Shown here piece by piece: positions 1-64,000 of a stretch of 64,000 nt of DNA. Both the position numbers and the translations under genes were made by a program. The stretch lies in assembly GCA_021299715.1 (NCBI GenBank), contig JAJTEL010000006.1:62001-126000 (forward strand), read 5' to 3'. The notes below the pieces were generated by a model. That model was given only the letters and a program-made list of their open reading frames with translations. It had not been told where the DNA came from and ran no database searches. The DNA is from Ilumatobacteraceae bacterium. Its GTDB lineage: Bacteria; Actinomycetota; Acidimicrobiia; Acidimicrobiales; Ilumatobacteraceae. Within the stretch, counting starts at the first letter, position 1; every line of letters starts with the position of its first letter.

Positions 1-726
1 ATCTAAAGCTGACTGAAGAGACACATCGCCTGCTCTGTTGATGTTCTCTTTCATATAGCGAAGTGCAATGGGTGCACGCTGCGCTAACGATTGGCACCAC
101 TCCACTGCAGACACTTCAAAATTCTCATCAGGAAGTACCACATTGATAATTCCCAACTCCTTTGCCTCACGCGCTGTTAAACGTGGAGAGGTAAACAGCA
201 GTTCTTTTGCTTTGGCTTCACCCAACAATCGCGGCAAAAACCACGACGATCCAAAGTCTCCACTTGCACCAACATTTGCAAATGCAGTCATCACAATGGC
301 GCGCTCGGCAGCAATACGAATATCTGCTGCGAGAGCAATAGACAAACCTGCACCAGCTGCGGCACCAGGCAACGCTGCAATCACAGGCTGAGGCAATTTA
401 CGAAGTGCAGCGCTAACAAGGTTTTGCCTGTGGCGAAGACCGTTAATGCGGTCTTCAACATTGACCGGTGCACTTGCACCACTGCCCTTATGAGATGCGT
501 TCATTCCTTTCACATCACCACCGGAACAAAATGCCCCGCCTTCGCCCGTAATCATGACGACGCGCACATCGGGATGAGACGCAATGACTGGTAGCGCTGC
601 TTCAAAACCTGCGTACACGCCCTCGGAGAGAGCGTTGCGAACCTCTGGGCGATTGAACGAGAGAATTGCGACATTCCCTTCAATACGACCAATGAGATCT
701 GTTTGCCCTGTTTCAAGTGTTTCCAT
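1..726 (-). CDS. Enoyl-CoA hydratase/isomerase family protein (3' end cut by window edge)
   Basis: Reverse-strand reading from the ATG at 726 stays open to base 1, so the C-terminus is missing. The 242 visible residues show the crotonase fold pattern: an early SFNRPEVRNALS segment, the oxyanion-hole motif AFCSGGDVKGM, the second oxyanion region AALPGAAAGAGLSIALAADIR, and a later GLxxxVLP-like stretch. These proteins hydrate or isomerise enoyl-CoA thioesters in fatty-acid or amino-acid breakdown in the cytoplasm. It is divergent from orn with a short shared upstream region. The exact substrate cannot be told; the family call is secure. Confidence 0.9.
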   Translation of the reverse strand, partial: METLETGQTDLIGRIEGNVAILSFNRPEVRNALSEGVYAGFEAALPVIASHPDVRVVMITGEGGAFCSGGDVKGMNASHKGSGASAPVNVEDRINGLRHRQNLVSAALRKLPQPVIAALPGAAAGAGLSIALAADIRIAAERAIVMTAFANVGASGDFGSSWFLPRLLGEAKAKELLFTSPRLTAREAKELGIINVVLPDENFEVSAVEWCQSLAQRAPIALRYMKENINRAGDVSLQSALD

Positions 727-815
727 TACTGCCCCCTCACCTGTTGACAGATTGCCACGCCAACCCTGACGGTCACGAAGTGCACCACTAGATTTGAATG
801 AGTGAGGGGTAAGGC

Positions 816-1373
816 ATGCTGATTTGGATGGACCTAGAAATGACAGGTCTCGACCCCGACCGCCATGTCATTGTAGAAATAGCCACTTTGGTGACCGACG
901 ACGACCTCAACATCGTTGCCGAAGGGCCCGACCTAGTCATCTTTCAGCCCGATGACGCCTTGGCTGAAATGGACGACTTCGTCACCAACATGCACACAAC
1001 ATCTGGGCTCTTAGAACTCATTAAAACATCCACCGTCACTCACGAGGACGCCATGCAGCAAACACTTGACTTCATCAAGCTGCACAGCCCCGAACCCATG
1101 AAGATCCCGCTGTGTGGAAACTCCATTCGCACAGACCGTGCTTTTCTCAATAAGTACATGCCAGACATTGAAAACTGGTTGCACTACCGCTGTGTCGATG
1201 TCTCCACTGTCAAAGAACTGGTGAAGCGTTGGAACCCAGGGCTAGAACATGCGCGTCCGAAAAGTGAAGGCATCACGCATCGCGCAATGGATGATGTGCG
1301 CGACAGTGTTGCTGAATTGAAGTTCTATCGGGACAAAGTGTTCCGTACTGCAGACGAGACGAAGAAGAAGTGA
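816..1373 (+). CDS. orn: Oligoribonuclease (DEDDh 3'-5' exonuclease)
   Basis: The 185-residue product has the usual length for Orn. The first Exo motif is WMDLEMTGLD, with acidic residues D6 and E8. The Exo III region HRAMDDVRDS carries the catalytic His and Asp. Orn degrades 2- to 5-nt RNAs and pGpG and is close to essential in many bacteria. It starts 89 bases upstream-divergent from the enoyl-CoA hydratase, and its stop overlaps the GTG of the downstream metallo-hydrolase by four bases, so the two are probably co-transcribed. The stretch from M1 matches the family N-terminus, which fixes the start. Confidence 0.96.
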   Translation: MLIWMDLEMTGLDPDRHVIVEIATLVTDDDLNIVAEGPDLVIFQPDDALAEMDDFVTNMHTTSGLLELIKTSTVTHEDAMQQTLDFIKLHSPEPMKIPLCGNSIRTDRAFLNKYMPDIENWLHYRCVDVSTVKELVKRWNPGLEHARPKSEGITHRAMDDVRDSVAELKFYRDKVFRTADETKKK

Positions 1374-2425
1374 GTGCCGAAACTCCACGCCCACTGAAGT
1401 CGGAGCAAATGCAAGCAACCGACGAAATTGCTGAAGTTGCTCCAGGCGTCTACCGCACTCAGTTGCCGGCCAACATCACAGGGCTTGGCCACGTGAACAT
1501 GTACGTCATGGAAGACGAACGTGGTGTTGCCGTAGTCGATCCCGGTCTTCCCACCAAAGAGTCGTGGAACGCTGTGCTTCAGAGACTCGGACAACTAGGC
1601 GTTCCTGTTGCTCGAGTGCATTCGGTCATCGTCACGCATAGCCATCCCGACCACTACGGCGGCGCGGAACGTCTGCGAAGTGAGTCGGGCGCAGACGTCA
1701 TTACTCACCGTCTCTTTCGTACGTTCTACGACCCAACAGAGCCCCCCGATGTAGACGCCGAAGAACTTGCATTAATGATGCGTAGCCCATTCGATTCTCC
1801 ACCGTGGGGCGGACCAGCCATGGACATGCCATGGCAACGAAAAGTGAAACTACGTATTGGGCGAGCGTTCCCCAAGTTGATGCGTGTTCCACGCCCATCA
1901 ATTCGGTTAAGCGAAACCGATCGTATGAAGTTTGCAAAGCGTGACTGGATGGCCGTTCATACACCAGGCCATACTCACGACCATTTGTGCCTTTTCGACC
2001 CAGAAACAGGCACTTTATTAAGTGGTGACCACGTTCTTCCCAACATCACACCACACATCAGTGGACTCACTGGTCATGGCGACCCGTTGACTCTGTTCTT
2101 CGACTCGCTAGACAAAATCGGTCGCTTCTCCGATGAAATTTCCATTGCACTTCCCGCTCATGGAACTCCGTTCACCAATGTGGGTGAACGCGTCACTGCT
2201 ATTAAAGACCATCACGCGGAACGACTACAGAAACTTCGTGACACCAGTGCAACGCTGGGGCGTCCAGCAACAGTGATGGAGTTTTCTACTCACCTCTTTT
2301 CGCCACGTGCACAAGGGTCAATGGCCGATAGCGAAGCGTTTGCCCATCTTGAGCATCTTCGCTTGCTTGGTGATTTTGAACGTCGCGATACAGGCGATGC
2401 TTTTGAATACGTCTTGCGTGATTAG
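1370..2425 (+). CDS. MBL-fold metallo-hydrolase
   Basis: This 351-residue protein has the metallo-beta-lactamase signature THSHPDH at residues 89-95 (H90, H92, D94, H95), a later HTPGHTHDH segment and a SGDHVLP motif carrying the bridging Asp. A C-terminal helical region resembles the winged-helix tail of the LACTB2/GLX2-like group. It is translationally coupled to orn by a GTGA overlap. LACTB2-type enzymes can be RNases or thioester hydrolases. Its pairing with orn makes a nucleic-acid role possible, but that is only inference. The 3' end overlaps the convergent thioesterase gene by four bases. Confidence 0.85.
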   Translation: MSAETPRPLKSEQMQATDEIAEVAPGVYRTQLPANITGLGHVNMYVMEDERGVAVVDPGLPTKESWNAVLQRLGQLGVPVARVHSVIVTHSHPDHYGGAERLRSESGADVITHRLFRTFYDPTEPPDVDAEELALMMRSPFDSPPWGGPAMDMPWQRKVKLRIGRAFPKLMRVPRPSIRLSETDRMKFAKRDWMAVHTPGHTHDHLCLFDPETGTLLSGDHVLPNITPHISGLTGHGDPLTLFFDSLDKIGRFSDEISIALPAHGTPFTNVGERVTAIKDHHAERLQKLRDTSATLGRPATVMEFSTHLFSPRAQGSMADSEAFAHLEHLRLLGDFERRDTGDAFEYVLRD

Positions 2426-3192
2426 TTGATACGACCACACCACATGGCTGCATGAACTGTGTCGCTAACGCATAGTTGAAGTGCAAGATCTTCAGATGGT
2501 TGTTCTGAAAACCGAACAGGTTCTTGACCTTCTTCAATCTGAATCACATGTTCCACCACACCACGCAATGGCGCTCGCAGATTGCGGTGAGCTGCCAATT
2601 GTTCTTCAACAATCTCCCAATACGCCGCGTTGTTCATGTGTCCCACTGCATCAAAGTCTGTGAACCGCATTGCCCACGGTTCTGGAACAATTGTGTGAGA
2701 TGTTCCAAAGTCTTTTGCGCGCAACAACAACCGCGCACCAACACTTCGCCCACCTGACGACGTGGACAGTAATTCAACAACGTCATCGGGAACTCGGCTG
2801 GGCTGCAGTGATTCTTTGTCTACATGAACCCATAACGCTGCAGCGTCAACGAGCACTCGTCCGTCAAGTGCCGTGATTTGTGTTCTGCGTTCAGCCCAAT
2901 GAGAGCCAAGACCACCACACCACGTGGTGAGAATGATCTCTTCTAGGTAGGCGGGGAAATCATGAACATCTATGACAGTGCGACGCACCACCCACCAATG
3001 CGGATCACTCCACTGCGCATCACGAGTGTCGTCATTCGATACGTCTTGCAAGTATCGAGCAATGGAATCAAGGCGCAACCGGCCATTAGGGGTGGCGTCA
3101 CCGAGACGCACGCGGCGGCGGGCAGTGAATTCACGACCATGTCCTGCACGGGGAGCCATTTCAAACGAGAGCGAGGCCTGCCGAAATGTCAT
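2422..3192 (-). CDS. Acyl-ACP thioesterase-like double hotdog protein
   Basis: The 256 residues form two hotdog repeats. The first (about residues 20-120) starts with FTARRRVRLGDATPNGRL and contains WVVRRTVIDV. The second (about 165-250) has MRFTDFDAVGHMNNAAYWE, the FatA/FatB-like motif with the catalytic Asn/His region. The architecture matches bacterial acyl-ACP thioesterases such as M. tuberculosis Rv2001, as I recall it. It would release free fatty acids from acyl-ACP or acyl-CoA. It is transcribed divergently from the whiB7 leader, sharing about 90 bases of upstream DNA. Confidence 0.82.
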   Translation of the reverse strand: MTFRQASLSFEMAPRAGHGREFTARRRVRLGDATPNGRLRLDSIARYLQDVSNDDTRDAQWSDPHWWVVRRTVIDVHDFPAYLEEIILTTWCGGLGSHWAERRTQITALDGRVLVDAAALWVHVDKESLQPSRVPDDVVELLSTSSGGRSVGARLLLRAKDFGTSHTIVPEPWAMRFTDFDAVGHMNNAAYWEIVEEQLAAHRNLRAPLRGVVEHVIQIEEGQEPVRFSEQPSEDLALQLCVSDTVHAAMWCGRIN

Positions 3193-3280
3193 GCGGTCAC
3201 CCTATCCGCGGAGCTGAAACCCTTGAAAACATTGAGTTTCATTAATTGGGTTGATTCTGGCATCGCAGAGTGGTTTCATA

Positions 3281-3454
3281 GTGCCCGATATGCGTAACGA
3301 GTTCACCACCGCATTTATGGCAACCACGGCAGCGGCCGTGGCGTTTGCCTATGCAACAACGGTGGCTACTCGTGCGTTCTCAATGTGGTCTACACCGGCA
3401 GTGAAGCATTCCAATAAGCGTTTCACCCGGTGGCCCAGTGGGGTTCTGAACTAG
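3281..3454 (+). CDS. Putative leader peptide (uORF) of the whiB7 attenuator
   Basis: A short ORF can start at GTG 3281 or in-frame ATG 3290 (57 or 54 residues) and ends at TAG 3452-3454, 24 bases before a strong terminator hairpin. The product is Ala/Thr-rich with no recognisable domain. Its last codons (about 3425-3435) lie on the RNA arm that can pair with the 5' arm of the terminator, the geometry expected of a translated attenuator leader. No strong Shine-Dalgarno is visible. A TTGAAA at 3223-3228 could be a -35 element. Whether it is translated, and from which start, is inference. Confidence 0.5.
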   Translation: MPDMRNEFTTAFMATTAAAVAFAYATTVATRAFSMWSTPAVKHSNKRFTRWPSGVLN

Positions 3455-3515
3455 TTCGTTCAGAAAATATCTCGCCAGAGGCCGCCGGGTTCACAACCCG
3501 AGCGGCCTTTTTGTT
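3425..3515 (+). promoter_or_regulatory. Terminator/antiterminator switch upstream of whiB7
   Basis: Two mutually exclusive RNA pairings are visible. The antiterminator pairs 3425-3435 (ACCCGGTGGCC) with 3480-3490 (GGCCGCCGGGT): 11 contiguous pairs including one G-U. The same 3480-3490 segment is the 5' arm of the intrinsic terminator. The upstream arm lies at the end of the leader ORF, so a ribosome finishing that ORF would mask it and favour termination, whereas stalling earlier would free it. This matches the known whiB7/wblC attenuation logic. In vivo use is inferred. Confidence 0.65.
3479..3515 (+). terminator. Intrinsic terminator in the whiB7 leader
   Basis: Stem 3479-3491 pairs with 3495-3508: 13 base pairs with a single bulged A at 3501 and loop CAC. 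It is followed directly by a T-rich run (TTTTGTTTT). It lies before the whiB7 start codon, so it would act as an attenuator rather than as the end of a gene. Confidence 0.8.
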
Positions 3516-3552
3516 TTACCCAACACCATCCAACCCAGAAGGAAACACCGAT

Positions 3553-3903
3553 ATGTACACCAAGATTGACATCGCAGCAGGCGGAGCAAACGTTCAGGAA
3601 ATGGACCTCCCCCTGTCTTCACGCCGTTGCTCAGACGGAAACGGCACTCTCAGCTACCTGTTCTTCTCTGACGAATGGGTCGATATTCAGCGCGCCAAGG
3701 CCATCTGTGGCAAGTGTTCAGATGCCCGTGACTGCCTACAAGGGGCTCTGGACCGAGAGGAGCCCTGGGGCGTCTGGGGTGGAGAAGAGCTGGAGATGGG
3801 GCGCGTGGTGTCCGTGCGCCGCCCCCGTGGCCGTCCACCCGTGAAGTCAGCGTCCGTCACAGCCATCGAAGAGGTACCCATCCCGCGTCACCTCGTAGCC
3901 TGA
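3553..3903 (+). CDS. whiB7: WhiB7/WblC-type iron-sulfur transcription regulator
   Basis: The 116-residue protein has four cysteines at 26, 52, 55 and 61 (C-x25-C-x2-C-x5-C) that would hold a [4Fe-4S] cluster, then the WhiB turn GVWGGE at 73-78. The AT-hook RPRGRPP at 90-96 distinguishes WhiB7/WblC from other WhiB proteins. WhiB7 binds SigA and activates ribosome-protective and drug-export genes after translation stress. The ATG at 3553 is preceded by AGAAGGAAAC, a good Shine-Dalgarno; in-frame upstream codons run through the terminator and are rejected. The C-terminal tail is longer than in M. tuberculosis WhiB7. Its leader has an ORF plus an attenuator. Confidence 0.85.
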   Translation: MYTKIDIAAGGANVQEMDLPLSSRRCSDGNGTLSYLFFSDEWVDIQRAKAICGKCSDARDCLQGALDREEPWGVWGGEELEMGRVVSVRRPRGRPPVKSASVTAIEEVPIPRHLVA

Positions 3904-3907
3904 GCAC

Positions 3908-4489
3908 ATGGGACGGAACCGAAAAAAGGTCGTTGTTGCGGTTCTGTCCATTGTGCTACTTGTCAGCGTTGTCGGGGGGTGGGCCCTCAGCCGATCCTCC
4001 GACGACGTTGACGCCAAACTCACCACTCCTGGGGTCGAACAGACCCCAGGAATTGGTACAAATGCCAACAACACGGGCAAGAAGTTCTCATTTGTCCCTG
4101 TCACCGACTTGTTGTCTGGTGCGGCCGTCACCATTACTCCAATGGGAAAGCCCATGGTGGTGAATTTCTGGTTCTCTACATGTGAGCCATGTAAACGCGA
4201 AATGCCAGCCCTCACCGCTGCTGCTGCAAAGTACGGATCACGCGTCAACTTCATAGGCATTAATCCGAATGACACCGAAGAATCGGCATCTGCATTCATA
4301 GAAAAATACGGAATCAAGTTCACGAATTACTTGGATGATGGAGACCAACTGTCAGAAGCTGGTGTCACCACAATGCCCACCACTTTCTTCATCGCTGCCA
4401 ACGGCTACATCGTGAAGACACATGCTGGCGAACTCACAGCGCAAGATATTGAGAGTTCAATTCAGAATGACCTTGGAGTAACACAGTGA
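3908..4489 (+). CDS. Membrane-anchored TlpA/ResA-like thioredoxin
   Basis: The 193-residue product has a basic start and one membrane anchor (about residues 8-26). A TlpA-like thioredoxin domain follows, with NFWFSTCEPCKREMP carrying the CxxC at C92/C95 and the cis-Pro region TTMPTTFF. It should sit outside the membrane and reduce disulfides, for example in apocytochrome c. Its stop overlaps the ccdA-like start (GTGA), which would supply electrons across the membrane. The nearby caa3 oxidase with a c-type haem fits a role in cytochrome c maturation. Confidence 0.88.
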   Translation: MGRNRKKVVVAVLSIVLLVSVVGGWALSRSSDDVDAKLTTPGVEQTPGIGTNANNTGKKFSFVPVTDLLSGAAVTITPMGKPMVVNFWFSTCEPCKREMPALTAAAAKYGSRVNFIGINPNDTEESASAFIEKYGIKFTNYLDDGDQLSEAGVTTMPTTFFIAANGYIVKTHAGELTAQDIESSIQNDLGVTQ

Positions 4490-5328
4490 TTGCACTTGAA
4501 GGCGACTTCGCGTACAACTTCATTCTTGGCGTCATGTCGGCAGTGAACCCGTGCGGATTTGTTCTGTTGCCTACCTATCTCATGTATTACCTGGGAATGG
4601 AACTTCAACCATCTGCCACACGAGCGACCACTTTGCGTCGTGGCCTTATGGTGGGGTCAGCAGTTTCATCAGGTTTTGTTGGCTTGTTTCTCATTGTTGG
4701 AATTATCACTCAGTCATTCACCACAGCAGTACGAGATAACTCCAAATACTTAGCGTTTGTGGTTGGACTTGGTCTTGTTGCGATGGGACTTCTTATGTTG
4801 ACCGGCAGAAAGCCACGCATCGCCCAACCACAGGTGTCTCTTCAGCGTGAACGCACAGTGCGCAATATGTTCCTCTTTGGTATTGCTTACGCCGTGGCGT
4901 CGATTGGCTGCACCATTGGTTTTGTTACGTCTGCAGTGTTCGGTTCTGTTGGTCGCCACGGTTTTGTCTCTGGCGTTTTCAGCATTGTTCTCTACGGCCT
5001 GGGAATGGCGTCTCTTGTCATCGCCCTTACTGTGGCGCTTGCTTTTGCTCAAGTGGGAATAGTGCAAGTTCTCAAGAAGAGTCTTCGATTTTTCGATCGC
5101 ATCTCAGCACTCTTTGTGTTGTTAACGGGCCTCTACCTGACGTGGTACTGGTACGGCGCCATTACCGACCGCGGTAGCGATGGCGTTATTCGACGTGTCG
5201 ATTCTCTGCAGTCGTCAGTTGTGAATTTCCTCAACGACCTTGGTGCCGTCACTCTTGGCCTTGTCTTTGCGGCAGTCATACTTTTGGCGCTGTGGTTCAT
5301 CCGTCGACCCACCCAACAGCGGTCATAA
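4486..5328 (+). CDS. CcdA-like transmembrane thiol-disulfide transporter
   Basis: This 280-residue polytopic protein belongs to the DsbD/CcdA family. It carries the NPCGF motif at 21-25 (C23) and the second conserved Cys in SIGCTIGF (C142). At least six hydrophobic helices are visible. CcdA moves reducing power from cytoplasmic thioredoxin to extracytoplasmic partners such as TlpA/ResA. The GTG start overlaps the stop of the TlpA-like gene, so the pair is translationally coupled. A C-terminal extra helix and basic tail lie beyond the core domain. Confidence 0.9.
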   Translation: MIALEGDFAYNFILGVMSAVNPCGFVLLPTYLMYYLGMELQPSATRATTLRRGLMVGSAVSSGFVGLFLIVGIITQSFTTAVRDNSKYLAFVVGLGLVAMGLLMLTGRKPRIAQPQVSLQRERTVRNMFLFGIAYAVASIGCTIGFVTSAVFGSVGRHGFVSGVFSIVLYGLGMASLVIALTVALAFAQVGIVQVLKKSLRFFDRISALFVLLTGLYLTWYWYGAITDRGSDGVIRRVDSLQSSVVNFLNDLGAVTLGLVFAAVILLALWFIRRPTQQRS

Positions 5329-5331
5329 ACA

Positions 5332-5931
5332 ATGGAACTCTCCGACCTTCTGACTTACGACGGCGTATCGGAAGAGTGCGTCCTGCGGTCAACCTTTGGT
5401 TTCATGGCGTTTCACGGTGGCTCACTTGAAGAGATGACCGACATCGTGGCGTCGCGTGCAGCCGAACGAGTTGGGGCTTCGTACTACGGCATTCAATTGC
5501 CAGACAATCTTGAATGGCATATCCCCTCCCACAAAGTCACGGCCGATCAATCTCCGTTACTCGACGCATTTTTGTCTCACGTCAACATTGTGATTACGGT
5601 GCATGGCTTTGGCCGCGCCGGTTATTTCACGTCACTTCTCCTAGGTGGTCGTAATAGACGACTCGCATCCCATTTAGGAGACTCGTTGCGCAAACACCTC
5701 CCTGCGTATCGCATTATTGACGAACTTGATGACATTCCGGGGAACTTGCGCGGAATGCATCAAGACAACCCCGTCAATGTGGTGGAACATGCAGGTGTTC
5801 AACTTGAGTTGCCACCACGCGTTCGCGGTTCAAGCCCTTTGTGGTGGGACTGGGAAGGCCCAGGGCTTACACCACATACTGAATCTCTCATTGACGCGTT
5901 AGTGGAATGCGCCACTACGTGGGAGCAGTAA
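5332..5931 (+). CDS. Poly-gamma-glutamate hydrolase-like zinc peptidase (PF05908-type)
   Basis: The 199 residues match the pattern of the phage-type poly-gamma-glutamate hydrolase family: an early FMAFHGGSLEEMTD with His and Glu ligands, then WHIPSHKV, VITVHGFGR with a later His, and a C-terminal GVQLELPPRVR. These enzymes are zinc-dependent and cleave gamma-glutamyl links. The gene begins three bases after the ccdA-like stop, so it is likely in the same transcript, although a functional link is not obvious. The family call is by motif recall only and the substrate is unknown. Confidence 0.7.
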   Translation: MELSDLLTYDGVSEECVLRSTFGFMAFHGGSLEEMTDIVASRAAERVGASYYGIQLPDNLEWHIPSHKVTADQSPLLDAFLSHVNIVITVHGFGRAGYFTSLLLGGRNRRLASHLGDSLRKHLPAYRIIDELDDIPGNLRGMHQDNPVNVVEHAGVQLELPPRVRGSSPLWWDWEGPGLTPHTESLIDALVECATTWEQ

Positions 5932-5996
5932 CTACTCGCTAATTACAACTGAGCGACTACATCGGGTGGAGACACGTACGTGGTCATTGATGATCC

Positions 5997-6632
5997 TTAC
6001 GGAGCAAGACGTTCTGCTCGCCACACTGAACCATTCAGTGTGTACCGAAAACGATCGTGAAGTCTGCTGGGGCGACCTTGCCAGAACTCAATGGAATCAA
6101 TAGACAACACATAGCCACCCCAATGAGGTGGGCGTGGAACATCTACTCCCGCAAAGCGTTCTTCAACTTCTTCAACACGATCGTTGAGGTCCTCACGAGT
6201 TCCCAACGGTTCCGATTGCGGTGATGCCCATGCACCAATTTGTGATGAACGAGGACGAGACGCGAAATACTCATCACTGGCTTGGTCGGACGCCACAGCA
6301 ATTGTTCCCCGCACACGAACTGAACGGTGCAATTGCAACCAGGCAAAGGTTGCTGCCGCCTTGTTGTTGTGCGCAATTTGAATTCCCTTTGCGCTCTGGC
6401 GGTTCGTAAAGAATGTGATGCCATCTGTGGATATGCCACGAGCTAATACAACCCGTGCATCGGGATGGCCCTGTTCATCCAGTGTGGATACCACCATTGC
6501 ATTTGGTTCAGCAGCACCTGCCTCTTCTGCCTGGTGATACCAACGAAGAAGTAGATCAATGGGATTTGGCAACAGATCATCAACATCTAAGCCAGCTGTT
6601 TCGTACTGAATACGACGGTCAGCGATTCCCAT
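5997..6632 (-). CDS. pdxH: Pyridoxine/pyridoxamine 5'-phosphate oxidase
   Basis: The 211-residue protein has the PNPOx features: an N-terminal region ending in PNPIDLLLRWYHQA, RVVLARGISTDG for FMN binding, FFTNRQSAKG, and the C-terminal signature WGGYVLSIDSIEFWQGRPSRLHD. It makes pyridoxal 5'-phosphate from PNP or PMP using FMN and O2. It follows serS with only three bases between stop and start, so the two are probably one transcript. The length is typical. Confidence 0.95.
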   Translation of the reverse strand: MGIADRRIQYETAGLDVDDLLPNPIDLLLRWYHQAEEAGAAEPNAMVVSTLDEQGHPDARVVLARGISTDGITFFTNRQSAKGIQIAHNNKAAATFAWLQLHRSVRVRGTIAVASDQASDEYFASRPRSSQIGAWASPQSEPLGTREDLNDRVEEVEERFAGVDVPRPPHWGGYVLSIDSIEFWQGRPSRLHDRFRYTLNGSVWRAERLAP

Positions 6633-6635
6633 TGC

Positions 6636-7931
6636 TTACGCCTTCGGACGAATGTGTGTTGCGCCGCGCATGTATGGCAACAACACCTGTGGAATGCGCA
6701 CACTTCCATCTGCTTCACGGAAATTTTCGCAGATGGCAGCCCACACACGTGGAACTGCAAGTGCTGAACCGTTCAGTGTGTTGGCGATTTCTGTTCCTTT
6801 TTGGCCTGTTCGCTTGAAGCGAATATCGGCACGGCGGGCTTGATAGTCGCTAAACCAACTCACGCTTGACACTTCAAGCCAGTTGTCGCACCCAGGGGCA
6901 TACACCTCTAGGTCGAAACTGCGATGATGACTTCCTCCCATATCGCCCGTGCAAATTTCAATAATGCGATACGGAAGTCCGAGACCGGCAATAAGGCGTT
7001 CGGCGCGATCACGAAGTTCCACAAGCAAGTCGGGAGATTGCTCTGGTGTAGCCAGCGCCAAAATTTCTACTTTGTCAAACTCGTGTGCGCGCAACATGCC
7101 ACGAGTATCACGACCAGCAGAACCTGCTTCGCGGCGGTAACAGCTGCTGTATGCCATAAACCGCGCAGGAAGTTGCGTCTCGTCAAGAACTTCACCGGCA
7201 TACAACGATGTGAGCGGCACTTCCGCAGTAGGAATTGCCCACAAATCGTCGCGCTCAATTGCGTATGCATCGTCGGCAAACTTTGGCAGTTGTCCAGTTG
7301 CAGTCAGTGTTGCCGTTGTCACCAACGACGGTGGACGAATTTCTTCAAACGCATCGGCATTCATGTCGAGTGCGTACTGACACAATGCACGCGACAAGGT
7401 TGCACCTAAGCCACGTTGCATAGTGAACATGGCACCCGAAATTTTTGTGGCGCGTTCGTTGTCCAATATTCCGAGCGACACTGCGGTCTCCCAGTGCGGC
7501 ACTCGCTGATGATCACCAAAAGACGCTGGCATGTTCACAGGACCCTTGATGACCGGGTTCTCGTGATCACCTGCTCCGTCGGGTGCATCGGCGTGGGGAA
7601 GGTTTGGAATGCGTAACAGAACTTGACGCAAATCTTCCTGAAGGGCATCGGCTTCGGCTTGTAGAGCCTTCTCCTTCTCCCCCAAGGCTCGACTGCGCTC
7701 CATGAGTGCCTCGGCCTCGTCATTTTTCTTGTCACGGCGCAACAGCCCAACCTGCTTGGACACGTCATTCACCTCGGCGCGCAATGCATCGCGCTCGGAG
7801 GTGATATCCCGCAGGCGAGAATCGAGAGTGACAGCCTGGTCGATTTGCGCCGCAAGTTCGGGTTTGCCGCGACGAGCCAATGCAGCCTTGACGCCATCAA
7901 GATTTGTTCGTAGGAGACGGACATCAATCAC
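6636..7931 (-). CDS. serS: Seryl-tRNA synthetase
   Basis: The 431-residue class II synthetase has an N-terminal coiled-coil arm (about residues 28-105) that grips the tRNA-Ser variable arm. It has the motif 2 region SSCYRREAGSAGRDTRG and the motif 3 region in the last 70 residues (EIANTLNGSALAVPR). It charges tRNA-Ser with serine. The start is GTG at 7931, in the expected place (IDVRLLRTN). It diverges from the ABC transporter with about 60 bases between them; no T-box leader fits there. Confidence 0.97.
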   Translation of the reverse strand: MIDVRLLRTNLDGVKAALARRGKPELAAQIDQAVTLDSRLRDITSERDALRAEVNDVSKQVGLLRRDKKNDEAEALMERSRALGEKEKALQAEADALQEDLRQVLLRIPNLPHADAPDGAGDHENPVIKGPVNMPASFGDHQRVPHWETAVSLGILDNERATKISGAMFTMQRGLGATLSRALCQYALDMNADAFEEIRPPSLVTTATLTATGQLPKFADDAYAIERDDLWAIPTAEVPLTSLYAGEVLDETQLPARFMAYSSCYRREAGSAGRDTRGMLRAHEFDKVEILALATPEQSPDLLVELRDRAERLIAGLGLPYRIIEICTGDMGGSHHRSFDLEVYAPGCDNWLEVSSVSWFSDYQARRADIRFKRTGQKGTEIANTLNGSALAVPRVWAAICENFREADGSVRIPQVLLPYMRGATHIRPKA

Positions 7932-7993
7932 AGAGATGAAGGTTACCTTGCCCTGCTTTCCTAGGTCGTGGGGATTATCCGTAAGGTAGAGGC

Positions 7994-8890
7994 GTGTCAG
8001 TTGTTGTGGAGAATCTCACCGTTACCTATGGTTCTCTCATAGCGGTCAACAACATCTCGTTTCACGCTCCCGCTGGCGGTGTCACGGTCATTCTTGGGCC
8101 CAACGGTGCAGGCAAGACAAGCACCATTGAAGTGTGTGAGGGATTTCGCCGTCAATCAGCTGGCACCGTTCGTGTTCTGGGCTTAGACCCACAAAAAGAA
8201 CACGCCGCTCTCACCCAGCGCATGGGTGTCATGTTGCAAGGCGGTGGCGTGTACCCCAGTGTGCGTGTTCGAGACGTCATTGCACACTTCTGTGCCCTCT
8301 ACGGCAAAGGGGTCAATCCCACAGAACTTCTTGAACGAGTGGGCCTGACCGAACGCTCCAAAAGCACGTGGCGCAGATTGTCTGGCGGAGAACAACAGCG
8401 TCTGTCGCTTGCACTTGCGCTCGCCGCTCAACCAGACGTGGCGTTCCTTGACGAACCAACATCTGGCGTTGACATTGATGGACGAGACACCATTCGTGAC
8501 ATCATTGCCGAACTTGCTGCGCGCGGCACAACAGTTGTTTTGGCATCGCACGACATGGCAGAAGCTGAAAAAGTAGCCACACATGCTGTTCTGTTTAAAC
8601 AAGGCGAGGTAGTTGCAAGTGGAGAAATTGCCTCGCTGTTAGGTGTGCGAAAGCGTTTGCGGTTCACTTCTTCAGAATCAATAGACGTAGTTCTACTTGG
8701 GGGTGCTGCGGGCAGTCCTGCTCATCATCTTGGAAACGGCGTGTACGAAATTGCGGCCGAAGCATCACCACGATTAGTGGGGCGCATTACACAATGGCTT
8801 GCCGAGCAACAGTTACCTCTCATTGGTATTGACATGGGGCAAGAAACTTTGGAAGACGCATACCGCCGATTTACAGGTGGTCGGTCATGA
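7994..8890 (+). CDS. ABC exporter ATP-binding protein (DrrA/CcmA-like)
   Basis: The 298 residues contain Walker A GPNGAGKTS, signature LSGGEQQRLS, Walker B VAFLDEPTSGVD and the switch His in LASHDMAEAE. The roughly 90-residue C-terminal extension is common in DrrA-type multidrug or lipid exporters. It starts at GTG 7994 and overlaps the permease gene by four bases, giving a two-gene ABC-2 exporter. The substrate is unknown. Confidence 0.93.
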   Translation: MSVVVENLTVTYGSLIAVNNISFHAPAGGVTVILGPNGAGKTSTIEVCEGFRRQSAGTVRVLGLDPQKEHAALTQRMGVMLQGGGVYPSVRVRDVIAHFCALYGKGVNPTELLERVGLTERSKSTWRRLSGGEQQRLSLALALAAQPDVAFLDEPTSGVDIDGRDTIRDIIAELAARGTTVVLASHDMAEAEKVATHAVLFKQGEVVASGEIASLLGVRKRLRFTSSESIDVVLLGGAAGSPAHHLGNGVYEIAAEASPRLVGRITQWLAEQQLPLIGIDMGQETLEDAYRRFTGGRS

Positions 8891-9609
8891 AGCGAATCAT
8901 GCTGCAGTTAGGTGCTGAACTTCGCATCATTCTCCGCAACGGTGAACAACTCTTGCTCACACTTATCATTCCCGTCATTCTGTTGGCATTTTTCGGGTCT
9001 GTCGATGTGTTGCCCAGTGGCAACGGTGATCCCCTGAACTTTCTTGTTCCTGGTGTCTATGCAGTGGCCATCATGTCCACTGCAATGGTCAGCATGGGAA
9101 TTGCCACCGGCTTTGAACGTTCCTATCTTGTATTAAAGCGACTCGGAGCAACTCCACTCACTCGATCACAACTTGTTGTCGCCAAAGTTCTCTCGGTATT
9201 TGTTATTGAGATTCTTCAAGCAGTTGTGCTGTTGTCGCTAGGTGTTGCGTTGGGTTGGCAGCCCCAAGGCAGCACATGGCTACTAGCACTTCCCATTGTT
9301 TTGCTTGGTACGGCGGCATTCGGGGGAATTGGATTACTTCTGGCCGGACGTTTACGTGCTGAAATTAACCTTGCCGCACAAAACGGGCTGTATTTATTGT
9401 TTTTGTTGTTGGGTGGAATGATTATCTCGCGGGATTCTCTTCCTGGCCCTCTCAGCACAGTTGCAGAATGGCTGCCTTCTACTGCATTGGCCGATGGCCT
9501 CAGGTCTACGCTCAACGGTTCTGGCGCACTCTTGACGCCCACCATTGTTCTGTCAGTGTGGGCTGTTCTCGCACCTCTTGTAGCGGCGCGTCGTTTCCGT
9601 TGGAGTTAA
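8887..9609 (+). CDS. ABC-2 type transporter permease
   Basis: The 240-residue protein has six hydrophobic segments in the ABC-2 arrangement. A short cytoplasmic start (LGAELRIILRNGEQ) is followed by the first helix and a coupling loop ending in LKRLGATPLTRSQL, the conserved ABC-2 LR-G-pl-tr pattern. It pairs with the ATPase whose stop it overlaps. It ends 13 bases before the stop of the convergent acetyltransferase gene. Confidence 0.9.
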   Translation: MKRIMLQLGAELRIILRNGEQLLLTLIIPVILLAFFGSVDVLPSGNGDPLNFLVPGVYAVAIMSTAMVSMGIATGFERSYLVLKRLGATPLTRSQLVVAKVLSVFVIEILQAVVLLSLGVALGWQPQGSTWLLALPIVLLGTAAFGGIGLLLAGRLRAEINLAAQNGLYLLFLLLGGMIISRDSLPGPLSTVAEWLPSTALADGLRSTLNGSGALLTPTIVLSVWAVLAPLVAARRFRWS

Positions 9610-9622
9610 TGCACTGTGCGAT

Positions 9623-10099
9623 TCACAGATCGCAACACATCACTGTGACATTGTGATCTGCAAGGCGAGCCATTCGAAGAGTGCGCCACCCCATCGCCTG
9701 GTACCACGCAACTGCATTCTCCGTGTACAGGTACAGACGCTGAATATTCACAGTGCGCGCACGATTCATCATTTCATGCACGAGGGCAGTTCCGACGCCC
9801 GCATGTCTATGTTCTTCGTTGACAAACACAGCCGCTAACCACGGTCCGGGTTCAGTTGCACCTGGAAGTTCATCGTCGGCAATCAGAGATGCGGTGCCCA
9901 CAACCTTTTCTCCGTTGTAAGCAACAAGAACAATGGGGAGGGTCTGCGCTTGCAGCGACTCGGCATACAGGTTGAGATACCACTGGTCGGTGTCATGTGG
10001 AAAATCACGCCGCCAATGCGATACGCACGCACGAGCAACGACCGCTTGTACTGCAGCATCATCGGGCATCTCAGCAATACGGAAATTCATCTTTTGCAT
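9623..10099 (-). CDS. GNAT family N-acetyltransferase
   Basis: The 158 residues show the GNAT core: VVGTASLIADDE on strand 4, AVFVNEEHRHAGVGTALVHEMM with the acetyl-CoA pyrophosphate-binding pattern (R/Q-x-x-G-x-G/A), and a C-terminal LYTENAVAWYQAMGWRTL. The substrate is unknown. An in-frame Met three codons downstream (10090) is an equally good start. It lies upstream of no obvious partner; the lipoprotein pair behind it is in the same orientation with a 21-base gap. Confidence 0.88.
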   Translation of the reverse strand: MQKMNFRIAEMPDDAAVQAVVARACVSHWRRDFPHDTDQWYLNLYAESLQAQTLPIVLVAYNGEKVVGTASLIADDELPGATEPGPWLAAVFVNEEHRHAGVGTALVHEMMNRARTVNIQRLYLYTENAVAWYQAMGWRTLRMARLADHNVTVMCCDL

Positions 10100-10120
10100 C
10101 GCAGAACATTCACCATGAAC

Positions 10121-10870
10121 TTATGGACTTAGCGGAACAAGCGCCAACTGGTCTCCATAATTGGCAATATTCACCAAAGACGAAGCCTGTGGTCCTTGAA
10201 CAACTTTGCGTCCAAAGTCCAAGAAGTCGACAACAACTGGATATTGATTTGTTGAATTATTACCTTCAAATCGAAGAAGAGTCTTAGTTTCTTTGTCTAA
10301 CCAGAAGACTGTTCGTTTCCCATAACGAAGAACTATTGCTTGTCGATTACGTAGTTCATCAGTACGAATGAATGCCGAGCCTTCCATCTGTAAGAGAAGT
10401 TGGGCATTATCGGGCGTTTGTGAAGATAATCCCGTCACAATCGCCAAGATCTGATCTAGCCGTCGCTTGACGGCATCTGGTTTTCGTACGAGAACTGGAC
10501 TATTCACGGTTGGCAATACCTGTGCCATTACTTCATCAAATGTCGGCCGTCGTTCGGCAACAAAGTCTCTACTCCACCACACTTCTTCAACCGGGTATGG
10601 CTGCGAACCCCCAAAAACACGCGCAGTACCTTGATGATTTTTCCAGTCGATGATGCCTTCTACGGTTATTGTTCCACCGCCGTCGCCTGCTTGCGCCGCC
10701 AAGTAAAAAGATGCGCCCTGTGCTTCATAATTTCGGAAAAGTACCTCAGCCAGTATTGATGCTTCCTCAGAAGTAAGAGCCCGTTCAGTGCTTTGTTTCG
10801 CTCCCCCACATGCGCTCAGGGAAAGAACACTGAAAAATACTGCGGCCACTCCAAGTGAGCGTATTTTCAC
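10121..10870 (-). CDS. Lipoprotein, LppX/LprG- or LolA-like fold suspected
   Basis: The 249-residue protein has a lipoprotein signal with lipobox LSAC (C21). The mature region has alternating strands ending in WLDKETKTLLRFEG, reminiscent of the half-barrel LppX/LprG or LolA proteins that shuttle lipids or glycolipids; this resemblance is weak. The GTG start at 10870 is supported by GAGGAAA five bases upstream. It begins 13 bases after the beta-helix lipoprotein stop, so the two form an operon. I do not recognise an ortholog. Confidence 0.7.
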   Translation of the reverse strand: MKIRSLGVAAVFFSVLSLSACGGAKQSTERALTSEEASILAEVLFRNYEAQGASFYLAAQAGDGGGTITVEGIIDWKNHQGTARVFGGSQPYPVEEVWWSRDFVAERRPTFDEVMAQVLPTVNSPVLVRKPDAVKRRLDQILAIVTGLSSQTPDNAQLLLQMEGSAFIRTDELRNRQAIVLRYGKRTVFWLDKETKTLLRFEGNNSTNQYPVVVDFLDFGRKVVQGPQASSLVNIANYGDQLALVPLSP

Positions 10871-10883
10871 AAGGTTTCCTCAA

Positions 10884-12131
10884 TCATTTAACTGTCGGTA
10901 CGACAAGGGCAGATAGCGAGGGATACGTGGGTTCGCCTATGGGAACTCGAACTGGTGCAGTGAGCGCTTGAGGCATATTTGCTTGTGATGGTGGTGCAGG
11001 GACTGTGCGGTAATCAACAGTGGGTGGAGCAGGTAACGGCTTGTATTCAATAACTTCGTTAAGACTGGCCGCGCCTGAACAGGGCAGCCTTTGCTCAATC
11101 TTTGCTGGAGTCGACGATGAGAACATGTTCCCCTTGAAACAGTTCCCCAACACATCCTGGGCTCGGCCTATAAAGATCAAGTCAGTTGAATTATCTTTCG
11201 CGTCATTCTCAAGAACCTTGTTTTCCGCTGGAAGAACATCGCTAATAGACATAATTGCAATTCCCGCCCAGGAGTGTCCGCGCACAACATTCTTGGTGAC
11301 AAGATTTGAGAGCCCACCGCCAATCACTATTCCTCCGCCGAAGAACCCTTTGGGAATGGGCGGAGCGTTGGGATTGTCATTGTTCTCCACCAGATTCGCT
11401 GCGATAGTTGCACCCTTTTGTGGCGACAACATTTCAGCATCCTGAGAATTCGGTGTCATTCCCAATCTGTTGTCCCGAAAAATTGATTCCACCACCCATA
11501 CATTGTCTGATGCATTTGTGCCGTAGTAACCAATTGCATTGTTCTCTGCGATTGACTGCCGAATAACGACATTGCAGGGGCGACATTGCCCTACATAGAG
11601 ACCCGAATCCGGATGCCCAGAGGCGTACGACTGCTCTATCAGACCATTCTTTGATGCGAATGCATAGATGCCATACAGACCGTTATTGAAACTGGTGACA
11701 TACGAAACGCGATATCCGTCCAGTGTGTTTGAGTCGGAACCGTATGTTCCATATTCGCCTTCCCTCTCGCGCAGGGCACCACTAAAGACGATTCCATTTT
11801 GTCTGAAAGATTTGACAGTGAGATTCTCGATGGCGACTGAATCCGCGGATACCTCAAAACCGTTAATGAGTTCATCGCTACCATCAATGACAACTTCATT
11901 TCGATTCTGACCGCGAATAACAATTCGTTCTTGGTCAACTTTGACGGCTTCGCGATAAACACCGGGCGCAATAAGAATTAAGTCACCGGAATCTGCTGCA
12001 TTCACCGCTTCCTGAATTGTTGAGTAGTCCTGAGGAACGAGAAGTGTTTGGTTTTCGTTGGTGTCAGAACCACAACTAGAAAGAACTAATACCGCAAGAC
12101 AGACAACAACAAGAATTTTGGGAAACCGCAT
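10884..12131 (-). CDS. Right-handed parallel beta-helix lipoprotein
   Basis: The start at ATG 12131 gives 415 residues with a lipobox (SSC, C20). In-frame codons further upstream would bury the signal peptide and are rejected. After the signal, the region TIQEAVNAADSGDLILIAPGVYRE is typical of pectate-lyase/NosD-like beta-helix (CASH/Pbh1) proteins. Repeated coils such as GIVFSG, GIYAFAS, GLYVGQ and IGYYGTNAS follow. A paired C-P-C (about residues 181-184) may form a disulfide. The C-terminus is Pro-rich. It is likely a surface polysaccharide-binding or -modifying protein, but no catalytic triad was identified. Confidence 0.8.
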   Translation of the reverse strand: MRFPKILVVVCLAVLVLSSCGSDTNENQTLLVPQDYSTIQEAVNAADSGDLILIAPGVYREAVKVDQERIVIRGQNRNEVVIDGSDELINGFEVSADSVAIENLTVKSFRQNGIVFSGALREREGEYGTYGSDSNTLDGYRVSYVTSFNNGLYGIYAFASKNGLIEQSYASGHPDSGLYVGQCRPCNVVIRQSIAENNAIGYYGTNASDNVWVVESIFRDNRLGMTPNSQDAEMLSPQKGATIAANLVENNDNPNAPPIPKGFFGGGIVIGGGLSNLVTKNVVRGHSWAGIAIMSISDVLPAENKVLENDAKDNSTDLIFIGRAQDVLGNCFKGNMFSSSTPAKIEQRLPCSGAASLNEVIEYKPLPAPPTVDYRTVPAPPSQANMPQALTAPVRVPIGEPTYPSLSALVVPTVK

Positions 12132-12281
12132 ACGCCACGAATTTACTCGCCCTTGACGAGTCGAGATCTTTTCGTTTTCGCACGTGAGATACATCACGAC
12201 CCATGTCTTCACTTCGTGCCAACAACACCAGGTTCTAATCTGCGCTCAGATGTCTGGATGGAAAAATATTTCTTTTTCTAA

Positions 12282-13223
12282 TTATGAAGAAGTCGGGGTT
12301 TCTGGCGCTGGCTTAGTCCGTTCGAAAGCCTGTTCCACTTCGGAATACATAAGCGGAGCGTCGGTACCCACAATTTCAGAATCGGGCAGTGCTGACCCTT
12401 TTGAATACGACTGATCTTCAAAGAATCCACTCATAAATCGTGTGAAGTAGATGTAGATGATGAGCGCCCACATATACACCGAGCCACCCAACTTCATGAT
12501 TCCACCAGCAGCTTGTTGGTCGCTGAGAACTGAAATACCACCCACACGAACATTGGTGTCGTAATGGTTGTAGACCGATCCTTCGGCAAACGTCAGCCAA
12601 CCCGCAGGAATGGTGGGAATGAGTGAAGTACCGAACAGATAGATCATCTTGGCTCCGTCGCTCATGCGCCATTCACGAATGGGGCCACACACTGGCGTCC
12701 AAAACATAAGCGACGTAACAACCACCAGAACGTGAATTGAATAGTGCAGTGGGCCACCCGCAGCACTTCTGTTAACAATTTGTGGTGTGTGCGTCAACAG
12801 CAACGTGAGGTTGTACACAACCACTCCCACCACTGGGCGAGTCATTGCGTGCACCACCTTGTACACCTTGCCGTTTCCAATCAGCAGGCGGAAGAGCCAC
12901 TCTGGTGTGGATAACAGCGCCAAAGGAGGAACGATGTAGGTGAGAATGAGGTGTTGCACCATGTGCACTGAGTACAAATACTCCTCGGCGATGTCATGCA
13001 TGGGCCAGTCGCTCGACAACCACAGCAAGGTGATCATCAAGATAAACATGCGCTTTTGGCGCCTAGGCATTACTTGACCGGCGGGCGCTGCCTTGGGGCC
13101 CAATACACGAACGGTGTATAGCCACGCAGCAACAAGTCCTGCGATGAGAATCCACACCTCAATATGAAGTTGAAACCGCCATGGGTCTGGATTTGTTGTT
13201 GGGTTAATGCCGGCGAGAAACAC
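12282..13223 (-). CDS. ctaG: CtaG-like cytochrome c oxidase assembly protein (caa3_CtaG family)
   Basis: The 313-residue membrane protein has about seven helices and the caa3_CtaG motifs: DWPMHDIAEEYLYSVHMVQH with conserved histidines, LTYIVPPLALLSTPEW, and a later NHYDTNVRVGG. B. subtilis CtaG is needed for caa3 oxidase assembly and is unrelated to the CtaG/Cox11 family. It lies at the downstream end of the oxidase operon in the same orientation. The GTG start is at 13223. A 150-base gap behind it holds no gene. Confidence 0.88.
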   Translation of the reverse strand: MFLAGINPTTNPDPWRFQLHIEVWILIAGLVAAWLYTVRVLGPKAAPAGQVMPRRQKRMFILMITLLWLSSDWPMHDIAEEYLYSVHMVQHLILTYIVPPLALLSTPEWLFRLLIGNGKVYKVVHAMTRPVVGVVVYNLTLLLTHTPQIVNRSAAGGPLHYSIHVLVVVTSLMFWTPVCGPIREWRMSDGAKMIYLFGTSLIPTIPAGWLTFAEGSVYNHYDTNVRVGGISVLSDQQAAGGIMKLGGSVYMWALIIYIYFTRFMSGFFEDQSYSKGSALPDSEIVGTDAPLMYSEVEQAFERTKPAPETPTSS

Positions 13224-13243
13224 CGTACAACCGCTTTCTCTAT

Positions 13244-13543
13244 TTACGCGATGAAGAACTTAAAGGTGGCAAGGGCGGTGATGTACACGAACAACGCCAA
13301 TGCCAGACCTGTGTAAAACAAGAAGCTAAACATCTTGTTATCGAACTTCAAGTGCATGAAGTACGACACCACCATGACGAACTTGATGACCATCATGATC
13401 ATGAGCGATGGCATGAACAGAGGACCAAAATCGACGTAATACGTGGAAACCTCTAGCGCCGTGATGGCGGCAAGGATGAGTGCAATCTTGATGTAGCCGG
13501 CATCTGACATGCCGTGATCGTGATGTTCTGCTGTTTCACTCAT
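13244..13543 (-). CDS. Cytochrome c oxidase subunit IV (CtaF/COX4-pro type)
   Basis: The 99-residue protein has three hydrophobic helices and begins with a His-rich cytoplasmic stretch (AEHHDHGMSD). The pattern LILAAITALEVSTYYV and VVSYFMHLKFD is the conserved prokaryotic COX4 signature. It stabilises the oxidase complex. It sits between ctaE and ctaG in the order usual for caa3-type operons. Confidence 0.88.
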   Translation of the reverse strand: MSETAEHHDHGMSDAGYIKIALILAAITALEVSTYYVDFGPLFMPSLMIMMVIKFVMVVSYFMHLKFDNKMFSFLFYTGLALALFVYITALATFKFFIA

Positions 13544-13558
13544 GATGACCCCTTTTGA

Positions 13559-14173
13559 CTATGCCGGAATGAGGTAGACGAGAGTGAAGATGATGATCCA
13601 CACAATGTCGACGAAGTGCCAATACAAACCGACGAGTTCTACTACTTCGGCTTTGTTTCCAGTGATCTTGTTCTTCTTGATGATGCCCACAGTGGACAAC
13701 AACATGATGACACCGACGGAAACGTGTACGCCATGGAAACCTGTGAGTGAGTAGAAGCTAGAACCAAAAAGGCTGGTAGTGAAGCCAAGGCCTTCACGGA
13801 TGAACGTGGTGAATTCATACACCTGGCCACCCACGAACGTTGCACCAAGCACCGCTGTAACGGTGAGCCACAAGTTGGTACGGCGATCGTCCTTGCGCTG
13901 TGCTGCCGTAACAGCAAGCACCATGGTCAACGATGACATCAACAACACAAAGCTGCTGACCGATGTGAACGGGATGTCGTAGATCTGTGATGGGTGCGGA
14001 CCGTCGGACACGCGCCCGCGGTACAGCATGTACGTGGAAATGAGTCCACCGAAAAGCAGACATTCAGATCCGAGGAAGAGCCACATTGCCAACTTGTTGT
14101 TGGACAAACCAGTGGACGAATGATGGCCGTGATCCGACGCGTGGTCGGCGGTGTGGGTTGCTGTCTCAGCCAA
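13559..14173 (-). CDS. ctaE: Cytochrome c oxidase subunit III
   Basis: I chose the TTG at 14173 (204 residues), which overlaps the ctaD stop by eight bases and has AAGGAG ten bases upstream. An in-frame ATG further upstream would add about 38 residues lying inside ctaD. The protein has a His-rich start and five helices, with the conserved FLGSECLLFGG (Glu), GFHGVHV and YWHFVDIVW signatures of active subunit III. It supports proton uptake and stability of subunit I. These signatures are missing from its paralog at 18548-19153. Confidence 0.92.
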   Translation of the reverse strand: MAETATHTADHASDHGHHSSTGLSNNKLAMWLFLGSECLLFGGLISTYMLYRGRVSDGPHPSQIYDIPFTSVSSFVLLMSSLTMVLAVTAAQRKDDRRTNLWLTVTAVLGATFVGGQVYEFTTFIREGLGFTTSLFGSSFYSLTGFHGVHVSVGVIMLLSTVGIIKKNKITGNKAEVVELVGLYWHFVDIVWIIIFTLVYLIPA

Positions 14174-16151
14174 GGGGAGCAATCTCCTTCGTGGAACCGT
14201 CAGTTGACGGCGGATCAAAATCGATGTCTTCTGCAACTGAGGGTTCAAGAACCCAGCCATAGGAAGCAAACAACACAATGGCGCCACCGAGAACCATGAT
14301 GGGCACTCCGTAAACGACGCCCATACCCAAAATTCCTACACCAATAGCGAGAACAAGTGGCCAATACGAAGGACCGGGAAGGTGAATATCTTTCTCGGCA
14401 GCCTCTTCTTCTGCGCGCACCAAGTCTTCGCCTTCGGCAATCTTTTTCATGGTGTGCGTAGCGGTGTCTTCCTCATACTTGCGATGGAAGAACTCGTCGA
14501 GGTGATGAACCACAGGAATGCGGTCAAAGTTATGCGCCTTCGGTGGGCTAGTGGTGAGCCACTCAAGTGTGCGTGCATCCCATGGGTCGAGGGGTGATGC
14601 TTTGCCCTTACGCGCGGTGTACACCACGTTGATAAGGAAGACCAGAACGCCGACAGCCAAGATGAACGAACCGATTGATGCCACCAAATTCCAGAACGCA
14701 AGGTTGAACATTCCTTCACCTGCACGAGCTTCGGTCCATACATACATACGGCGTGGCTGGCCTTGCAAACCAAGAATGTGCATGGGGCCGAACGTGAGGT
14801 TCATACCAATAACCATCAGCCAGAAGTTCCAGGAGCCCAGTTTTTCGTTCAGCATCTTGCCGAACACCTTTGGCCACCAGTAATAGAAACCAGAGAACAA
14901 GCCAAACACCATTCCACCGAACAACACGTAATGGAAGTGAGCAACGATGTAGTACGTATCGGTCTGCTGCGTGTCTGACGGTGCAACAGAGTGGGTAACA
15001 CCCGACAAACCACCAACAGTGAACAACATGACAAGTCCGATGGCGAACTTCATTGCGGTGGTGTACCAGACTTTGCCGCCCCACATTGTGAGCAACCAGT
15101 TGAAGATTTTCACACCGGTGGGAATTGCAATTGCCATCGTTGCAACGGAGAACACTGCAACCGACACTGGCCCAAGACCAGCCGCGAACATGTGGTGAGC
15201 CCACACGCCGAATCCGACAAGTCCGATTGATGCACCAGAGAAAACAACGAACGGATAGCCGAACAATGGCTTACGCGAGAATGTTGGGAGTACCTCTGAG
15301 ATGATGCCGAAGGCCGGCAAGATCAACACGTACACCTCTGGGTGACCAAAGATCCAGAACAAGTGCTGCCACAGAAGGGGGTCGGCGCCTTGTGAAACGT
15401 CGAAGAACGTTGCTCCATACGAACGCTGGAACATGAGAAGTACAAGCGCAACGGTGATGACGGGAAGTGAGAACACCAGCAAGAACTGCACCACAAGAAT
15501 CATCCATGTGAAAACAGGCATCTTCATCAGGCTCATGCCTGGTGCGCGCATGTTCAACACAGTGACAATGAGGTTGATAGAGCCAATAAGTGATGCAACA
15601 CCGGCAATCTGTAAACCAAGAATCCAGTAGTCAACGCCATTGCTTGGCGAGAACACTGGGCCTGAGTTTGGCGCATACATAAACCAACCACCGTCGGCTG
15701 CTCCACCAAGGAACCATGACGCGTTCAGAACGAGTCCGCCAACGATGAGCAACCACAGAGACAATGCGTTCAAACGTGGGAACGCAACGTCACGTGCGCC
15801 AATTTGCAATGGCAAGAAGTAGTTAGCAAATGCTGCTGCCATTGGCATAGCGAACAAGAACACCATTGTTGTGCCGTGCATGGTGAACATTTGGTTGTAT
15901 TGGTCGGCACTAAGAATGGTGCCATTTGGTGCCGCCAACTGAAGACGAATGAGAAGTGCTTCAACGCCGCCGACAATGAAGAAGAACATCGCGACAACGC
16001 CGTACATGATTCCGATCTTCTTATGGTCAACAGTAAAGAGCCATTCCTTCCAGCCCTTTGTTTCCACTGGGCGCTTTACGGCACCAAGTGATTGGCTGGC
16101 AGTCACCACTGCTGGTGTGGTGTCTGAGCCGGGTCGTTCAATAATCGCCAT
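14166..16151 (-). CDS. ctaD: Cytochrome c oxidase subunit I (catalytic)
   Basis: The 661 residues hold all metal ligands of an A-type haem-copper oxidase: H92 (haem a), H270 and cross-linked Y274 in GHPEVY, H319 and H320 (CuB), and H405 and H407 in HFHYVL (haem a3 and haem a). The E-containing HPEVYVLILPAFGI segment marks the proton channel. Beyond the 12-helix core, a C-terminal extension (about 590-640) with two more helices begins GPSYWPLVLA. It is related to the start of the neighbouring 17417-18541 protein. It is the terminal oxidase of respiration. Confidence 0.97.
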   Translation of the reverse strand: MAIIERPGSDTTPAVVTASQSLGAVKRPVETKGWKEWLFTVDHKKIGIMYGVVAMFFFIVGGVEALLIRLQLAAPNGTILSADQYNQMFTMHGTTMVFLFAMPMAAAFANYFLPLQIGARDVAFPRLNALSLWLLIVGGLVLNASWFLGGAADGGWFMYAPNSGPVFSPSNGVDYWILGLQIAGVASLIGSINLIVTVLNMRAPGMSLMKMPVFTWMILVVQFLLVFSLPVITVALVLLMFQRSYGATFFDVSQGADPLLWQHLFWIFGHPEVYVLILPAFGIISEVLPTFSRKPLFGYPFVVFSGASIGLVGFGVWAHHMFAAGLGPVSVAVFSVATMAIAIPTGVKIFNWLLTMWGGKVWYTTAMKFAIGLVMLFTVGGLSGVTHSVAPSDTQQTDTYYIVAHFHYVLFGGMVFGLFSGFYYWWPKVFGKMLNEKLGSWNFWLMVIGMNLTFGPMHILGLQGQPRRMYVWTEARAGEGMFNLAFWNLVASIGSFILAVGVLVFLINVVYTARKGKASPLDPWDARTLEWLTTSPPKAHNFDRIPVVHHLDEFFHRKYEEDTATHTMKKIAEGEDLVRAEEEAAEKDIHLPGPSYWPLVLAIGVGILGMGVVYGVPIMVLGGAIVLFASYGWVLEPSVAEDIDFDPPSTDGSTKEIAPLG

Positions 16152-16163
16152 GATGTTCTCCGA

Positions 16164-17420
16164 TTACTTCAGCGTCAATAGGTAGGCAACGAGCTTGTCA
16201 ATGTCATCCTCGGTAAGACCAAGGTTCGGCATTCCGCGGTACAACCCATTCGACTTTTCAAGGTTGCTGGGGTCCGCATACATGGGCTTCATGGCTGGCG
16301 CGTTTCGCAACCATGCACGAAGATCTTTTTCATTCAGGCAATCTTCCGAAACGCCGGCCAAGTACTTCGCACCGAACTCTTCAGACTTCGCATTCCATAC
16401 ATCTGCACGACACTCTTCATTGACAAGGTCAAACATTGCGCCCGCAAATGTGTTGCGAGACATGAGGTGAGACAAATTGGGCGCTGCGCCGGAATACACG
16501 TTCTCGTCTGGAGCCGAGATGATGGGCTTGCCATTTGCATCTTTAATTCCGTTGACCTGGTGACAACGTGAGCACTGGTTGATGAAAGTGGTTTCACCTT
16601 CTGCCGCAAGTGTTCCGGCTGCTGGAGCGGTGTAGGCCTTCTGCTGACCAGCAACCCACTTCGCAAAGTCTTCCTTCGACAACGCGACCGCTTCCATACG
16701 CATGTTGGCGTGAGACAAGCCGCAGAATTCTGTGCATTGTCCTGCGTAGATGCCTGGCTCGTCTGCCTCTAGACGCAGCAAGTGAATACGACCAGGTACG
16801 GCGTCTTTCTTACCGTTTAGTGCTGGAATCCAGTATGAGTGGATGACGTCGCGGCTTGTTTCGCGCAACAACACCTTTGTCCCAACAGGAATAACCAATT
16901 GGCCCGAGCTGATGATGGGCTGAGAGATTCCTTGGTCTGCTTGTACTGGATAGTCGTACTCCCACCACCACTGCTGTCCAGTGACGTTGATGATGAGTTC
17001 GGTGTCTTTTGTTTCTGCAAGATCGAAAATGCCGCGGAATGTAAAGACACCAACGACCGTAAGGATGAGAGCGGGAACAATTGTGAGAGTGATTTCTACA
17101 TACGGCTTGCCGTGCGACTGAGCAGGAATTGCCTGACCCTTATCGCGGAACTTCATGAAGATGTATGTGGCAAGAGCAAGAACAATGACTCCGACGACTC
17201 CTGCAATGGGGAACACAATCATGTTGAGATCATCGATGATCTTTGCGTTTGGTCCCTTCGGAACAAACGTGTCTTGAGGTGCGTTAGTGGCGCAACCAGT
17301 GAGGAACACTGTTGCAGACACTCCCGCTAGGGCGGTGACGATACGACGGCGCGAGGACTTCACGGGTGTCACGGTATCTATTGCCTTCTCTTTTGTCAGG
17401 ACTGGGTCGATGTGGCTCAC
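16164..17420 (-). CDS. ctaC: Cytochrome c oxidase subunit II fused to cytochrome c (caa3 type)
   Basis: The 418-residue protein has a lipobox-like FLTGC (C43), two helices, and a CuA cupredoxin domain with H194, C229, E231, C233, H237 and M240. A cytochrome c domain follows, with haem motif CSRCH at 283-287 and the probable axial Met at M397 in YRGMPNL. Between them lies an enlarged insert with extra cysteines C337 and C361 that could form a disulfide. The GTG start overlaps the stop of the upstream gene. The fusion accepts electrons directly without a separate cytochrome c. Confidence 0.95.
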   Translation of the reverse strand: MSHIDPVLTKEKAIDTVTPVKSSRRRIVTALAGVSATVFLTGCATNAPQDTFVPKGPNAKIIDDLNMIVFPIAGVVGVIVLALATYIFMKFRDKGQAIPAQSHGKPYVEITLTIVPALILTVVGVFTFRGIFDLAETKDTELIINVTGQQWWWEYDYPVQADQGISQPIISSGQLVIPVGTKVLLRETSRDVIHSYWIPALNGKKDAVPGRIHLLRLEADEPGIYAGQCTEFCGLSHANMRMEAVALSKEDFAKWVAGQQKAYTAPAAGTLAAEGETTFINQCSRCHQVNGIKDANGKPIISAPDENVYSGAAPNLSHLMSRNTFAGAMFDLVNEECRADVWNAKSEEFGAKYLAGVSEDCLNEKDLRAWLRNAPAMKPMYADPSNLEKSNGLYRGMPNLGLTEDDIDKLVAYLLTLK

Positions 17421-18541
17421 GGCACTACCACCTTAATTTCGCCCTCTGCGCCAGGAACCGTGAACGAGTAGCCCTGTTCTTCGCTAGATGGCTTCTTGAT
17501 ATTGAGGGTGAGAACTTGTTCCTGGTTCTTGCCAGCAAGTTGAGTACAAGTGCCCAGTTCTTCTTCTTTGCCGGTCTCGTCATTCACAGCTTTTCCAAGA
17601 TTGACAACAAGGCGATGATCTTCTTCATCCAAGTTGCGGAACAAGATGTTGGTGGCGTTTGAGCGTGGGACCGTGATGGTGTCGACGTCTTTCTCGAGAC
17701 CAATCATTTGGGCGCGAATTTTTCCGTCCTCTACAAACACGGTGGCAAGAACTGCGGAGCGCAACGACACAGTGTTGTTCGCTTCGTGGTCGTAGTACTT
17801 ACCTTCTTCTTCGCCACATTCACGATGTGTCTTGGAATAGTGATCGGCCTCGGCGTACTCGACAAGCTCGCTTCTCTCACCAGAAATAGCTGTGGCTACA
17901 CCGGCTACTGCAAGCAGCAAAGCTCCGGCGGTAACAACAAGTGCAACACTCTTGCCACGCAACGTTGGCTTTGTGGCCACCAAGAATGCAAACACCATGA
18001 TTGCTGTTGCCACAACAATGAAGATGACTGATGCACCGTCTTTTGATGCGGCAAGCATGATGCGTGAGAAAAAGTACGCAATAACACCAAGACCAACTGC
18101 TGCAAGCCCTGGGTAATCGAGTGCGCCAATAGCACGGTGACGTACTAAGTCGTTGAACTCAGCGTCGGCGGACGCACGTTCGGCCCAATCTTGAATGGTC
18201 CACTCAACGCCGCCACCCACAAGAACAGCGATACCGAGAACAAACACAATGGGGTGTGTTGCTACGCCGAGCAAAACAACCGCTGCACCAAGTGCGAACA
18301 CGATTGGCCAGAACGATGGTGTTGGAGCGTATGCCGCAGCTTCCACTGCTTCGGCTTCAGTCTCTGCATCGCCATCTCGCGTGAAGAGCGAGAATCCTGC
18401 AACTAACGCACCAGCAAGCAAAAGACCAAAGAGCGCGACCGCACCGATGTCGGATGGGTTAACAAAGATGGTGTACAGAACTGCCGACACCAACGACAAG
18501 CCGGTGAGGCCAAGAAAGTATTTGGAACCTGGAGTAAACAT
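17417..18541 (-). CDS. Multi-helix membrane protein with C-terminal cupredoxin-like domain, oxidase-associated
   Basis: The 374-residue protein lies within the oxidase operon. Residues 1-60 hold two helices. About 75-110 begins SFWPIVFALGAAVV, resembling the C-terminal extension of ctaD and actinobacterial CtaF. Three more helices follow (about 140-225). The last 140 residues lie outside the membrane and look cupredoxin-like (LRNLDEEDHRLVVNLG, TCTQL), but without a clear copper set. It may be a CtaF-type accessory subunit. I do not recognise a named ortholog. Confidence 0.7.
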   Translation of the reverse strand: MFTPGSKYFLGLTGLSLVSAVLYTIFVNPSDIGAVALFGLLLAGALVAGFSLFTRDGDAETEAEAVEAAAYAPTPSFWPIVFALGAAVVLLGVATHPIVFVLGIAVLVGGGVEWTIQDWAERASADAEFNDLVRHRAIGALDYPGLAAVGLGVIAYFFSRIMLAASKDGASVIFIVVATAIMVFAFLVATKPTLRGKSVALVVTAGALLLAVAGVATAISGERSELVEYAEADHYSKTHRECGEEEGKYYDHEANNTVSLRSAVLATVFVEDGKIRAQMIGLEKDVDTITVPRSNATNILFRNLDEEDHRLVVNLGKAVNDETGKEEELGTCTQLAGKNQEQVLTLNIKKPSSEEQGYSFTVPGAEGEIKVVVP

Positions 18542-18547
18542 GTTTCC

Positions 18548-19153
18548 CTACTTCTGCACGTACACGAAGAACCACACAGCGGTGAATGCCGCGGTGAGAA
18601 AGTACCAATACAACGCGTGAGCCGAGACAACTTGTTGGTCATCATCGCGCCCACCAATAGAACGAAAGAACGTCACCGCAGTGAACGCCATGCCAGTAAT
18701 CACAAGGAACATCATTGTTCCGGTAATTGCATAGAAGAGAGTTTGGAATGCGCCTTCGGCAAGGCCCAGTTCCATTTGCAAATAGATAGCAATTTGAGCG
18801 TTCACAATTGCGATGCCCAAACCGAACGTTATGACGAGTGCGAGCGAACGATGTCCGCCGTCACGGCGCTTTGCTGAATACACCGCCCACTGAGCCATGA
18901 GCGCAGCGAATGGGAACGTTGCAAACATTGTGTTGGCCGCAACTTCTGGAATGGTGATGGACTCTGGCATCCAGTCTTTAATGATGCGAAGTCCGTCGCT
19001 TGATTCGCGTGTTGGCGACCCTGCGCGGAACTTCATCCACATTGCAAGCATTCCGGCAATCAACATTGCAGCACCGGCAGCAACGAGTGCTGTGGAGACA
19101 AGAAGTTGACGACGAGATGACTGCTGTGGTGCAGCGGGCAATGCGAGGCTCAT
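18548..19153 (-). CDS. Divergent cytochrome c oxidase subunit III paralog
   Basis: The 201-residue protein has five helices and the subunit III layout, ending in HALYWYFLTAAFTAVWFFVYV. Compared with ctaE here, the WHFVDxVW signature is changed to WYFLTAAF and the SEC-LLFGG Glu region is lost. It overlaps the start of the subunit I paralog by four bases (ATGA), so the two degenerate subunits are translationally coupled. It is likely a structural partner of that protein. The subunit III assignment comes from topology, position and the partial C-terminal motif. Confidence 0.72.
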   Translation of the reverse strand: MSLALPAAPQQSSRRQLLVSTALVAAGAAMLIAGMLAMWMKFRAGSPTRESSDGLRIIKDWMPESITIPEVAANTMFATFPFAALMAQWAVYSAKRRDGGHRSLALVITFGLGIAIVNAQIAIYLQMELGLAEGAFQTLFYAITGTMMFLVITGMAFTAVTFFRSIGGRDDDQQVVSAHALYWYFLTAAFTAVWFFVYVQK

Positions 19154-20760
19154 GCCGGTACCTCCTGTGAAGGCTTTGCGTCGAGAAGTGGCTCACTTGA
19201 GTGCACTGTTGCAAGAGCAGCAAAGTTGTTGAGTGGTGCTGGTGATGGCACCGACCACTCAAGCGTGTGCGCATCCCACGGATCGTCGGTTGCGCCTGCC
19301 CCTGCGCGAACTGCCTGAACCAGCAAGCCGACAAATGCGAGAACGACGAGAGCAACAAGGGCTGCACCAGCACCTGCAAGAAGGTTCCACAATGCGACAG
19401 GACCGTCGTAGTCAAAACCAAACACTGCGTGAGCGGGTTGCTTCGAGAAGCCAGCGATGTACAGCGGCAACGCTGCAAGAACTGTTCCGATAAGACCAAG
19501 TCCTGCAAGGCCCAACACTTTCTTGTCGTCGAGAACAACGCCCCACAACTTCGGTGCCCAGTGCGTGAGTGCTCCCAATGCGCACAGAACACTGCCGTAC
19601 ACGAGATACGCCGTTACACCTTCACCAAATGATGTGGTGACGATGTTTGCGGATTCGATGTGCTGGACGAAACTGCCTGCAACCCCAGCAAGAATCATGA
19701 GCGAACCAAGCACGGCGAATGCAAATGCTGCATTCACGCGAGGACGGCCTTCTTTCAAAGCAAGAAGCGCAACGGCAACACTGACCAGTACACCAAGCAA
19801 TGGCAAGCCGTTAAACAACAAGAACGGCAATGTGCTGCTGATCTTGTCACTTGATGATCCATCGAGATTCAAAGTGTGGCTGCTTTGTGTGACAGCTCCC
19901 AAAACACCAGAGGTTGCAAGACCGAGACCGATAAGCACAACGGGGCGCAAGGGTTGACGAACGCGAGCAGCGACGGGCGCAATCTCGGCAAGCACACCAA
20001 GAGCCATCACAATAAAGACAAACGACATCGGTTGCGCATACACCCAACCCAGCCACTTCTCAATTTCTTTGTTCGAACCGAAGGCAACTTGACCGGCTGT
20101 GTGATCGGCATACAGATAGATGAGAGTTCCGATAGCAACCGGAAGGCTGAGAATGCTGGTGATTGAACCAACAAGTGCCGACCACGAAAACGCAGGAACC
20201 ATGTCCATGCTCATTCCGGGCGCACGAGATGTCATAACCGTGGTTGCAACAGAAACACTGCCCGCGATGATGCCAACGGCAACAAGTGCGACACCCATTA
20301 AGAACAGGTCGACCATGTCGCCATTGCCGCCACCAGGACCACCGTTACCAATGATTGATATGAGGACGAGTCCAGACCCGAACAACCACGACCAGAAACT
20401 GAATTGGGCAAGACGTGGCAGCGAGATTGCGCGCGAACCAACTTGCAATGGAACCACTGCAATTGCAATGCCAAGGAAGAGCGGAGCAAGCAATCCCAAA
20501 ATCATGAGATGGCGCGAGTACCACGACAACTGCAACGCTGCGTCTCCTGCAATGAGTTCAAGCCCACTTGGACTCATACGTTCGAAACCAAAGATGGCTC
20601 CGAGTACGGCGACTTCAATCGCGTGAATGAGAGACCAACCGATGAACAGCCTGCCGATCTTCTTGTGATCGCTGCTGGTCACCCATTGGCCGACGGCAGC
20701 AATAAACGAAGAGCCGTTGGCCTTCGTTGTTGCGCCGACGTGTGTGTCGATGGTGGTCAT
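19150..20760 (-). CDS. Subunit I-like haem-copper oxidase paralog lacking metal ligands
   Basis: The 536-residue, roughly 12-helix protein is plainly related to ctaD: SDHKKIG, VPLQVGSRAISLPRLAQFSFW, SRAPGMSM, and DDPWDAHTLEWS near the end. The metal sites are gone. The HPEVY equivalent is QPMSF (Q243, F247), the His-His pair falls at TQSS (291-294), and the HFH equivalent falls at 381-383 (GVT). The only His near the helix-II ligand (H84) is out of register by two. It cannot be a normal oxidase. It is first in the operon, so it is expressed before the real subunits. Function is unknown. Confidence 0.85.
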   Translation of the reverse strand: MTTIDTHVGATTKANGSSFIAAVGQWVTSSDHKKIGRLFIGWSLIHAIEVAVLGAIFGFERMSPSGLELIAGDAALQLSWYSRHLMILGLLAPLFLGIAIAVVPLQVGSRAISLPRLAQFSFWSWLFGSGLVLISIIGNGGPGGGNGDMVDLFLMGVALVAVGIIAGSVSVATTVMTSRAPGMSMDMVPAFSWSALVGSITSILSLPVAIGTLIYLYADHTAGQVAFGSNKEIEKWLGWVYAQPMSFVFIVMALGVLAEIAPVAARVRQPLRPVVLIGLGLATSGVLGAVTQSSHTLNLDGSSSDKISSTLPFLLFNGLPLLGVLVSVAVALLALKEGRPRVNAAFAFAVLGSLMILAGVAGSFVQHIESANIVTTSFGEGVTAYLVYGSVLCALGALTHWAPKLWGVVLDDKKVLGLAGLGLIGTVLAALPLYIAGFSKQPAHAVFGFDYDGPVALWNLLAGAGAALVALVVLAFVGLLVQAVRAGAGATDDPWDAHTLEWSVPSPAPLNNFAALATVHSSEPLLDAKPSQEVPA

Positions 20761-20905
20761 TTTCGGATGGTCTCCCGGTGCACCCCGTTAGTCCACAGGA
20801 CCTCGGGGGTGAGTACGCCTAGATGTAACGCACTAACACTACCCATCACCCCTGTTCTAAACGGAAATCCCCAGAGCGTTGGGACTTAGTGCAATTGCGA
20901 AGAAA

Positions 20906-21838
20906 TCAGTGGATGAAGACGTCGACCGTGAGCGCCACAAACAACAAAGTGACGTACGAGATGGAGAAGGTGAAAAGGCGCATGGACGCTGCTGGGCTGG
21001 TGCTTCGGCCTAGTGCAATTGTGCCCCAGAGGAAAGCCCCACCCAGCAGGGCTGCCGAGATTCCGTAGAACCACCCCATATCGCCAACTGGGACCACGAC
21101 CAGACTGCACACCGTGAGAGCGACTGTGTATCGCACCATCGATGCGATGACTTTTTCGTGCGATTCCACAACGGGAAGCATGGGTACACCGGCGGCCTTG
21201 TAGTCGTCGCTGTGCTTAATGGCGAGGGCCCAAAAATGGGGCGGGGTCCACAAGAAAATCAGCAAAAACAGCAGCCAGGGGGTCCAACCCAGGGAATTTG
21301 TTACCGCAGCCCAGCCGACCAGCACCGGAACTGCCCCTGCAGCGCCACCAATCACGATGTTTTGCTTGCTTGTGCGCTTTAGCCACAGTGAATACACGAA
21401 GACATAGAAGAAGGTGGCCGACAGCGCCAGCAGACCCGACAACAGGTTTGCCCCCGCCCACAAGACGGCAAAAGCCAAAATTTCCAAGGAAATAGCGAAA
21501 ATAAGGGCATTTCGTGGGGCAATAAGACCCGTGACCAAAGGGCGGGTCTTGGTGCGCTCCATGAGGGCGTCGATGTCGCGGTCGATGTACATGTTGATGG
21601 CGTTGGCACCGCCGGCAGCAAGCGACCCACCAATCAACGTGACGAGGATGAGACCAAGATCTGGCCAGCCACCTTCGGCCACCACCATTGTGGGAACGGT
21701 GGTGATGAGCAGAAGCTCAATGATTCTGGGCTTTGTGAGCGCAATGTAGCCACCAAGCACCGACCGCGGGGCGCGACCCGATTCATGGCTTCGCCGTGCA
21801 AATCGCGACGGGACAACGGGGCGGACATTGAGGGGCAC
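20906..21838 (-). CDS. ctaB: Protoheme IX farnesyltransferase (haem O synthase)
   Basis: The 310-residue UbiA-family protein has nine helices. The first Asp-rich motif is NAINMYIDRDIDALMERTKTR and the second region is LWTPPHFWALAIKHSDDYKAAG. It adds farnesyl to haem b to make haem O, the precursor of haem A for the oxidase. It is 145 bases upstream of the oxidase operon, in the same orientation, and divergent from clpS. Confidence 0.96.
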   Translation of the reverse strand: MPLNVRPVVPSRFARRSHESGRAPRSVLGGYIALTKPRIIELLLITTVPTMVVAEGGWPDLGLILVTLIGGSLAAGGANAINMYIDRDIDALMERTKTRPLVTGLIAPRNALIFAISLEILAFAVLWAGANLLSGLLALSATFFYVFVYSLWLKRTSKQNIVIGGAAGAVPVLVGWAAVTNSLGWTPWLLFLLIFLWTPPHFWALAIKHSDDYKAAGVPMLPVVESHEKVIASMVRYTVALTVCSLVVVPVGDMGWFYGISAALLGGAFLWGTIALGRSTSPAASMRLFTFSISYVTLLFVALTVDVFIH

Positions 21839-21865
21839 GGGTACTCATCGTATGGGGGGTAGGCA

Positions 21866-22222
21866 TTGACGACCAATCGCACGCAGAATGTTTCCGTGCC
21901 ATTCACCACACCTGTCCCCCACACTGTGGAGATGTCCCAGGTTGCAGAGCCCGACCTTAAGGAAAACACCGACGAAGTGGCCGAACACGACCGGCCCTGG
22001 ATTGTGCTGGTGTGGAATGACCCCATCAATCTCATGTCGTATGTGTCGTTCGTTTTTCAAAAGCTCTTCGGTTACTCAAAAGAGAAAGCCGACGAACTGA
22101 TGTTGGATGTTCACGAGAAGGGTCGTGCGGTTGTTTCAAATGGTCCACGTGAAAAAGCAGAAATCGATGTCTTTCGATTACACGAACATGGTTTGTGGGC
22201 AACAATGCAGCAAGACTCATGA
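21866..22222 (+). CDS. clpS: ATP-dependent Clp protease adaptor ClpS
   Basis: The 118-residue protein has the ClpS core from about residue 43: [21 protein letters not shown], then the [22 protein letters not shown] helix region that binds ClpC/ClpA. It recognises N-degron substrates. The TTG start at 21866 has a purine-rich GGGGGGTAGG just upstream. ATG 21932 is the alternative, giving a shorter disordered N-terminus. It overlaps DUF2017 by four bases. Confidence 0.94.
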
Positions 22223-22704
22223 GACGTAAACGGCAATCAGGCCCAATTGAAGCAATAGATAATGGGCTTTTTGAGATACGCCTTACTTCGGACGAACGCG
22301 CAACCTTGTTGGGATTTGTTGACCAATTAGTGGAAGTCATGTTGGCGCCGCCCAGCGATCCGCGATTGCGTCGTTTGTTTCCCACCGCATATCACGACAA
22401 CCCTGAGTTTGATTCCGAATACCAGACCTACATGCGCGATGAACTTGCGCAATCACGGGCTACATCAATTCAGACGGTTCGCGAAGTTCTCAGTTCAGAA
22501 GATCCGTTAACCGAGAGTCAGTTGTACGCGTTCATGACCGTGCTGAACAGCTTGCGCTTGGTGCTTGGAACCTTGCTCGATGTCGATGAGGCCGACGACC
22601 TTGACCTCATTCCTGAAGACAGCCCTGCCTACGGACAAGCCCAGTTGTACGAATACTTGGGTTGGCTACTTGAGTGGACAGTCTCGGCACTTTCAGGGGA
22701 ATAG
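22219..22704 (+). CDS. DUF2017 family protein
   Basis: The 161-residue protein begins at ATG 22219, overlapping the clpS stop (ATGA). An upstream in-frame start is less likely. The mid region [17 protein letters not shown] and the C-terminal [16 protein letters not shown] match the actinobacterial DUF2017 family as I recall it. The family sits next to clpS in many actinobacteria, so a role in the Clp system is likely but not established. Confidence 0.87.
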
Positions 22705-22772
22705 AACCTTTTAGGGCGTATTGTTGAGGCGCTCCCGATAGTGTCATAGTGCTCTCAACCGGAGTCGTTCTA

Positions 22773-22845
22773 GCCCCCATCGTCTAGAGGCCTAGGACAC
22801 CACCCTTTCAAGGTGGCGGCACGGGTTCGAATCCCGTTGGGGGTG
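22773..22845 (+). tRNA. tRNA-Glu (TTC)
   Basis: The cloverleaf folds well: acceptor GCCCCCA with TGGGGGT, anticodon stem CCACC/GGTGG, loop CTTTCAA with anticodon TTC, and T arm CGGGTTCGAATCCCG. The 3' CCA is not fully encoded (GCA follows). It is first of three tRNAs in a row. Confidence 0.96.
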
Positions 22846-22885
22846 CAAAGAGACCAAGAGGTTTTCTCGCAAGAGGTTCTCTCTA

Positions 22886-22962
22886 GGTCCCGTGGTGAAG
22901 TTGGAGTTCACGCCGGCCTGTCAAGCCGGAGGTCGCGGGTTCGAGTCCCGTCGGGACCGCCA
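22886..22962 (+). tRNA. tRNA-Asp (GTC)
   Basis: The acceptor GGTCCCG pairs with CGGGACC, the anticodon stem CCGGC/GCCGG encloses CTGTCAA (anticodon GTC), and the T arm is GCGGGTTCGAGTCCCGT. The CCA end is encoded at 22960-22962. Confidence 0.97.
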
Positions 22963-23019
22963 TCAATGGCGGAAGCGTCATTGAAAACCTGTTCAAGCAA
23001 CGCATGTTGATTGCAACAC

Positions 23020-23095
23020 GGTCGAGTAGCTCAGTTGGCAGAGCACACGCCTGAAAAGCGTGGGGTCACCGGATCGACGCCGGTCTCGACCACCA
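23020..23095 (+). tRNA. tRNA-Phe (GAA)
   Basis: The acceptor GGTCGAG pairs with CTCGACC, the D arm is TAGCTCAGTTGGCAGAG, the anticodon loop is CTGAAAA (GAA), and CCA is encoded at 23093-23095. The T loop reads ATCGACG, so position 54 is A rather than T. Confidence 0.95.
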
Positions 23096-23098
23096 TCT

Positions 23099-23128
23099 AC
23101 GACGACCGTTTGGTCGTCGTTTTTGTTT
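23099..23128 (+). terminator. Intrinsic terminator after the tRNA cluster
   Basis: A perfect 9-bp stem, ACGACGACC with GGTCGTCGT around loop GTTT, is followed by TTTTGTTT. It lies three bases after tRNA-Phe and touches the 3' end of the convergent thioesterase gene. Confidence 0.92.
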
Positions 23129-23945
23129 ATTGCGACGCGCTCAAACGCACCAGTGTTTCTTGCGCCACCGTTGCCACGTGTGTCCCGTCTTCATGGAAGA
23201 CATACCCAAAGGCCAATCCGCGACCATTGATGTATGCGTGACAGTTCATTTCGTACAAGTGCCACGCACTGGCATCAACATCGCGATGAAACCACACTGT
23301 GTGATCCAAACTTGCCGAGAAAAAAGCGTTCTCCACATTCCACTTCTCACACAGTTCAGGAACTCCTCTAATAACTGCGCCAGTTGGCAAATCATCGGAC
23401 AAATACGCCAACGCGCAACGGTTCAACAGTTGATCGCCGCCGAAATCTTCGGTTGTGCGATACCAGCCCATAAGCCGACCTGAACCATCGCGACCATCGT
23501 TCAGTGTGATGTCTCGTGGCACATCGCGTTGCTCAATGTACGGAGACCATGTTTCTGCTTCTGGTAGTTCATGTGGATACGGAATTCCTGCAGGAAGAGA
23601 CACCGAAGAAATTTCTGGAGATACTTCGGGCAGTTGATAGCTGGCTTCCAAGTTCAAGATTGCGCCGTTTGATTGACGCGCAACAACGCGACGAGTGGAA
23701 AAACTACGACCGTTGCGAATTCGATCTACCTCGTAACGAACAGTTTCACTGTTGTCGCCACGACGAATGAAATATGCGCGCACAGAATGTGGCAGAAATC
23801 CTTCCTCAACAGTTGTTGATGCTGCGCGAAGTGACTGTGCAACGATGTGCCCGCCATACAGTCCGCCCCACGTGTACGGAAAACCTTCGCCCACCATGAC
23901 ATCAGTGCCATGTGTCGTCAGTTCGAACAGTTTTTCAAGGCTCAT
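23127..23945 (-). CDS. Acyl-CoA thioesterase II (TesB-like)
   Basis: The 272-residue protein has the double hotdog layout. The N-terminal domain contains GGLYGGHIVAQSLRAA (conserved Gly-His). The C-terminal domain has ASLDHTVWFHRDVDASAWHLY with the active-site Asp-His. It hydrolyses acyl-CoA. It is the second gene after the cupredoxin-like lipoprotein, on the same strand, with their overlap of four bases suggesting coupling. Confidence 0.93.
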   Translation of the reverse strand: MSLEKLFELTTHGTDVMVGEGFPYTWGGLYGGHIVAQSLRAASTTVEEGFLPHSVRAYFIRRGDNSETVRYEVDRIRNGRSFSTRRVVARQSNGAILNLEASYQLPEVSPEISSVSLPAGIPYPHELPEAETWSPYIEQRDVPRDITLNDGRDGSGRLMGWYRTTEDFGGDQLLNRCALAYLSDDLPTGAVIRGVPELCEKWNVENAFFSASLDHTVWFHRDVDASAWHLYEMNCHAYINGRGLAFGYVFHEDGTHVATVAQETLVRLSASQ

Positions 23946-24334
23946 GGTGCACTCACTCTCAAAATGGAAACAAGCTCTTGTGATTCATGACTTTCAATTT
24001 CAAAATCACCTACTTGTGTTGCTTGAAATGTCATGGTTCCAATTTCACCTTTTTCAAGTGATCCGGTGGACAAGTCATAGCCATGAAGATGAATGTCGTC
24101 GTGACTGTTTGGATTCACAACATTCAAGACAACTTGCGCACCTTGCACAACATCAATGACCACGTCTACGCCAGTGTTTTCGCCAACAGTGACGGTGTAT
24201 TCAAAAGAGCCACTGCCCAGAACCGTTGTTGCCGATTCTTTCGATGTCACCAACGTTGAATCTGTAGACGTCGACGAAGAACTACACCCAGTAAGAAGAA
24301 CAGCGGTAACAGCACATGCGAAGATTTTCTTCAT
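23942..24334 (-). CDS. Small cupredoxin-like lipoprotein
   Basis: The 130-residue protein has a lipobox TGC at C17 and a Ser/Thr linker, then a cupredoxin-like domain. The segment DDIHLHGYDL and the later FEIESHESQELV correspond to copper-site His regions of small actinobacterial cupredoxins (EfeO-N-like), but no Cys is present, so a classic type I copper site is incomplete. It is likely exported and membrane-anchored. Its stop overlaps the thioesterase start. Confidence 0.72.
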   Translation of the reverse strand: MKKIFACAVTAVLLTGCSSSSTSTDSTLVTSKESATTVLGSGSFEYTVTVGENTGVDVVIDVVQGAQVVLNVVNPNSHDDIHLHGYDLSTGSLEKGEIGTMTFQATQVGDFEIESHESQELVSILRVSAP

Positions 24335-24378
24335 TAGTTCATTCTTCCAATTTGGTATGTGCAGAATGAAATAGTTGT

Positions 24379-24972
24379 CTACGAACCAAACTCAAAACCC
24401 AAATCGGGTGCTGTCAATAACGGCTTGTAGGGAATACCGGCTTCAGCGGCCATTGCCGCGCATGTACCCCCACGATCAACGATGACGGTAATAAGAACTG
24501 GCACAGCGCCGAATTCATACACCGCTTCTACTGCTTCAAAAATGCTGGTTCCACGAGTAACTGTGTCTTCGGTAATGACAACTTTGTCTCCAGGTTGCAA
24601 GGCCCCGGCAATTCGACCAGTAACGCCATGATCTTTGGCTTCCTTCCGCACACTAAAACTGCGAAGGTTGCGTCCCTTTGTTGCGGCAACTGCTGCAATG
24701 CCGTACGCAACGGGATCGGCACCCATGGTGAGACCACCAATGGCGGATGCATCACTTGGAATAATCGCGAGCGCTGCTTCGGCTACCGCCAGCACGCCAT
24801 CGGGCCGACAAACCGTTTGTTTAGTGTCGAGAAACCACGAACTCTTGCGTCCAGATTTCAATGTGAAATCGCCCGTCTTCAACGAATGCTGAAACACATG
24901 ATCCCGAAGACGTGCACGGACGGGGTCCAGTTCAGGAACACCACTGGGGGTATGCGGATACAACGAAGACAT
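24379..24972 (-). CDS. pyrE: Orotate phosphoribosyltransferase
   Basis: The 197-residue protein has the OPRTase features: TLKSGRKSSWFLDTK near the start, GGLTMGADPVAYGIA and the PRPP-binding motif VVITEDTVTRGTS. It joins orotate to PRPP to form OMP in pyrimidine synthesis. ATG 24972 is preceded directly by an in-frame GTG, so the start may be one codon earlier. The monocistronic context, away from other pyr genes, resembles M. tuberculosis. Confidence 0.95.
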   Translation of the reverse strand: MSSLYPHTPSGVPELDPVRARLRDHVFQHSLKTGDFTLKSGRKSSWFLDTKQTVCRPDGVLAVAEAALAIIPSDASAIGGLTMGADPVAYGIAAVAATKGRNLRSFSVRKEAKDHGVTGRIAGALQPGDKVVITEDTVTRGTSIFEAVEAVYEFGAVPVLITVIVDRGGTCAAMAAEAGIPYKPLLTAPDLGFEFGS

Positions 24973-25033
24973 CACGGCGACACTACTTGTCAGAATGCTT
25001 ACCGTTCCGTAAAAACACCATCAGAGAAGAAAG

Positions 25034-25066
25034 GTTGGACCTACCAACAGAAAAGTAGGTTTTCTG
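25034..25066. repeat. Two abutting short inverted repeats in the pyrE upstream region
   Basis: GTTGG-ACCTA-CCAAC (25034-25048) and CAGAAAA-GTAGG-TTTTCTG (25048-25066) share base 25048. A CCTACCAA direct repeat occurs at 25040-25047 and again about 25079-25086. They lie in the 160-base divergent gap between pyrE and the conserved small gene. They could be operator or RNA hairpins; no function is known. Confidence 0.45.
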
Positions 25067-25132
25067 ACACTACGAAGTCCTACCAAATCGGTAAGAATGA
25101 CTTCCCAACAAATTTTTGAGTACAGATCCGAA

Positions 25133-25549
25133 ATGGCACCTAAAACTTCAGCAAAACAAACAGCAATGAGTACCGCCCACAAAAAGGCACTGGCGAACGG
25201 GCGCAATGAGGGTCGCATCATCCGCGAATACCTCGAAATTGTGGAAGCAACAAAACCAAAACGGGGGCGTCGTCGCACTCCGGAATCAATTGCCAAGCGC
25301 CTCTCGGTGATTTCCGTTGAACTGAAAACCGCCGACCCAGTCACCAAGGTGCGACTCATTCAGGAACGATTGAATTTGCGCACTGAATTGGCCAGTATGA
25401 AATCAAAGCAAGAAATTGCATCGGCCGAAGCGCGCTTTGTAAAAGTTGCAAAGTCATTCAGTGAACGAAACGACATCACATTTGACGCATGGCGTGAATT
25501 CGGAGTTACTCCAACGGTGCTGAAGCGCGCCGGAATTACGAACGACTAA
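25133..25549 (+). CDS. Conserved actinobacterial hypothetical protein, helical, Lys/Arg-rich
   Basis: The 138-residue protein is predicted mostly helical. After a basic start (SAHKKALANGR) comes KPKRGRRRTPES, then a Leu-rich region LIQERLNLRTELASM that could form a coiled coil, and a C-terminal AWREFGVTPTVLKRAGI. I recall similar uncharacterised proteins in many actinobacteria. The basic stretch suggests nucleic-acid or ribosome contact, which is only inference. ATG 25133 was preferred over 25097 because it gives a typical family N-terminus; neither has a strong ribosome site. It overlaps purB by four bases, tail to tail. Confidence 0.65.
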   Translation: MAPKTSAKQTAMSTAHKKALANGRNEGRIIREYLEIVEATKPKRGRRRTPESIAKRLSVISVELKTADPVTKVRLIQERLNLRTELASMKSKQEIASAEARFVKVAKSFSERNDITFDAWREFGVTPTVLKRAGITND

Positions 25550-26871
25550 TTGAGCCCTTGGTACCCAAACGCCATCTGGCTGAGTTCTTCTCTCGCTCGA
25601 TGTGCGTGTTGTAAAACTCGTTCGAGATCAAAAGCATCGTCAAGTTGCTGTGCAGACAGCGTGACGTTTTTATCTTTCTCGAGAACTGTTCGCAGGGGGG
25701 TGGCCGTTTCTATTGCTGTACGAGCTGCCGATTGAACAATGCGATAGGCCGTATCTCGTTGCATTCCGTTATCCACCATGGCAAGTAATACAGATTGTGA
25801 GAACACCACGCCGTGAAGTGAGTTGAGGTTCTTCAACATCTGCTTCTCGTCAACTTCGAGATTCATGATTAATCGAGCCATGCGGCGCAACATGTACACC
25901 ACTAATGAAACGGAGTCGGGAATAACAATTCGTTCTGCAGACGAATGTGAAATGTCTCGCTCGTGCCACAGTGGGATGTTTTGCAGTGCCACCTGCAAGT
26001 TTCCACGCAACACCCGTGACAACCCAGAAATTGTTTCAGCAGAAATTGGATTGCGCTTGTGTGGCATGGCGCTGGAACCCTTTTGGCCCTCAGAGAATCC
26101 TTCTCGCACTTCGTTCACTTCCGTGCGTTGCAGATGACGCATTTCAACTGCAATCGACTCAAGAGTTGAGCCAATAGACGCACACACATACATGAACTCA
26201 GCATGGCGATCGCGCGCCACTACTTGAGTAGCAGAGACCGGGGTGAGTTGAAGGCGGGAAGCAACCTCTTGTTCCACTTCGGGCGGGATGTTAGAAAATG
26301 TGCCTACGGCCCCAGAGAGTTTGCACACCGATACCGCAGTAAATGCGTTCTTCAAACGTTCTCGATCACGCGCTACTTGCAGACCAAACAGAGCAGCCTT
26401 CATGCCAAACGTTGTGGGTTCAGCATGAATTCCATGAGTACGACCAATCATGGGTGTATGTGAATGCTCGTGGGCACCCTTTAGTAACAAGTGAGTTACT
26501 TCGGTCAGTTCACGCTCGATGAGATAACACGCATCGCGCAATGCCCAGCACAAACCTGTGTCGACAACATCTGTACTCGTTAAGCCGTAGTGAATCCACG
26601 TTCCGTGAGGCGCTCCGATTGCTTCTTGAACAACATCGACAAAAGCTGCTACGTCGTGATTAGTGATCTCTTCGCGATCTTGAACTTGCTGAACAAACTG
26701 CGCATTCACTTCTGGTGCGTGAGCGCGGCAATACGCTGCGGATTCTTTTGGAACAATGCCTGCATTGGCCATTGCTTCTACAACGCAGAGTTCAATCTCC
26801 AACCAGCGAGACATTTTTGACTGCTCTGAGAACAGTTCGTCTGTCTCTTTCGTGGAGTACCGAGAAATCAT
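25546..26871 (-). CDS. purB: Adenylosuccinate lyase
   Basis: The 441-residue protein carries the fumarase/aspartase superfamily signature GSSAMPHKRNP and the conserved MIGRTHGIHAEPTTFG and TSTDVVDTG regions. It cleaves SAICAR and adenylosuccinate in purine synthesis. The start overlaps the purA stop by four bases, so purA-purB is an operon covering both steps from IMP to AMP. Confidence 0.97.
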   Translation of the reverse strand: MISRYSTKETDELFSEQSKMSRWLEIELCVVEAMANAGIVPKESAAYCRAHAPEVNAQFVQQVQDREEITNHDVAAFVDVVQEAIGAPHGTWIHYGLTSTDVVDTGLCWALRDACYLIERELTEVTHLLLKGAHEHSHTPMIGRTHGIHAEPTTFGMKAALFGLQVARDRERLKNAFTAVSVCKLSGAVGTFSNIPPEVEQEVASRLQLTPVSATQVVARDRHAEFMYVCASIGSTLESIAVEMRHLQRTEVNEVREGFSEGQKGSSAMPHKRNPISAETISGLSRVLRGNLQVALQNIPLWHERDISHSSAERIVIPDSVSLVVYMLRRMARLIMNLEVDEKQMLKNLNSLHGVVFSQSVLLAMVDNGMQRDTAYRIVQSAARTAIETATPLRTVLEKDKNVTLSAQQLDDAFDLERVLQHAHRAREELSQMAFGYQGLN

Positions 26872-28139
26872 GAGCGGACCACCATGGAGTCACGAGCAGG
26901 GCCTGTTCCTACCATGGACACCGGAATTCCTGTTTCGCGCTCAACAATGGCCACAAGTGCTTGAGCGCTAGTCGGGAGAGACAAAAAATCGGTGATTCCC
27001 TCGGTGCTGCTGTTCCAACCAGACAATGTTTCGTACACCGGCTCAACAGATGCAAGACGCTCAACAGTGTCGGGGTAATTGCGAACAATCTCTCCGTTTA
27101 TTTTGTACGCCACGCAAACCTTCACTTCTTCGAAGGTATCTAAAACGTCCAGCTTTGTGAGGGCAATTTCAGTAAGAGAGTTCACGCGCATTGCATGACG
27201 AAGCATGACTGTGTCTAGCCAACCGGTACGTCGACGACGTCCTGTGACGGTTCCGAACTCTCGACCGATGTCTACCAACTTGTCGCCAAGCTCGTTGGTG
27301 AGTTCACTGGGGAATGGGCCCATTCCCACGCGAGTTGTATACGCCTTTGCAATTCCCACCACGCGGTCAATGTGGCGAGGTCCAAGTCCGGTACCAACCG
27401 CCGCGCCGCCAGAAATGGGGTTAGACGAGGTAACGAATGGATATGTGCCATGGTCGACGTCAAGGAACGTTGCTTGAGCACCTTCCAACAAAATGTTTTC
27501 GCCTCGTTCGCGTGCATCGTGTAACAGGTTGACAGTGTCGGCAACATACGGTGCAAGTCTTTGCGCATATGCAACAAAGTCATTCACTACTTGATCAACA
27601 TCGAAAGTGTCGCCACCAATGTCACTGACTTCACGACGGGCAGCGATTGCGCGCTCGCGAACCTTTTTTTCAAATTCAACAGGGTTCAGTACTTCGCCAA
27701 CTCGAATACCTGCACGCTTCACTTTGTCGACGTATGCAGGTCCGATTCCCTTCAACGTTGTACCAATCTTCGCCTCGCCTCGCGCAGCTTCCAACGCCGC
27801 GTCAATCGCTTGATGCCACGGGAAAATGAGATGAGCAAGACTTGACACCTTTAAACGCGCCGTGGAAATACCGCGAGACTCAAGCGAATCAATTTCTTTG
27901 AACAGGGTGGGTAAGTCCACCACAACGCCATTGCCAATCACTGGGGTGACGGAGTCGTAGAACACTCCGCTTGGTGTGAGTTGAAGTGCGTACTTCTGGT
28001 CGCCAATAACGACGGTGTGGCCAGCATTATGACCACCTTGATAACGAGCGACGATGCTGTGAGAAGCGGCAAGTAAGTCGATGACTTTGGCTTTGCCTTC
28101 GTCACCCCACTGGGTACCTACGACAACGGTGACGGACAT
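26868..28139 (-). CDS. purA: Adenylosuccinate synthetase
   Basis: Start ATG 28139 gives 423 residues, the family length; an in-frame upstream extension of 99 codons runs into hisD DNA and is rejected. The GTP/IMP-binding start VVVGTQWGDEGKAK differs from the usual GDEGKGK at one Gly (to Ala). YQGGHNAGHTVV, GTGLGPRHIDRVVG and TGRRRRTGWLD are intact. It makes adenylosuccinate from IMP, Asp and GTP. It is divergent from the HisD-family gene over 90 bases. Confidence 0.97.
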   Translation of the reverse strand: MSVTVVVGTQWGDEGKAKVIDLLAASHSIVARYQGGHNAGHTVVIGDQKYALQLTPSGVFYDSVTPVIGNGVVVDLPTLFKEIDSLESRGISTARLKVSSLAHLIFPWHQAIDAALEAARGEAKIGTTLKGIGPAYVDKVKRAGIRVGEVLNPVEFEKKVRERAIAARREVSDIGGDTFDVDQVVNDFVAYAQRLAPYVADTVNLLHDARERGENILLEGAQATFLDVDHGTYPFVTSSNPISGGAAVGTGLGPRHIDRVVGIAKAYTTRVGMGPFPSELTNELGDKLVDIGREFGTVTGRRRRTGWLDTVMLRHAMRVNSLTEIALTKLDVLDTFEEVKVCVAYKINGEIVRNYPDTVERLASVEPVYETLSGWNSSTEGITDFLSLPTSAQALVAIVERETGIPVSMVGTGPARDSMVVRS

Positions 28140-28229
28140 GAACGCTCCCCTTTCGGAACGTGAAGTAACTCTACTTGCTCTCACTAATGTCTGGCTCCTG
28201 AATAGGCCAAGACGGGTAGGTTTCTTTGT

Positions 28230-29555
28230 GTGAACTCCGTTCTTCGTCGCCAGAACTGGTCCGAGATGACCATTGCCCAACGCGAGGCCTTGTGCCATCG
28301 CGGCATGGACGACATCTTCCACCCAGAACTTCGAGCATCTATTGGGGAACTCATTGAAGACGTACGGGTACGTGGCGACCAGGCACTCTGCGATGCCCTT
28401 GCCCGATTCGATGGCGTTCGCCTCGAACCCAACCAATTACGCGTAAGCGAAGAAGAGATTGCCTCAGCCCAGGTGGACCCCGCCGTAGAGAACGGCATTC
28501 TCGACGCTATTTCCCACCTTCGTGCATTTAACGATCAACTTCTTGAGCGCGCCAGCGATTGGAGCATTGAAATTGAACACGGCCTCACTGCTGGCGAGAA
28601 AGTGTCTCCCATCTCCAGTGTCGGCCTCTTTGTTCCTAGTGGCAAAGCCAGTTATCCGTCTGTGGCGTATCAATTAGGAGTCCCCGCAGTGGTGGCCGGT
28701 GTTCCGCATATCTCACTCATTGTTCCCCCAGTGCCTGGTGGCCAGGGTGAAGTAGACCCCGCAGTGCTTGTGGTGTGTCGTCATCTCGGAATCAAGAACG
28801 TGTTCCGCGTGAACGGACCTTCCGGAATTGCTGCACTCGGGTTCGGAACACAAACAATTCCGAAAGTTCGCAAAGTTGTCGGACCAGGAAGTCCTGCGGT
28901 CACCATCGCTCAAGTGGAAATGCAACGTTTCGGTTTGGCCACCATGATGTTGTTGGGGCCCACCGAAAGCATGATTGTTGCCGATCACACCGCACACGTA
29001 GGTCGTCTGGCGGCCGACTTGTTGATTGAGGCTGAACACGGAACCGACTCCTCCGTCGTACTGGTCACCACATCAGCAGATCTCATCGATGCGGTTGATG
29101 CAGAACTTGCAATTCAAATTGGCGACCTACCAGAAGTTCGCGCAACTGCAGCACGAGCATCACTTGGATCAAACGGTGGTGCCGTGCTGGTGCAAAATCT
29201 AAACGAAGCCGCCGATGTAGCGAATATGTACGCGCCCGAACATCTTCAACTTGCTGTTGACGCATCGTATGAAGAAGACATGCTTGACCTTCTTGTGAAT
29301 GCTGGCGAGATTCTTATTGGTCAGCACACACCATTTAGTGCAGGGAACTTCGTCATTGGTTGCCCAGCATCGCTTCCCACAAGCGGATTCGCACACGTGT
29401 CATCTGGAATCACAGTTGATGCATTTTTGAAAAAGACTGCGGTTGCGAAAGCAACTGAGTCTGCATTGCGCAGAATGTCACCCAGCATTGTGGCGTTATC
29501 CGACCACGAAGGCTTCTCCGCCCACGGCAACGCCATTCGTCGCCGCTTCGGCTGA
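28230..29555 (+). CDS. HisD-family NAD-dependent dehydrogenase (histidinol dehydrogenase-like)
   Basis: The 441-residue protein has the HisD fold and the catalytic YAPEHLQL pair (E337, H338). In E. coli HisD the zinc ligands are Q259, H262, D360 and H419. Here the matching positions look like E267, H270, N373 (GNFVIG instead of GDYxxG) and H432. The canonical GPGNxYV becomes GPGSPAV. No other his gene is near. It may act on another alcohol substrate, as HisD-like sulfopropanediol dehydrogenase does. Automatic naming as hisD would be uncertain. Confidence 0.8.
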   Translation: MNSVLRRQNWSEMTIAQREALCHRGMDDIFHPELRASIGELIEDVRVRGDQALCDALARFDGVRLEPNQLRVSEEEIASAQVDPAVENGILDAISHLRAFNDQLLERASDWSIEIEHGLTAGEKVSPISSVGLFVPSGKASYPSVAYQLGVPAVVAGVPHISLIVPPVPGGQGEVDPAVLVVCRHLGIKNVFRVNGPSGIAALGFGTQTIPKVRKVVGPGSPAVTIAQVEMQRFGLATMMLLGPTESMIVADHTAHVGRLAADLLIEAEHGTDSSVVLVTTSADLIDAVDAELAIQIGDLPEVRATAARASLGSNGGAVLVQNLNEAADVANMYAPEHLQLAVDASYEEDMLDLLVNAGEILIGQHTPFSAGNFVIGCPASLPTSGFAHVSSGITVDAFLKKTAVAKATESALRRMSPSIVALSDHEGFSAHGNAIRRRFG

Positions 29556-29556
29556 T

Positions 29557-30423
29557 CTAAAACGGAGTGTCGCCCATCACCGTGACGCGGTGGCCATAAC
29601 GCCGATGTGGCCAGTAGTCCCAAATGGCGCGGTGCTGCGCGCACCGGTTATCCCAGAACGCAATGGAATTTGGTTCCCACTGAAAACGACACTGGAAGTT
29701 CGGATGTTCCATGTGTTGGTACAGGAAATTCAGTATTGCATCACTCTCATCGCGAGGTACACCAACAATGTGCGTGGTGAAAGAGCGATTCACGAACAAA
29801 CACTTCTTGCCTGTTTCCGGATGAGTTCGCACCACGGGATGCTTTGACCGTGGGTAAGAAGGCTTATCCGCCACTCCGGTGTACAAACCGCGATACACAT
29901 GTTCGCCGTCATGTACGGCAACAAGTCCGTTCAGGTATTCCTTCATCTTGTCGCTAAGGGCGTCATAGGCGGCGTACATGTTTGAAAACATGGTGTCTCC
30001 ACCACTTGGTGGAACTTCGTGAATGTACAGAATGCTTCCCATCGGCGGCTGAGGTTGGCACGACACATCGGAATGCCACGCCTCACCATTTGCTCTGTCG
30101 GAATTCTCGTCTGCAGAGATGACCAAAATTTCTTGATGTCCCGTTGCGTTTGCTGCGGCGGGGTGCACATCTAGTTCGCCAAAGCGACGACCGAACTCAA
30201 TATGTTGTTCAACGCTGAGATTCTGGTCTCGAAAGAACACCACGCAGTATTCAGCCAATGCGCGACGAATTTCTTTTGTTGTTTCGTCGTCAATGTTCGC
30301 AAGATCGATGTTGTCGACTACCACACCAACATTTGGCGTATACCGACGCAATGAAATTCGCGAGTAGGGCGATGACTCTTTCCACACCGCTTTTGAACGC
30401 GGACCACCCCTTTTTGTTGCCAT
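29557..30423 (-). CDS. TauD/TfdA family Fe(II)/2-oxoglutarate dioxygenase
   Basis: The 288-residue protein (ATG 30423) has the facial triad: WHSDVS (His-x-Asp) and the distal His in QHRAIWDYWPHRR, where the late Arg binds 2-oxoglutarate. An N-terminal RRYTPNVGVVVDNIDL is family-typical. TauD-type enzymes hydroxylate taurine, 2,4-D or other substrates; this substrate is unknown. It begins one base after the stop of the upstream thiolase, so the two are co-translated, which suggests a shared pathway. Confidence 0.9.
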   Translation of the reverse strand: MATKRGGPRSKAVWKESSPYSRISLRRYTPNVGVVVDNIDLANIDDETTKEIRRALAEYCVVFFRDQNLSVEQHIEFGRRFGELDVHPAAANATGHQEILVISADENSDRANGEAWHSDVSCQPQPPMGSILYIHEVPPSGGDTMFSNMYAAYDALSDKMKEYLNGLVAVHDGEHVYRGLYTGVADKPSYPRSKHPVVRTHPETGKKCLFVNRSFTTHIVGVPRDESDAILNFLYQHMEHPNFQCRFQWEPNSIAFWDNRCAQHRAIWDYWPHRRYGHRVTVMGDTPF

Positions 30424-30424
30424 T

Positions 30425-31660
30425 TCAGTCACGAACTCCGACAACGAAGCTTGCAACCGTTGACAAAGAACCACCAATGTTCAATGTTGCAAAGGTCTTT
30501 GCTCCCTCTACTTGAATGTCTCCTGCAATCCCAGTGACTTGCTTGGTTGCGTCGAACAGCATGCGGGCACCGGTTGCGCCAACGGGATGTCCACCACCAA
30601 TAAGGCCACCACTTGGGTTGATGGGAAGTCTTCCATCGCGCTCAATAGTGCCGTCTTCAATTGCTTTCCATGATTCGCCAGGTGCCGTAATTCCGAAGTG
30701 GTCAATGGCCATGTATTCGGTTGTGGTGAAACAATCATGAGTTTCAATTCCGTCGAGTTGAAACACATCGGTAATTCCTGCACGACGCAATGAATCGCTA
30801 ATGGTGTCGTTCACATGTGGAAACACATACTTGTCGTTCTTGCTGCGCTCAAGTTTGTCGAGGAACTTGATGCCGGCATTGCGATGACCCCAACCCAAAA
30901 TTTGTGCCGTTTCCGAGACACGAATGTTTCTTCGTGCTGCTTGCGCATCGATGAAACGTTGTGACACCAGAACAACTGCCGTTGCGCCGTCGGTGATTTG
31001 ACCACAATCTTGTCGACGTGTTCCAGGCTCGATGATGGGGTTGGCTACATCGTCGTCAGTGAAACTGAGGTCGGTGAACTTCCATGAACGAGTTTGTGCA
31101 AGCGGATTTGATTTTGCATTCGTGTAATTGATTTCAGAAATGCGATTGAGATACTGACGATCTAAGCCATATCGATACGCATACTCTTCGCCAAGGAGTC
31201 CGAAAACAGCGGGCCACATGAACGTGCAAGAAATTCCTTCGTGACCTTGCCATGACGCAGCATTTTGCGCAATTGACGATTGGTCGCCCGGTAAGGCCTT
31301 CTGTTCTTCAACCCCCACAACGAGCGCGCAGTCATAACGCCCCGCTTCAAGTTCGGCCATTGCAGCCAAAATTGCAAGTGACGATGATGCGCACGCTCCT
31401 TCGTGTCGCATGGCAGGTTTTCCCCACAATCCAGGCACTACCTGGGATGCCATCGCGCCAAGGTGGCCTTGCTGACGTTGTAACTCAGAGAATGCGTTGC
31501 CCACGTGAACCGTGTCAATGTCAGAGACATCAACGCCACTGTTTGTGAGCGCACCTTCAATGGCTTCGCGCATCATGTCGGAAATGTCCATGCCATCGCG
31601 CGCATAACTGCGTGCAAAGTCGGTTTGGTATCCGCCTAAGACATAAATAGGTGTGCTCAC
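30425..31660 (-). CDS. Thiolase-family acetyl-CoA acyltransferase (SCP-x-like)
   Basis: GTG 31660, preceded by AAGGGGGC, gives 411 residues. The active-site Cys lies in HEGACASSSLAIL, a catalytic His in GIETHDCFTT, and the Gly-rich GGGHPVGATGAR follows. This pattern is of SCP-x/type II thiolases, which often work with a DUF35 OB-fold partner not seen here. It may cleave or condense acyl-CoA. It is coupled to the dioxygenase gene downstream. Confidence 0.88.
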   Translation of the reverse strand: MSTPIYVLGGYQTDFARSYARDGMDISDMMREAIEGALTNSGVDVSDIDTVHVGNAFSELQRQQGHLGAMASQVVPGLWGKPAMRHEGACASSSLAILAAMAELEAGRYDCALVVGVEEQKALPGDQSSIAQNAASWQGHEGISCTFMWPAVFGLLGEEYAYRYGLDRQYLNRISEINYTNAKSNPLAQTRSWKFTDLSFTDDDVANPIIEPGTRRQDCGQITDGATAVVLVSQRFIDAQAARRNIRVSETAQILGWGHRNAGIKFLDKLERSKNDKYVFPHVNDTISDSLRRAGITDVFQLDGIETHDCFTTTEYMAIDHFGITAPGESWKAIEDGTIERDGRLPINPSGGLIGGGHPVGATGARMLFDATKQVTGIAGDIQVEGAKTFATLNIGGSLSTVASFVVGVRD

Positions 31661-31706
31661 TGTGCCCCCTTGCAGTTCAGTGCCTGCACGAAGACTACGG
31701 GAAGAC

Positions 31707-34193
31707 TTAGACCGCTCGCACCTCGAGAACACCGTTGGGTGCATCGACACGGACTGCCCCATCTTCAGCCACTGATCCCTCAAGAATGAGAAGTGCAGCT
31801 TTATCGGCTATCTCTCGCTGAATCAGACGCTTCAGAGGTCGGGCACCAAAGGATTCGTCGAATCCCTGTTCTGCAAGTGCAGTTCGCGCCAAAGGAGTGA
31901 CCTGCAAGGTGATGCGACGATCGGCCAACCGATTCACAATGTGCTCAAGCTGAATTTCAACAATTTGCGCAAGGTCATCTCGTGTCAGCGAACGGAAACG
32001 AACTATTTCGTCAATTCGGTTCACGAACTCTGGACGGAAATAGTCGATGGGTTCACCAGGCAAGTTGCTGGTCATGATGAGAACCACATTGGAAAAGTCC
32101 ACAGTGCGACCTTGGCCATCGGTGAGACGACCATCGTCTAACACTTGCAGCAAGACGTTGAACACATCGGGGTGCGCTTTTTCTACTTCGTCTAAGAGCA
32201 CAACGCTGTACGGGCGGCGGCGAACTGCTTCCGTTAACTGACCACCTTCGTCGTATCCCACGTATCCGGGAGGAGCACCAATGAGACGACTGACGGAGTA
32301 CTTCTCCATGTACTCAGCCATGTCAATACGCACCATGGCCTTCTCGTCGTCGAACAAATACTCAGCAAGGGCGCGCGCGAGTTCAGTTTTGCCAACACCT
32401 GTTGGCCCCAAGAACATGAACGAACCAATCGGTTTGTTCGGATCGCTTAAACCTGCCCGACTACGGCGAATTGCATTGGCAACTGCGGACACTGCGGCCT
32501 CTTGACCAATGACACGCTGATGAAGCAACACTTCAAGGTGAACCAGTTTTTGCATTTCGCTTTCCAGCAACTTGCTAATGGGCACACCCGTCCACTTCGA
32601 CACCACTTCTGCGATGTCTTCGGCGTCTACTTCTTCTTTCAGCATTCGATTGTCTTTTTGCAACACATCAAGGTGCGCTGTTGCACCATCGATGCGACGC
32701 TCTAATTCGGGAATGCGGCCATAACGCATCTCTGCTGCGCGCTCGAGATCCACTTCACGCTCTACCGCAATGCGTAACGATTCAAGTTCTTCTTTCAGGG
32801 TGCGAATTGCAGAAATTGCTTCGCGCTCTGCTTCCCAATGAGACTTCATTTTGTCTACTTGGGCTTGCAAGTCTGTGAGTTCCACATCTAATGCGTTAAT
32901 GCGCTCTTGAGATGCGGCATCGGTTTCTTTTTCCAGCGCTACTTTCTCAATTTCCAACTGCAGAACGCGACGTTGCACAACATCAATCTCTGTTGGCAAT
33001 GAGTCAATCTCAATGCGAAGCTTGCTGGCCGCTTCGTCAACAAGGTCAATGGCTTTGTCGGGTAAGAAGCGATTCGTGAGGTAGCGATTTGACAACACCG
33101 CGGCACTCACCAAGGCGGAGTCTTGAATTCGCACACCGTGGTGAACTTCGTATCGTTCCTTCAAGCCGCGCAAAATTGCAATGGTGTCGGGAACGGTTGG
33201 CTCACCCACATACACCTGTTGGAAGCGACGCTCAAGAGCCGGGTCCTTCTCGACGTACTTACGGAACTCATCCAGCGTGGTGGCGCCCACCATGCGCAGT
33301 TCGCCGCGAGCAAGCATGGGCTTAATCATGTTGCCTGCGTCCATCGCGCCTTCTGCGCCACCAGCACCAACAAGTGTGTGCATCTCATCGACGAATGTGA
33401 TGATTTCACCTTCAGCATCGATGATTTCCTTCAACACCGCTTTCAAACGCTCTTCAAACTCACCGCGATACTTTGCACCAGCGAGCATTGAGGCAAGGTC
33501 GAGGGAAACAAGTCGTTTGTTCTTCAAACCTTCCGGGACATCGCCATCGGCAATACGGCGAGCAAGACCTTCCACAATGGCGGTCTTGCCTACTCCAGGT
33601 TCACCAATAAGCACAGGGTTGTTCTTGGTGCGACGCGACAACACTTGAATGACTCGACGAATCTCTTCATCTCGACCGATCACCGGATCAATTTTTCCGG
33701 CACGAGCACGGGCTGTGAGATCTTGACCATACTTTTCCAGTGCAGCGAACTGAGACTCTGGGTCTGGTGTGGTGACGCGATGTGATCCTCGTACTTCACG
33801 AAGTGCTTGCAGCATTTCTTCCGTAGAGATGCCCACTCGCTGGTTCATGGCCAGCATCAAGTGCTCAACAGACAGGTAATCATCGTGCAGGTCCTTGCGC
33901 GCGCTGTCTGCATTTTCAAACACATTGCTGAGTTCACGGTTCATGCGCGCTTCAACGCCACCTTGCGTACGGGGCAATGCGAGAACAGCTTCTTCTGCCT
34001 TTGCCCGCAACATTCCGGCAGCAATGCCGAGTTTCTGCAGAAATGTAGAAACAATGGTGTCGTCTTGGGATGTAACGGCAAACATCACATGGTCGGGTGT
34101 TACTTCGGGGTTGCCGTATTGGCGTGCAAGATTTCCGGCAGCACCAATTGCTTCATTGGTCTTCGTGGTCCACTTCTTTGGGTCAATTGCCAT
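31707..34193 (-). CDS. clpB: ClpB protein disaggregase
   Basis: The 828-residue Hsp100 protein has an N-domain, NBD1 with GEPGVGKT, a middle coiled-coil domain (about 400-510), and NBD2 with GPTGVGKT and the [13 protein letters not shown]-terminal region. It works with DnaK to dissolve aggregates. It lies 14 bases behind hspR and is the last gene of the dnaK operon. It is slightly shorter than the 850-860 residues usual in actinobacteria. Confidence 0.96.
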
Positions 34194-34207
34194 GGAAAGT
34201 TCCCCTA

Positions 34208-34603
34208 TTACCTGTTGGGATGAAAGATGCTGGGGCGCTCACCAAAGAGCGCAATGGCCTGACGTAATGGAACCAATGCCCCGCGCGAATTATGTTCAAG
34301 AGCGTTCACTGCGTCCATCAAACCTTGGCGCAATTCGGCCACTTCGTAACGCAATCTTTGTACTTCTTCTTCTAGAGACATGACGTGACGAATACCTTCA
34401 AGATTCATTCCGCTGGATGCCAATTCGGCAATACGGCGAAGGCGCGCAATGTCTGCGTCGCTGTACCTGCGGTTGCCACCAGAGGTTCTGGCTGGCGTCA
34501 GTAATCCGCGACGTTCATAGATACGCAGAGTTTGTGGATGCATACCCGCAAGTTCTGCCGCGACGGAAATGACATACACGGCCTGATGATGAGGTCTGTT
34601 CAT
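34208..34603 (-). CDS. hspR: HspR, MerR-family repressor of heat-shock genes
   Basis: The 131-residue protein has the MerR helix-turn-helix with wing: [20 protein letters not shown] then [16 protein letters not shown], followed by a short coiled coil. HspR binds HAIR operators with DnaK as co-repressor. It overlaps dnaJ by four bases and precedes clpB, the order known from Streptomyces. A HAIR-like site lies upstream of dnaK. Confidence 0.95.
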
Positions 34604-35697
34604 GGCTTCTCCTTTTCACGCGGTGAAGAGAGAACGGAATGAAGAGCTTCGACTGCAGCGCGTTCACTATCTGACAACGATGTTGGAACTGCAACATCGA
34701 CAGTGACAATGAGGTCGCCTGAGGCTTTCGGGGTTTCAATTCCTTTGCTCTTCACGCGGTGGCGAGAACCCGACTGCGTGCCGGGCTTTAGCTTCAACAT
34801 CACATCGTTATGCATGAGAGTGGGAACAGAAATTGTGGCGCCAAGCACAGCCTCGGTAAAAGAAATCGGAACACGCACCAACAAGTTGAGGCCTTCGCGC
34901 GTGAAGATGGGATGTGGAGTCACTCTGCATTCAACAAACAAGTCGCCCGGTGGTCCACCATTGCGACCTGGTGATCCGCGACCTTTCAAACGAATGCGTT
35001 GACCATCACTAACGCCAGCAGGAATTCGCACATTTACTTCTCGCGGACGCCGTTCAATTCCGGTACCACGACATGTTGCGCATGGGTACTCAATGACGGT
35101 GCCGTTGCCACCACATGAACGACATGGTGATGACATTGCAAAGAACCCTTGATTGTCTGCAATGGACCCGCGACCTCCACACGCACTACACATTTTTGGT
35201 GATGTTCCTGGTCGAGCACCAGATCCCGTGCACGACGTACAGGTTGCGTCGGCGGTGAGATGCAAGGTTGTTGTGAGACCGTGTGCTGCATCTTCAAACG
35301 ACAACGTCAGTGACGATTCAATGTCGCGACCTCGTTGTGGACCAACGCCAGCGCCACCAGTTCGACGACCACGACCGCCAAACATTTGACCAAGGATGTC
35401 GCCAAGGCCATCGCCACCCATGTCGAAGTTAAACGCACCACCACCAGCACCACCCATGGGGCCCATGCGACGCACCTCGTCATACTCAGCACGTTTTGTT
35501 GCATCGCCCACTACGTCGTACGCAGCAGAGATCTGTTTGAACTTCTCTTCGGCTTCGGGGTTATTGGGATTGGTGTCTGGGTGATATTGACGTGCAAGAC
35601 GTCGATACGCCTTCGTAATGTCTTTATCGGACGCATCTTTCGACACGCCAAGTACGGCGTAGTAGTCCTTTTCGAACCACTCGCGCTGGGCAGTCAA
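34600..35697 (-). CDS. dnaJ: Chaperone DnaJ
   Basis: The 365-residue co-chaperone has the J domain with the HPD motif (RQYHPDTN), a Gly-rich linker, four zinc-finger CxxCxGxG repeats (about 145-210) and C-terminal substrate-binding barrels. It stimulates DnaK ATPase. The start is TTG 35697, with AAGGGG about five bases upstream inside grpE. It is placed between grpE and hspR. Confidence 0.95.
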
Positions 35698-35700
35698 GAC

Positions 35701-36204
35701 CTACCCCTTCACCTTCACTAAGGCTGCGCGCAACACGCGGCCCTTCCATTCGTATCCGGTGCGAAGTACTTCCACCACAACAGGCTCACCGCCATCACCT
35801 GGTTCGTGCATCACTGCTTCTGCCGTAGCCGGATCGAATGGTTGATGTAACAAGTCATATGCCTTGAGCCCTTGCGTTGACAACGCACCAAGCAACGACT
35901 TCCACACTGGCTCAACTCCATCTGACCCATGTGCAAATGCTGCTTCGCAAGCGTCGAGAACGGGAAGGAGTGCCTCGGCAATGCGTCCGGTAGCGCGGTC
36001 GACTTCGTCGGCCTGCACTTGTGCAACGCGCTTTCTGTAATTCTCGAAATCGGCCTGCAAGCGAAGCGCGATGTCTTTGAATTCATCACGTTCTGCCAGC
36101 AACGCAGCAATGTCGTGCTCAACAACTGCTTCGTCGGCAGTTACTTCGTTCGACTCGTTGGTTGCACCCTCATCGGGCTGTTCAACGTTTTCCTGCTCAG
36201 ACAT
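35701..36204 (-). CDS. grpE: Nucleotide exchange factor GrpE
   Basis: The 167-residue protein has an acidic N-terminal tail, a long helix LLAERDEFKDIALRLQADFE that forms the dimer coiled coil, and a beta-rich C-terminal domain ending GYEWKGRVLRAALVKV. It releases ADP from DnaK. It is five bases from dnaK and three from dnaJ. Confidence 0.95.
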   Translation of the reverse strand: MSEQENVEQPDEGATNESNEVTADEAVVEHDIAALLAERDEFKDIALRLQADFENYRKRVAQVQADEVDRATGRIAEALLPVLDACEAAFAHGSDGVEPVWKSLLGALSTQGLKAYDLLHQPFDPATAEAVMHEPGDGGEPVVVEVLRTGYEWKGRVLRAALVKVKG

Positions 36205-36209
36205 AGTGG

Positions 36210-38042
36210 TTACTGTTCGTCCACGATTTCTGCATCAACAATGTCGTCATCCGATGCTGCGGATGCGCCCGAAGCAGACGAACCTGCTGCACCTGAGTCG
36301 CGAGCTGCTGCTTCGTACAACTTCTGGCTGAATGCCTGGCTTGCGCCCATCAAGGTTTCAGTAGCGGACTTGATTTGCTCGAGATCGTTTCCGGCAATTG
36401 CAGCCTTCAGTGCAGACAACGGGCCTTCAACAGCATCTTTCTCTTCGGCCGATACTTTGTCGCCTTGTTCACGCAAGACCTTTTCGGTTTGGTACACCAA
36501 TGAGTCTGCATTGTTGCGCACTTCGGCTTCGTCGCGACGACGGCGATCTTCTTCGGCGTGTGCCTCGGCGTCGCGAATCATCTCTTCAATCTTGTCCTTG
36601 CTTAAAGAACTTGAGTTGGTGACGGTCATTGACTGTTCTTTGTTTGTTGCACGGTCTTTTGCAGACACGTGAACGATTCCGTTTGCATCAATGTCGAAGG
36701 TGACTTCAATTTGTGGCATTCCACGAGGTGCTGGAGGCAAGTCGACCAATTGGAACTTGCCCAGCGATGTGTTGTAACTAGCCATTTCGCGTTCACCCTG
36801 AAGAACATTGATTTCTACAGAAGGCTGATTGTCGTCTGCTGTGGTGAACACTTCGGTACGACGTGTAGGAATGGTTGTGTTGCGCTCGATGAGCTTGGTC
36901 ATAACACCACCCTTGGTTTCAATTCCCAAGGAAAGTGGAGTGACGTCTAACAACAAAACGTCTTTTACGTCGCCCTTCATAACACCGGCCTGGATTGCTG
37001 CACCAACAGCCACCACTTCGTCCGGATTCACTGTCTTGTTTGGTTCTTTGCCGGTGAGCGACATAACAAGTTCTTGTGCTGCGGGCATACGTGTTGAGCC
37101 ACCGACGAGAATGACGTGATTGACCTGGTTCTTCGTGAGACCAGCATCTTTCAGTGCCTTTTCGAAAGCTACGCGACAACGCTCGATGAGATCAGCAGTC
37201 ATTTCCTGAAACTTGGAGCGCGACAGTGTTTCGTCGAGGTGCAATGGACCTTCTGCTGTTGCGGTGATGAACGGCAAGTTGATTTGTGTCTGCTGTGTTT
37301 GCGACAGTTCAATCTTTGCCTTCTCGGCTGCTTCCTTCAAACGTTGAAGCGCCATGCGGTCTTGCGACAGGTCTACGCCGTGCGCTGCTTTGAATTGTTG
37401 TACCAACCAGTCGATGATGCGTTGGTCCCAGTCGTCTCCACCCAAGTGCGTGTCACCGTGCGTGCTCTTTACTTCAACAACACCGCCACCAATTTCAAGA
37501 ACGGAAACGTCGAATGTTCCGCCACCAAGGTCGAACACCAAAATGGTTTCGTCTTCGGCGGCCTTCTCTAATCCGTATGCAAGCGCAGCGGCGGTTGGCT
37601 CGTTGATAATGCGCAACACGTTCAAGCCAGCAATTGCACCGGCTTCTTTTGTTGCGGTGCGCTGAGCGTCGTCGAAATAAGCGGGAACAGTAATAACAGC
37701 GTCGGTAACGGTGTCACCCAAGTACGCCTCTGCGTCGCGCTTCAACTTCATAAGTGTGCGTGCGCTGATTTCTTGCGGCGTGTACTTCTTGCCATCAATG
37801 TCTTCTGACTGCCACGCCTGGCCCATCTTGCTCTTGATGCTGCGGAATGTGCGGTCTGGGTTTGTAATGGCTTGACGCTTTGCCACTTCTCCCACCAACA
37901 CTTCGCCGGTCTTCGAGAACGCAACAATTGATGGAGTGGTGCGTGCACCTTCTGAGTTCGGGATGACGACTGCGTCGCCAGCTTCAAGAACGGCAACTAC
38001 TGAGTTGGTAGTTCCAAGGTCGATTCCGACTGCTTTTGCCAT
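36210..38042 (-). CDS. dnaK: Chaperone DnaK (Hsp70)
   Basis: The 610-residue protein has the Hsp70 signatures [29 protein letters not shown] and [17 protein letters not shown], a substrate-binding domain and a C-terminal acidic tail. It is the first gene of the heat-shock operon. ATG 38042 has GGAGAA six bases upstream. A -35/-10 pair and a HAIR-like palindrome lie upstream. Confidence 0.97.
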
Positions 38043-38091
38043 GGGGGGTTCTCCTGATCGTGGCCGAGGTTCGGCGTGGATAGATGTGGTC

Positions 38092-38120
38092 AGAATAAGG
38101 ACTTCAGGACCCCATCACAA
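38092..38120 (-). promoter_or_regulatory. Candidate dnaK promoter
   Basis: On the minus strand TTGTGA (38120-38115) is followed after 17 bases by TATTCT (38097-38092), a reasonable SigA-type -35/-10. It would give a leader of about 45 bases before dnaK. The HAIR-like site lies upstream of it. Confidence 0.5.
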
Positions 38121-38136
38121 CCCTTGTGACAGAAAA

Positions 38137-38157
38137 CTTGATACGAAGTGACTCAAC
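38137..38157. promoter_or_regulatory. HAIR-like HspR operator
   Basis: CTTGATA-CGAAGTG-ACTCAAC matches the HAIR consensus CTTGAGT-N7-ACTCAAG at 11 of 14 defined positions with exact spacing. Location upstream of dnaK, with hspR in the operon, supports it. The left arm is weaker (two mismatches). Confidence 0.75.
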
Positions 38158-38211
38158 TTTTGGAAAGCAGGAAAATTCGCCTCATCCAGGGGTCAGTTCT
38201 ACGATGGCGGC

Positions 38212-38961
38212 GTGCTTGGAAAACTTGTCCTCCTCCGCCACGGCCAAAGTACGTGGAACGAACTGAACCTCTTTACTGGGTGGCACGACGTACCCCTGTC
38301 GGCCCAGGGTGAGCGCGAAGCAGCCGACGCTGGCCAGGTGATGAAGGCAGCCGGGCTGACCTTTGACGTGGCTCATTCCTCTTTATTAACGCGGGCCTGC
38401 ATGACCTGCCACCTAGCCCTCAACGAGATGGGGCAAGTGTGGCTTCCAGTTGAGCGCCATTGGAAATGGAACGAACGCCACTACGGCGCACTACAGGGCC
38501 TCGACAAGAAAGCCACCACCGAAAAGCACGGTGAGGCACAAACCACGGCCTGGCGTCGCAGTTTCGACATTCCTCCTCCACCCGTTGACACCTCCAGCCC
38601 TGAGCACCCCGTGAACGATCCGCGCTACCGATTCATTGACCCAAAGGTGTTGCCTGCAACCGAATGTCTCAAAGATGTGGTGGCCAGAGTGGTTCCCCAT
38701 TTCATGGAAACAGTGGTGCCCCAATTACGAAATGGGATGAATGTCCTTGTTGCTGCGCATGGCAACTCATTGCGTGCACTGGTGATGTCTTTGGAAGGTA
38801 TTGCAGAAGCAGATATTGCCGGCCTCAATATCCCCACAGGTGTTCCACGCCTGTATTCATTGAGTGATTCGCTCGATGTGAACGATGTGTCGTACTTGGG
38901 TGACCAAGAGAAAATTCGTGTCGCCATTGAAGGTGTGGCCAATCAGGCAAAGGCCAAATAG
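38212..38961 (+). CDS. gpmA: 2,3-bisphosphoglycerate-dependent phosphoglycerate mutase
   Basis: The 249-residue protein begins with the histidine phosphatase motif LLRHGQSTWNE (H10), has ERHYGALQGLDK for substrate binding and VAAHGNSLRALV with the second catalytic His. It interconverts 3- and 2-phosphoglycerate in glycolysis. The GTG at 38212 is the start; a nearby ATG is out of frame. It is divergent from dnaK. Confidence 0.95.
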   Translation: MLGKLVLLRHGQSTWNELNLFTGWHDVPLSAQGEREAADAGQVMKAAGLTFDVAHSSLLTRACMTCHLALNEMGQVWLPVERHWKWNERHYGALQGLDKKATTEKHGEAQTTAWRRSFDIPPPPVDTSSPEHPVNDPRYRFIDPKVLPATECLKDVVARVVPHFMETVVPQLRNGMNVLVAAHGNSLRALVMSLEGIAEADIAGLNIPTGVPRLYSLSDSLDVNDVSYLGDQEKIRVAIEGVANQAKAK

Positions 38962-39068
38962 CCAATTCCACTCACGCATGTAGATGCACGTCACATGTGA
39001 CAACTCTCAACACATCTCTTGTGCTTCAGTGAAAAATCACCCGTTGAAAGTGGATTACACTTATTCAC

Positions 39069-39494
39069 ATGGCAAGCACAAAGTCCACCGTTGATCACCT
39101 TCGCAACATTGCACTCTTCTCCGAGTGCTCCACTAAGGAGCTCGGTCTTGTTGTGAAGAACTCCACCGAGAGAGTTCTTAAAGCCGGAACCATCATCATG
39201 GATCAAGGCCAAACTGGTCGCGAGGCGTACGTAATTCTCGAAGGCTCCGCCACTGTGAAGCGCAACGGCAAGAAGATTGGTACTGCAAAGGCCGGCTCGG
39301 TCATTGGTGAACTTTCTTTGCTCGACCATGGTCCTCGCACCGCCGCCGTCATTGCCGATTCTGATGTTCGCTTGCTGGTTGTGTCAGAGCGTGCCCTGAA
39401 AGGCGCCATCGACAACATTCCGGCAATCTCTCGCAAGTTGCTGAAGGCACTTGCCACCCGAGTTCGCGAACTCGACCGCGCCCATTACGGCTGA
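39069..39494 (+). CDS. Stand-alone cyclic nucleotide-binding domain protein
   Basis: The 141 residues hold only a cNMP-binding beta-roll: LFSECSTKELG at the start, GREAYVILEGSATVKRNGK, and the phosphate-binding cassette region VIGELSLLDHGPRTAAVIAD, where the usual Arg follows (R-T-A-A). No helix-turn-helix or other output domain is visible. It may regulate a partner protein by binding cAMP or c-di-GMP, or be structural. Two tandem GC-rich hairpins lie in the 78 bases after it, before the Fe-S reductase. Confidence 0.85.
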   Translation: MASTKSTVDHLRNIALFSECSTKELGLVVKNSTERVLKAGTIIMDQGQTGREAYVILEGSATVKRNGKKIGTAKAGSVIGELSLLDHGPRTAAVIADSDVRLLVVSERALKGAIDNIPAISRKLLKALATRVRELDRAHYG

Positions 39495-39572
39495 TTTTTC
39501 GCCCGCATCGGGCATGTCACATCCCTGCGGAGCAGGGCTTAGTCCCCTGTCGGCACTAGCGTTGTGTTCGCT

Positions 39573-41846
39573 ATGAGTACGAACGCAGCACCTGCCACAG
39601 AGAAGGGGCCAAAGCGCCTTCGTCCCTACCAACTTTCGATTGCCATCGGAATTGGAATGGGCACTTTCACCCTCTTGTCGGGCATTGTCCCCAACTTCAC
39701 CGGATGGCACAGCACATCCGACATTCACCGCGAAGTATTCGGTGGCATCCCAAGTGCTCTGAAGGTTGCGTTCTACACCGTTATGCCAGTCATGTTGGTG
39801 TGGGGTTCATTCCGTTTCGCAGACCGCATTCGCAACTGGGAACGTGGTGCGCCGGACCGTCGCAGAACAACTGCCAAAAATGCCAAGCGTCGTCTTGCCG
39901 ATTACCGAGCTGGCGTCTACATGCGCACTTTGTTGCGTGATGGAGCCGCTGGCCTTATGCACTCCATGATCTATTTCGGTTTCTTGGTGTTGTTGGGAGT
40001 TACAACAACGTTGGAAATCGATCACCAGTTGCCCGAATCATTGAAGTTCTTGCACGGTGGCGTGTACCAGAGCTACGCGTTCATTGGCGACCTTGGTGGC
40101 CTTGTCTTCACCGTTGGAGTGTTGTGGGCCATCGTTCGCCGATACATCCAACAGCCCTACCGCATTCGCATTAAGACAAAAGCCGAACACGGAGTCATCC
40201 TCGGAGTACTGCTTGCGCTTGGACTCACCGGATTTGCTGCAGAAATGTTCCGTATTGCTGCATCAACTGCAGCAGGAAAAGACATGGGCTTTGAGGTGTG
40301 GTCATTCGTTGGCTACCCACTTGCACAAACAGTCGACGGTCTGTCGCTCGGAGCTTTAGAAAACTGGCACCAAGCAATGTGGATTACCCACGTTCTGGCA
40401 TTTATTGCATTCCTTGCAATTCTCCCCATCACCATGCTTCGTCACATCTTCACCTCACCGTTGAACATGTACTTGAAAGATCGTGATCGTCCCAAGGGTG
40501 CAATGCGCGCCATGCCAAACCTCACCGAAACATCTCTTGAATCATTTGGTGCTTCCGTTGTTGAGGACTTCACATGGAAGCAATTGTTGGACACCGACGC
40601 ATGCACTATGTGCGGTCGTTGCACCAGCGTGTGCCCCGCACATGCAACAGGCAAGCCTCTTGACCCACGCGAAATTGTGTTGAAGACCGGCGAAGTAATG
40701 GCAGCCACTGCGTCACACGCACCTGGTGGCAAAGTGTCTCCGCCATTGTCTGTTGATTCTGAAATCACCATTGGTGCCAACTCGTTGTTCGAGCGCATTA
40801 GTTCTGAAGAAATTTGGTCTTGCACCACGTGTAAGGCATGCGACGAGATCTGTCCGGTGAACATCGAAATTCTCGACAAGATTCTCGACATGCGTCGCTA
40901 TCTGTCATTGATGGAATCGAACTTCCCTGCAGAACTTGGTAACGCATACCGCGCTATGGAAAACCAGGGCAACCCATGGGGCATGAACCAGAACGATCGT
41001 GCCGATTGGGCAAAGGATCTCAACGTTGAGGTTGTAGACCCAGGCGCAGCGTTCAACCACGAATACCTCTACTGGGTGGGCTGTGCTGGTTCGTTCGATG
41101 ACAAGAACAAGAAGGTCACGCAAGCAATGGCCAAGTTGTTGGAGCGCGCAGGCGTCGACGTTGCAATTCTTGGACCAAGCGAAATGTGCACCGGCGACTC
41201 TGCTCGTCGTTCAGGCAACGAGTACTTGTTCCAAATGCTCGCCTTGCCAAACATTGAAATGATGAACGGCATGGGCGTGAAGAAGATCATCACACAGTGC
41301 CCACACTGTTTCAACACATTGAAGAACGAGTACCCGCAATTGGGTGGCAACTACGAAGTTGTTCACCACAGCGAGTTCCTTGAACACCTCATTGACACTG
41401 GCCAACTCGACATGCGCAATGCATCGTTGGAAGACCGCATTGTGTATCACGACTCGTGCTACTTGGGCCGTCACAACGACGTGTACATGGCACCACGCAA
41501 AGTTGTTGGCTCCATCAAGGGTCTACAAATTGTGGAGATGCCACGTAACGGCACCAAGGGAATGTGCTGTGGCGCAGGCGGTGCACGTATGTGGATGGAA
41601 GAGTCCATCGGCGTCAAGGTGAACGACGAGCGCGCGCAAGAAGCAATCAGCACTGGTGCTGGTCGCGTGGCCACCGCATGTCCGTTCTGCTACATCATGT
41701 TGGATGACGGCGTGAAGGCTGCTGGTGCTGAAGAAGATCAGGTAAAGGTTGCCGACATTGCCATTCACGTGCTGGAAGCACTGGAAAATGGCGAAAAGGC
41801 GCTCGCGGCTGCAGATGCTCCGCTTGCTGCTAGCCCTGGGGAATAG
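39573..41846 (+). CDS. Membrane Fe-S oxidoreductase (HdrD-like, Rv0338c-type)
   Basis: The 757-residue protein has an N-terminal membrane part with about five to six helices, resembling nitrate reductase gamma. Two 4Fe-4S motifs follow, CTMCGRCTSVCP near 343 and CTTCKACDEICP near 416. Two CCG domains come next, the last one including CCGAGGARMWMEE near 663. It likely passes electrons to or from the quinone pool. A GTG three codons upstream is also possible. The gene faces the aminotransferase, as I recall for Rv0338c and Rv0337c. Confidence 0.88.
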   Translation: MSTNAAPATEKGPKRLRPYQLSIAIGIGMGTFTLLSGIVPNFTGWHSTSDIHREVFGGIPSALKVAFYTVMPVMLVWGSFRFADRIRNWERGAPDRRRTTAKNAKRRLADYRAGVYMRTLLRDGAAGLMHSMIYFGFLVLLGVTTTLEIDHQLPESLKFLHGGVYQSYAFIGDLGGLVFTVGVLWAIVRRYIQQPYRIRIKTKAEHGVILGVLLALGLTGFAAEMFRIAASTAAGKDMGFEVWSFVGYPLAQTVDGLSLGALENWHQAMWITHVLAFIAFLAILPITMLRHIFTSPLNMYLKDRDRPKGAMRAMPNLTETSLESFGASVVEDFTWKQLLDTDACTMCGRCTSVCPAHATGKPLDPREIVLKTGEVMAATASHAPGGKVSPPLSVDSEITIGANSLFERISSEEIWSCTTCKACDEICPVNIEILDKILDMRRYLSLMESNFPAELGNAYRAMENQGNPWGMNQNDRADWAKDLNVEVVDPGAAFNHEYLYWVGCAGSFDDKNKKVTQAMAKLLERAGVDVAILGPSEMCTGDSARRSGNEYLFQMLALPNIEMMNGMGVKKIITQCPHCFNTLKNEYPQLGGNYEVVHHSEFLEHLIDTGQLDMRNASLEDRIVYHDSCYLGRHNDVYMAPRKVVGSIKGLQIVEMPRNGTKGMCCGAGGARMWMEESIGVKVNDERAQEAISTGAGRVATACPFCYIMLDDGVKAAGAEEDQVKVADIAIHVLEALENGEKALAAADAPLAASPGE

Positions 41847-41883
41847 TTACTCGTAACAGTTCCCTACCAACTGAGTGGATGCA

Positions 41884-43110
41884 CTAGTCCTTTGGGGGAG
41901 TCCACGTGGACAAGAAACGTCCGAGTCGACCAATTGCTTCGGTGAGATCTTTAGCCCATGGCAAAGTCACGATGCGCAAGTGGTCTGGTGTTGGCCAGTT
42001 AAAGCCAGTGCCTTGCACTAACAACACATGTTCAGCACGTAAAAAGTCGAGAACAAAACGACGATCATCTTCAATGGGATACATCTCGCGATCGAGTTTT
42101 GGAAACACATACAACGCACCTTTAGGGGTCACACAGGACACGCCAGGAATTTCTTCGAGTGCCTTCACTGCTGCATCACGTTGTGCAAGAAGACGACCTC
42201 CAGGAAGGATGAGATCGTTAATGCTTTGGCGACCACCCAATGCGGTTTGAATTGCATGCTGCGCCGGCACATTTGGGCACAAACGCATGTTGGTCAACAT
42301 GTTGATGCCCTCTATGTAGCTTGCCGCGTGTTTGCGTGGCCCGGTCACCATCATCCAGCCAGCACGAAAACCGGCCAAGCGATATGCCTTAGAAATTCCG
42401 TTGAAAGTGAACGTCAGAACTTCTGGTGCAACAGAGGAGAACGTGTGATGCACGGCGTCGTCGTACAAAATCTTGTCGTAGATCTCGTCTGCGAAGACAA
42501 CAAGATTGTGCTCTAACGCAAGATCGGCAATGTCGCGAAGAACTTTCTTGGTGTACACAGCGCCTGTTGGGTTGTTGGGGTTAATAACAACAATGGCGCG
42601 AGTGCGAGGAGTGATCTTGGAACGAATGTCTTCAAGATCTGGATTCCATGAATCATTTTCGTCGCACATGTAATGCACTGGCGTACCACCAGCAAGGCTT
42701 GTCGATGCTGTCCACAACGGATAATCAGGTGCGGGAATAAGAACTTCGTCGTCCTGGTCAAGGAGAGCATTCATGGCTATCTGAATAAGTTCACTAACTC
42801 CGTTTCCCAACCAGATGTCATCGGGATCGGTGATGTCTATTCCTTGAAGTTGGTAGTGCTGCACGATTGCAGTTCGAGCACTACGAATTCCTTGCGAGTC
42901 TGAGTAACCCTGTGATTCTGAAAGATGGCGAACAACATCCACCAAAATTTCTGGCGGTGCTTCAAAACCAAAAGGCGCGGGATTACCAATATTTAGTTTG
43001 GTAATGCGATGACCTTGTTCTTCTAGACGCTTTGCTTCCACCAGAACGGGACCGCGAATGTCATACAAGACATCTTCCAGCTTGTGCGACTGGTGAATTT
43101 CTGAGGGCAT
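41884..43110 (-). CDS. PLP-dependent aminotransferase (AlaA/AspC-like)
   Basis: The 408-residue fold-type I enzyme has NIGNPAPFGF, VVINPNNPTGAVY, DEIYDKILYD (PLP-binding Asp/Tyr), and FNGISKAYRLAGFRAGW with the Schiff-base Lys. It is closest to the AlaA group, making alanine from pyruvate and glutamate. It lies three bases from dcd on the same strand. Confidence 0.92.
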   Translation of the reverse strand: MPSEIHQSHKLEDVLYDIRGPVLVEAKRLEEQGHRITKLNIGNPAPFGFEAPPEILVDVVRHLSESQGYSDSQGIRSARTAIVQHYQLQGIDITDPDDIWLGNGVSELIQIAMNALLDQDDEVLIPAPDYPLWTASTSLAGGTPVHYMCDENDSWNPDLEDIRSKITPRTRAIVVINPNNPTGAVYTKKVLRDIADLALEHNLVVFADEIYDKILYDDAVHHTFSSVAPEVLTFTFNGISKAYRLAGFRAGWMMVTGPRKHAASYIEGINMLTNMRLCPNVPAQHAIQTALGGRQSINDLILPGGRLLAQRDAAVKALEEIPGVSCVTPKGALYVFPKLDREMYPIEDDRRFVLDFLRAEHVLLVQGTGFNWPTPDHLRIVTLPWAKDLTEAIGRLGRFLSTWTPPKD

Positions 43111-43112
43111 GA

Positions 43113-43676
43113 CTATTTGAAGTTCTCGAAATAGCGACTAGGAGTAGGACCGCGTTGACCCTGATACTTCGAGCCTTGAGCGCCTGAGCCGTATGGCTTC
43201 TCGGCGGGTGATGTCATGGTGATGAAACTGATCTGACCAATCTTCATGCCTGGATACAAGGTGATGGGAAGGTTGGCAAGGTTGGCGAGTTCCAAAGTGA
43301 CGTGACCATCAAACCCAGCGTCAATAAACCCAGCCGTGGAGTGAATAACAAGGCCAAGACGACCCAGCGAGCTCTTGCCTTCGACGCGAGCCACCAAATT
43401 GTTTGGCACACCAACGCGTTCCAAAGTGGAGCCCAGCACGAACTCGCCCGGATGCAAGAGGAAAGCTTCGCCATCGGCAACTTCCACCAGTTCGGTGAGG
43501 CCGGTGAGATCTTGCTTCACATCGAGAACTGCTGCGGTGTGGTTACGAAAGACACGAAAGAGGTTCGAGACCTTCACGTCAATGCTGCTGGGCTGAACGC
43601 AGGACTCGTCGAAGGGTTCAATGATGATGCGTCCTGCTGCCAGGTCTGCGCGAAGGTCACGGTCGGAAAGAATCAC
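43113..43676 (-). CDS. dcd: dCTP deaminase
   Basis: The GTG at 43676 gives 187 residues, near the family length; an upstream in-frame ATG lies in the hairpin region and is rejected. Motifs include [31 protein letters not shown], and [18 protein letters not shown] with the catalytic Glu. It converts dCTP to dUTP, or in the bifunctional type to dUMP. It is in an operon with the aminotransferase. Confidence 0.94.
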
Positions 43677-43692
43677 AGAGGAAACCCTAGCG

Positions 43693-43722
43693 AAATGCCC
43701 CCCTCTCACGAGGGGGGCATTT
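43693..43722 (-). terminator. Strong hairpin between mmpL and dcd
   Basis: A perfect 13-bp stem 43693-43705 with 43710-43722 (AAATGCCCCCCTC and complement) has a TCAC/GTGA loop. No T run follows on either strand, so it may terminate weakly or protect mRNA ends. It is placed between the mmpL stop and the dcd start. Confidence 0.55.
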
Positions 43723-43742
43723 ACACAGAACGAGAGTATTTC

Positions 43743-45872
43743 TTAGTGGGTGAAGGAAATCTCGGGGAGCACCTTGGCCATCCACTTGGGTATGTACCAC
43801 GCCTTCTTATCCAAAAGACCAAGAAGGGCAGGCACCAACATCATTCGAATGACAGTGGCGTCCAAGAGCACCGCCACAGCCAGGGTGATTCCTAGCTCAG
43901 TAGGTGGAATAGGTCCCGTCACACCAAAAGCGATGAACACCACAATCATGATGAGTGCCGCATTCGTAATGGGTCGACCTGTTCGGGCGATTCCTTCACG
44001 AACCGCGATCTGTGTGTCCCCGGATTTCTCATGGTGTTCCTTGATGGATGCCAACAGGAACAGCTGATAGTCCATGGACAATCCGAATAGCAGAGCGAAG
44101 AAGAACAATGGAGCCCACGCATTAATGAACCCTTGATGCTCTATCCCAATGAGACTTGCGCCGAATCCATGCTGGAAGACCAATGTGGCAAATCCAAAAC
44201 TTGAAGCAACGCTGATGAGGTTCAACACAATGGATGCAACGGCGATAGTGAGACTGCGGAAGACCACCAAGAGCAACAAGAATGCAACCAACATGATGAG
44301 ACCAACAGCTAGCGGTGCGCTAGAGATAAGAGCGTCGGTGAGGTCGTGGTTCTGAGTTCCTGGACCACCGACGAGAGTACTTGGCGACACTTTCTGTACT
44401 GCAGTGCGCAGACGGCCGGTCATGTCTTGTGTTTCTTCTGAACTACCACCTGTCTTTGCAAACGCACGAACAACGGTGCGACCTTCGGCCGACTTCACTC
44501 CCATGGGAGCAACCATCATTGTGTTGCGGTCAGAGGCCACAACGTCGACGATCTTCTGTGCATCGGCTTCAGGTGTTGTTATATAGAACGGTGCAACCGC
44601 ACCAGGTCCGAATGCGGAAACCACCGCATCGTTTCCGTCACGACTCTGTGCACCTTTGTCCACCACTGTTGCATCCGGCATTCCTAATCGCATGGAAAGT
44701 GCTGGAGCGGCGAGCGCAAGCATGAGAACCAATCCGACAATCAAAGTGCGACGTGGCTTCCACAAAGCCTTCGATGTCCAACGCGCCCAACGGCCTTCGG
44801 CGGCTCGGTCCGGATCTTCCTTTGCACGATTCACCAAGACTTTGTCGCCCAAACCAGCAAGAACTGCAGGAAGCAAAGTTAATGATGCTGCTGCAACTGC
44901 GATAACAGACACAATCATTCCAAAAGCCATGGCCCGAAACACCATGATGGGAACAAAGAAGAGTGCAGCTAGTGACAACACAACGGTAAGCGCGGATAAG
45001 AACACGGCCTTGCCTGCTGTCTCTAATGCACCAGCCATTGCTTCGGGCATTACTTTTCCTTCTTCGCGTTCTTCTCGGTATCGAGACACGATGAACAAGC
45101 TGTAGTCAATACCAACGGCAAGACCAATCATCATTGAGAAGTTCATTGACCACACAGACAATGGCGTGATAGCACTTGCCAAGTTGATGACTGCGAATCC
45201 AACTGCAATTCCGGCAATGGCCAAAATCAGTGGCACACCTGCAGCAATTGCAGAACCGAACGCAATGAACAACAGAATCAATGTTGGAAGGCCTGACAAA
45301 AGTTCTGCCTTGTGCAATGCCTTTTCATTTTCTTTATTGAAGTCTTCCCACATTGCCCATTCGCCAGTTGCGTTCGCAACGGTGCCTTCGGGAAGTTGTT
45401 GTTCGTCCAACCACTCCATGAGATGCCCGGCTGAAATAGGAAGATCTGCATCTTCGGTTCCTTCCAACATCACGGGGATGATGATGGTTTTGCCGTCCAT
45501 AGAGATAAGACCAGATTCTTTCGGCATCTCTAGTGGGTTCATTGCGCCGGCGCTACCTGGGGCTGTTGAAGCGCCCGTCGCCAATGTCTGTACAGCCTGT
45601 GGACTGGTCTGAACTGACTGGTCTTGTTGAACCACGATCATGGCGGCTTCAGCTCCAACCTGTGGGAACTGAGTACGTAATTCGTTGCGGACAATTTGTG
45701 CTTCTGAACCTTGGGCATCCCACCCAGCTCCAGACAATGCGCTGGTGAGCGAGATTGCTAAGGGTGCTGCGGCGACAGTAAGAATCGCCCACAAAAGCAT
45801 CACGGTTTTCTTTTTGGCCACAGAGAATCTCGCGATGCTGGCGAGGGGGCCATGTGCTGGAGGTGTTTTCAT
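43743..45872 (-). CDS. MMPL-family RND exporter
   Basis: The 709-residue protein has an N-terminal helix, a large extracytoplasmic loop, a bundle of five to six helices, then the same again: the MMPL two-half layout with about 12 helices. The segment GLAVGIDYSLFIVSRYREER and its equivalent GLSMDYQLFLLASIKEHHEK are the Asp-Tyr proton-relay motifs of each half. Related proteins export lipids or drugs. ATG 45872 lies within about eight bases of a likely -10, so the mRNA may be leaderless. A CsoR-type palindrome overlaps the promoter region. Confidence 0.93.
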   Translation of the reverse strand: MKTPPAHGPLASIARFSVAKKKTVMLLWAILTVAAAPLAISLTSALSGAGWDAQGSEAQIVRNELRTQFPQVGAEAAMIVVQQDQSVQTSPQAVQTLATGASTAPGSAGAMNPLEMPKESGLISMDGKTIIIPVMLEGTEDADLPISAGHLMEWLDEQQLPEGTVANATGEWAMWEDFNKENEKALHKAELLSGLPTLILLFIAFGSAIAAGVPLILAIAGIAVGFAVINLASAITPLSVWSMNFSMMIGLAVGIDYSLFIVSRYREEREEGKVMPEAMAGALETAGKAVFLSALTVVLSLAALFFVPIMVFRAMAFGMIVSVIAVAAASLTLLPAVLAGLGDKVLVNRAKEDPDRAAEGRWARWTSKALWKPRRTLIVGLVLMLALAAPALSMRLGMPDATVVDKGAQSRDGNDAVVSAFGPGAVAPFYITTPEADAQKIVDVVASDRNTMMVAPMGVKSAEGRTVVRAFAKTGGSSEETQDMTGRLRTAVQKVSPSTLVGGPGTQNHDLTDALISSAPLAVGLIMLVAFLLLLVVFRSLTIAVASIVLNLISVASSFGFATLVFQHGFGASLIGIEHQGFINAWAPLFFFALLFGLSMDYQLFLLASIKEHHEKSGDTQIAVREGIARTGRPITNAALIMIVVFIAFGVTGPIPPTELGITLAVAVLLDATVIRMMLVPALLGLLDKKAWYIPKWMAKVLPEISFTH

Positions 45873-45888
45873 AAGTATCGACTATACC

Positions 45889-45904
45889 ATACCCCCTAGG
45901 GTAT
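45889..45904. promoter_or_regulatory. CsoR/CstR-type operator palindrome
   Basis: ATACCC-CCTA-GGGTAT is a perfect 6-4-6 inverted repeat of the TACCC-N4-GGGTA form used by CsoR-family repressors (copper, persulfide or formaldehyde sensors). It lies between the divergent mmpL and DUF2892 genes. TATAGT (45881-45886, minus) and TATACT (45904-45909, plus) flank it as candidate -10 boxes. No CsoR gene is in the window. Confidence 0.75.
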
Positions 45905-45935
45905 ATACTCACTTCACCGTCAAAAGGAGACCCCT

Positions 45936-46163
45936 ATGAAATTTCTGTCGTTCATGAGCACACCCCTGGGTCGCGTGTTACGCGTTGTCATGGGTGCCAT
46001 CATCATTTGGGCCGGACTAGCAATTGGTGGTGCAGGCGGTACTGCACTCGCAATTTTCGGGTTCTTGCCGCCAATAACTGGAATTCTTGGACTGTGCCCC
46101 ATTAATCCTTTAGTGGGTCGACCAATTCGTTGCGACGCTGCGTGTCGCATGCAAACGAAATAA
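45936..46163 (+). CDS. DUF2892 (YgaP-like) membrane protein
   Basis: The 75-residue protein has two close helices (about 11-55) and the C-terminal GLCPINPLVGRP with a Cys, typical of the DUF2892/YgaP transmembrane domain. This family often lies with rhodaneses, persulfide dioxygenases and CstR regulators. ATG 45936 has AAAAGGAGA eight bases upstream. Its 3' end overlaps the next gene on the other strand by 62 bases. Confidence 0.85.
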   Translation: MKFLSFMSTPLGRVLRVVMGAIIIWAGLAIGGAGGTALAIFGFLPPITGILGLCPINPLVGRPIRCDAACRMQTK

Positions 46164-46368
46164 GAACTACGGCTGCCCACTCTTGTAATTGAGCAATAAA
46201 TGCATCGGCTTCGTCGCGAGTGAACTTGCCACCGGCCTGACGTTGCGTGAAACCCATTGGACCACGAGCGTCTCGAAAATCTGTATGGCCGGCAGCATTG
46301 AGCAACTGCATAAGTTCTTGTAGTTGTTTGCCCGTTGCTGGTGGGCCAGAAGGTTGTCCGAATGCCAT
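46102..46368 (-). CDS. Conserved actinobacterial hypothetical protein
   Basis: The 88-residue protein starts MAFGQPSGPPATGKQLQELM, then HTDFRDARGPMGFTQRQAG and GKFTRDEADAFIAQLQ. I recall near-identical short proteins in many actinobacteria with no known function. The C-terminal 25 residues are less typical and overlap the DUF2892 gene antisense, so the true protein may be the conserved N-terminal part plus a lineage tail. Confidence 0.78.
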   Translation of the reverse strand: MAFGQPSGPPATGKQLQELMQLLNAAGHTDFRDARGPMGFTQRQAGGKFTRDEADAFIAQLQEWAAVVLISFACDTQRRNELVDPLKD

Positions 46369-46396
46369 GAGATGACCGTAGCGAAGGGGTCGTTCG

Positions 46397-46645
46397 TTAC
46401 TTCAGAAGGCTGGCAATTGACCACACTGCTGCGGTTGCGCCAATGATTGCCATTACAAGACTGCGAACAACGGGGGCTTTGTCCAGGTCTGCGCTGTCCG
46501 ATTCATTATCGTCCGACTGTGAATTGGGCTTCTTTGGCTGCGCTTTAGGGGGGCGAACCAATGCGGCAATGTTCCCCACAGCAAGTGCCCCACCAAGTGC
46601 GAGGACCAAATACACAATGAGATTGTCTCCAAGGAACATGCACAC
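46397..46645 (-). CDS. Small membrane protein, two helices
   Basis: The 82-residue product has a helix at about 8-27 and another at about 61-80, joined by a Pro/Asp/Ser-rich linker. I do not recognise it. ATG 46639, two codons inside, is an alternative start. It lies between the conserved hypothetical and the VOC gene; its transcript direction matches the former. Confidence 0.6.
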   Translation of the reverse strand: MCMFLGDNLIVYLVLALGGALAVGNIAALVRPPKAQPKKPNSQSDDNESDSADLDKAPVVRSLVMAIIGATAAVWSIASLLK

Positions 46646-46671
46646 AGGTTAGGCGTGGCAGACTCTCGCGT

Positions 46672-47199
46672 ATGGGCTTCCACCACGTTGCACTCGCCAC
46701 CAAAGACCTCGCCGCAACTCACACCTTCTATACCGAGGTCATGGGGTTCTCGCTGGTGAAGACAGTTATTGCGCCAGTTCCTGGTTCCCCCACTGCTGGT
46801 TGGTCACGCCACGTCTTCTACGACACCGGATCGGACGGAATGATTGCTTTCTGGGATCTTCACGATGCGCAGTGGGCCGACGGCTACCCCACCAACATCA
46901 ACAAAACTGCTGGCTTGCCTGGTTGGGTGAATCACTTTGCCTACAACGCGCCAACGCGTGAGTTCTTAGACGACCGGCGTGCCAATTGGTGCGCACACGG
47001 GCACACCGTTGCAGAGGTTGATCACGAATTTTGCGTCAGCATCTACACAACAGATCCAGACGGAAACACTGTTGAGTTTTGCCACGACATTCGACCATTC
47101 ACCGCGGAAGAAAAACAGCGTGCGTTCGAACTTCTCGGTCACGACAATCCGCCCGCCGACAAAGATCCGAAAATCACAATTCATCCGCCCACTCACTGA
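46672..47199 (+). CDS. VOC-family (glyoxalase/extradiol dioxygenase-like) protein
   Basis: The 175-residue protein has two beta-alpha-beta-beta-beta modules. The first starts GFHHVALATKDLAATHTFYTEVMGF with a metal-ligand-like His. The second has NHFAYNAPT (His) and YTTDPDGNTVEFCHDI (Glu). The three His/Glu positions match VOC enzymes that bind a divalent metal. The substrate is not known. Confidence 0.87.
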   Translation: MGFHHVALATKDLAATHTFYTEVMGFSLVKTVIAPVPGSPTAGWSRHVFYDTGSDGMIAFWDLHDAQWADGYPTNINKTAGLPGWVNHFAYNAPTREFLDDRRANWCAHGHTVAEVDHEFCVSIYTTDPDGNTVEFCHDIRPFTAEEKQRAFELLGHDNPPADKDPKITIHPPTH

Positions 47200-47208
47200 G
47201 CGAAGAAC

Positions 47209-48585
47209 TCACTCTGGTTCGTCGACGAACTGGGTGTATGCCTTGTTGAAGATAAGGCGAATGGTGTCTGTTGGGCCAGAACGATGCTTTGCAACGATGA
47301 CATCGGCAAAGCCACGATCGTTCATGCGAACCTCAGTATTTGCAGCCTCTTCGCGATACAAGAACATAACAACGTCGGCGTCTTGTTCGAGTGCTCCCGA
47401 TTCACGAAGGTCTGACAAGTTTGGACGACGATCTGCGCGCTGTTCAATACCGCGACTTAACTGACTGAGTGCAACAACAGGAATTCCGAATTCGCGCGCA
47501 AGCATTTTGAGACCGCGAGAAATTTCAGCAACTTCTAATTGGCGTGTTTCATGATTGCCGCCACCCATCAGCTGCAGGTAGTCAATAACCACCATTGCCG
47601 GCGGAGCATCGGACACTTTTACGCGGCGCAATTTCTGACGAATTTGCATGACGCTGATTTGCGGGGTGTCGTCGATATACAGCGGAATGTTCAAACGATT
47701 CATCGCGTGTGTAATTTTTGTCCAGTCGGCGTCTTGTAGACGGCCGCTTCGCATGCGATCGGAATCGACTTGTGCTTCTGCAGACAAAATACGTTGCGTT
47801 AATTCTGGTGCTGACATTTCCAAGGAAAAAAACAGCACAGGGCGATTTGTTGTTCGGGCAGCGCTGACGGCCATTCCTAATGCGAATGCAGATTTACCCA
47901 TGGCAGGACGAGCACCAACAATGTTGAGAGTTCCGGCCTGCATACCAGACAGCAACTTGTCCAACTTTGAGTAGCCAGTGCGAATTCCTGTGATGTCGGT
48001 ACCGGAGTCGTATCGCGCTTCAAGAATGGACGTAACGATTCCGGTGAGTTCATTCAGTTTTTGCAGTGTGTCGGTGATTTGTTCGTCACCAATATCGAAC
48101 ACAATTTGTTCTGCACGATCAATTGCAATGCGAACGTCGGCGGGAGCCGAATAGCCAATGTCGGCAATATCGCTTGCGCCTTTAATAAGACGGCGAAGCA
48201 TTGCGGTGTCGCGCACAATGCGGATGTATCGGCCTGCACTGCTAATTGACGGAGTTGCATTTTGCAGTTCGTTCAAAAAGTTGAGCCCGCCCATGTCATC
48301 CAACAAATTGCTACGGCGCAACTCTTCCGACACGGTGACTGCATCGATTGCTTCACCTTGGCCAGACAGCGAACGAATAGCGGCGTAGACGTGACCGTGT
48401 GATGGTTTGTAGAAGTCACTGGGGTCGAGCGACATTTCAATGGCAAGACCAACAGGCGTGTCGTCTAACAACATGGCGCCCAACAACGATGCTTCGGCAT
48501 CGAGATTGTGTGGTGGCGTACGACTATCGGTGCGCGGCGCAGGCCGAGAGTTGGTCCGCTCGTAGCGGTCGCTGTTGTCTGACAT
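47209..48585 (-). CDS. dnaB: Replicative DNA helicase DnaB
   Basis: The 458-residue helicase has the N-terminal collar domain (PPHNLDAEASLLGAMLLD) and a RecA-like domain with Walker A GARPAMGKSAFALG, Walker B VVIDYLQLM and the arginine region. No intein is present, unlike M. tuberculosis DnaB. It is last in rpsF-ssb-rpsR-rplI-dnaB. The 120 bases upstream contain several DnaA-box-like sequences. Confidence 0.97.
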   Translation of the reverse strand: MSDNSDRYERTNSRPAPRTDSRTPPHNLDAEASLLGAMLLDDTPVGLAIEMSLDPSDFYKPSHGHVYAAIRSLSGQGEAIDAVTVSEELRRSNLLDDMGGLNFLNELQNATPSISSAGRYIRIVRDTAMLRRLIKGASDIADIGYSAPADVRIAIDRAEQIVFDIGDEQITDTLQKLNELTGIVTSILEARYDSGTDITGIRTGYSKLDKLLSGMQAGTLNIVGARPAMGKSAFALGMAVSAARTTNRPVLFFSLEMSAPELTQRILSAEAQVDSDRMRSGRLQDADWTKITHAMNRLNIPLYIDDTPQISVMQIRQKLRRVKVSDAPPAMVVIDYLQLMGGGNHETRQLEVAEISRGLKMLAREFGIPVVALSQLSRGIEQRADRRPNLSDLRESGALEQDADVVMFLYREEAANTEVRMNDRGFADVIVAKHRSGPTDTIRLIFNKAYTQFVDEPE

Positions 48586-48614
48586 AAGAGACCTCTACCT
48601 TGCCCGCAAACAGC

Positions 48615-48689
48615 TGTGGATTGCTAGTGGACAACCCTGCGAAATCCTTGTGGATTCGGCTGGGGATAGAGAGGGCACTCTGTGGATAA
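48615..48689 (-). promoter_or_regulatory. Cluster of DnaA-box-like sequences upstream of dnaB
   Basis: On the minus strand: TTATCCACA (48689-48681, perfect), CTATCCCCA (48669-48661), GAATCCACA (48657-48649), TTGTCCACT (48634-48626) and CAATCCACA (48623-48615). All five point the same way, with starts 11, 23, 12 and 20 bases apart. They fill the rplI-dnaB gap. Confidence 0.6.
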
Positions 48690-48705
48690 CGGTGTGCTGG
48701 CTGAA

Positions 48706-49149
48706 TCAGCCAGGCACGACTGAAATCTTGACGGTGCACTCAACGTCTGCGTGCAAACGCACGGTGACGCTGTGTGAACCAGTGGTGCGAATGGGCTGAG
48801 CCACAATCTTCTTGCGGTCGAGAGAAACGCCAGCTTGTGCAGCCAAGGCAGACGCAATGTCTGCAGTGGTAACAGAACCAAACAAACGACCCTCGTTGCC
48901 GGACTTTGCCTTCACAGTGAATGCCTTAGCGGTGAGTGCTTCGGCGATTGTGCGAGCTGAGTCGCGGTCGGCTGCTTCACGCAGATCGCGTGCACGACGC
49001 ATTGCGTTGGCTTGGTTGACCGCACCATCGGTGGCAACAAGTGCCATGCCGCGTGGCAAGAGATAGTTACGTGCGTGTCCGTCGGCCACGGTGACAATGT
49101 CACCGCGACGTCCGACGCCAGCAATGTCTTCACGAAGAATCACGTTCAT
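48706..49149 (-). CDS. rplI: Ribosomal protein L9
   Basis: ATG 49149 starts MNVILREDIAGVGRRGDIV, the typical L9 beginning; upstream codons overlap rpsR and are rejected. The 147 residues include GHARNYLLPRGMA, a long helix and the C-terminal domain. It binds 23S rRNA at the L1 stalk base. The start lies two bases after the rpsR stop. Confidence 0.95.
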   Translation of the reverse strand: MNVILREDIAGVGRRGDIVTVADGHARNYLLPRGMALVATDGAVNQANAMRRARDLREAADRDSARTIAEALTAKAFTVKAKSGNEGRLFGSVTTADIASALAAQAGVSLDRKKIVAQPIRTTGSHSVTVRLHADVECTVKISVVPG

Positions 49150-49150
49150 A

Positions 49151-49576
49151 TCAGGCCTCTTCTGCGCTCTCAACAACTTCTTCAGCTGCCGACTCGGTGG
49201 TGAAATCTTCATCGTCGTTCACGTTTGCGTACTCGGATGTAATTGGCTGCTCTGGCATCTCAAGGGTGCTGTCGTCCTCACGGCCTTCCTTGCCTGGGCG
49301 AGGAGCGCGAGTAGAAACAGTGCGCTTGGTGTATGGCAACAGAGCCATTTCGCGAGCGTTCTTGATTGCTGTTGCCAGTTCACGTTGGTGCTGCACATTT
49401 GTGCCGCTCATGCGCTGACCGCGGATCTTTGAGCGGTCGGTCATGAAGCGCTGAAGCAGGCTGACGTCTTTGTAGTCGATAAAGACAACCTTCTCGGCTG
49501 CGAGTGGGTTGGCCTTCTTCTTGAACTTGCGATTTAACTCGCGGGCTGCACGCGCTTTGTTCTTCTTGCTAGTCAT
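49151..49576 (-). CDS. rpsR: Ribosomal protein S18 with acidic C-terminal tail
   Basis: The 141 residues contain the S18 core (about 20-85: FIDYKDVSLLQRFMTDRSKI, GTNVQHQRELATAIKNAREMALLPY), without the Cys of zinc-type S18. Beyond it lies a 55-residue tail rich in Glu and Asp (EEVVESAEEA at the end), absent from ordinary S18 proteins of 75-90 residues. The core binds 16S rRNA with S6. The tail has no recognised function. Confidence 0.92.
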   Translation of the reverse strand: MTSKKNKARAARELNRKFKKKANPLAAEKVVFIDYKDVSLLQRFMTDRSKIRGQRMSGTNVQHQRELATAIKNAREMALLPYTKRTVSTRAPRPGKEGREDDSTLEMPEQPITSEYANVNDDEDFTTESAAEEVVESAEEA

Positions 49577-49616
49577 TGTGTGGTCCTTGTATGAGGGAAG
49601 TGGGAATTAAAGAGAA

Positions 49617-50084
49617 TTAGAAAGGTTCTTCGTCGGATGGGAAGTAGCCGCCATCGCCGCCACCGGTGTTTCCACCAGTGTTGCCACGACTGTTGCCGCC
49701 ACCGAAGTTGCCGCCCTGGCCGCCTTCGCCGCGAGGGTTGCGCTCGACTGATGCGGTGGCCCAACGAAGGCTGGGTCCGATTTCGTCGGCATTGATTTCA
49801 ATGGTGGTGCGCTTTTCGCCTTCACGGTTTTGGTATTCACGCTGTTCGAGACGACCCGAGACAACAACGCGCATTCCCTTGGTAAGAGAAGATGCTGCGT
49901 TTTCACCAAGCTGACCCCACGCAACAATGTTGAAGTAGGAGGTTTGGTCTTGCCATTCGCCGTTCACCTGATAGCGACGGTTCACAGCGAGGCCAAAAGA
50001 GGCAACGCCGCGACCACCGGTGGTGAAGCGAAGTTCGGGATCTCGGGTGATGTTCCCAACGAGAGTTACTGAGTTGTCGGCCAT
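49617..50084 (-). CDS. ssb: Single-stranded DNA-binding protein
   Basis: ATG 50084 gives 155 residues: OB-fold (VTLVGNITRDPELRF, SYFNIVAWGQLGEN), a Gly/Asn-rich linker and the acidic tip SDEEPF that recruits partners. It coats ssDNA in replication and repair. It lies in the classic rpsF-ssb-rpsR order. A longer in-frame start adds six residues. Confidence 0.96.
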   Translation of the reverse strand: MADNSVTLVGNITRDPELRFTTGGRGVASFGLAVNRRYQVNGEWQDQTSYFNIVAWGQLGENAASSLTKGMRVVVSGRLEQREYQNREGEKRTTIEINADEIGPSLRWATASVERNPRGEGGQGGNFGGGNSRGNTGGNTGGGDGGYFPSDEEPF

Positions 50085-50144
50085 ATTGGTGGCTCCTTCC
50101 AATTAAGAAGTGATGAGTGAGAGCAGAGGGCTCGAAAGGACGGC

Positions 50145-50471
50145 CTAGGCCGCCGACACCATTCCACGACGGGCTGCCTCATCGTCGGGAAGACGAAGAA
50201 GTTTGTGGCGAAGGACGTCGTCGGAGAGACGGAAACCGCGCTCCACTTCGTCGAGTGCACCTGCAGGAGCAACAATGTTGAACACTGCGTAGTAGCCGTC
50301 ATCCTGTTTCTGGATGGGATATGCAAGACGACGCTTGCCCCACCAGTCGGGATTGCCGTGGACCGAACCACCAACTGAGGTGATGGACGCGGAGATGGTC
50401 TTCAACCAACCGTGGGCGTTGCTCTCTTCGAGCTTGCCGCTGATTATGACCATGAGTTCGTAAGCACGCAT
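50145..50471 (-). CDS. rpsF: Ribosomal protein S6
   Basis: The 108-residue protein begins MRAYELMVIISGKLEE and contains WWGKRRLAYPIQKQDDGYYAVF, the S6 signature. It pairs with S18 on the platform of the 30S subunit. It is the first gene of the operon; AAGGGAGG lies seven bases upstream. A hairpin in the leader may bind S6:S18. Confidence 0.95.
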   Translation of the reverse strand: MRAYELMVIISGKLEESNAHGWLKTISASITSVGGSVHGNPDWWGKRRLAYPIQKQDDGYYAVFNIVAPAGALDEVERGFRLSDDVLRHKLLRLPDDEAARRGMVSAA

Positions 50472-50492
50472 TGCGTGTGACCTCCCTTCGGA

Positions 50493-50512
50493 CCCGAGTT
50501 ACGAGGCTCGGG
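50493..50512 (-). promoter_or_regulatory. Hairpin in the rpsF leader, possible S6:S18 autoregulatory element
   Basis: CCCGAG and CTCGGG form a 6-bp stem with an 8-base loop, followed by GTCCGAA and then the ribosome site. Bacterial rpsF leaders often carry an S6:S18-binding hairpin with a conserved CCG. The position and CCG fit, but the second stem was not worked out. Confidence 0.35.
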
Positions 50513-50671
50513 GCCCCACTTGTGGAGCAGGGTGAATATGACCCCAAGAGCGTATCTGCTGGTCGCCACCATCCCACAGGGGTGAGTCAGACCAGGAAAA
50601 CCCTTGTCTGGCAAAGGAGTGTGTGCCGAATCCACCACAACGTGGAATGCAGTGAGAGGTTCATTCGTGAC

Positions 50672-51076
50672 TTATCGGGCAGCGCGAGAGCGACCGCGCC
50701 CAGCGATGGGAAGCACCCGCAACAAGTGATGCCATCGACATTCGGGGCACGCCTCCACCACATACGCAGCGTATTCATGACCAGTGCGTTGCAGTTTTTC
50801 AATGTCTTTTTTGTCGGTGACGCACTTTCCGTGGCTGGGCAAACCGTGGCCAAACACATATGTCACCAGAACCACATTCACTTCTTCACAGATGGGGCAC
50901 ACCGTTTTTGATGGTTCTCCCAAATGTTTCGCTGCGCGAATGAGTTCCGGGTGTGCATCACAGACAGAATCTCTGCTGACGCGACCGCGCTTTACTTCAT
51001 TGATGAGTGCTCGCCGAGAGAGTTGGTGGTCGACGACTCCGATGTCACCTCTCAACATGTCGACGGAGAAACCCAT
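50672..51076 (-). CDS. DUF5318-like zinc-ribbon protein
   Basis: The 134-residue protein has paired CxxC motifs, TVCPICEE and ACPECRW, that look like a zinc ribbon, and a basic C-terminus (GRGRSRAAR). The region VDHQLSRRALINEVKRGRVSR precedes them. It resembles the actinobacterial DUF5318 family found near rpsF. The role is unknown; nucleic-acid binding is plausible. It lies 200 bases upstream of rpsF, a gap with only the rpsF leader. Confidence 0.75.
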   Translation of the reverse strand: MGFSVDMLRGDIGVVDHQLSRRALINEVKRGRVSRDSVCDAHPELIRAAKHLGEPSKTVCPICEEVNVVLVTYVFGHGLPSHGKCVTDKKDIEKLQRTGHEYAAYVVEACPECRWHHLLRVLPIAGRGRSRAAR

Positions 51077-51106
51077 GACGCCACAAGATAGTCATAAGAT
51101 TCGGAC

Positions 51107-51727
51107 ATGTCAGACCCCACTTCAGTTGTCACAGATGGACGCGCCGTGTCATATGGCGCATCGGTCTATAACGATGATGAATTACGGGTCTGCGGCGACG
51201 TAAAAGGCAAGCGAGTTCTCGAACTGGGACTCTTCGGAACTGTTCCCAACTGCGTGGCCATGGCTCAACGTGGAGCACGCAGTATTGCCATTGATCCTTC
51301 CAAGGAAAATGTGCAGCGCGCGCGACAGGCGGCGAGAAACTCAGAAGTAGTGGTGGAATTTCACGAGGGAGAACTTGCCGACCTTGGCTTTCTCATGAAT
51401 GCAGCCATCGATCTTGCTGTGTGTGTTCACCATATTGATTTGAACACCGATATTGCTCGACTGTTCCGCCAAGTGCATCGCGTGCTGCGGCCTGAAGCTG
51501 GCTTTGTTTTTGCACTTCCACACCCCATGTCAACGGTGTTCGATGGAAACGATCCAGTGGCACGTCGACGCTACGGAGATAGCTCTCCCACCATTGGCGA
51601 TCTCACCATGGCGTTACAACGTGCGAATTTCACCATTGATGTCATGCACGAACTCACCCCATTGCATCAACCACATGCAGTTGCACCATCAACGCTTGTT
51701 GTGCGTGCACGCAAACTTGGTTCGTAA
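51107..51727 (+). CDS. Class I SAM-dependent methyltransferase
   Basis: The 206-residue protein has the SAM-binding motif VLELGLFGTVPN, unusual in having LGLFGT instead of the GxGxG pattern, then SIAIDPSKENVQRARQ (acidic motif II) and a motif IV-like IDLAVCVHHI. The substrate is not known. It is divergent from DUF5318 and convergent with pcnA, ending nine bases before it. Confidence 0.8.
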   Translation: MSDPTSVVTDGRAVSYGASVYNDDELRVCGDVKGKRVLELGLFGTVPNCVAMAQRGARSIAIDPSKENVQRARQAARNSEVVVEFHEGELADLGFLMNAAIDLAVCVHHIDLNTDIARLFRQVHRVLRPEAGFVFALPHPMSTVFDGNDPVARRRYGDSSPTIGDLTMALQRANFTIDVMHELTPLHQPHAVAPSTLVVRARKLGS

Positions 51728-51735
51728 GCCTGTAC

Positions 51736-53199
51736 TTACGCGCGATTAATTCGACGCGATGGCTTCAAGCTTGATGCGCGAGATTCATTCTCTGCCCACC
51801 ATGCTCGCAGTCGTTGTGCAACAACGTCTTCACCCAATATTCCTTCTTCAAGACGAATGTCCATAAGAAACTCGAGCGCAGCACCAACTATTGGCCCAGC
51901 AGGAACACCCAGCAAATCCATCACGCCCTGACCATCAATTTCAGGGCGCAAGCTTGCAAGTTCTTCGCGCGCCATTACTTCAGCAATGCGCTCTTCCATT
52001 TCGTCCATTCGACGAGCAAGAATGCGTGCTTTCTTCTCGTTACGAGTTGTGCAGTCGCAACGCGTCAGAACATTAAGTTCTGCAAGATATGGACCTGCAT
52101 CACGTACATATCGACGCACAGCGGAATCGGTCCAACCCATTTGATATGTGTGAAAACGCCCACTAATTGCTACTAATTCCGATACTGCAGCAATATCTTC
52201 ATTTGGGTACTTCATTTCTTTCATGCGCTCGCGCGTCATGCGCGCACCCACTACTTCATGATGATGAAAGGTGACGCCTTTGCCCTCTTTAAATCCGCGA
52301 GTGCGCGGTTTACCAATGTCGTGATACAGCGCTGCAAGACGTGTGATACGAAAATCAAAATTGGCGCGTGCGTCGGGTCGAACATTTTCTACAACAGCAA
52401 GCGTGTGCGTTAAGACATCTTTGTGTCGGTGAATGGGGTCTTGTTCTAAGCGCATTAATCGCAACTCAGGCAAGAAGTGATCCACCAAACATGTATCTAC
52501 TAAGAACCACAGACCGGCGGTTGGTGAATCTGTTGTCATCAACTTGTCGAATTCAACTCGAATTCGTTCTGCAGACACGATTGACAAACGATCTGCCATT
52601 GCAGTGACAGCTTGCGTAATTGATGGATCTGGCGTGACACCCAATTGCGAAATAAATCGAGCCGCGCGCAACATACGCAATGGATCATCTGCAAAAGATT
52701 CTTCGGCAGACAACGGAGTGCGCAACGTGCGCGTCATAAGGTCTGCTGCTCCGCCAAAGGGATCTACCAATGTTGGCGTGTCACTAGTGATTTCGAGTGC
52801 AAGAGCATTAATGGTGAAGTCGCGGCGTGAAAGATCTTTTTCAATCTCATGCGAGAAGACCACTTCTGGCTTACGAGAATCTGGCGAATACGCCTCGGCA
52901 CGATGTGTGGTGATTTCGTAAACGCGTTCTCCCACTTTCAAACCAATGGTGCCGAAACGCTCCCCTTGAGTCCACACGGCGTCGGCAATGTCGGCCACGA
53001 TGCGCTTAATTTCTTCGGGCCGGGCCGTGGTGGTGGCGTCAAAATCCATCACGCTGGGGTCCACCGAAGTGGCGGCGTCGCCCATCAGTAGATCGCGAAC
53101 CGTGCCTCCCACGAGGTACAACCGATGCCCCGCCTCACGAAAACGCGCGGCGAGGGGAGCCATTTCCTGGAGAACTGGGGAAAAACGGGCTGGAATCAT
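51736..53199 (-). CDS. pcnA: CCA-adding tRNA nucleotidyltransferase (PcnA/Cca type)
   Basis: The 487-residue protein has the nucleotidyltransferase head (LVGGTVRDLLMGD, then MDFDATTTARPEE with catalytic acids), RRDFTINALAL, the neck/body RNA-binding domain, and an HD domain at LYHDIGKPRTRG with HHHEVVGA. It adds or repairs the tRNA CCA end. One encoded tRNA here lacks CCA, so the enzyme is needed. Confidence 0.94.
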   Translation of the reverse strand: MIPARFSPVLQEMAPLAARFREAGHRLYLVGGTVRDLLMGDAATSVDPSVMDFDATTTARPEEIKRIVADIADAVWTQGERFGTIGLKVGERVYEITTHRAEAYSPDSRKPEVVFSHEIEKDLSRRDFTINALALEITSDTPTLVDPFGGAADLMTRTLRTPLSAEESFADDPLRMLRAARFISQLGVTPDPSITQAVTAMADRLSIVSAERIRVEFDKLMTTDSPTAGLWFLVDTCLVDHFLPELRLMRLEQDPIHRHKDVLTHTLAVVENVRPDARANFDFRITRLAALYHDIGKPRTRGFKEGKGVTFHHHEVVGARMTRERMKEMKYPNEDIAAVSELVAISGRFHTYQMGWTDSAVRRYVRDAGPYLAELNVLTRCDCTTRNEKKARILARRMDEMEERIAEVMAREELASLRPEIDGQGVMDLLGVPAGPIVGAALEFLMDIRLEEGILGEDVVAQRLRAWWAENESRASSLKPSRRINRA

Positions 53200-53323
53200 G
53201 GGACGACGAAGTGGCCATTAGTAGTGGTCACGAACGGCTCAAGGCTAGGCAGTCACGGGCCCTCTTGGGTGGCCATCTCTGCACCGTCCCCGCGCGCGAA
53301 GGTCGGGCACTACCGTCATAGAG

Positions 53324-54085
53324 ATGAGTGTTGTGGAGCAGACCCCTCGGCGGGGCGTGATCTGGTCGGGCACGACCAGCGCACAGGTTCGCCCATGGGT
53401 CAATGACCCGCACTGCGCATTCCTTCTTATTACGGGAGACACTGCCAACCGTTTGACCTTGCCCGATGCAGCAGTTCTTGAACAGTGGCTCAGTACCGCC
53501 CACCAATGGGGATATGACCGCATTCGAACCAGTGCCCTCACCCCGTCTCTGGCGGCCCCCCTCTATGACCTTGGGTTTCAGACGGCCCAACAGTTGACGC
53601 TTCTCTCAGTGGCCCATTCGGAGCGCCCCCGTTTCAATATTCCTAAAGACGTCACTCCACGGCCTGTCCGTGCTGGCCGTTTATCGCGTACGTCCACCGT
53701 GATGACAGACATCATCGACATTGACCAGATGTCATTCCCGTCTCCATGGCACTTAGATGCCGATTCTCTGCGTGAAGCAATGCACGCCACACAGTCATCT
53801 CGACTCTTCGTGTCCCGGCGTCATTCCCACATTGACGGTTTCGTTCTTGTTGGTGCATCTGGCCCAACCGGATTCCTACAGCGCTTGGCCGTTCATCCGA
53901 ATTCTCGACGTACAGGAACCGCCACTCGTCTTGTTGCCGCCGCGCTTCAGTGGTCGCACAAAAAAGGCTGCAGCACCACAGTCGTCAACACGGAAACTAC
54001 AAACGACGCGGCATTAGGTGTCTACGCAGCGTTTGGATTTGCACCTATGGACGAAGGTCTCGTGGTTTTGGAGTGCGAACTGTGA
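53324..54085 (+). CDS. GNAT acetyltransferase with N-terminal extension
   Basis: The 253-residue protein has a divergent N-terminal half and a C-terminal GNAT domain with FLQRLAVHPNSRRTGTATRLVAAAL, the acetyl-CoA-binding loop, and NTETTNDAALGVYAAFGFAP. The N-terminal half may be a degenerate second GNAT repeat. The stop overlaps the start of the next gene by one base, so the pair is coupled. The target is unknown. Confidence 0.85.
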   Translation: MSVVEQTPRRGVIWSGTTSAQVRPWVNDPHCAFLLITGDTANRLTLPDAAVLEQWLSTAHQWGYDRIRTSALTPSLAAPLYDLGFQTAQQLTLLSVAHSERPRFNIPKDVTPRPVRAGRLSRTSTVMTDIIDIDQMSFPSPWHLDADSLREAMHATQSSRLFVSRRHSHIDGFVLVGASGPTGFLQRLAVHPNSRRTGTATRLVAAALQWSHKKGCSTTVVNTETTNDAALGVYAAFGFAPMDEGLVVLECEL

Positions 54086-56046
54086 TGCGCGCGTCTGTCC
54101 GGTTGGGAATTGCGCTGTCTGCGGTGCTGGCCACAATTCCTCTTCATTCAGTGAAGGCGGCAACACCACAAACATTGATACCTGAAGTTGTTCTTCAAGA
54201 GCAGCCATTTGTTATTACACCAACAACGCGTGGTCGATTTATTTTTCGCGCTCCAGACAATGTTTCGCCAACGCGAACGACTGTCGTTGATATTCGTGTG
54301 CATCGTCGCATTGCCTCACGAGATTCGTTTCAATCAATTGCGAACCAAGATGTAGAAGCTGCAGTTGTCGACACATTCACTGTCGATTTATCCCGCGTGT
54401 CTCGAACTACAGCGGGTTCGTATTCAATCACGGTGCCTTTTTCTTCGCGCGTGAATTCAATTCGATCACTCACCATTCCGTTTGATGGTGTGTATCCCAT
54501 ATCTATCCAGCTTCGAAATGCCGGCGAAGAACTTCCGCTTGCGCGCGTTTTGACCTTTGTTCATAAATACGATTCGTCCGTCAAAACCGATCCAGTACAG
54601 GTTTCTGTTGCCATTCGGCTCGCTCCAGTACCAGCGCTTCAGCCCAATGGAACAATTGCAATCACTAGCAAGATCCGTGAAGACACTCAGCGATTCATTC
54701 GTTTTGCAGGTTCATATTTTGCGCCACTAACAGTGTCTGTTCAACCAGAGTTAGTTGCAGCGTTGGCATCGTCTACAGACCCACAAGACATTGAATTGCT
54801 TAATCAACTCAGCACTTTGTTACGTTCGCGAACAATTGCGACTACTGCGTTCGCCACTCTTGATCCATCTCTCTTTGCTGCAATCGGTAAATCAGACGAA
54901 TTCATCGACCAAATACGTTTTGGTGAGGCAACCCTGAATCGAATTCTTCCTGGTGTTCCACTCCAACGCGGAACATGGTGGGCAACGCACCCGCTTAGCT
55001 CCGCAGGCGTGAACTTGTTACGACGCGCTGGCATCGTTTCACTTCTGTTGTCTCCCGCTGCACAACGTGGAACAAGCTCGCAAGTGCCATTAGGAGTTCT
55101 TGCACGACCCGATGGATCCACAACCGAGTTCATGTCTGTTGTGTCTGTCGATGCAGGTGTGGCACAAACCGTGACATCGGGTGCAGAACCACCAGCGTCA
55201 TACAGAGCGGTTGCGGAACTTCTCATGGAGCGTGACGACTTACTTGCTCGTGGTGTCCTCGCTTCTCAGATTCGTCTTGTTCTCTCAACGCCAACGGGCG
55301 CTTTAGATGCCAACGGATCACTAGAACGAGCAGCGCGTCAACTTGCAGGTCTTGTTGCCACTGACTTCTCCGCCCCGCAATTGGTGACCGCTGAGACTCC
55401 GTCAATTAATTTCCCTCAGAACACCCGTCACGGAGGAGAAACGCGTGCCGCGGGTATGGCCGTTGCTCGTGCCGAGCTGACTGCCACCATCTCCATGACC
55501 GACGAGGCCGACCCTCGCCGTCTGCTGTGGCAATCACAGTTGTCCCTCGGCGAGTCATCTGCAGTGTCCGAGCCAAATGAATACGTCGCCGGTCTTCGTG
55601 AACAACTGGCTTCGACGCGAAGCGCAGTGACGGTGACAACACCTGGCTCCATCACGTTGTCGGGTCGTCAAGGTGCCATTCGTATTCAACTGCGCAATGA
55701 CTCTGCCCAACCGCTCACGGTGAAGGTGCGAATGGCGAGCGCCAAATTGGACCTCACAAAGCCGGTACGTCTTGTCACCCTTGCTGCCGGAAGCACTACT
55801 GAAGTGGAAGTGGCGGCCGGAACACGAACAAATGGCCGATTCCCTATTTCTGTTCGAGTCACCACTCCCCAGGGCGACTTAGAGGTAGTTCCGTACATCA
55901 CCATCACTGCGAAGGTGAACGCCATTGCCGGATTTGGGCAGTTGTTGAGTATTTCTCTCCTGCTCATCATCCTTGCGTGGTGGTGGTCTCATTGGCGCCG
56001 CTCACGACTTCAGGCCGCCACTGCGACTACGGTTTCTGATCAATGA
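54085..56046 (+). CDS. DUF6049-like exported membrane protein (Rv3909-type)
   Basis: ATG 54085 (or GTG 54082) gives about 653 residues with a signal peptide (about 1-26), a large extracytoplasmic region with beta-sandwich-like repeats, a late Ig-like part (about 530-620), and one C-terminal helix followed by a basic tail. In actinobacteria a protein of this type precedes murJ. Here degV follows instead, and no murJ is seen. A role in cell-wall assembly is inferred from that context. Confidence 0.75.
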   Translation: MRASVRLGIALSAVLATIPLHSVKAATPQTLIPEVVLQEQPFVITPTTRGRFIFRAPDNVSPTRTTVVDIRVHRRIASRDSFQSIANQDVEAAVVDTFTVDLSRVSRTTAGSYSITVPFSSRVNSIRSLTIPFDGVYPISIQLRNAGEELPLARVLTFVHKYDSSVKTDPVQVSVAIRLAPVPALQPNGTIAITSKIREDTQRFIRFAGSYFAPLTVSVQPELVAALASSTDPQDIELLNQLSTLLRSRTIATTAFATLDPSLFAAIGKSDEFIDQIRFGEATLNRILPGVPLQRGTWWATHPLSSAGVNLLRRAGIVSLLLSPAAQRGTSSQVPLGVLARPDGSTTEFMSVVSVDAGVAQTVTSGAEPPASYRAVAELLMERDDLLARGVLASQIRLVLSTPTGALDANGSLERAARQLAGLVATDFSAPQLVTAETPSINFPQNTRHGGETRAAGMAVARAELTATISMTDEADPRRLLWQSQLSLGESSAVSEPNEYVAGLREQLASTRSAVTVTTPGSITLSGRQGAIRIQLRNDSAQPLTVKVRMASAKLDLTKPVRLVTLAAGSTTEVEVAAGTRTNGRFPISVRVTTPQGDLEVVPYITITAKVNAIAGFGQLLSISLLLIILAWWWSHWRRSRLQAATATTVSDQ

Positions 56047-56882
56047 CAGTTCGTATCGTTACCGACTCCTCCTGCGACCTTCCACAGGAGATGGCCGATG
56101 CCCTTGGCATCACAATTGTTCCCCTCAGCGTTCGCTTTGGAGACACCGAATACATTGACCGCACCACCATCACCACCGATGAGTTTTGGAAAAAGTGCGC
56201 GCAGTCGCCCGTGCTTCCCGAAACTGCCGCGCCATCACCTGGCCAGTTTGAAAAGACCTACACAGACCTGCAGGCTGCCGAAGCAACGGCCATAGTTGTC
56301 ATCGCGTTGTCCTCATCACTCTCTGCAACCATGCAGAGTGCCGAGATTGCTGCCAAGGGTGTTGCCGGCAGCATCGATGTACGCATTGTCGATAGCCGAA
56401 ATGCCTCCATGGGGCTTGGGCTCACCGTTCTCGACTGTGCAGAAGCCGCCAACAAGGGTGCCACCGCCGACGAAGTGGTGGCGCTCGCCAATTCACTCAT
56501 TCCCCGCACGCATGTCTTTGGTGCTCTCGACACTTTGGAGAACCTCAAAAAGGGTGGACGCATTGGCGGTGCCAAAGCCATGCTCGCAAGTGCGTTGTCC
56601 ATCAAGCCGCTTATCGAAGTTCGTGGCGGACTGGTGGAAGAAGCCGGCAAACAGCGAACACGATCAAAGGCGCTCGCCTTCCTTATCGATGTCTTGAAGC
56701 AACACGACGGCAAGTTGGAACGTGTCGGCATCCTTCATGCTCAGTGCCCAGACATTGACGCGTTTCTTCAATCAGTGAAGTCGGTGTACTCAGGTGACGT
56801 CATCGTTGGCGACATCGGTGCAGTCATCGGAACTCACGCTGGTGAAGGCACCATCGGAATCGCGTTTCGTCAATCCGCATAA
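56043..56882 (+). CDS. DegV-family fatty-acid-binding protein
   Basis: The 279-residue protein has the DegV start VRIVTDSSCDLP, the TAAPSPGQF loop and the GGRIGGAKAMLAS region that holds the acyl chain. DegV/FakB proteins present fatty acids to FakA kinase. It overlaps the previous gene by four bases (ATGA), which is at the position murJ occupies in mycobacteria. No fakA is nearby. Confidence 0.92.
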   Translation: MTVRIVTDSSCDLPQEMADALGITIVPLSVRFGDTEYIDRTTITTDEFWKKCAQSPVLPETAAPSPGQFEKTYTDLQAAEATAIVVIALSSSLSATMQSAEIAAKGVAGSIDVRIVDSRNASMGLGLTVLDCAEAANKGATADEVVALANSLIPRTHVFGALDTLENLKKGGRIGGAKAMLASALSIKPLIEVRGGLVEEAGKQRTRSKALAFLIDVLKQHDGKLERVGILHAQCPDIDAFLQSVKSVYSGDVIVGDIGAVIGTHAGEGTIGIAFRQSA

Positions 56883-56904
56883 GGGGTATCGCCCCATCAA
56901 GGGG

Positions 56905-56913
56905 TTATCCACA
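56905..56913 (+). promoter_or_regulatory. Perfect DnaA-box sequence upstream of the kinase gene
   Basis: TTATCCACA lies 21 bases before the kinase start codon, between degV and the kinase. Single 9-mers can occur by chance; it is listed because two clusters occur elsewhere in the window. Confidence 0.4.
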
Positions 56914-56933
56914 ACTAGCGTAAGCACCCAGTA

Positions 56934-58607
56934 ATGGCTGCCACACGACGCTCCGAAGACCTCATAGGCGGTAGGTACCGTCTAGAGAGCACGATCGCTT
57001 CAGGTGGTATGGCCGACGTATGGCTTGCAACAGATTTACAACTGCGTCGCGAAGTGGCAGTGAAGTTGTTACGCGCAAGTGTTGCAGACGATCACACAGT
57101 TGCTGAACGCTTTCGACGCGAAGCTCGCGCACTTGCACAACTCACACATCCAAACATTGTTCCTGTGTACGACTGCATTGAAGAAGACGATGGTCAAGTT
57201 GCTCTTGTCATGCGACTCATCCGTGGAAATTCTCTGCGTCAAGTTCTTGATGATGCAGGAACAGCGAATCGTGCCGGACAAATCAGCGCGTACCTCACCG
57301 TGCACATTGGTCGCTCTATTGCTGCAGCACTTGCACGAGCACATTCACGCAACATTCTTCATCGCGACATTAAGCCGGGCAACATTCTTATTACAAAGGG
57401 CGGTGAAATTCTCCTCACCGACTTTGGTATCGCAAAACCGCTGCGCAGCACAGAAGAAGATGGAACCGATCTCACGCGCGCCGACATCATGATGGGCACC
57501 GTCAAGTACCTCTCCCCCGAACAAGTGCAGGGACGTGAACTTGATGAGCGCGCCGACATTTATTCGCTAGGCATTGTGTTGTACGAATGTCTTGCCGGAG
57601 AAGTTCCTTTTCACGAGGAAAACAATCAAGCAACAGCAATCGCTCGTCTTGAACGTGACCCAACGCCGCTAGATGGCATACGCACCGATGTTCCCAGCAC
57701 GGTCATCAGTGTCATTCACAAAATGTTGCGTCGTAAACCAGAAGCTCGTTATTCAAACTGTCTTGAAGTTGTACAAGCACTCGATGATGCTCTGAATAAC
57801 TTGCACGATTCAGTTACTCCTCCCGCAGGTGTCACACCGTCGCTTCCACGTTCGCGTCCGCCATTGATTGACCCATTAATGACGCCAAAAGCTCCAAGGA
57901 CATTGGCTGTTGTTCCAAATTCCGACACGCCCGTTGACCAGCCCATGGCTCGTCGAGACCCAACGCCACGGGGCGTTACGCGCACAAAATCAACGTTGCC
58001 GCCTACTCGTCAAACATCAACACGTCGCAATTACATTCCCGTCGTGTTCTTGCTTGTATCGGCATTAGTGATGTCGCTCTTTTTGTGGAACGGATTACAG
58101 AACACTCGATCTACACCAGGAACAGTTATTGACAATGTTGAAGTTGTTCCGGTCACCTTGCTTGGCATTCGCAGTTACGACCCCGGTGGCGACGATGGCG
58201 AGGAGAACGAATCAATGGTGCCGGCGCTGCTTGATAACAACCCAGCCACTCTGTGGACCTCGTTGTGTTACGGCAGCAAATACTTCGGGTCAAAAGCTGG
58301 TCTTGGCTTAGTGCTGCAGTTATCTGGCACTGGCATCGGAACGTTAAATGCAAACTTCGCAAATGGCCCATGGAATGCAGAAATATATGTGTCAACAGCA
58401 GAGGTAATTCCTGCAACATTGCCTGAATGGGGAACGCGTATTGGAACTTCGTATTCAACAAAGCCAGGTCTTGCAACATTCGACGTGAAAACTCCGGCGC
58501 GAAACGTTCTTGTGTATCTTCGCGAGATGGGTCGTAGTCCAGACTGCAGTAACAAGAACCCGTATCAGTCAATGTTGTCTGACCTGTCGTTCACGTCGGC
58601 AAAGTGA
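56934..58607 (+). CDS. Ser/Thr kinase with MurJ-type extracellular domain
   Basis: The 557-residue protein has a cytoplasmic kinase domain (about 14-290) with K44, E63, HRD 143-145, N150, DFG 163-165 and the activation segment GTVKYLSPEQ, so it looks active. A Pro-rich linker, one helix (about 368-386) and an extracytoplasmic domain (400-557) follow. The latter has RSYDPGGDDGEEN and DNNPATLWTS, a discoidin-like pattern also found at the C-terminus of mycobacterial MurJ (Rv3910) after its pseudokinase. No PASTA repeats are present. The gene is coupled to the sigma gene by a GTGA overlap. Confidence 0.88.
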   Translation: MAATRRSEDLIGGRYRLESTIASGGMADVWLATDLQLRREVAVKLLRASVADDHTVAERFRREARALAQLTHPNIVPVYDCIEEDDGQVALVMRLIRGNSLRQVLDDAGTANRAGQISAYLTVHIGRSIAAALARAHSRNILHRDIKPGNILITKGGEILLTDFGIAKPLRSTEEDGTDLTRADIMMGTVKYLSPEQVQGRELDERADIYSLGIVLYECLAGEVPFHEENNQATAIARLERDPTPLDGIRTDVPSTVISVIHKMLRRKPEARYSNCLEVVQALDDALNNLHDSVTPPAGVTPSLPRSRPPLIDPLMTPKAPRTLAVVPNSDTPVDQPMARRDPTPRGVTRTKSTLPPTRQTSTRRNYIPVVFLLVSALVMSLFLWNGLQNTRSTPGTVIDNVEVVPVTLLGIRSYDPGGDDGEENESMVPALLDNNPATLWTSLCYGSKYFGSKAGLGLVLQLSGTGIGTLNANFANGPWNAEIYVSTAEVIPATLPEWGTRIGTSYSTKPGLATFDVKTPARNVLVYLREMGRSPDCSNKNPYQSMLSDLSFTSAK

Positions 58608-59173
58608 CACACGACGAACTTCTAGTGCGCCGCGCACAACGCGGTGATCAAAAAGCCGTTGACTCACTTCTGCGCGAACACTATGACTCTGTGCGCGCAG
58701 TATGTCACCGAATTGTCATCAATTCAGATGATGCAGACGACGCAACGCAGATGGCTCTCATTGCAATTGTTCGTGCACTTCCATCATTTGATGGCCGTTC
58801 GAAATTCTCAACATGGGTGTATCGCATCGCCACGAATGCAGCCCTGGATGAAGTACGCCGAATCCGTCGGCGAGCAACTCCCCACGACGATCAAATATTT
58901 CAATCGGTCCCAGTTGCCGACGGGTCAGCAGCCGTTGACGCTCAACTCGATGTCTCTGCTGCCCTTGGCCAAATTCCAGAAGAATTCCGCGTTGCTCTCG
59001 TCCTGCGCCACATTGCTGACTTGGATTATGAAGAGATTGCCGTCATTCTCGATGTACCCGTTGGAACAGTTCGGTCGCGTTTGTCCCGCGGGCGGACACA
59101 ATTAACACAGCTTTTGGGGAACCGCGCCCCCACCGACAGTCGTCAGAACCTAGATACCGGAGGTCAGCCGTGA
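58604..59173 (+). CDS. sigM: ECF sigma factor (SigM-like)
   Basis: The 189-residue protein has sigma region 2 (DDADDATQMALIAIVRAL and FSTWVYRIATNAALDEVRR) and region 4 (IPEEFRVALVLRHIADLDYEEIA then GTVRSRLSRGR). The locus (kinase, sigma, anti-sigma-like, trxB, trxA, cwlM) matches the mycobacterial sigM neighbourhood as I recall it. The GTG start overlaps the kinase stop. Confidence 0.9.
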   Translation: MTHDELLVRRAQRGDQKAVDSLLREHYDSVRAVCHRIVINSDDADDATQMALIAIVRALPSFDGRSKFSTWVYRIATNAALDEVRRIRRRATPHDDQIFQSVPVADGSAAVDAQLDVSAALGQIPEEFRVALVLRHIADLDYEEIAVILDVPVGTVRSRLSRGRTQLTQLLGNRAPTDSRQNLDTGGQP

Positions 59174-59796
59174 GCGACAACGAAGAGCTTGACCCCGCAC
59201 TTGCGAAAGCACTGCGGGATGTTCCGCCCGCTGGGGCGGCTCTTCGTGATGCCCATATTGCTGCTGCGCTCGCTGAAATGAACCCGTCCGTTCGTCGCGC
59301 GCCTGGTCGGCTGCGCATTCTTACGGGAGTTGCCGCCGCGGCCGCGGTGGCACTTGGTGGTGCTGCTTTTGTTGCACAGCAAGACGATGTGTCACGACCG
59401 GCTCTTAATGGCGTGGTCACCACGTTGCCCCCAAAGACCGGTGCCTTATGTGCCGACACATTCTCTGAAATATCAGGCGAATCAGAACATTCCGAATCCA
59501 TCACCCATCAAGACAAGGAATACGCGCTGTTCTTTCGCGACGGTGCCGTTGACGTCTACCGTGCGACGCCGACCTGTACGTCGGTGGGCACCCTGGACTA
59601 CGCCAATTCATTGCTGGCACGCACAAACGAGGCCACCTCGCCCACCGAACAAAGCTGCAACAGCCAAGACGTGGTTCACCAGTTCAACGATGCAGACAAC
59701 AACTACTCACTCGTGGTTCTCCATACCGAGAACGGTATTTCCGTCCGATTCGCCGACCGTTGCGACGTAGACCTGGTCACATTGGCTCTGCCATAG
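59170..59796 (+). CDS. Probable membrane anti-sigma factor
   Basis: The 208-residue protein has a cytoplasmic start, one helix (about 49-68) and an extracytoplasmic domain with several Cys (for example C95, C139, C163, C199, by estimate). It lacks the HxxxCxxC zinc motif. Its overlap with the sigma gene by four bases and position equal to Rv3912 suggest an anti-sigma role. This is inferred from context. Confidence 0.7.
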   Translation: MSDNEELDPALAKALRDVPPAGAALRDAHIAAALAEMNPSVRRAPGRLRILTGVAAAAAVALGGAAFVAQQDDVSRPALNGVVTTLPPKTGALCADTFSEISGESEHSESITHQDKEYALFFRDGAVDVYRATPTCTSVGTLDYANSLLARTNEATSPTEQSCNSQDVVHQFNDADNNYSLVVLHTENGISVRFADRCDVDLVTLALP

Positions 59797-59837
59797 ACGT
59801 TCAGAGTGCGCACTGTGTGCGCCGTTAGGCTGAACCT

Positions 59838-60167
59838 ATGGTGTCAAACCCCCTTACCGATCCCGAATGGGCGGACCGCACAGTCGATTTCATCGACCGC
59901 GTGGTGGGCACCATCCGCAAATACACCACGCAACCTCTCGTCACCACGGCGCGCGGAATTGTCTTTGGCTTGTTGGCATCGTTTGGCATCATCACCGGTC
60001 TGGTGTTGTTGCTCATCGGGCTCGTTCGCGGTTTGCAGGCAGCACTCGACGCGGTCGTCAGCCACGAGGTATCGGTGTGGTTGTCGTATTTCATTCTCAG
60101 CGCACTCTTCCTTGTGATCGGAATTGTTCTCATGCGCAAGCGCTATACCCCGAAAGAAGATCTCTAA
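59838..60167 (+). CDS. Holin-superfamily-III-like membrane protein
   Basis: The 109-residue protein has two helices (about 41-65 and 80-99) and an amphipathic start, like the actinobacterial phage-holin-family III proteins often found on chromosomes. It does not indicate a prophage. Its stop abuts the trxB ATG with no gap. Confidence 0.7.
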   Translation: MVSNPLTDPEWADRTVDFIDRVVGTIRKYTTQPLVTTARGIVFGLLASFGIITGLVLLLIGLVRGLQAALDAVVSHEVSVWLSYFILSALFLVIGIVLMRKRYTPKEDL

Positions 60168-61112
60168 ATGAGCAACGCACGTAAGGTCATCATTATTGGA
60201 AGCGGTCCCGCCGGACTCACCGCGGCCATCTACACAGCACGCGCATCGTTGTCGCCACTTGTTATTGAAGGTGAACCCAGCAGCACCAGCGATCAGCCTG
60301 GTGGACAGCTCATGCTCACCACCGAAATTGAAAACTTCCCTGGTTTCCCTGAAGGAATCATGGGCCCCGAACTCATGGGCAATTTCCGTTCACAAGCCGA
60401 ACGATTCGGCGCCGAAATGATCACCGAGAAGGTCACAAAAGTTGACTTCTCTTCAAAACCATTCAAAGTGTGGGTGCGCGACACCGAATACACCGCCGAT
60501 TCCATCATCGTTGCAACCGGCGCGCAGTCGCTCATGCTTGACCTGCCTCGCGAAGGTGAACTCATTGGTCACGGCGTGTCTACCTGTGCAACGTGTGACG
60601 GTTTCTTCTTCCGTGGTCACGAAATTGCAGTAGTTGGCGGTGGCGACAGCGCCATTGAAGAAGCCAACTTCCTCACCAAGTTCGCATCAAAGGTGTACCT
60701 GGTGGTTCGTCGCGACGCATTGCGAGCTTCGCGCATCATGCAGCAACGCGCGCTCGATAATCCAAAGATTGAAATTCTGTGGAACTCACGAGTCAGCGAA
60801 TTGCACGGCGAAGGCACCTTGAGCGGTGTCACCATTACCGACACCGTGACCAATGAATCGCGCCCCTTGGCCGTTACTGGTTTGTTCATTGCAATTGGTC
60901 ACAAGCCAAACACGGGGCTGTTCACCAATATTCTGGATATGGAAGAAACCGGCTATTTGCTCACCCGTGAAGGTTCTACGTACACAAACGTTCCTGGAAT
61001 TTTTGCGTGTGGCGATGTTCAAGACCACACCTACCGTCAGGCAATTACTGCTGCTGGGTCGGGGTGTATGGCTGCAATCGACGCCGAGCGCTGGCTCGAG
61101 TCGCAGCACTAG
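60168..61112 (+). CDS. trxB: Thioredoxin reductase
   Basis: The 314-residue flavoenzyme has FAD motif GSGPAG (11-16), redox CATC at 140-143, NADPH motif VVGGGDSAIEEA and the C-terminal GIFACGDVQD. It reduces thioredoxin using NADPH. It is in an operon with mog and trxA. Confidence 0.97.
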   Translation: MSNARKVIIIGSGPAGLTAAIYTARASLSPLVIEGEPSSTSDQPGGQLMLTTEIENFPGFPEGIMGPELMGNFRSQAERFGAEMITEKVTKVDFSSKPFKVWVRDTEYTADSIIVATGAQSLMLDLPREGELIGHGVSTCATCDGFFFRGHEIAVVGGGDSAIEEANFLTKFASKVYLVVRRDALRASRIMQQRALDNPKIEILWNSRVSELHGEGTLSGVTITDTVTNESRPLAVTGLFIAIGHKPNTGLFTNILDMEETGYLLTREGSTYTNVPGIFACGDVQDHTYRQAITAAGSGCMAAIDAERWLESQH

Positions 61113-61121
61113 GAACCTCGC

Positions 61122-61646
61122 ATGGTCCGCATTGGCGTGATTGCGGTGTCGGACCGAGCATCTGCAGGTCAATACGAAGATCGCGGTACTCCTGCACTCG
61201 TTTCCTATCTTGCGCGCACCGTTACAACGGAACACGAATGCGTGTGTCGGCTCATTCCCGACGAAGAAGACCTCATCTCTTCCACCATCATCGAGTTGGT
61301 AGAGGCAGAAGGGTGCTGTTTGGTGCTGACAACGGGGGGAACTGGTCCTGCACCGCGCGACGTGACCCCCGAAGCAACCGAAGCTGTGTGCGACCGCATC
61401 ATTCCTGGATTTGGTGAACTCATGCGCCGCATCTCGCACGCCATCATCCCCACAGCAATTCTCAGTCGGCAATTGGCCGGTACTCGCGGGGCGTCCCTCA
61501 TCATTAATTTGCCTGGCAACCCCAAAGCCATAGCGGAATGTCTCGACGCTGTGCTTCCTGCAGTTCCCGATTGCATCGACCTCATTGGTGGGCCACGCAT
61601 TGATGTCATCGAGTCTTTGCAGGCCTGGCGTCCTCCCCCATCTTGA
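61122..61646 (+). CDS. mog: Molybdopterin adenylyltransferase (MogA/MoaB-like)
   Basis: The 174-residue protein has the MoCF signature LTTGGTGPAPRDVTPEA, the GASLIINLPGNPKAIAEC loop, and AVSDRASAGQYEDR near the start. It adenylates molybdopterin before metal insertion. Its position between trxB and trxA is not part of the mycobacterial order I recall. Confidence 0.88.
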   Translation: MVRIGVIAVSDRASAGQYEDRGTPALVSYLARTVTTEHECVCRLIPDEEDLISSTIIELVEAEGCCLVLTTGGTGPAPRDVTPEATEAVCDRIIPGFGELMRRISHAIIPTAILSRQLAGTRGASLIINLPGNPKAIAECLDAVLPAVPDCIDLIGGPRIDVIESLQAWRPPPS

Positions 61647-61688
61647 GCAGTGCGGCAGTAAAGTGTTCTCAGACGAAAGGACACCGCA

Positions 61689-62024
61689 ATGGCTGCCGGA
61701 ATCATCACTCTTACAAGCGCAACTTTTGACGAAACAATCAACAGTTCGGATACCCCCATCCTTGTGGACTTCTGGGCCGAATGGTGCGGACCTTGCAAGC
61801 AAATTGCGCCCATCCTTGCTGAAATCGCCGATGAAAAAGCTGGTCGCATTGTTATCGCAAAGTTGAACGTTGACGATCACGGAGACATCGCTGGTCGCTT
61901 CAATGTCATGAGCATTCCCACCATGTTGTTGTTCGACAAGGGCGAAATTAAGACCAAGATTGTTGGCGCCATGCCAAAGACCCGCATGTTGTCGGAGCTC
62001 GAGCCATTTCTTCCGATTTCCTAA
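61689..62024 (+). CDS. trxA: Thioredoxin
   Basis: The 111-residue protein has FWAEWCGPCKQIAP (C33, C36) and the cis-Pro segment SIPTMLLFDKG. It is the reduced partner of trxB. GAAAGGA lies seven bases before ATG 61689. Its last 19 bases overlap the proposed start of the cwlM-like gene. Confidence 0.97.
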   Translation: MAAGIITLTSATFDETINSSDTPILVDFWAEWCGPCKQIAPILAEIADEKAGRIVIAKLNVDDHGDIAGRFNVMSIPTMLLFDKGEIKTKIVGAMPKTRMLSELEPFLPIS

Positions 62025-62989
62025 TCGGTCCAGGCCATCGCGGCCCCGCAGTTCGCGAACTTCAACGAAAGCTTTCCGCTGCAGGGTTTCTTGCGCCGGG
62101 TTCGGCTGAAGATTCAAACTTCTGCGCGCGCACGCATGCAGCACTGCTTGCATTTCAAGATTCATACGGCTTGCCCGCAACTGGTGAATGCAACGATCAA
62201 ACGTGGTCCGCACTCATAGAAACATCGTGGTCATTGGGTGAACGATTGCTGTTTCTTCGTTCACCGAACATCCGCGGTGACGATGTTGCAGAGCTTCAAT
62301 CACTACTGAATCGACTGGGCTTTGACAGTGGTCGTGTTGACGGAATCTTTGGACCATTGTTGGTGCGTGCTATTTCCGACTTTCAAGTCAATGTTGGACT
62401 TGAAGGAAACGGTATTTGCACGCCCGAACTTGTTGGTGTTTTGCGACGCATGGCATCACAAAGCGGAACCGGACCAGGTGTGGCTGTCGTTCGCGAAGGA
62501 ATTGAATTAGGTGCAGATCGCGTGCACGATGACGCGCGCATTGTCATTGGGTATTTTCACGGTGGTGCTGCACTTGCGCATGCAACGGTGCGGTGCGCGC
62601 GCGAACAACATCCGCTAACAACAACTGTTGATTTTGATTCATCAACACAAGCGCAAACAGCCAACAGATTTCTCGCCGAGGTGTATGTGGGTTTTGAAGT
62701 CAGTGATGACGCGGGATGCACGTTGTCGTATTACGAAGTTCCCACATTCGTCAGCGTTGGTGGTCGCAATCTTGCAAAGCGAATTGCGGCAGCACTAGGA
62801 GACAGAGCTCCTGAATTGTCTGTACGTATTCAAGGAGTGCGCCATCCCATTTTGCGAGAAACGCGCATGCCTGCGGTGCTGTGCTCCATGGGCCCGGCAA
62901 ACATTGTCAGTTTGAAGACATCGGCAGTTTCTGCCGCAGTTGCCGATGCAATTGATGCATGGCGAGCAGATCCCACCACAGAAATCTAG
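62006..62989 (+). CDS. CwlM-like pseudo-amidase with two peptidoglycan-binding modules
   Basis: No ATG, GTG or TTG exists before 62171 in this frame, but the first peptidoglycan-binding module (GPAVRELQRKLSAAGFLAPG) begins earlier. ATT 62006, with GGAG eight bases upstream inside trxA, gives 327 residues; ATC 62024 is the alternative. A second module (VAELQSLLNRLGFDSGRVDG) follows, then an amidase_3-like domain without the zinc His/Glu ligands, as in mycobacterial CwlM, a PknB-regulated MurA activator. Order trxA-cwlM-parB is conserved. The role here is inferred. Confidence 0.75.
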   Translation: MSSDFLIGPGHRGPAVRELQRKLSAAGFLAPGSAEDSNFCARTHAALLAFQDSYGLPATGECNDQTWSALIETSWSLGERLLFLRSPNIRGDDVAELQSLLNRLGFDSGRVDGIFGPLLVRAISDFQVNVGLEGNGICTPELVGVLRRMASQSGTGPGVAVVREGIELGADRVHDDARIVIGYFHGGAALAHATVRCAREQHPLTTTVDFDSSTQAQTANRFLAEVYVGFEVSDDAGCTLSYYEVPTFVSVGGRNLAKRIAAALGDRAPELSVRIQGVRHPILRETRMPAVLCSMGPANIVSLKTSAVSAAVADAIDAWRADPTTEI

Positions 62990-63064
62990 TTATCCCCAGA
63001 CAATCCACAGATGTGGGTAACCGTCAACCTTTACCCCTCACTTGAGGTTCATGGTTGTGGAAAA
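62990..63064. promoter_or_regulatory. DnaA-box-like cluster between cwlM-like gene and parB
   Basis: TTATCCCCA (62990-62998), CAATCCACA (63001-63009), and on the minus strand TTACCCACA (63020-63012) and TTTTCCACA (63064-63056) lie in the 99-base gap between two convergent stop codons. The last fits TTWTNCACA exactly. An A-rich run follows. Since no promoter is expected here, replication-related DnaA binding is a candidate use. Confidence 0.5.
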
Positions 63065-63088
63065 AATTACGCCGTTGAAATTTAGGGT

Positions 63089-64000
63089 CTACGACTCGGT
63101 CATTCGACGATAGATACGTTCAAGATCGATGAGATCAGCAAAGTCAATACTGATTCGGCCCCGCTTGCCATTCATAGACACGCCCACCTTGGTATCTAGG
63201 AACTCCGCCAACAGACTTTCCAGTTCCAAAAGCCCGGCGGGCTTCAATGAAGTTGTGCCGCCACCGCTTCCACCGCCACCCGTGGAACCGCCAGTTGAAG
63301 GATTGTTTCCCTTCACCGCCTCTTCCACTTGACGAACCGACCACTCTTCACGCACCGCCGATGCAGCAAGAGACTCCATGGTCTTGGTGTCTTTGCATGC
63401 CAACAGAGCCCGTGCGTGTCCGGCATGAAGTCGCCCGTCGGCCAAGTAGCCCTGAATAGATGCGGGCAGACTCAGAAGACGTAACGCGTTGGTGACGGCG
63501 GCGCGGCTTTTACCGACACGCTTGGCCACCTTTTCGTGCGTTAAACCAAAGTCGTCGGCCAGTTGCTGATACGCCGACGCTTCTTCTAGCGCAGTCAGAT
63601 CCTGACGGTGAAGATTTTCCACCAAGGCTTGTTCTACTGACTCGATTTGATTGATCTCGCGAACAACTACGGGGACTTCAGTGAGTTTTGCTCGTTGGGC
63701 CGCACGCCAACGCCTCTCCCCCGCAATCAATTCGTACACACCCGGCTTTACTTCGCGCACCAACAAAGGCTGCAGAACGCCAATTTCTTTAATGGAGTTC
63801 GCTAGGTCGTTCAACGAGTCTTCGTCGAAGTGAACTCGAGGCTGATTGGGGTTTGGGCTAATCGCGTTGGTCGGGACATCGCGAAGAGCCGACGCAGGAA
63901 GTTCGGTGGTTGACGGAGTAGATGGCGCTGGGGATCCCTTTGGTGCGGGTGCATCGGTGCGCTCTGTTGGGATAAGGGTGGAAAGCCCCTTACCTAGCTT
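63089..64000 (-). CDS. parB: Chromosome-partitioning protein ParB (5' end cut by window edge)
   Basis: The reading frame is open from base 64000. Visible residues begin KLGKGLSTLIP (the N-terminal ParA-contact region), then ISPNPNQPRVHFDEDSL, the CTP-binding GERRWRAAQRA, ENLHRQDLTALEEA, and the HTH KVAKRVGKSRAAVTNALRLL. A Gly/Ser-rich linker precedes the C-terminal dimer domain. ParB loads at parS sites near oriC. No parS is seen in the window. parA should lie just outside. Confidence 0.95.
   Translation of the reverse strand, partial: KLGKGLSTLIPTERTDAPAPKGSPAPSTPSTTELPASALRDVPTNAISPNPNQPRVHFDEDSLNDLANSIKEIGVLQPLLVREVKPGVYELIAGERRWRAAQRAKLTEVPVVVREINQIESVEQALVENLHRQDLTALEEASAYQQLADDFGLTHEKVAKRVGKSRAAVTNALRLLSLPASIQGYLADGRLHAGHARALLACKDTKTMESLAASAVREEWSVRQVEEAVKGNNPSTGGSTGGGGSGGGTTSLKPAGLLELESLLAEFLDTKVGVSMNGKRGRISIDFADLIDLERIYRRMTES

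Follow-up and report, generated by a model that had tools for sequence, protein, structure and literature searches.

Attenuators of the trp/his type place a leader peptide rich in certain codons before a choice between terminator and antiterminator. WhiB7/WblC proteins bind region 4 of sigma A and activate resistance genes, and the whiB7/wblC genes reportedly lie behind a uORF attenuator, an account credited to Burian and Thompson (2018) and to Lee, Lee and Roe (2022). As described in the available portions of three papers, the DNA upstream of whiB7 holds a leader ORF (uORF), a Rho-independent terminator, and an antiterminator made of uORF and terminator sequence (PMC10727445, PMC9618640, PMC11550727); one of them, in the part available, calls the uORF-terminator arrangement typical of actinobacterial whiB7 (PMC10727445). 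Excerpts of other papers place wblC under uORF-mediated attenuation (PMC7157823), describe stalling inside the whiB7 uORF as not yet tested (PMC12121999), and give the whiB7 uORF of M. marinum and of M. bovis a Shine-Dalgarno sequence about 10 nt on its 5′ side (PMC4128351). In the model proposed for the ilvB1 uORF attenuator of M. tuberculosis, again from an excerpt, a ribosome at the stop codon gives the terminator and an upstream stall gives antitermination (PMC13236596).

How does the present locus compare? It lies in the window, by which we mean the whole 64,000-nt stretch of DNA analysed, and we put at roughly 0.85 the probability that a translation-sensing transcription attenuator controls its whiB7. 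Like attenuators of the trp/his type, the locus has a codon-biased leader and a terminator/antiterminator choice; unlike them, it yielded no conserved protector hairpin, and the output is a stress regulator rather than a biosynthetic operon. With the whiB7/wblC attenuators, as far as the excerpts describe them, it shares the uORF, the terminator and the overlapping antiterminator upstream of whiB7, and it differs from them in its place in Acidimicrobiia, in the tlpA and ccdA genes that follow whiB7, and in a stop-codon hairpin that is here made explicit. Its uORF is predicted to be leaderless, in contrast to the excerpted description of the M. marinum and M. bovis uORF (PMC4128351). The ilvB1 model would apply likewise, with another regulated gene, another codon content, and branched-chain amino acids on the ilvB1 side (PMC13236596, in part).

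The preliminary description of this DNA held that known whiB7/wblC attenuation works in this way, and the published accounts, in their available portions, do describe the same mechanism (PMC10727445, PMC9618640, PMC11550727). It also held that finding the switch in Acidimicrobiia would make it ancient. Comparative data support the age; the arrangement is already called typical of actinobacterial whiB7 in the available part of one paper (PMC10727445), so the find is less new than was held. In the passages covered by our literature search, neither an Acidimicrobiia switch of this kind nor the stop hairpin is described, which does not prove that no description exists.

The locus, its host and its genes

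The genome behind the window amounts to 1.9 Mb in 16 contigs, and the GC content of the window is 52.6%. Its closest WhiB7 protein, 98% identical, belongs to a MAG named uncultured Acidimicrobiaceae, whose isolate tag, ErkenSummer, we have taken for a lake origin; Ilumatobacteraceae is the label on several of the next-closest named relatives. The suggested placement in Acidimicrobiia is thus borne out. Five MAG records in our sample (L016, L023, L050, L051, L056) are titled Bifidobacterium breve while their whiB7 matches Ilumatobacteraceae, and are probably mislabelled; L050 is also a row of the WhiB7 tree. An Rfam scan of the window at gathering thresholds gave three tRNAs and no match to a leader family. 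Three tRNA genes cluster at 22773-23092. The features of the locus are collected in Table 1.

Table 1. Features of the whiB7 locus, in window coordinates
Feature	Position	Strand	Basis
AT-rich element, then -35-like TTGATT (3251-3256)	3237..3256	+	predicted promoter
Leader ORF (uORF), 54 codons, 11 Ala and 9 Thr, predicted leaderless	3290..3454	+	ATG position shared with relatives; dN/dS
Antiterminator arm 1, in uORF codons 46-49	3425..3436	+	duplex p values; swap test
Stop-codon hairpin TTCTGAAC / GTTCAGAA, uORF stop TAG in loop	3444..3465	+	swap test; nested in antiterminator
Shared arm 2: antiterminator 3′ half = terminator 5′ half	3478..3491	+	fold and co-variation
Terminator 3′ half (3495-3509) and U-rich tract	3495..3518	+	hairpin scan of 94 loci
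whiB7 Shine-Dalgarno AGAAGGA	3537..3543	+	sequence
whiB7, 116 aa: four Cys, GVWGGE turn, RPRGRP AT-hook	3553..3903	+	Pfam, motifs, PDB relatives
tlpA/resA-like thiol-disulfide oxidoreductase	3908..4489	+	Pfam Redoxin E 2.4e-16; gene order
ccdA-like membrane protein, overlaps tlpA	4486..5328	+	presumed from motif NPCGFVLLPTYL and position; gene order

The identity of the regulator, claimed from its Cys set, GVWGGE and AT-hook, is upheld by Pfam, motifs and structural relatives. The 3553-3903 product contains a Whib domain (PF02467, E 5.5e-11, above the Pfam cut-off) with the four-Cys motif, the GVWGGE turn, and a C-terminal AT-hook of the RGRP kind, and its best PDB matches are chains named WhiB7 (7kif, E 1.7e-16), which we take to be from M. 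tuberculosis, the next molecule following at 7.8e-5. A search of NCBIfam gave no match for this protein. In the tree it is split with a support of 99 from the three Wbl rows (two identical) of its own genome. Among viral contigs, six loci have WhiB7 similarity, at 34-48% identity over 31-53 residues.

A feature absent from the preliminary description is the pair of genes downstream. The tlpA-like gene begins 4 nt past the whiB7 stop, and the ccdA-like gene, which had no match in Pfam or NCBIfam searches and whose label we presume from the motif NPCGFVLLPTYL and its position, overlaps tlpA. The order whiB7-tlpA-ccdA on one strand is found at 59/70 loci from the best 80 of 291, a count that omits the 10/80 with less than 1200 nt downstream. 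The 4-nt gap suggests one whiB7-tlpA operon; tlpA is probably co-transcribed with whiB7, and ccdA probably with tlpA. From the kept gene order, the gap and the overlap, a thiol-redox pair may come under the attenuator as well. A search of the genome for the WhiB7 promoter motif, with at most one mismatch, gave 13 sites versus 9 for the control, with no clear enrichment.

Alternative folds of the leader and their conservation

The uORF runs for 54 codons from the ATG at 3290 to the TAG at 3452-3454, and between it and whiB7 lies a predicted Rho-independent terminator, whose arms (3478-3491 and 3495-3509) form 14 pairs with one bulged A around a CAC loop, followed by TTTGTTTT. The terminator and U-rich tract described earlier therefore stand, with the pair number corrected from 13. 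The candidate antiterminator, also foreseen, overlaps both uORF and terminator and excludes the latter: arm 1, ACCCGGTGGCC (3425-3435, in the last uORF codons as claimed, 46-49 of 54), pairs with arm 2, GGCCGCCGGGT (3480-3490), through 10 Watson-Crick pairs and one G-U. For this 11-bp duplex, dinucleotide shuffling gives p = 0.003, the lowest value that 300 shuffles allow, and resampling of synonymous codons gives p = 0.037. The whole leader (3281-3553) has a folding energy of -105.9 kcal/mol (z = -4.86, 0/200 shuffles as good), and the fold of 3440-3520 has z = -5.73.

Does covering the leader change the fold, as the preliminary description supposed? Masking arm 1 gives the terminator (-37.1 kcal/mol); if arm 1 is left free while the terminator 3′ arm is still to come, the fold is instead the antiterminator (-39.6), one long stem of arm 1, extended stop hairpin and arm 2. 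On 3424-3513 the two states are within 2.5 kcal/mol, and the overall minimum (-42.9) holds the terminator; with the first 30 codons masked (3380-3513) the minimum of -60.6 holds the terminator and a protector hairpin. By equilibrium energies alone, then, termination would persist during an early stall within those 30 codons, and since the equilibrium minima keep the terminator, antitermination must win kinetically.

Relatives were sampled as the best 80 of 291 confirmed loci, with 12/80 removed for want of the core motif, 2 as too short and 5 as duplicates. The alignment set held 55 distinct leaders, the window and 54 others, and the shuffle-test set 25 of these, less than 80% identical. A further 69 loci, cut from genomes of the same family, order, class or phylum, brought the total to 94; two families among these genomes presumably resemble Streptomyces and Mycobacterium by their WhiB7 sequence. 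Seven without a terminator, three weaker than -18 kcal/mol and L218, a copy of the window, were dropped to leave 83 leaders, thinned at 75% identity to 71 for the swap tests.

The terminator is widespread. It was found below -15 kcal/mol in 70/80 loci of the first scan (the best 80 of 291); in the enlarged set 87/94 loci have a terminator-like hairpin below -13, and 84/94, with the duplicate of the window's leader counted, have one below -18 together with a uORF stop. By kinship, over the 68 cut loci that remain when the window copy is excluded, terminators below -18 occur in 9/14 loci of the same family, 24/24 of the same order, 2/2 of the same class and 23/28 of the same phylum; no such terminator was found in 5/28 loci outside the class. 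Terminator scans outside the class found none in Brachybacterium (L080, L082, L083), nor in L195, L196 and L200. RNAalifold on a plain MAFFT alignment of the 55 leaders recovered the terminator, with 9 pairs, 2 of them with double changes, and did not recover the antiterminator or the stop hairpin.

The antiterminator pairing beats dinucleotide shuffles at p<=0.05 in 17/25 leaders (Fisher 5e-17) and resampled synonymous codons, drawn from the uORFs, in 13/25 (Fisher 1e-13; the frame of L010 was wrong in this test), so that the complementarity of the arms exceeds what the peptide requires. Pairing is poor in L077 and L027, and leaders taken singly are significant in 44/83. In the swap test, which needs no alignment, each arm-1 region was paired with arm 2 of every one of the 71 leaders. 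Own pairs had a mean of -20.0 kcal/mol versus -17.4 for swapped ones (z -10.2), with marginal effects retained by the test and kinship between leaders ignored; z was -8.3 within the class (n=57) and -3.1 outside it (n=14, p 0.0007), and -1.1 to -1.5 for three decoy regions. In 68/71 leaders the segment that still lacks the terminator 3′ arm has the antiterminator as its minimum-energy fold, partly by construction, as arm 1 was picked as the best partner and the segment begins there. Two leaders illustrate the co-variation: in L050 arm 2 GCTGGG faces CCCAGC in both arm 1 and the terminator, and in L151 arm 2 GAGACC is matched by TCTC on the arm-1 side and by GGTCTT on the terminator side.

The co-variation of the stop hairpin, a second feature that the preliminary description lacks, is stronger still, with z -14.9 over the 71 leaders, -13.2 in the class and -4.3 outside it, against decoys at -0.1 and -2.1 (the latter p 0.02). 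Its stem reads GACGT..ACGTC in many lineages, GATGT..ACATC in L027, L029 and L072, and GATCT..AGATC in L010. At least 5 pairs enclose the uORF stop in 77/83 leaders versus 66.5 expected from shuffles, which is weak as a sole count. The preliminary description had looked to relatives in Acidimicrobiia for covariation of both its pairings, and would have counted a loss of the arms there against itself; both pairings are conserved and co-vary. This suggests that the switch is under selection in Acidimicrobiia, and that the stop hairpin is a conserved, testable part of it.

The uORF, its start and the rival readings

The short leader ORF is confirmed in the sequence. In eight of nine close relatives (all except L021) the ATG is equally placed over the last 162 nt compared. 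Across ten close relatives including the window, compared ungapped over the last 54 codons, the median dN/dS is 0.39 (NG86, codons 1-41; 45 non-independent pairs), and by this measure coding selection acts on the uORF. Upstream of arm 1 the third codon position varies at 30/41 sites, versus 4/13 from arm 1 to the stop (p 0.009), a constraint that RNA structure overlying the codons would predict. Many uORFs of the class share with the window (3416-3421) the Lys-Arg codons AAG CGN a few codons 5′ of arm 1, which may reflect a constraint on the peptide or on the RNA.

A TTGA or TTGC with an AT-rich flank lies 37-39 nt 5′ of the in-frame uORF ATG in 33/55 leaders; by the same rule 22/55 have none. 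In the window TTGATT with its AT-rich stretch is a probable promoter, whose AT-rich part, from 3237 onward, may be a WhiB7 site for autoregulation. The spacing of the -35-like element would put a typical start site on the ATG or a few nt from it, and no Shine-Dalgarno sequence was seen before the window's uORF; it is therefore predicted that the uORF is probably leaderless, a point absent from the preliminary description.

Coding selection on the uORF, two exclusive pairings, the stop hairpin, co-variation, and an inheritance-like pattern in the tree are the computed features of the locus. The behaviour in vivo that we infer, comprising termination and read-through, ribosome stalling, its signal, and autoregulation by WhiB7, would be as follows. 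When the uORF is freely translated, the ribosome would arrive at the stop codon, keep the stop hairpin open and reach the edge of arm 1; arm 2 would be left to pair with the 3′ half of the terminator, so that transcription would stop near 3515. A ribosome stalled or slowed earlier in the uORF, by an antibiotic or by shortage of a charged tRNA, perhaps alanyl-tRNA, would let the stop hairpin form and so draw arms 1 and 2 (3425-3436 and 3478-3491) together. The antiterminator would form before the terminator 3′ arm exists, giving read-through into whiB7 and probably tlpA-ccdA, and the WhiB7 protein made would in turn stimulate its own promoter. The distance from the end of arm 1 to the stop is 10-16 nt in 43/71 leaders, most commonly 14 (17/71). 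The available part of a published account estimates that a ribosome positioned on the stop codon of a uORF covers about 26 nt centred on that codon (PMC13236596); such a footprint would take in the core of the stop hairpin and hardly arm 1, and the terminating ribosome would thus hold open the hairpin more than the arm.

Might the switch be a three-state attenuator like that of trp, in which arm 1 is sequestered by a protector hairpin (3392-3432) except when a ribosome stalls on that hairpin, so that the gene would also be off without translation? The minimum-energy fold of the window leader contains this hairpin, which persists, terminator and all, with the first 30 codons masked. Arm 1 and the 60 nt upstream of it do not co-vary, however (z +0.7 in the swap test of all 71 leaders and +0.3 for the class), and the long protector helix is absent by eye in relatives such as L007. 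We consider this reading improbable, and reject the hairpin as a conserved part; in its own genome it may matter. It is far less likely again that the uORF is an ordinary small-protein gene with its own terminator, placed upstream of whiB7 by chance and with accidental complementarity of the arms. Coding selection and a uORF that ends just 5′ of the terminator would fit such a gene, but it leaves unexplained the co-variation of antiterminator and stop hairpin, which the decoys lack or hardly have, the spacing of arm 1 from the stop, and the third positions constrained from arm 1 onward.

What does the attenuator sense? By homology, antibiotics may switch on whiB7 here, as the preliminary description supposed, and amino-acid shortage is a plausible further signal. 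That the uORF is chiefly a sensor of alanine (or Thr) starvation, with antibiotics a side input, is possible, though we hold it to be the less probable case. Before arm 1, Ala makes up 163/840 uORF residues (19.4%) versus 9.8% in aligned neighbouring proteins, over 24 leaders (L050, too short, was left out of the 25, and the frame of L010 was set by hand here and for dN/dS), and it is above background in 19/24; the window's uORF has 11/54, and fractions outside Acidimicrobiia reach 0.50. Automatic frame picking had gone wrong for L010 and for L018, which is not one of these rows. A cruder background from the three longest open frames per locus, which seems to hold spurious frames given its 10.4% Arg, is 10.3% Ala and leaves the outcome unchanged. 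WhiB7 is also required under alanine starvation in mycobacteria, according to the available part of one paper (PMC10727445, citing Poulton et al.). Against this, Ala falls below background in 5/24 leaders, the enrichment ratios of Lys, Thr and Met (3.0, 2.1, 2.1) exceed the 2.0 of Ala, and GC-rich genomes are expected to give Ala-rich frames anyway. Leu, Ile, Glu and Asp are depleted. The uORF is Ala/Thr/Lys-rich.

Descent and meaning of the switch

The WhiB7 tree, made by a quick method from 100 rows (28 of the best 80 of 291 loci, 68 cut loci, the window and three Wbl) and 91 columns, leaves open 45/95 inner branches. One clade holds 64/65 Acidimicrobiia WhiB7 (SH-aLRT 97), the exception, L189, being a long branch. 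The rows of the class for which the scans gave no convincing terminator coincide exactly with a single paralogue clade (97) of 11 members, namely L045, L046, L049, L057, L064, L070, L175, L179, L181, L182 and L183, the last with a hairpin of -16.8 kcal/mol and no U-tract; the terminator of L065 was missed at the first scan and detected at the second. From this pattern, the switch looks inherited with WhiB7 in Acidimicrobiia and absent from one duplicate. In two genomes, by coordinates, one of these paralogues adjoins the switch-bearing whiB7 on its upstream side. No comparable terminator was found at two other Wbl genes of the window's own genome, the control having read two because L001 and L003 are the same gene and the target genes of L003 and L004 missed the script's motif.

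These strands can be joined in a single speculative reading, to which we give a fairly low probability. One inherited RNA device would predate the split of Acidimicrobiia from the other sampled classes, and its true sensor would be the stop-codon hairpin, held open by the terminating ribosome; failure to reach the stop, natively through alanine shortage, would close the hairpin and nucleate antitermination, which in Ilumatobacteraceae would drive a WhiB7-TlpA-CcdA thiol-redox operon. If this were true, the device would originally have served amino-acid and redox balance, not drug resistance. The analysis extends the whiB7 attenuator of Mycobacterium and Streptomyces to small-genome Acidimicrobiia and offers the stop-codon hairpin as a conserved, testable detail of a switch whose old role need not be drug resistance.
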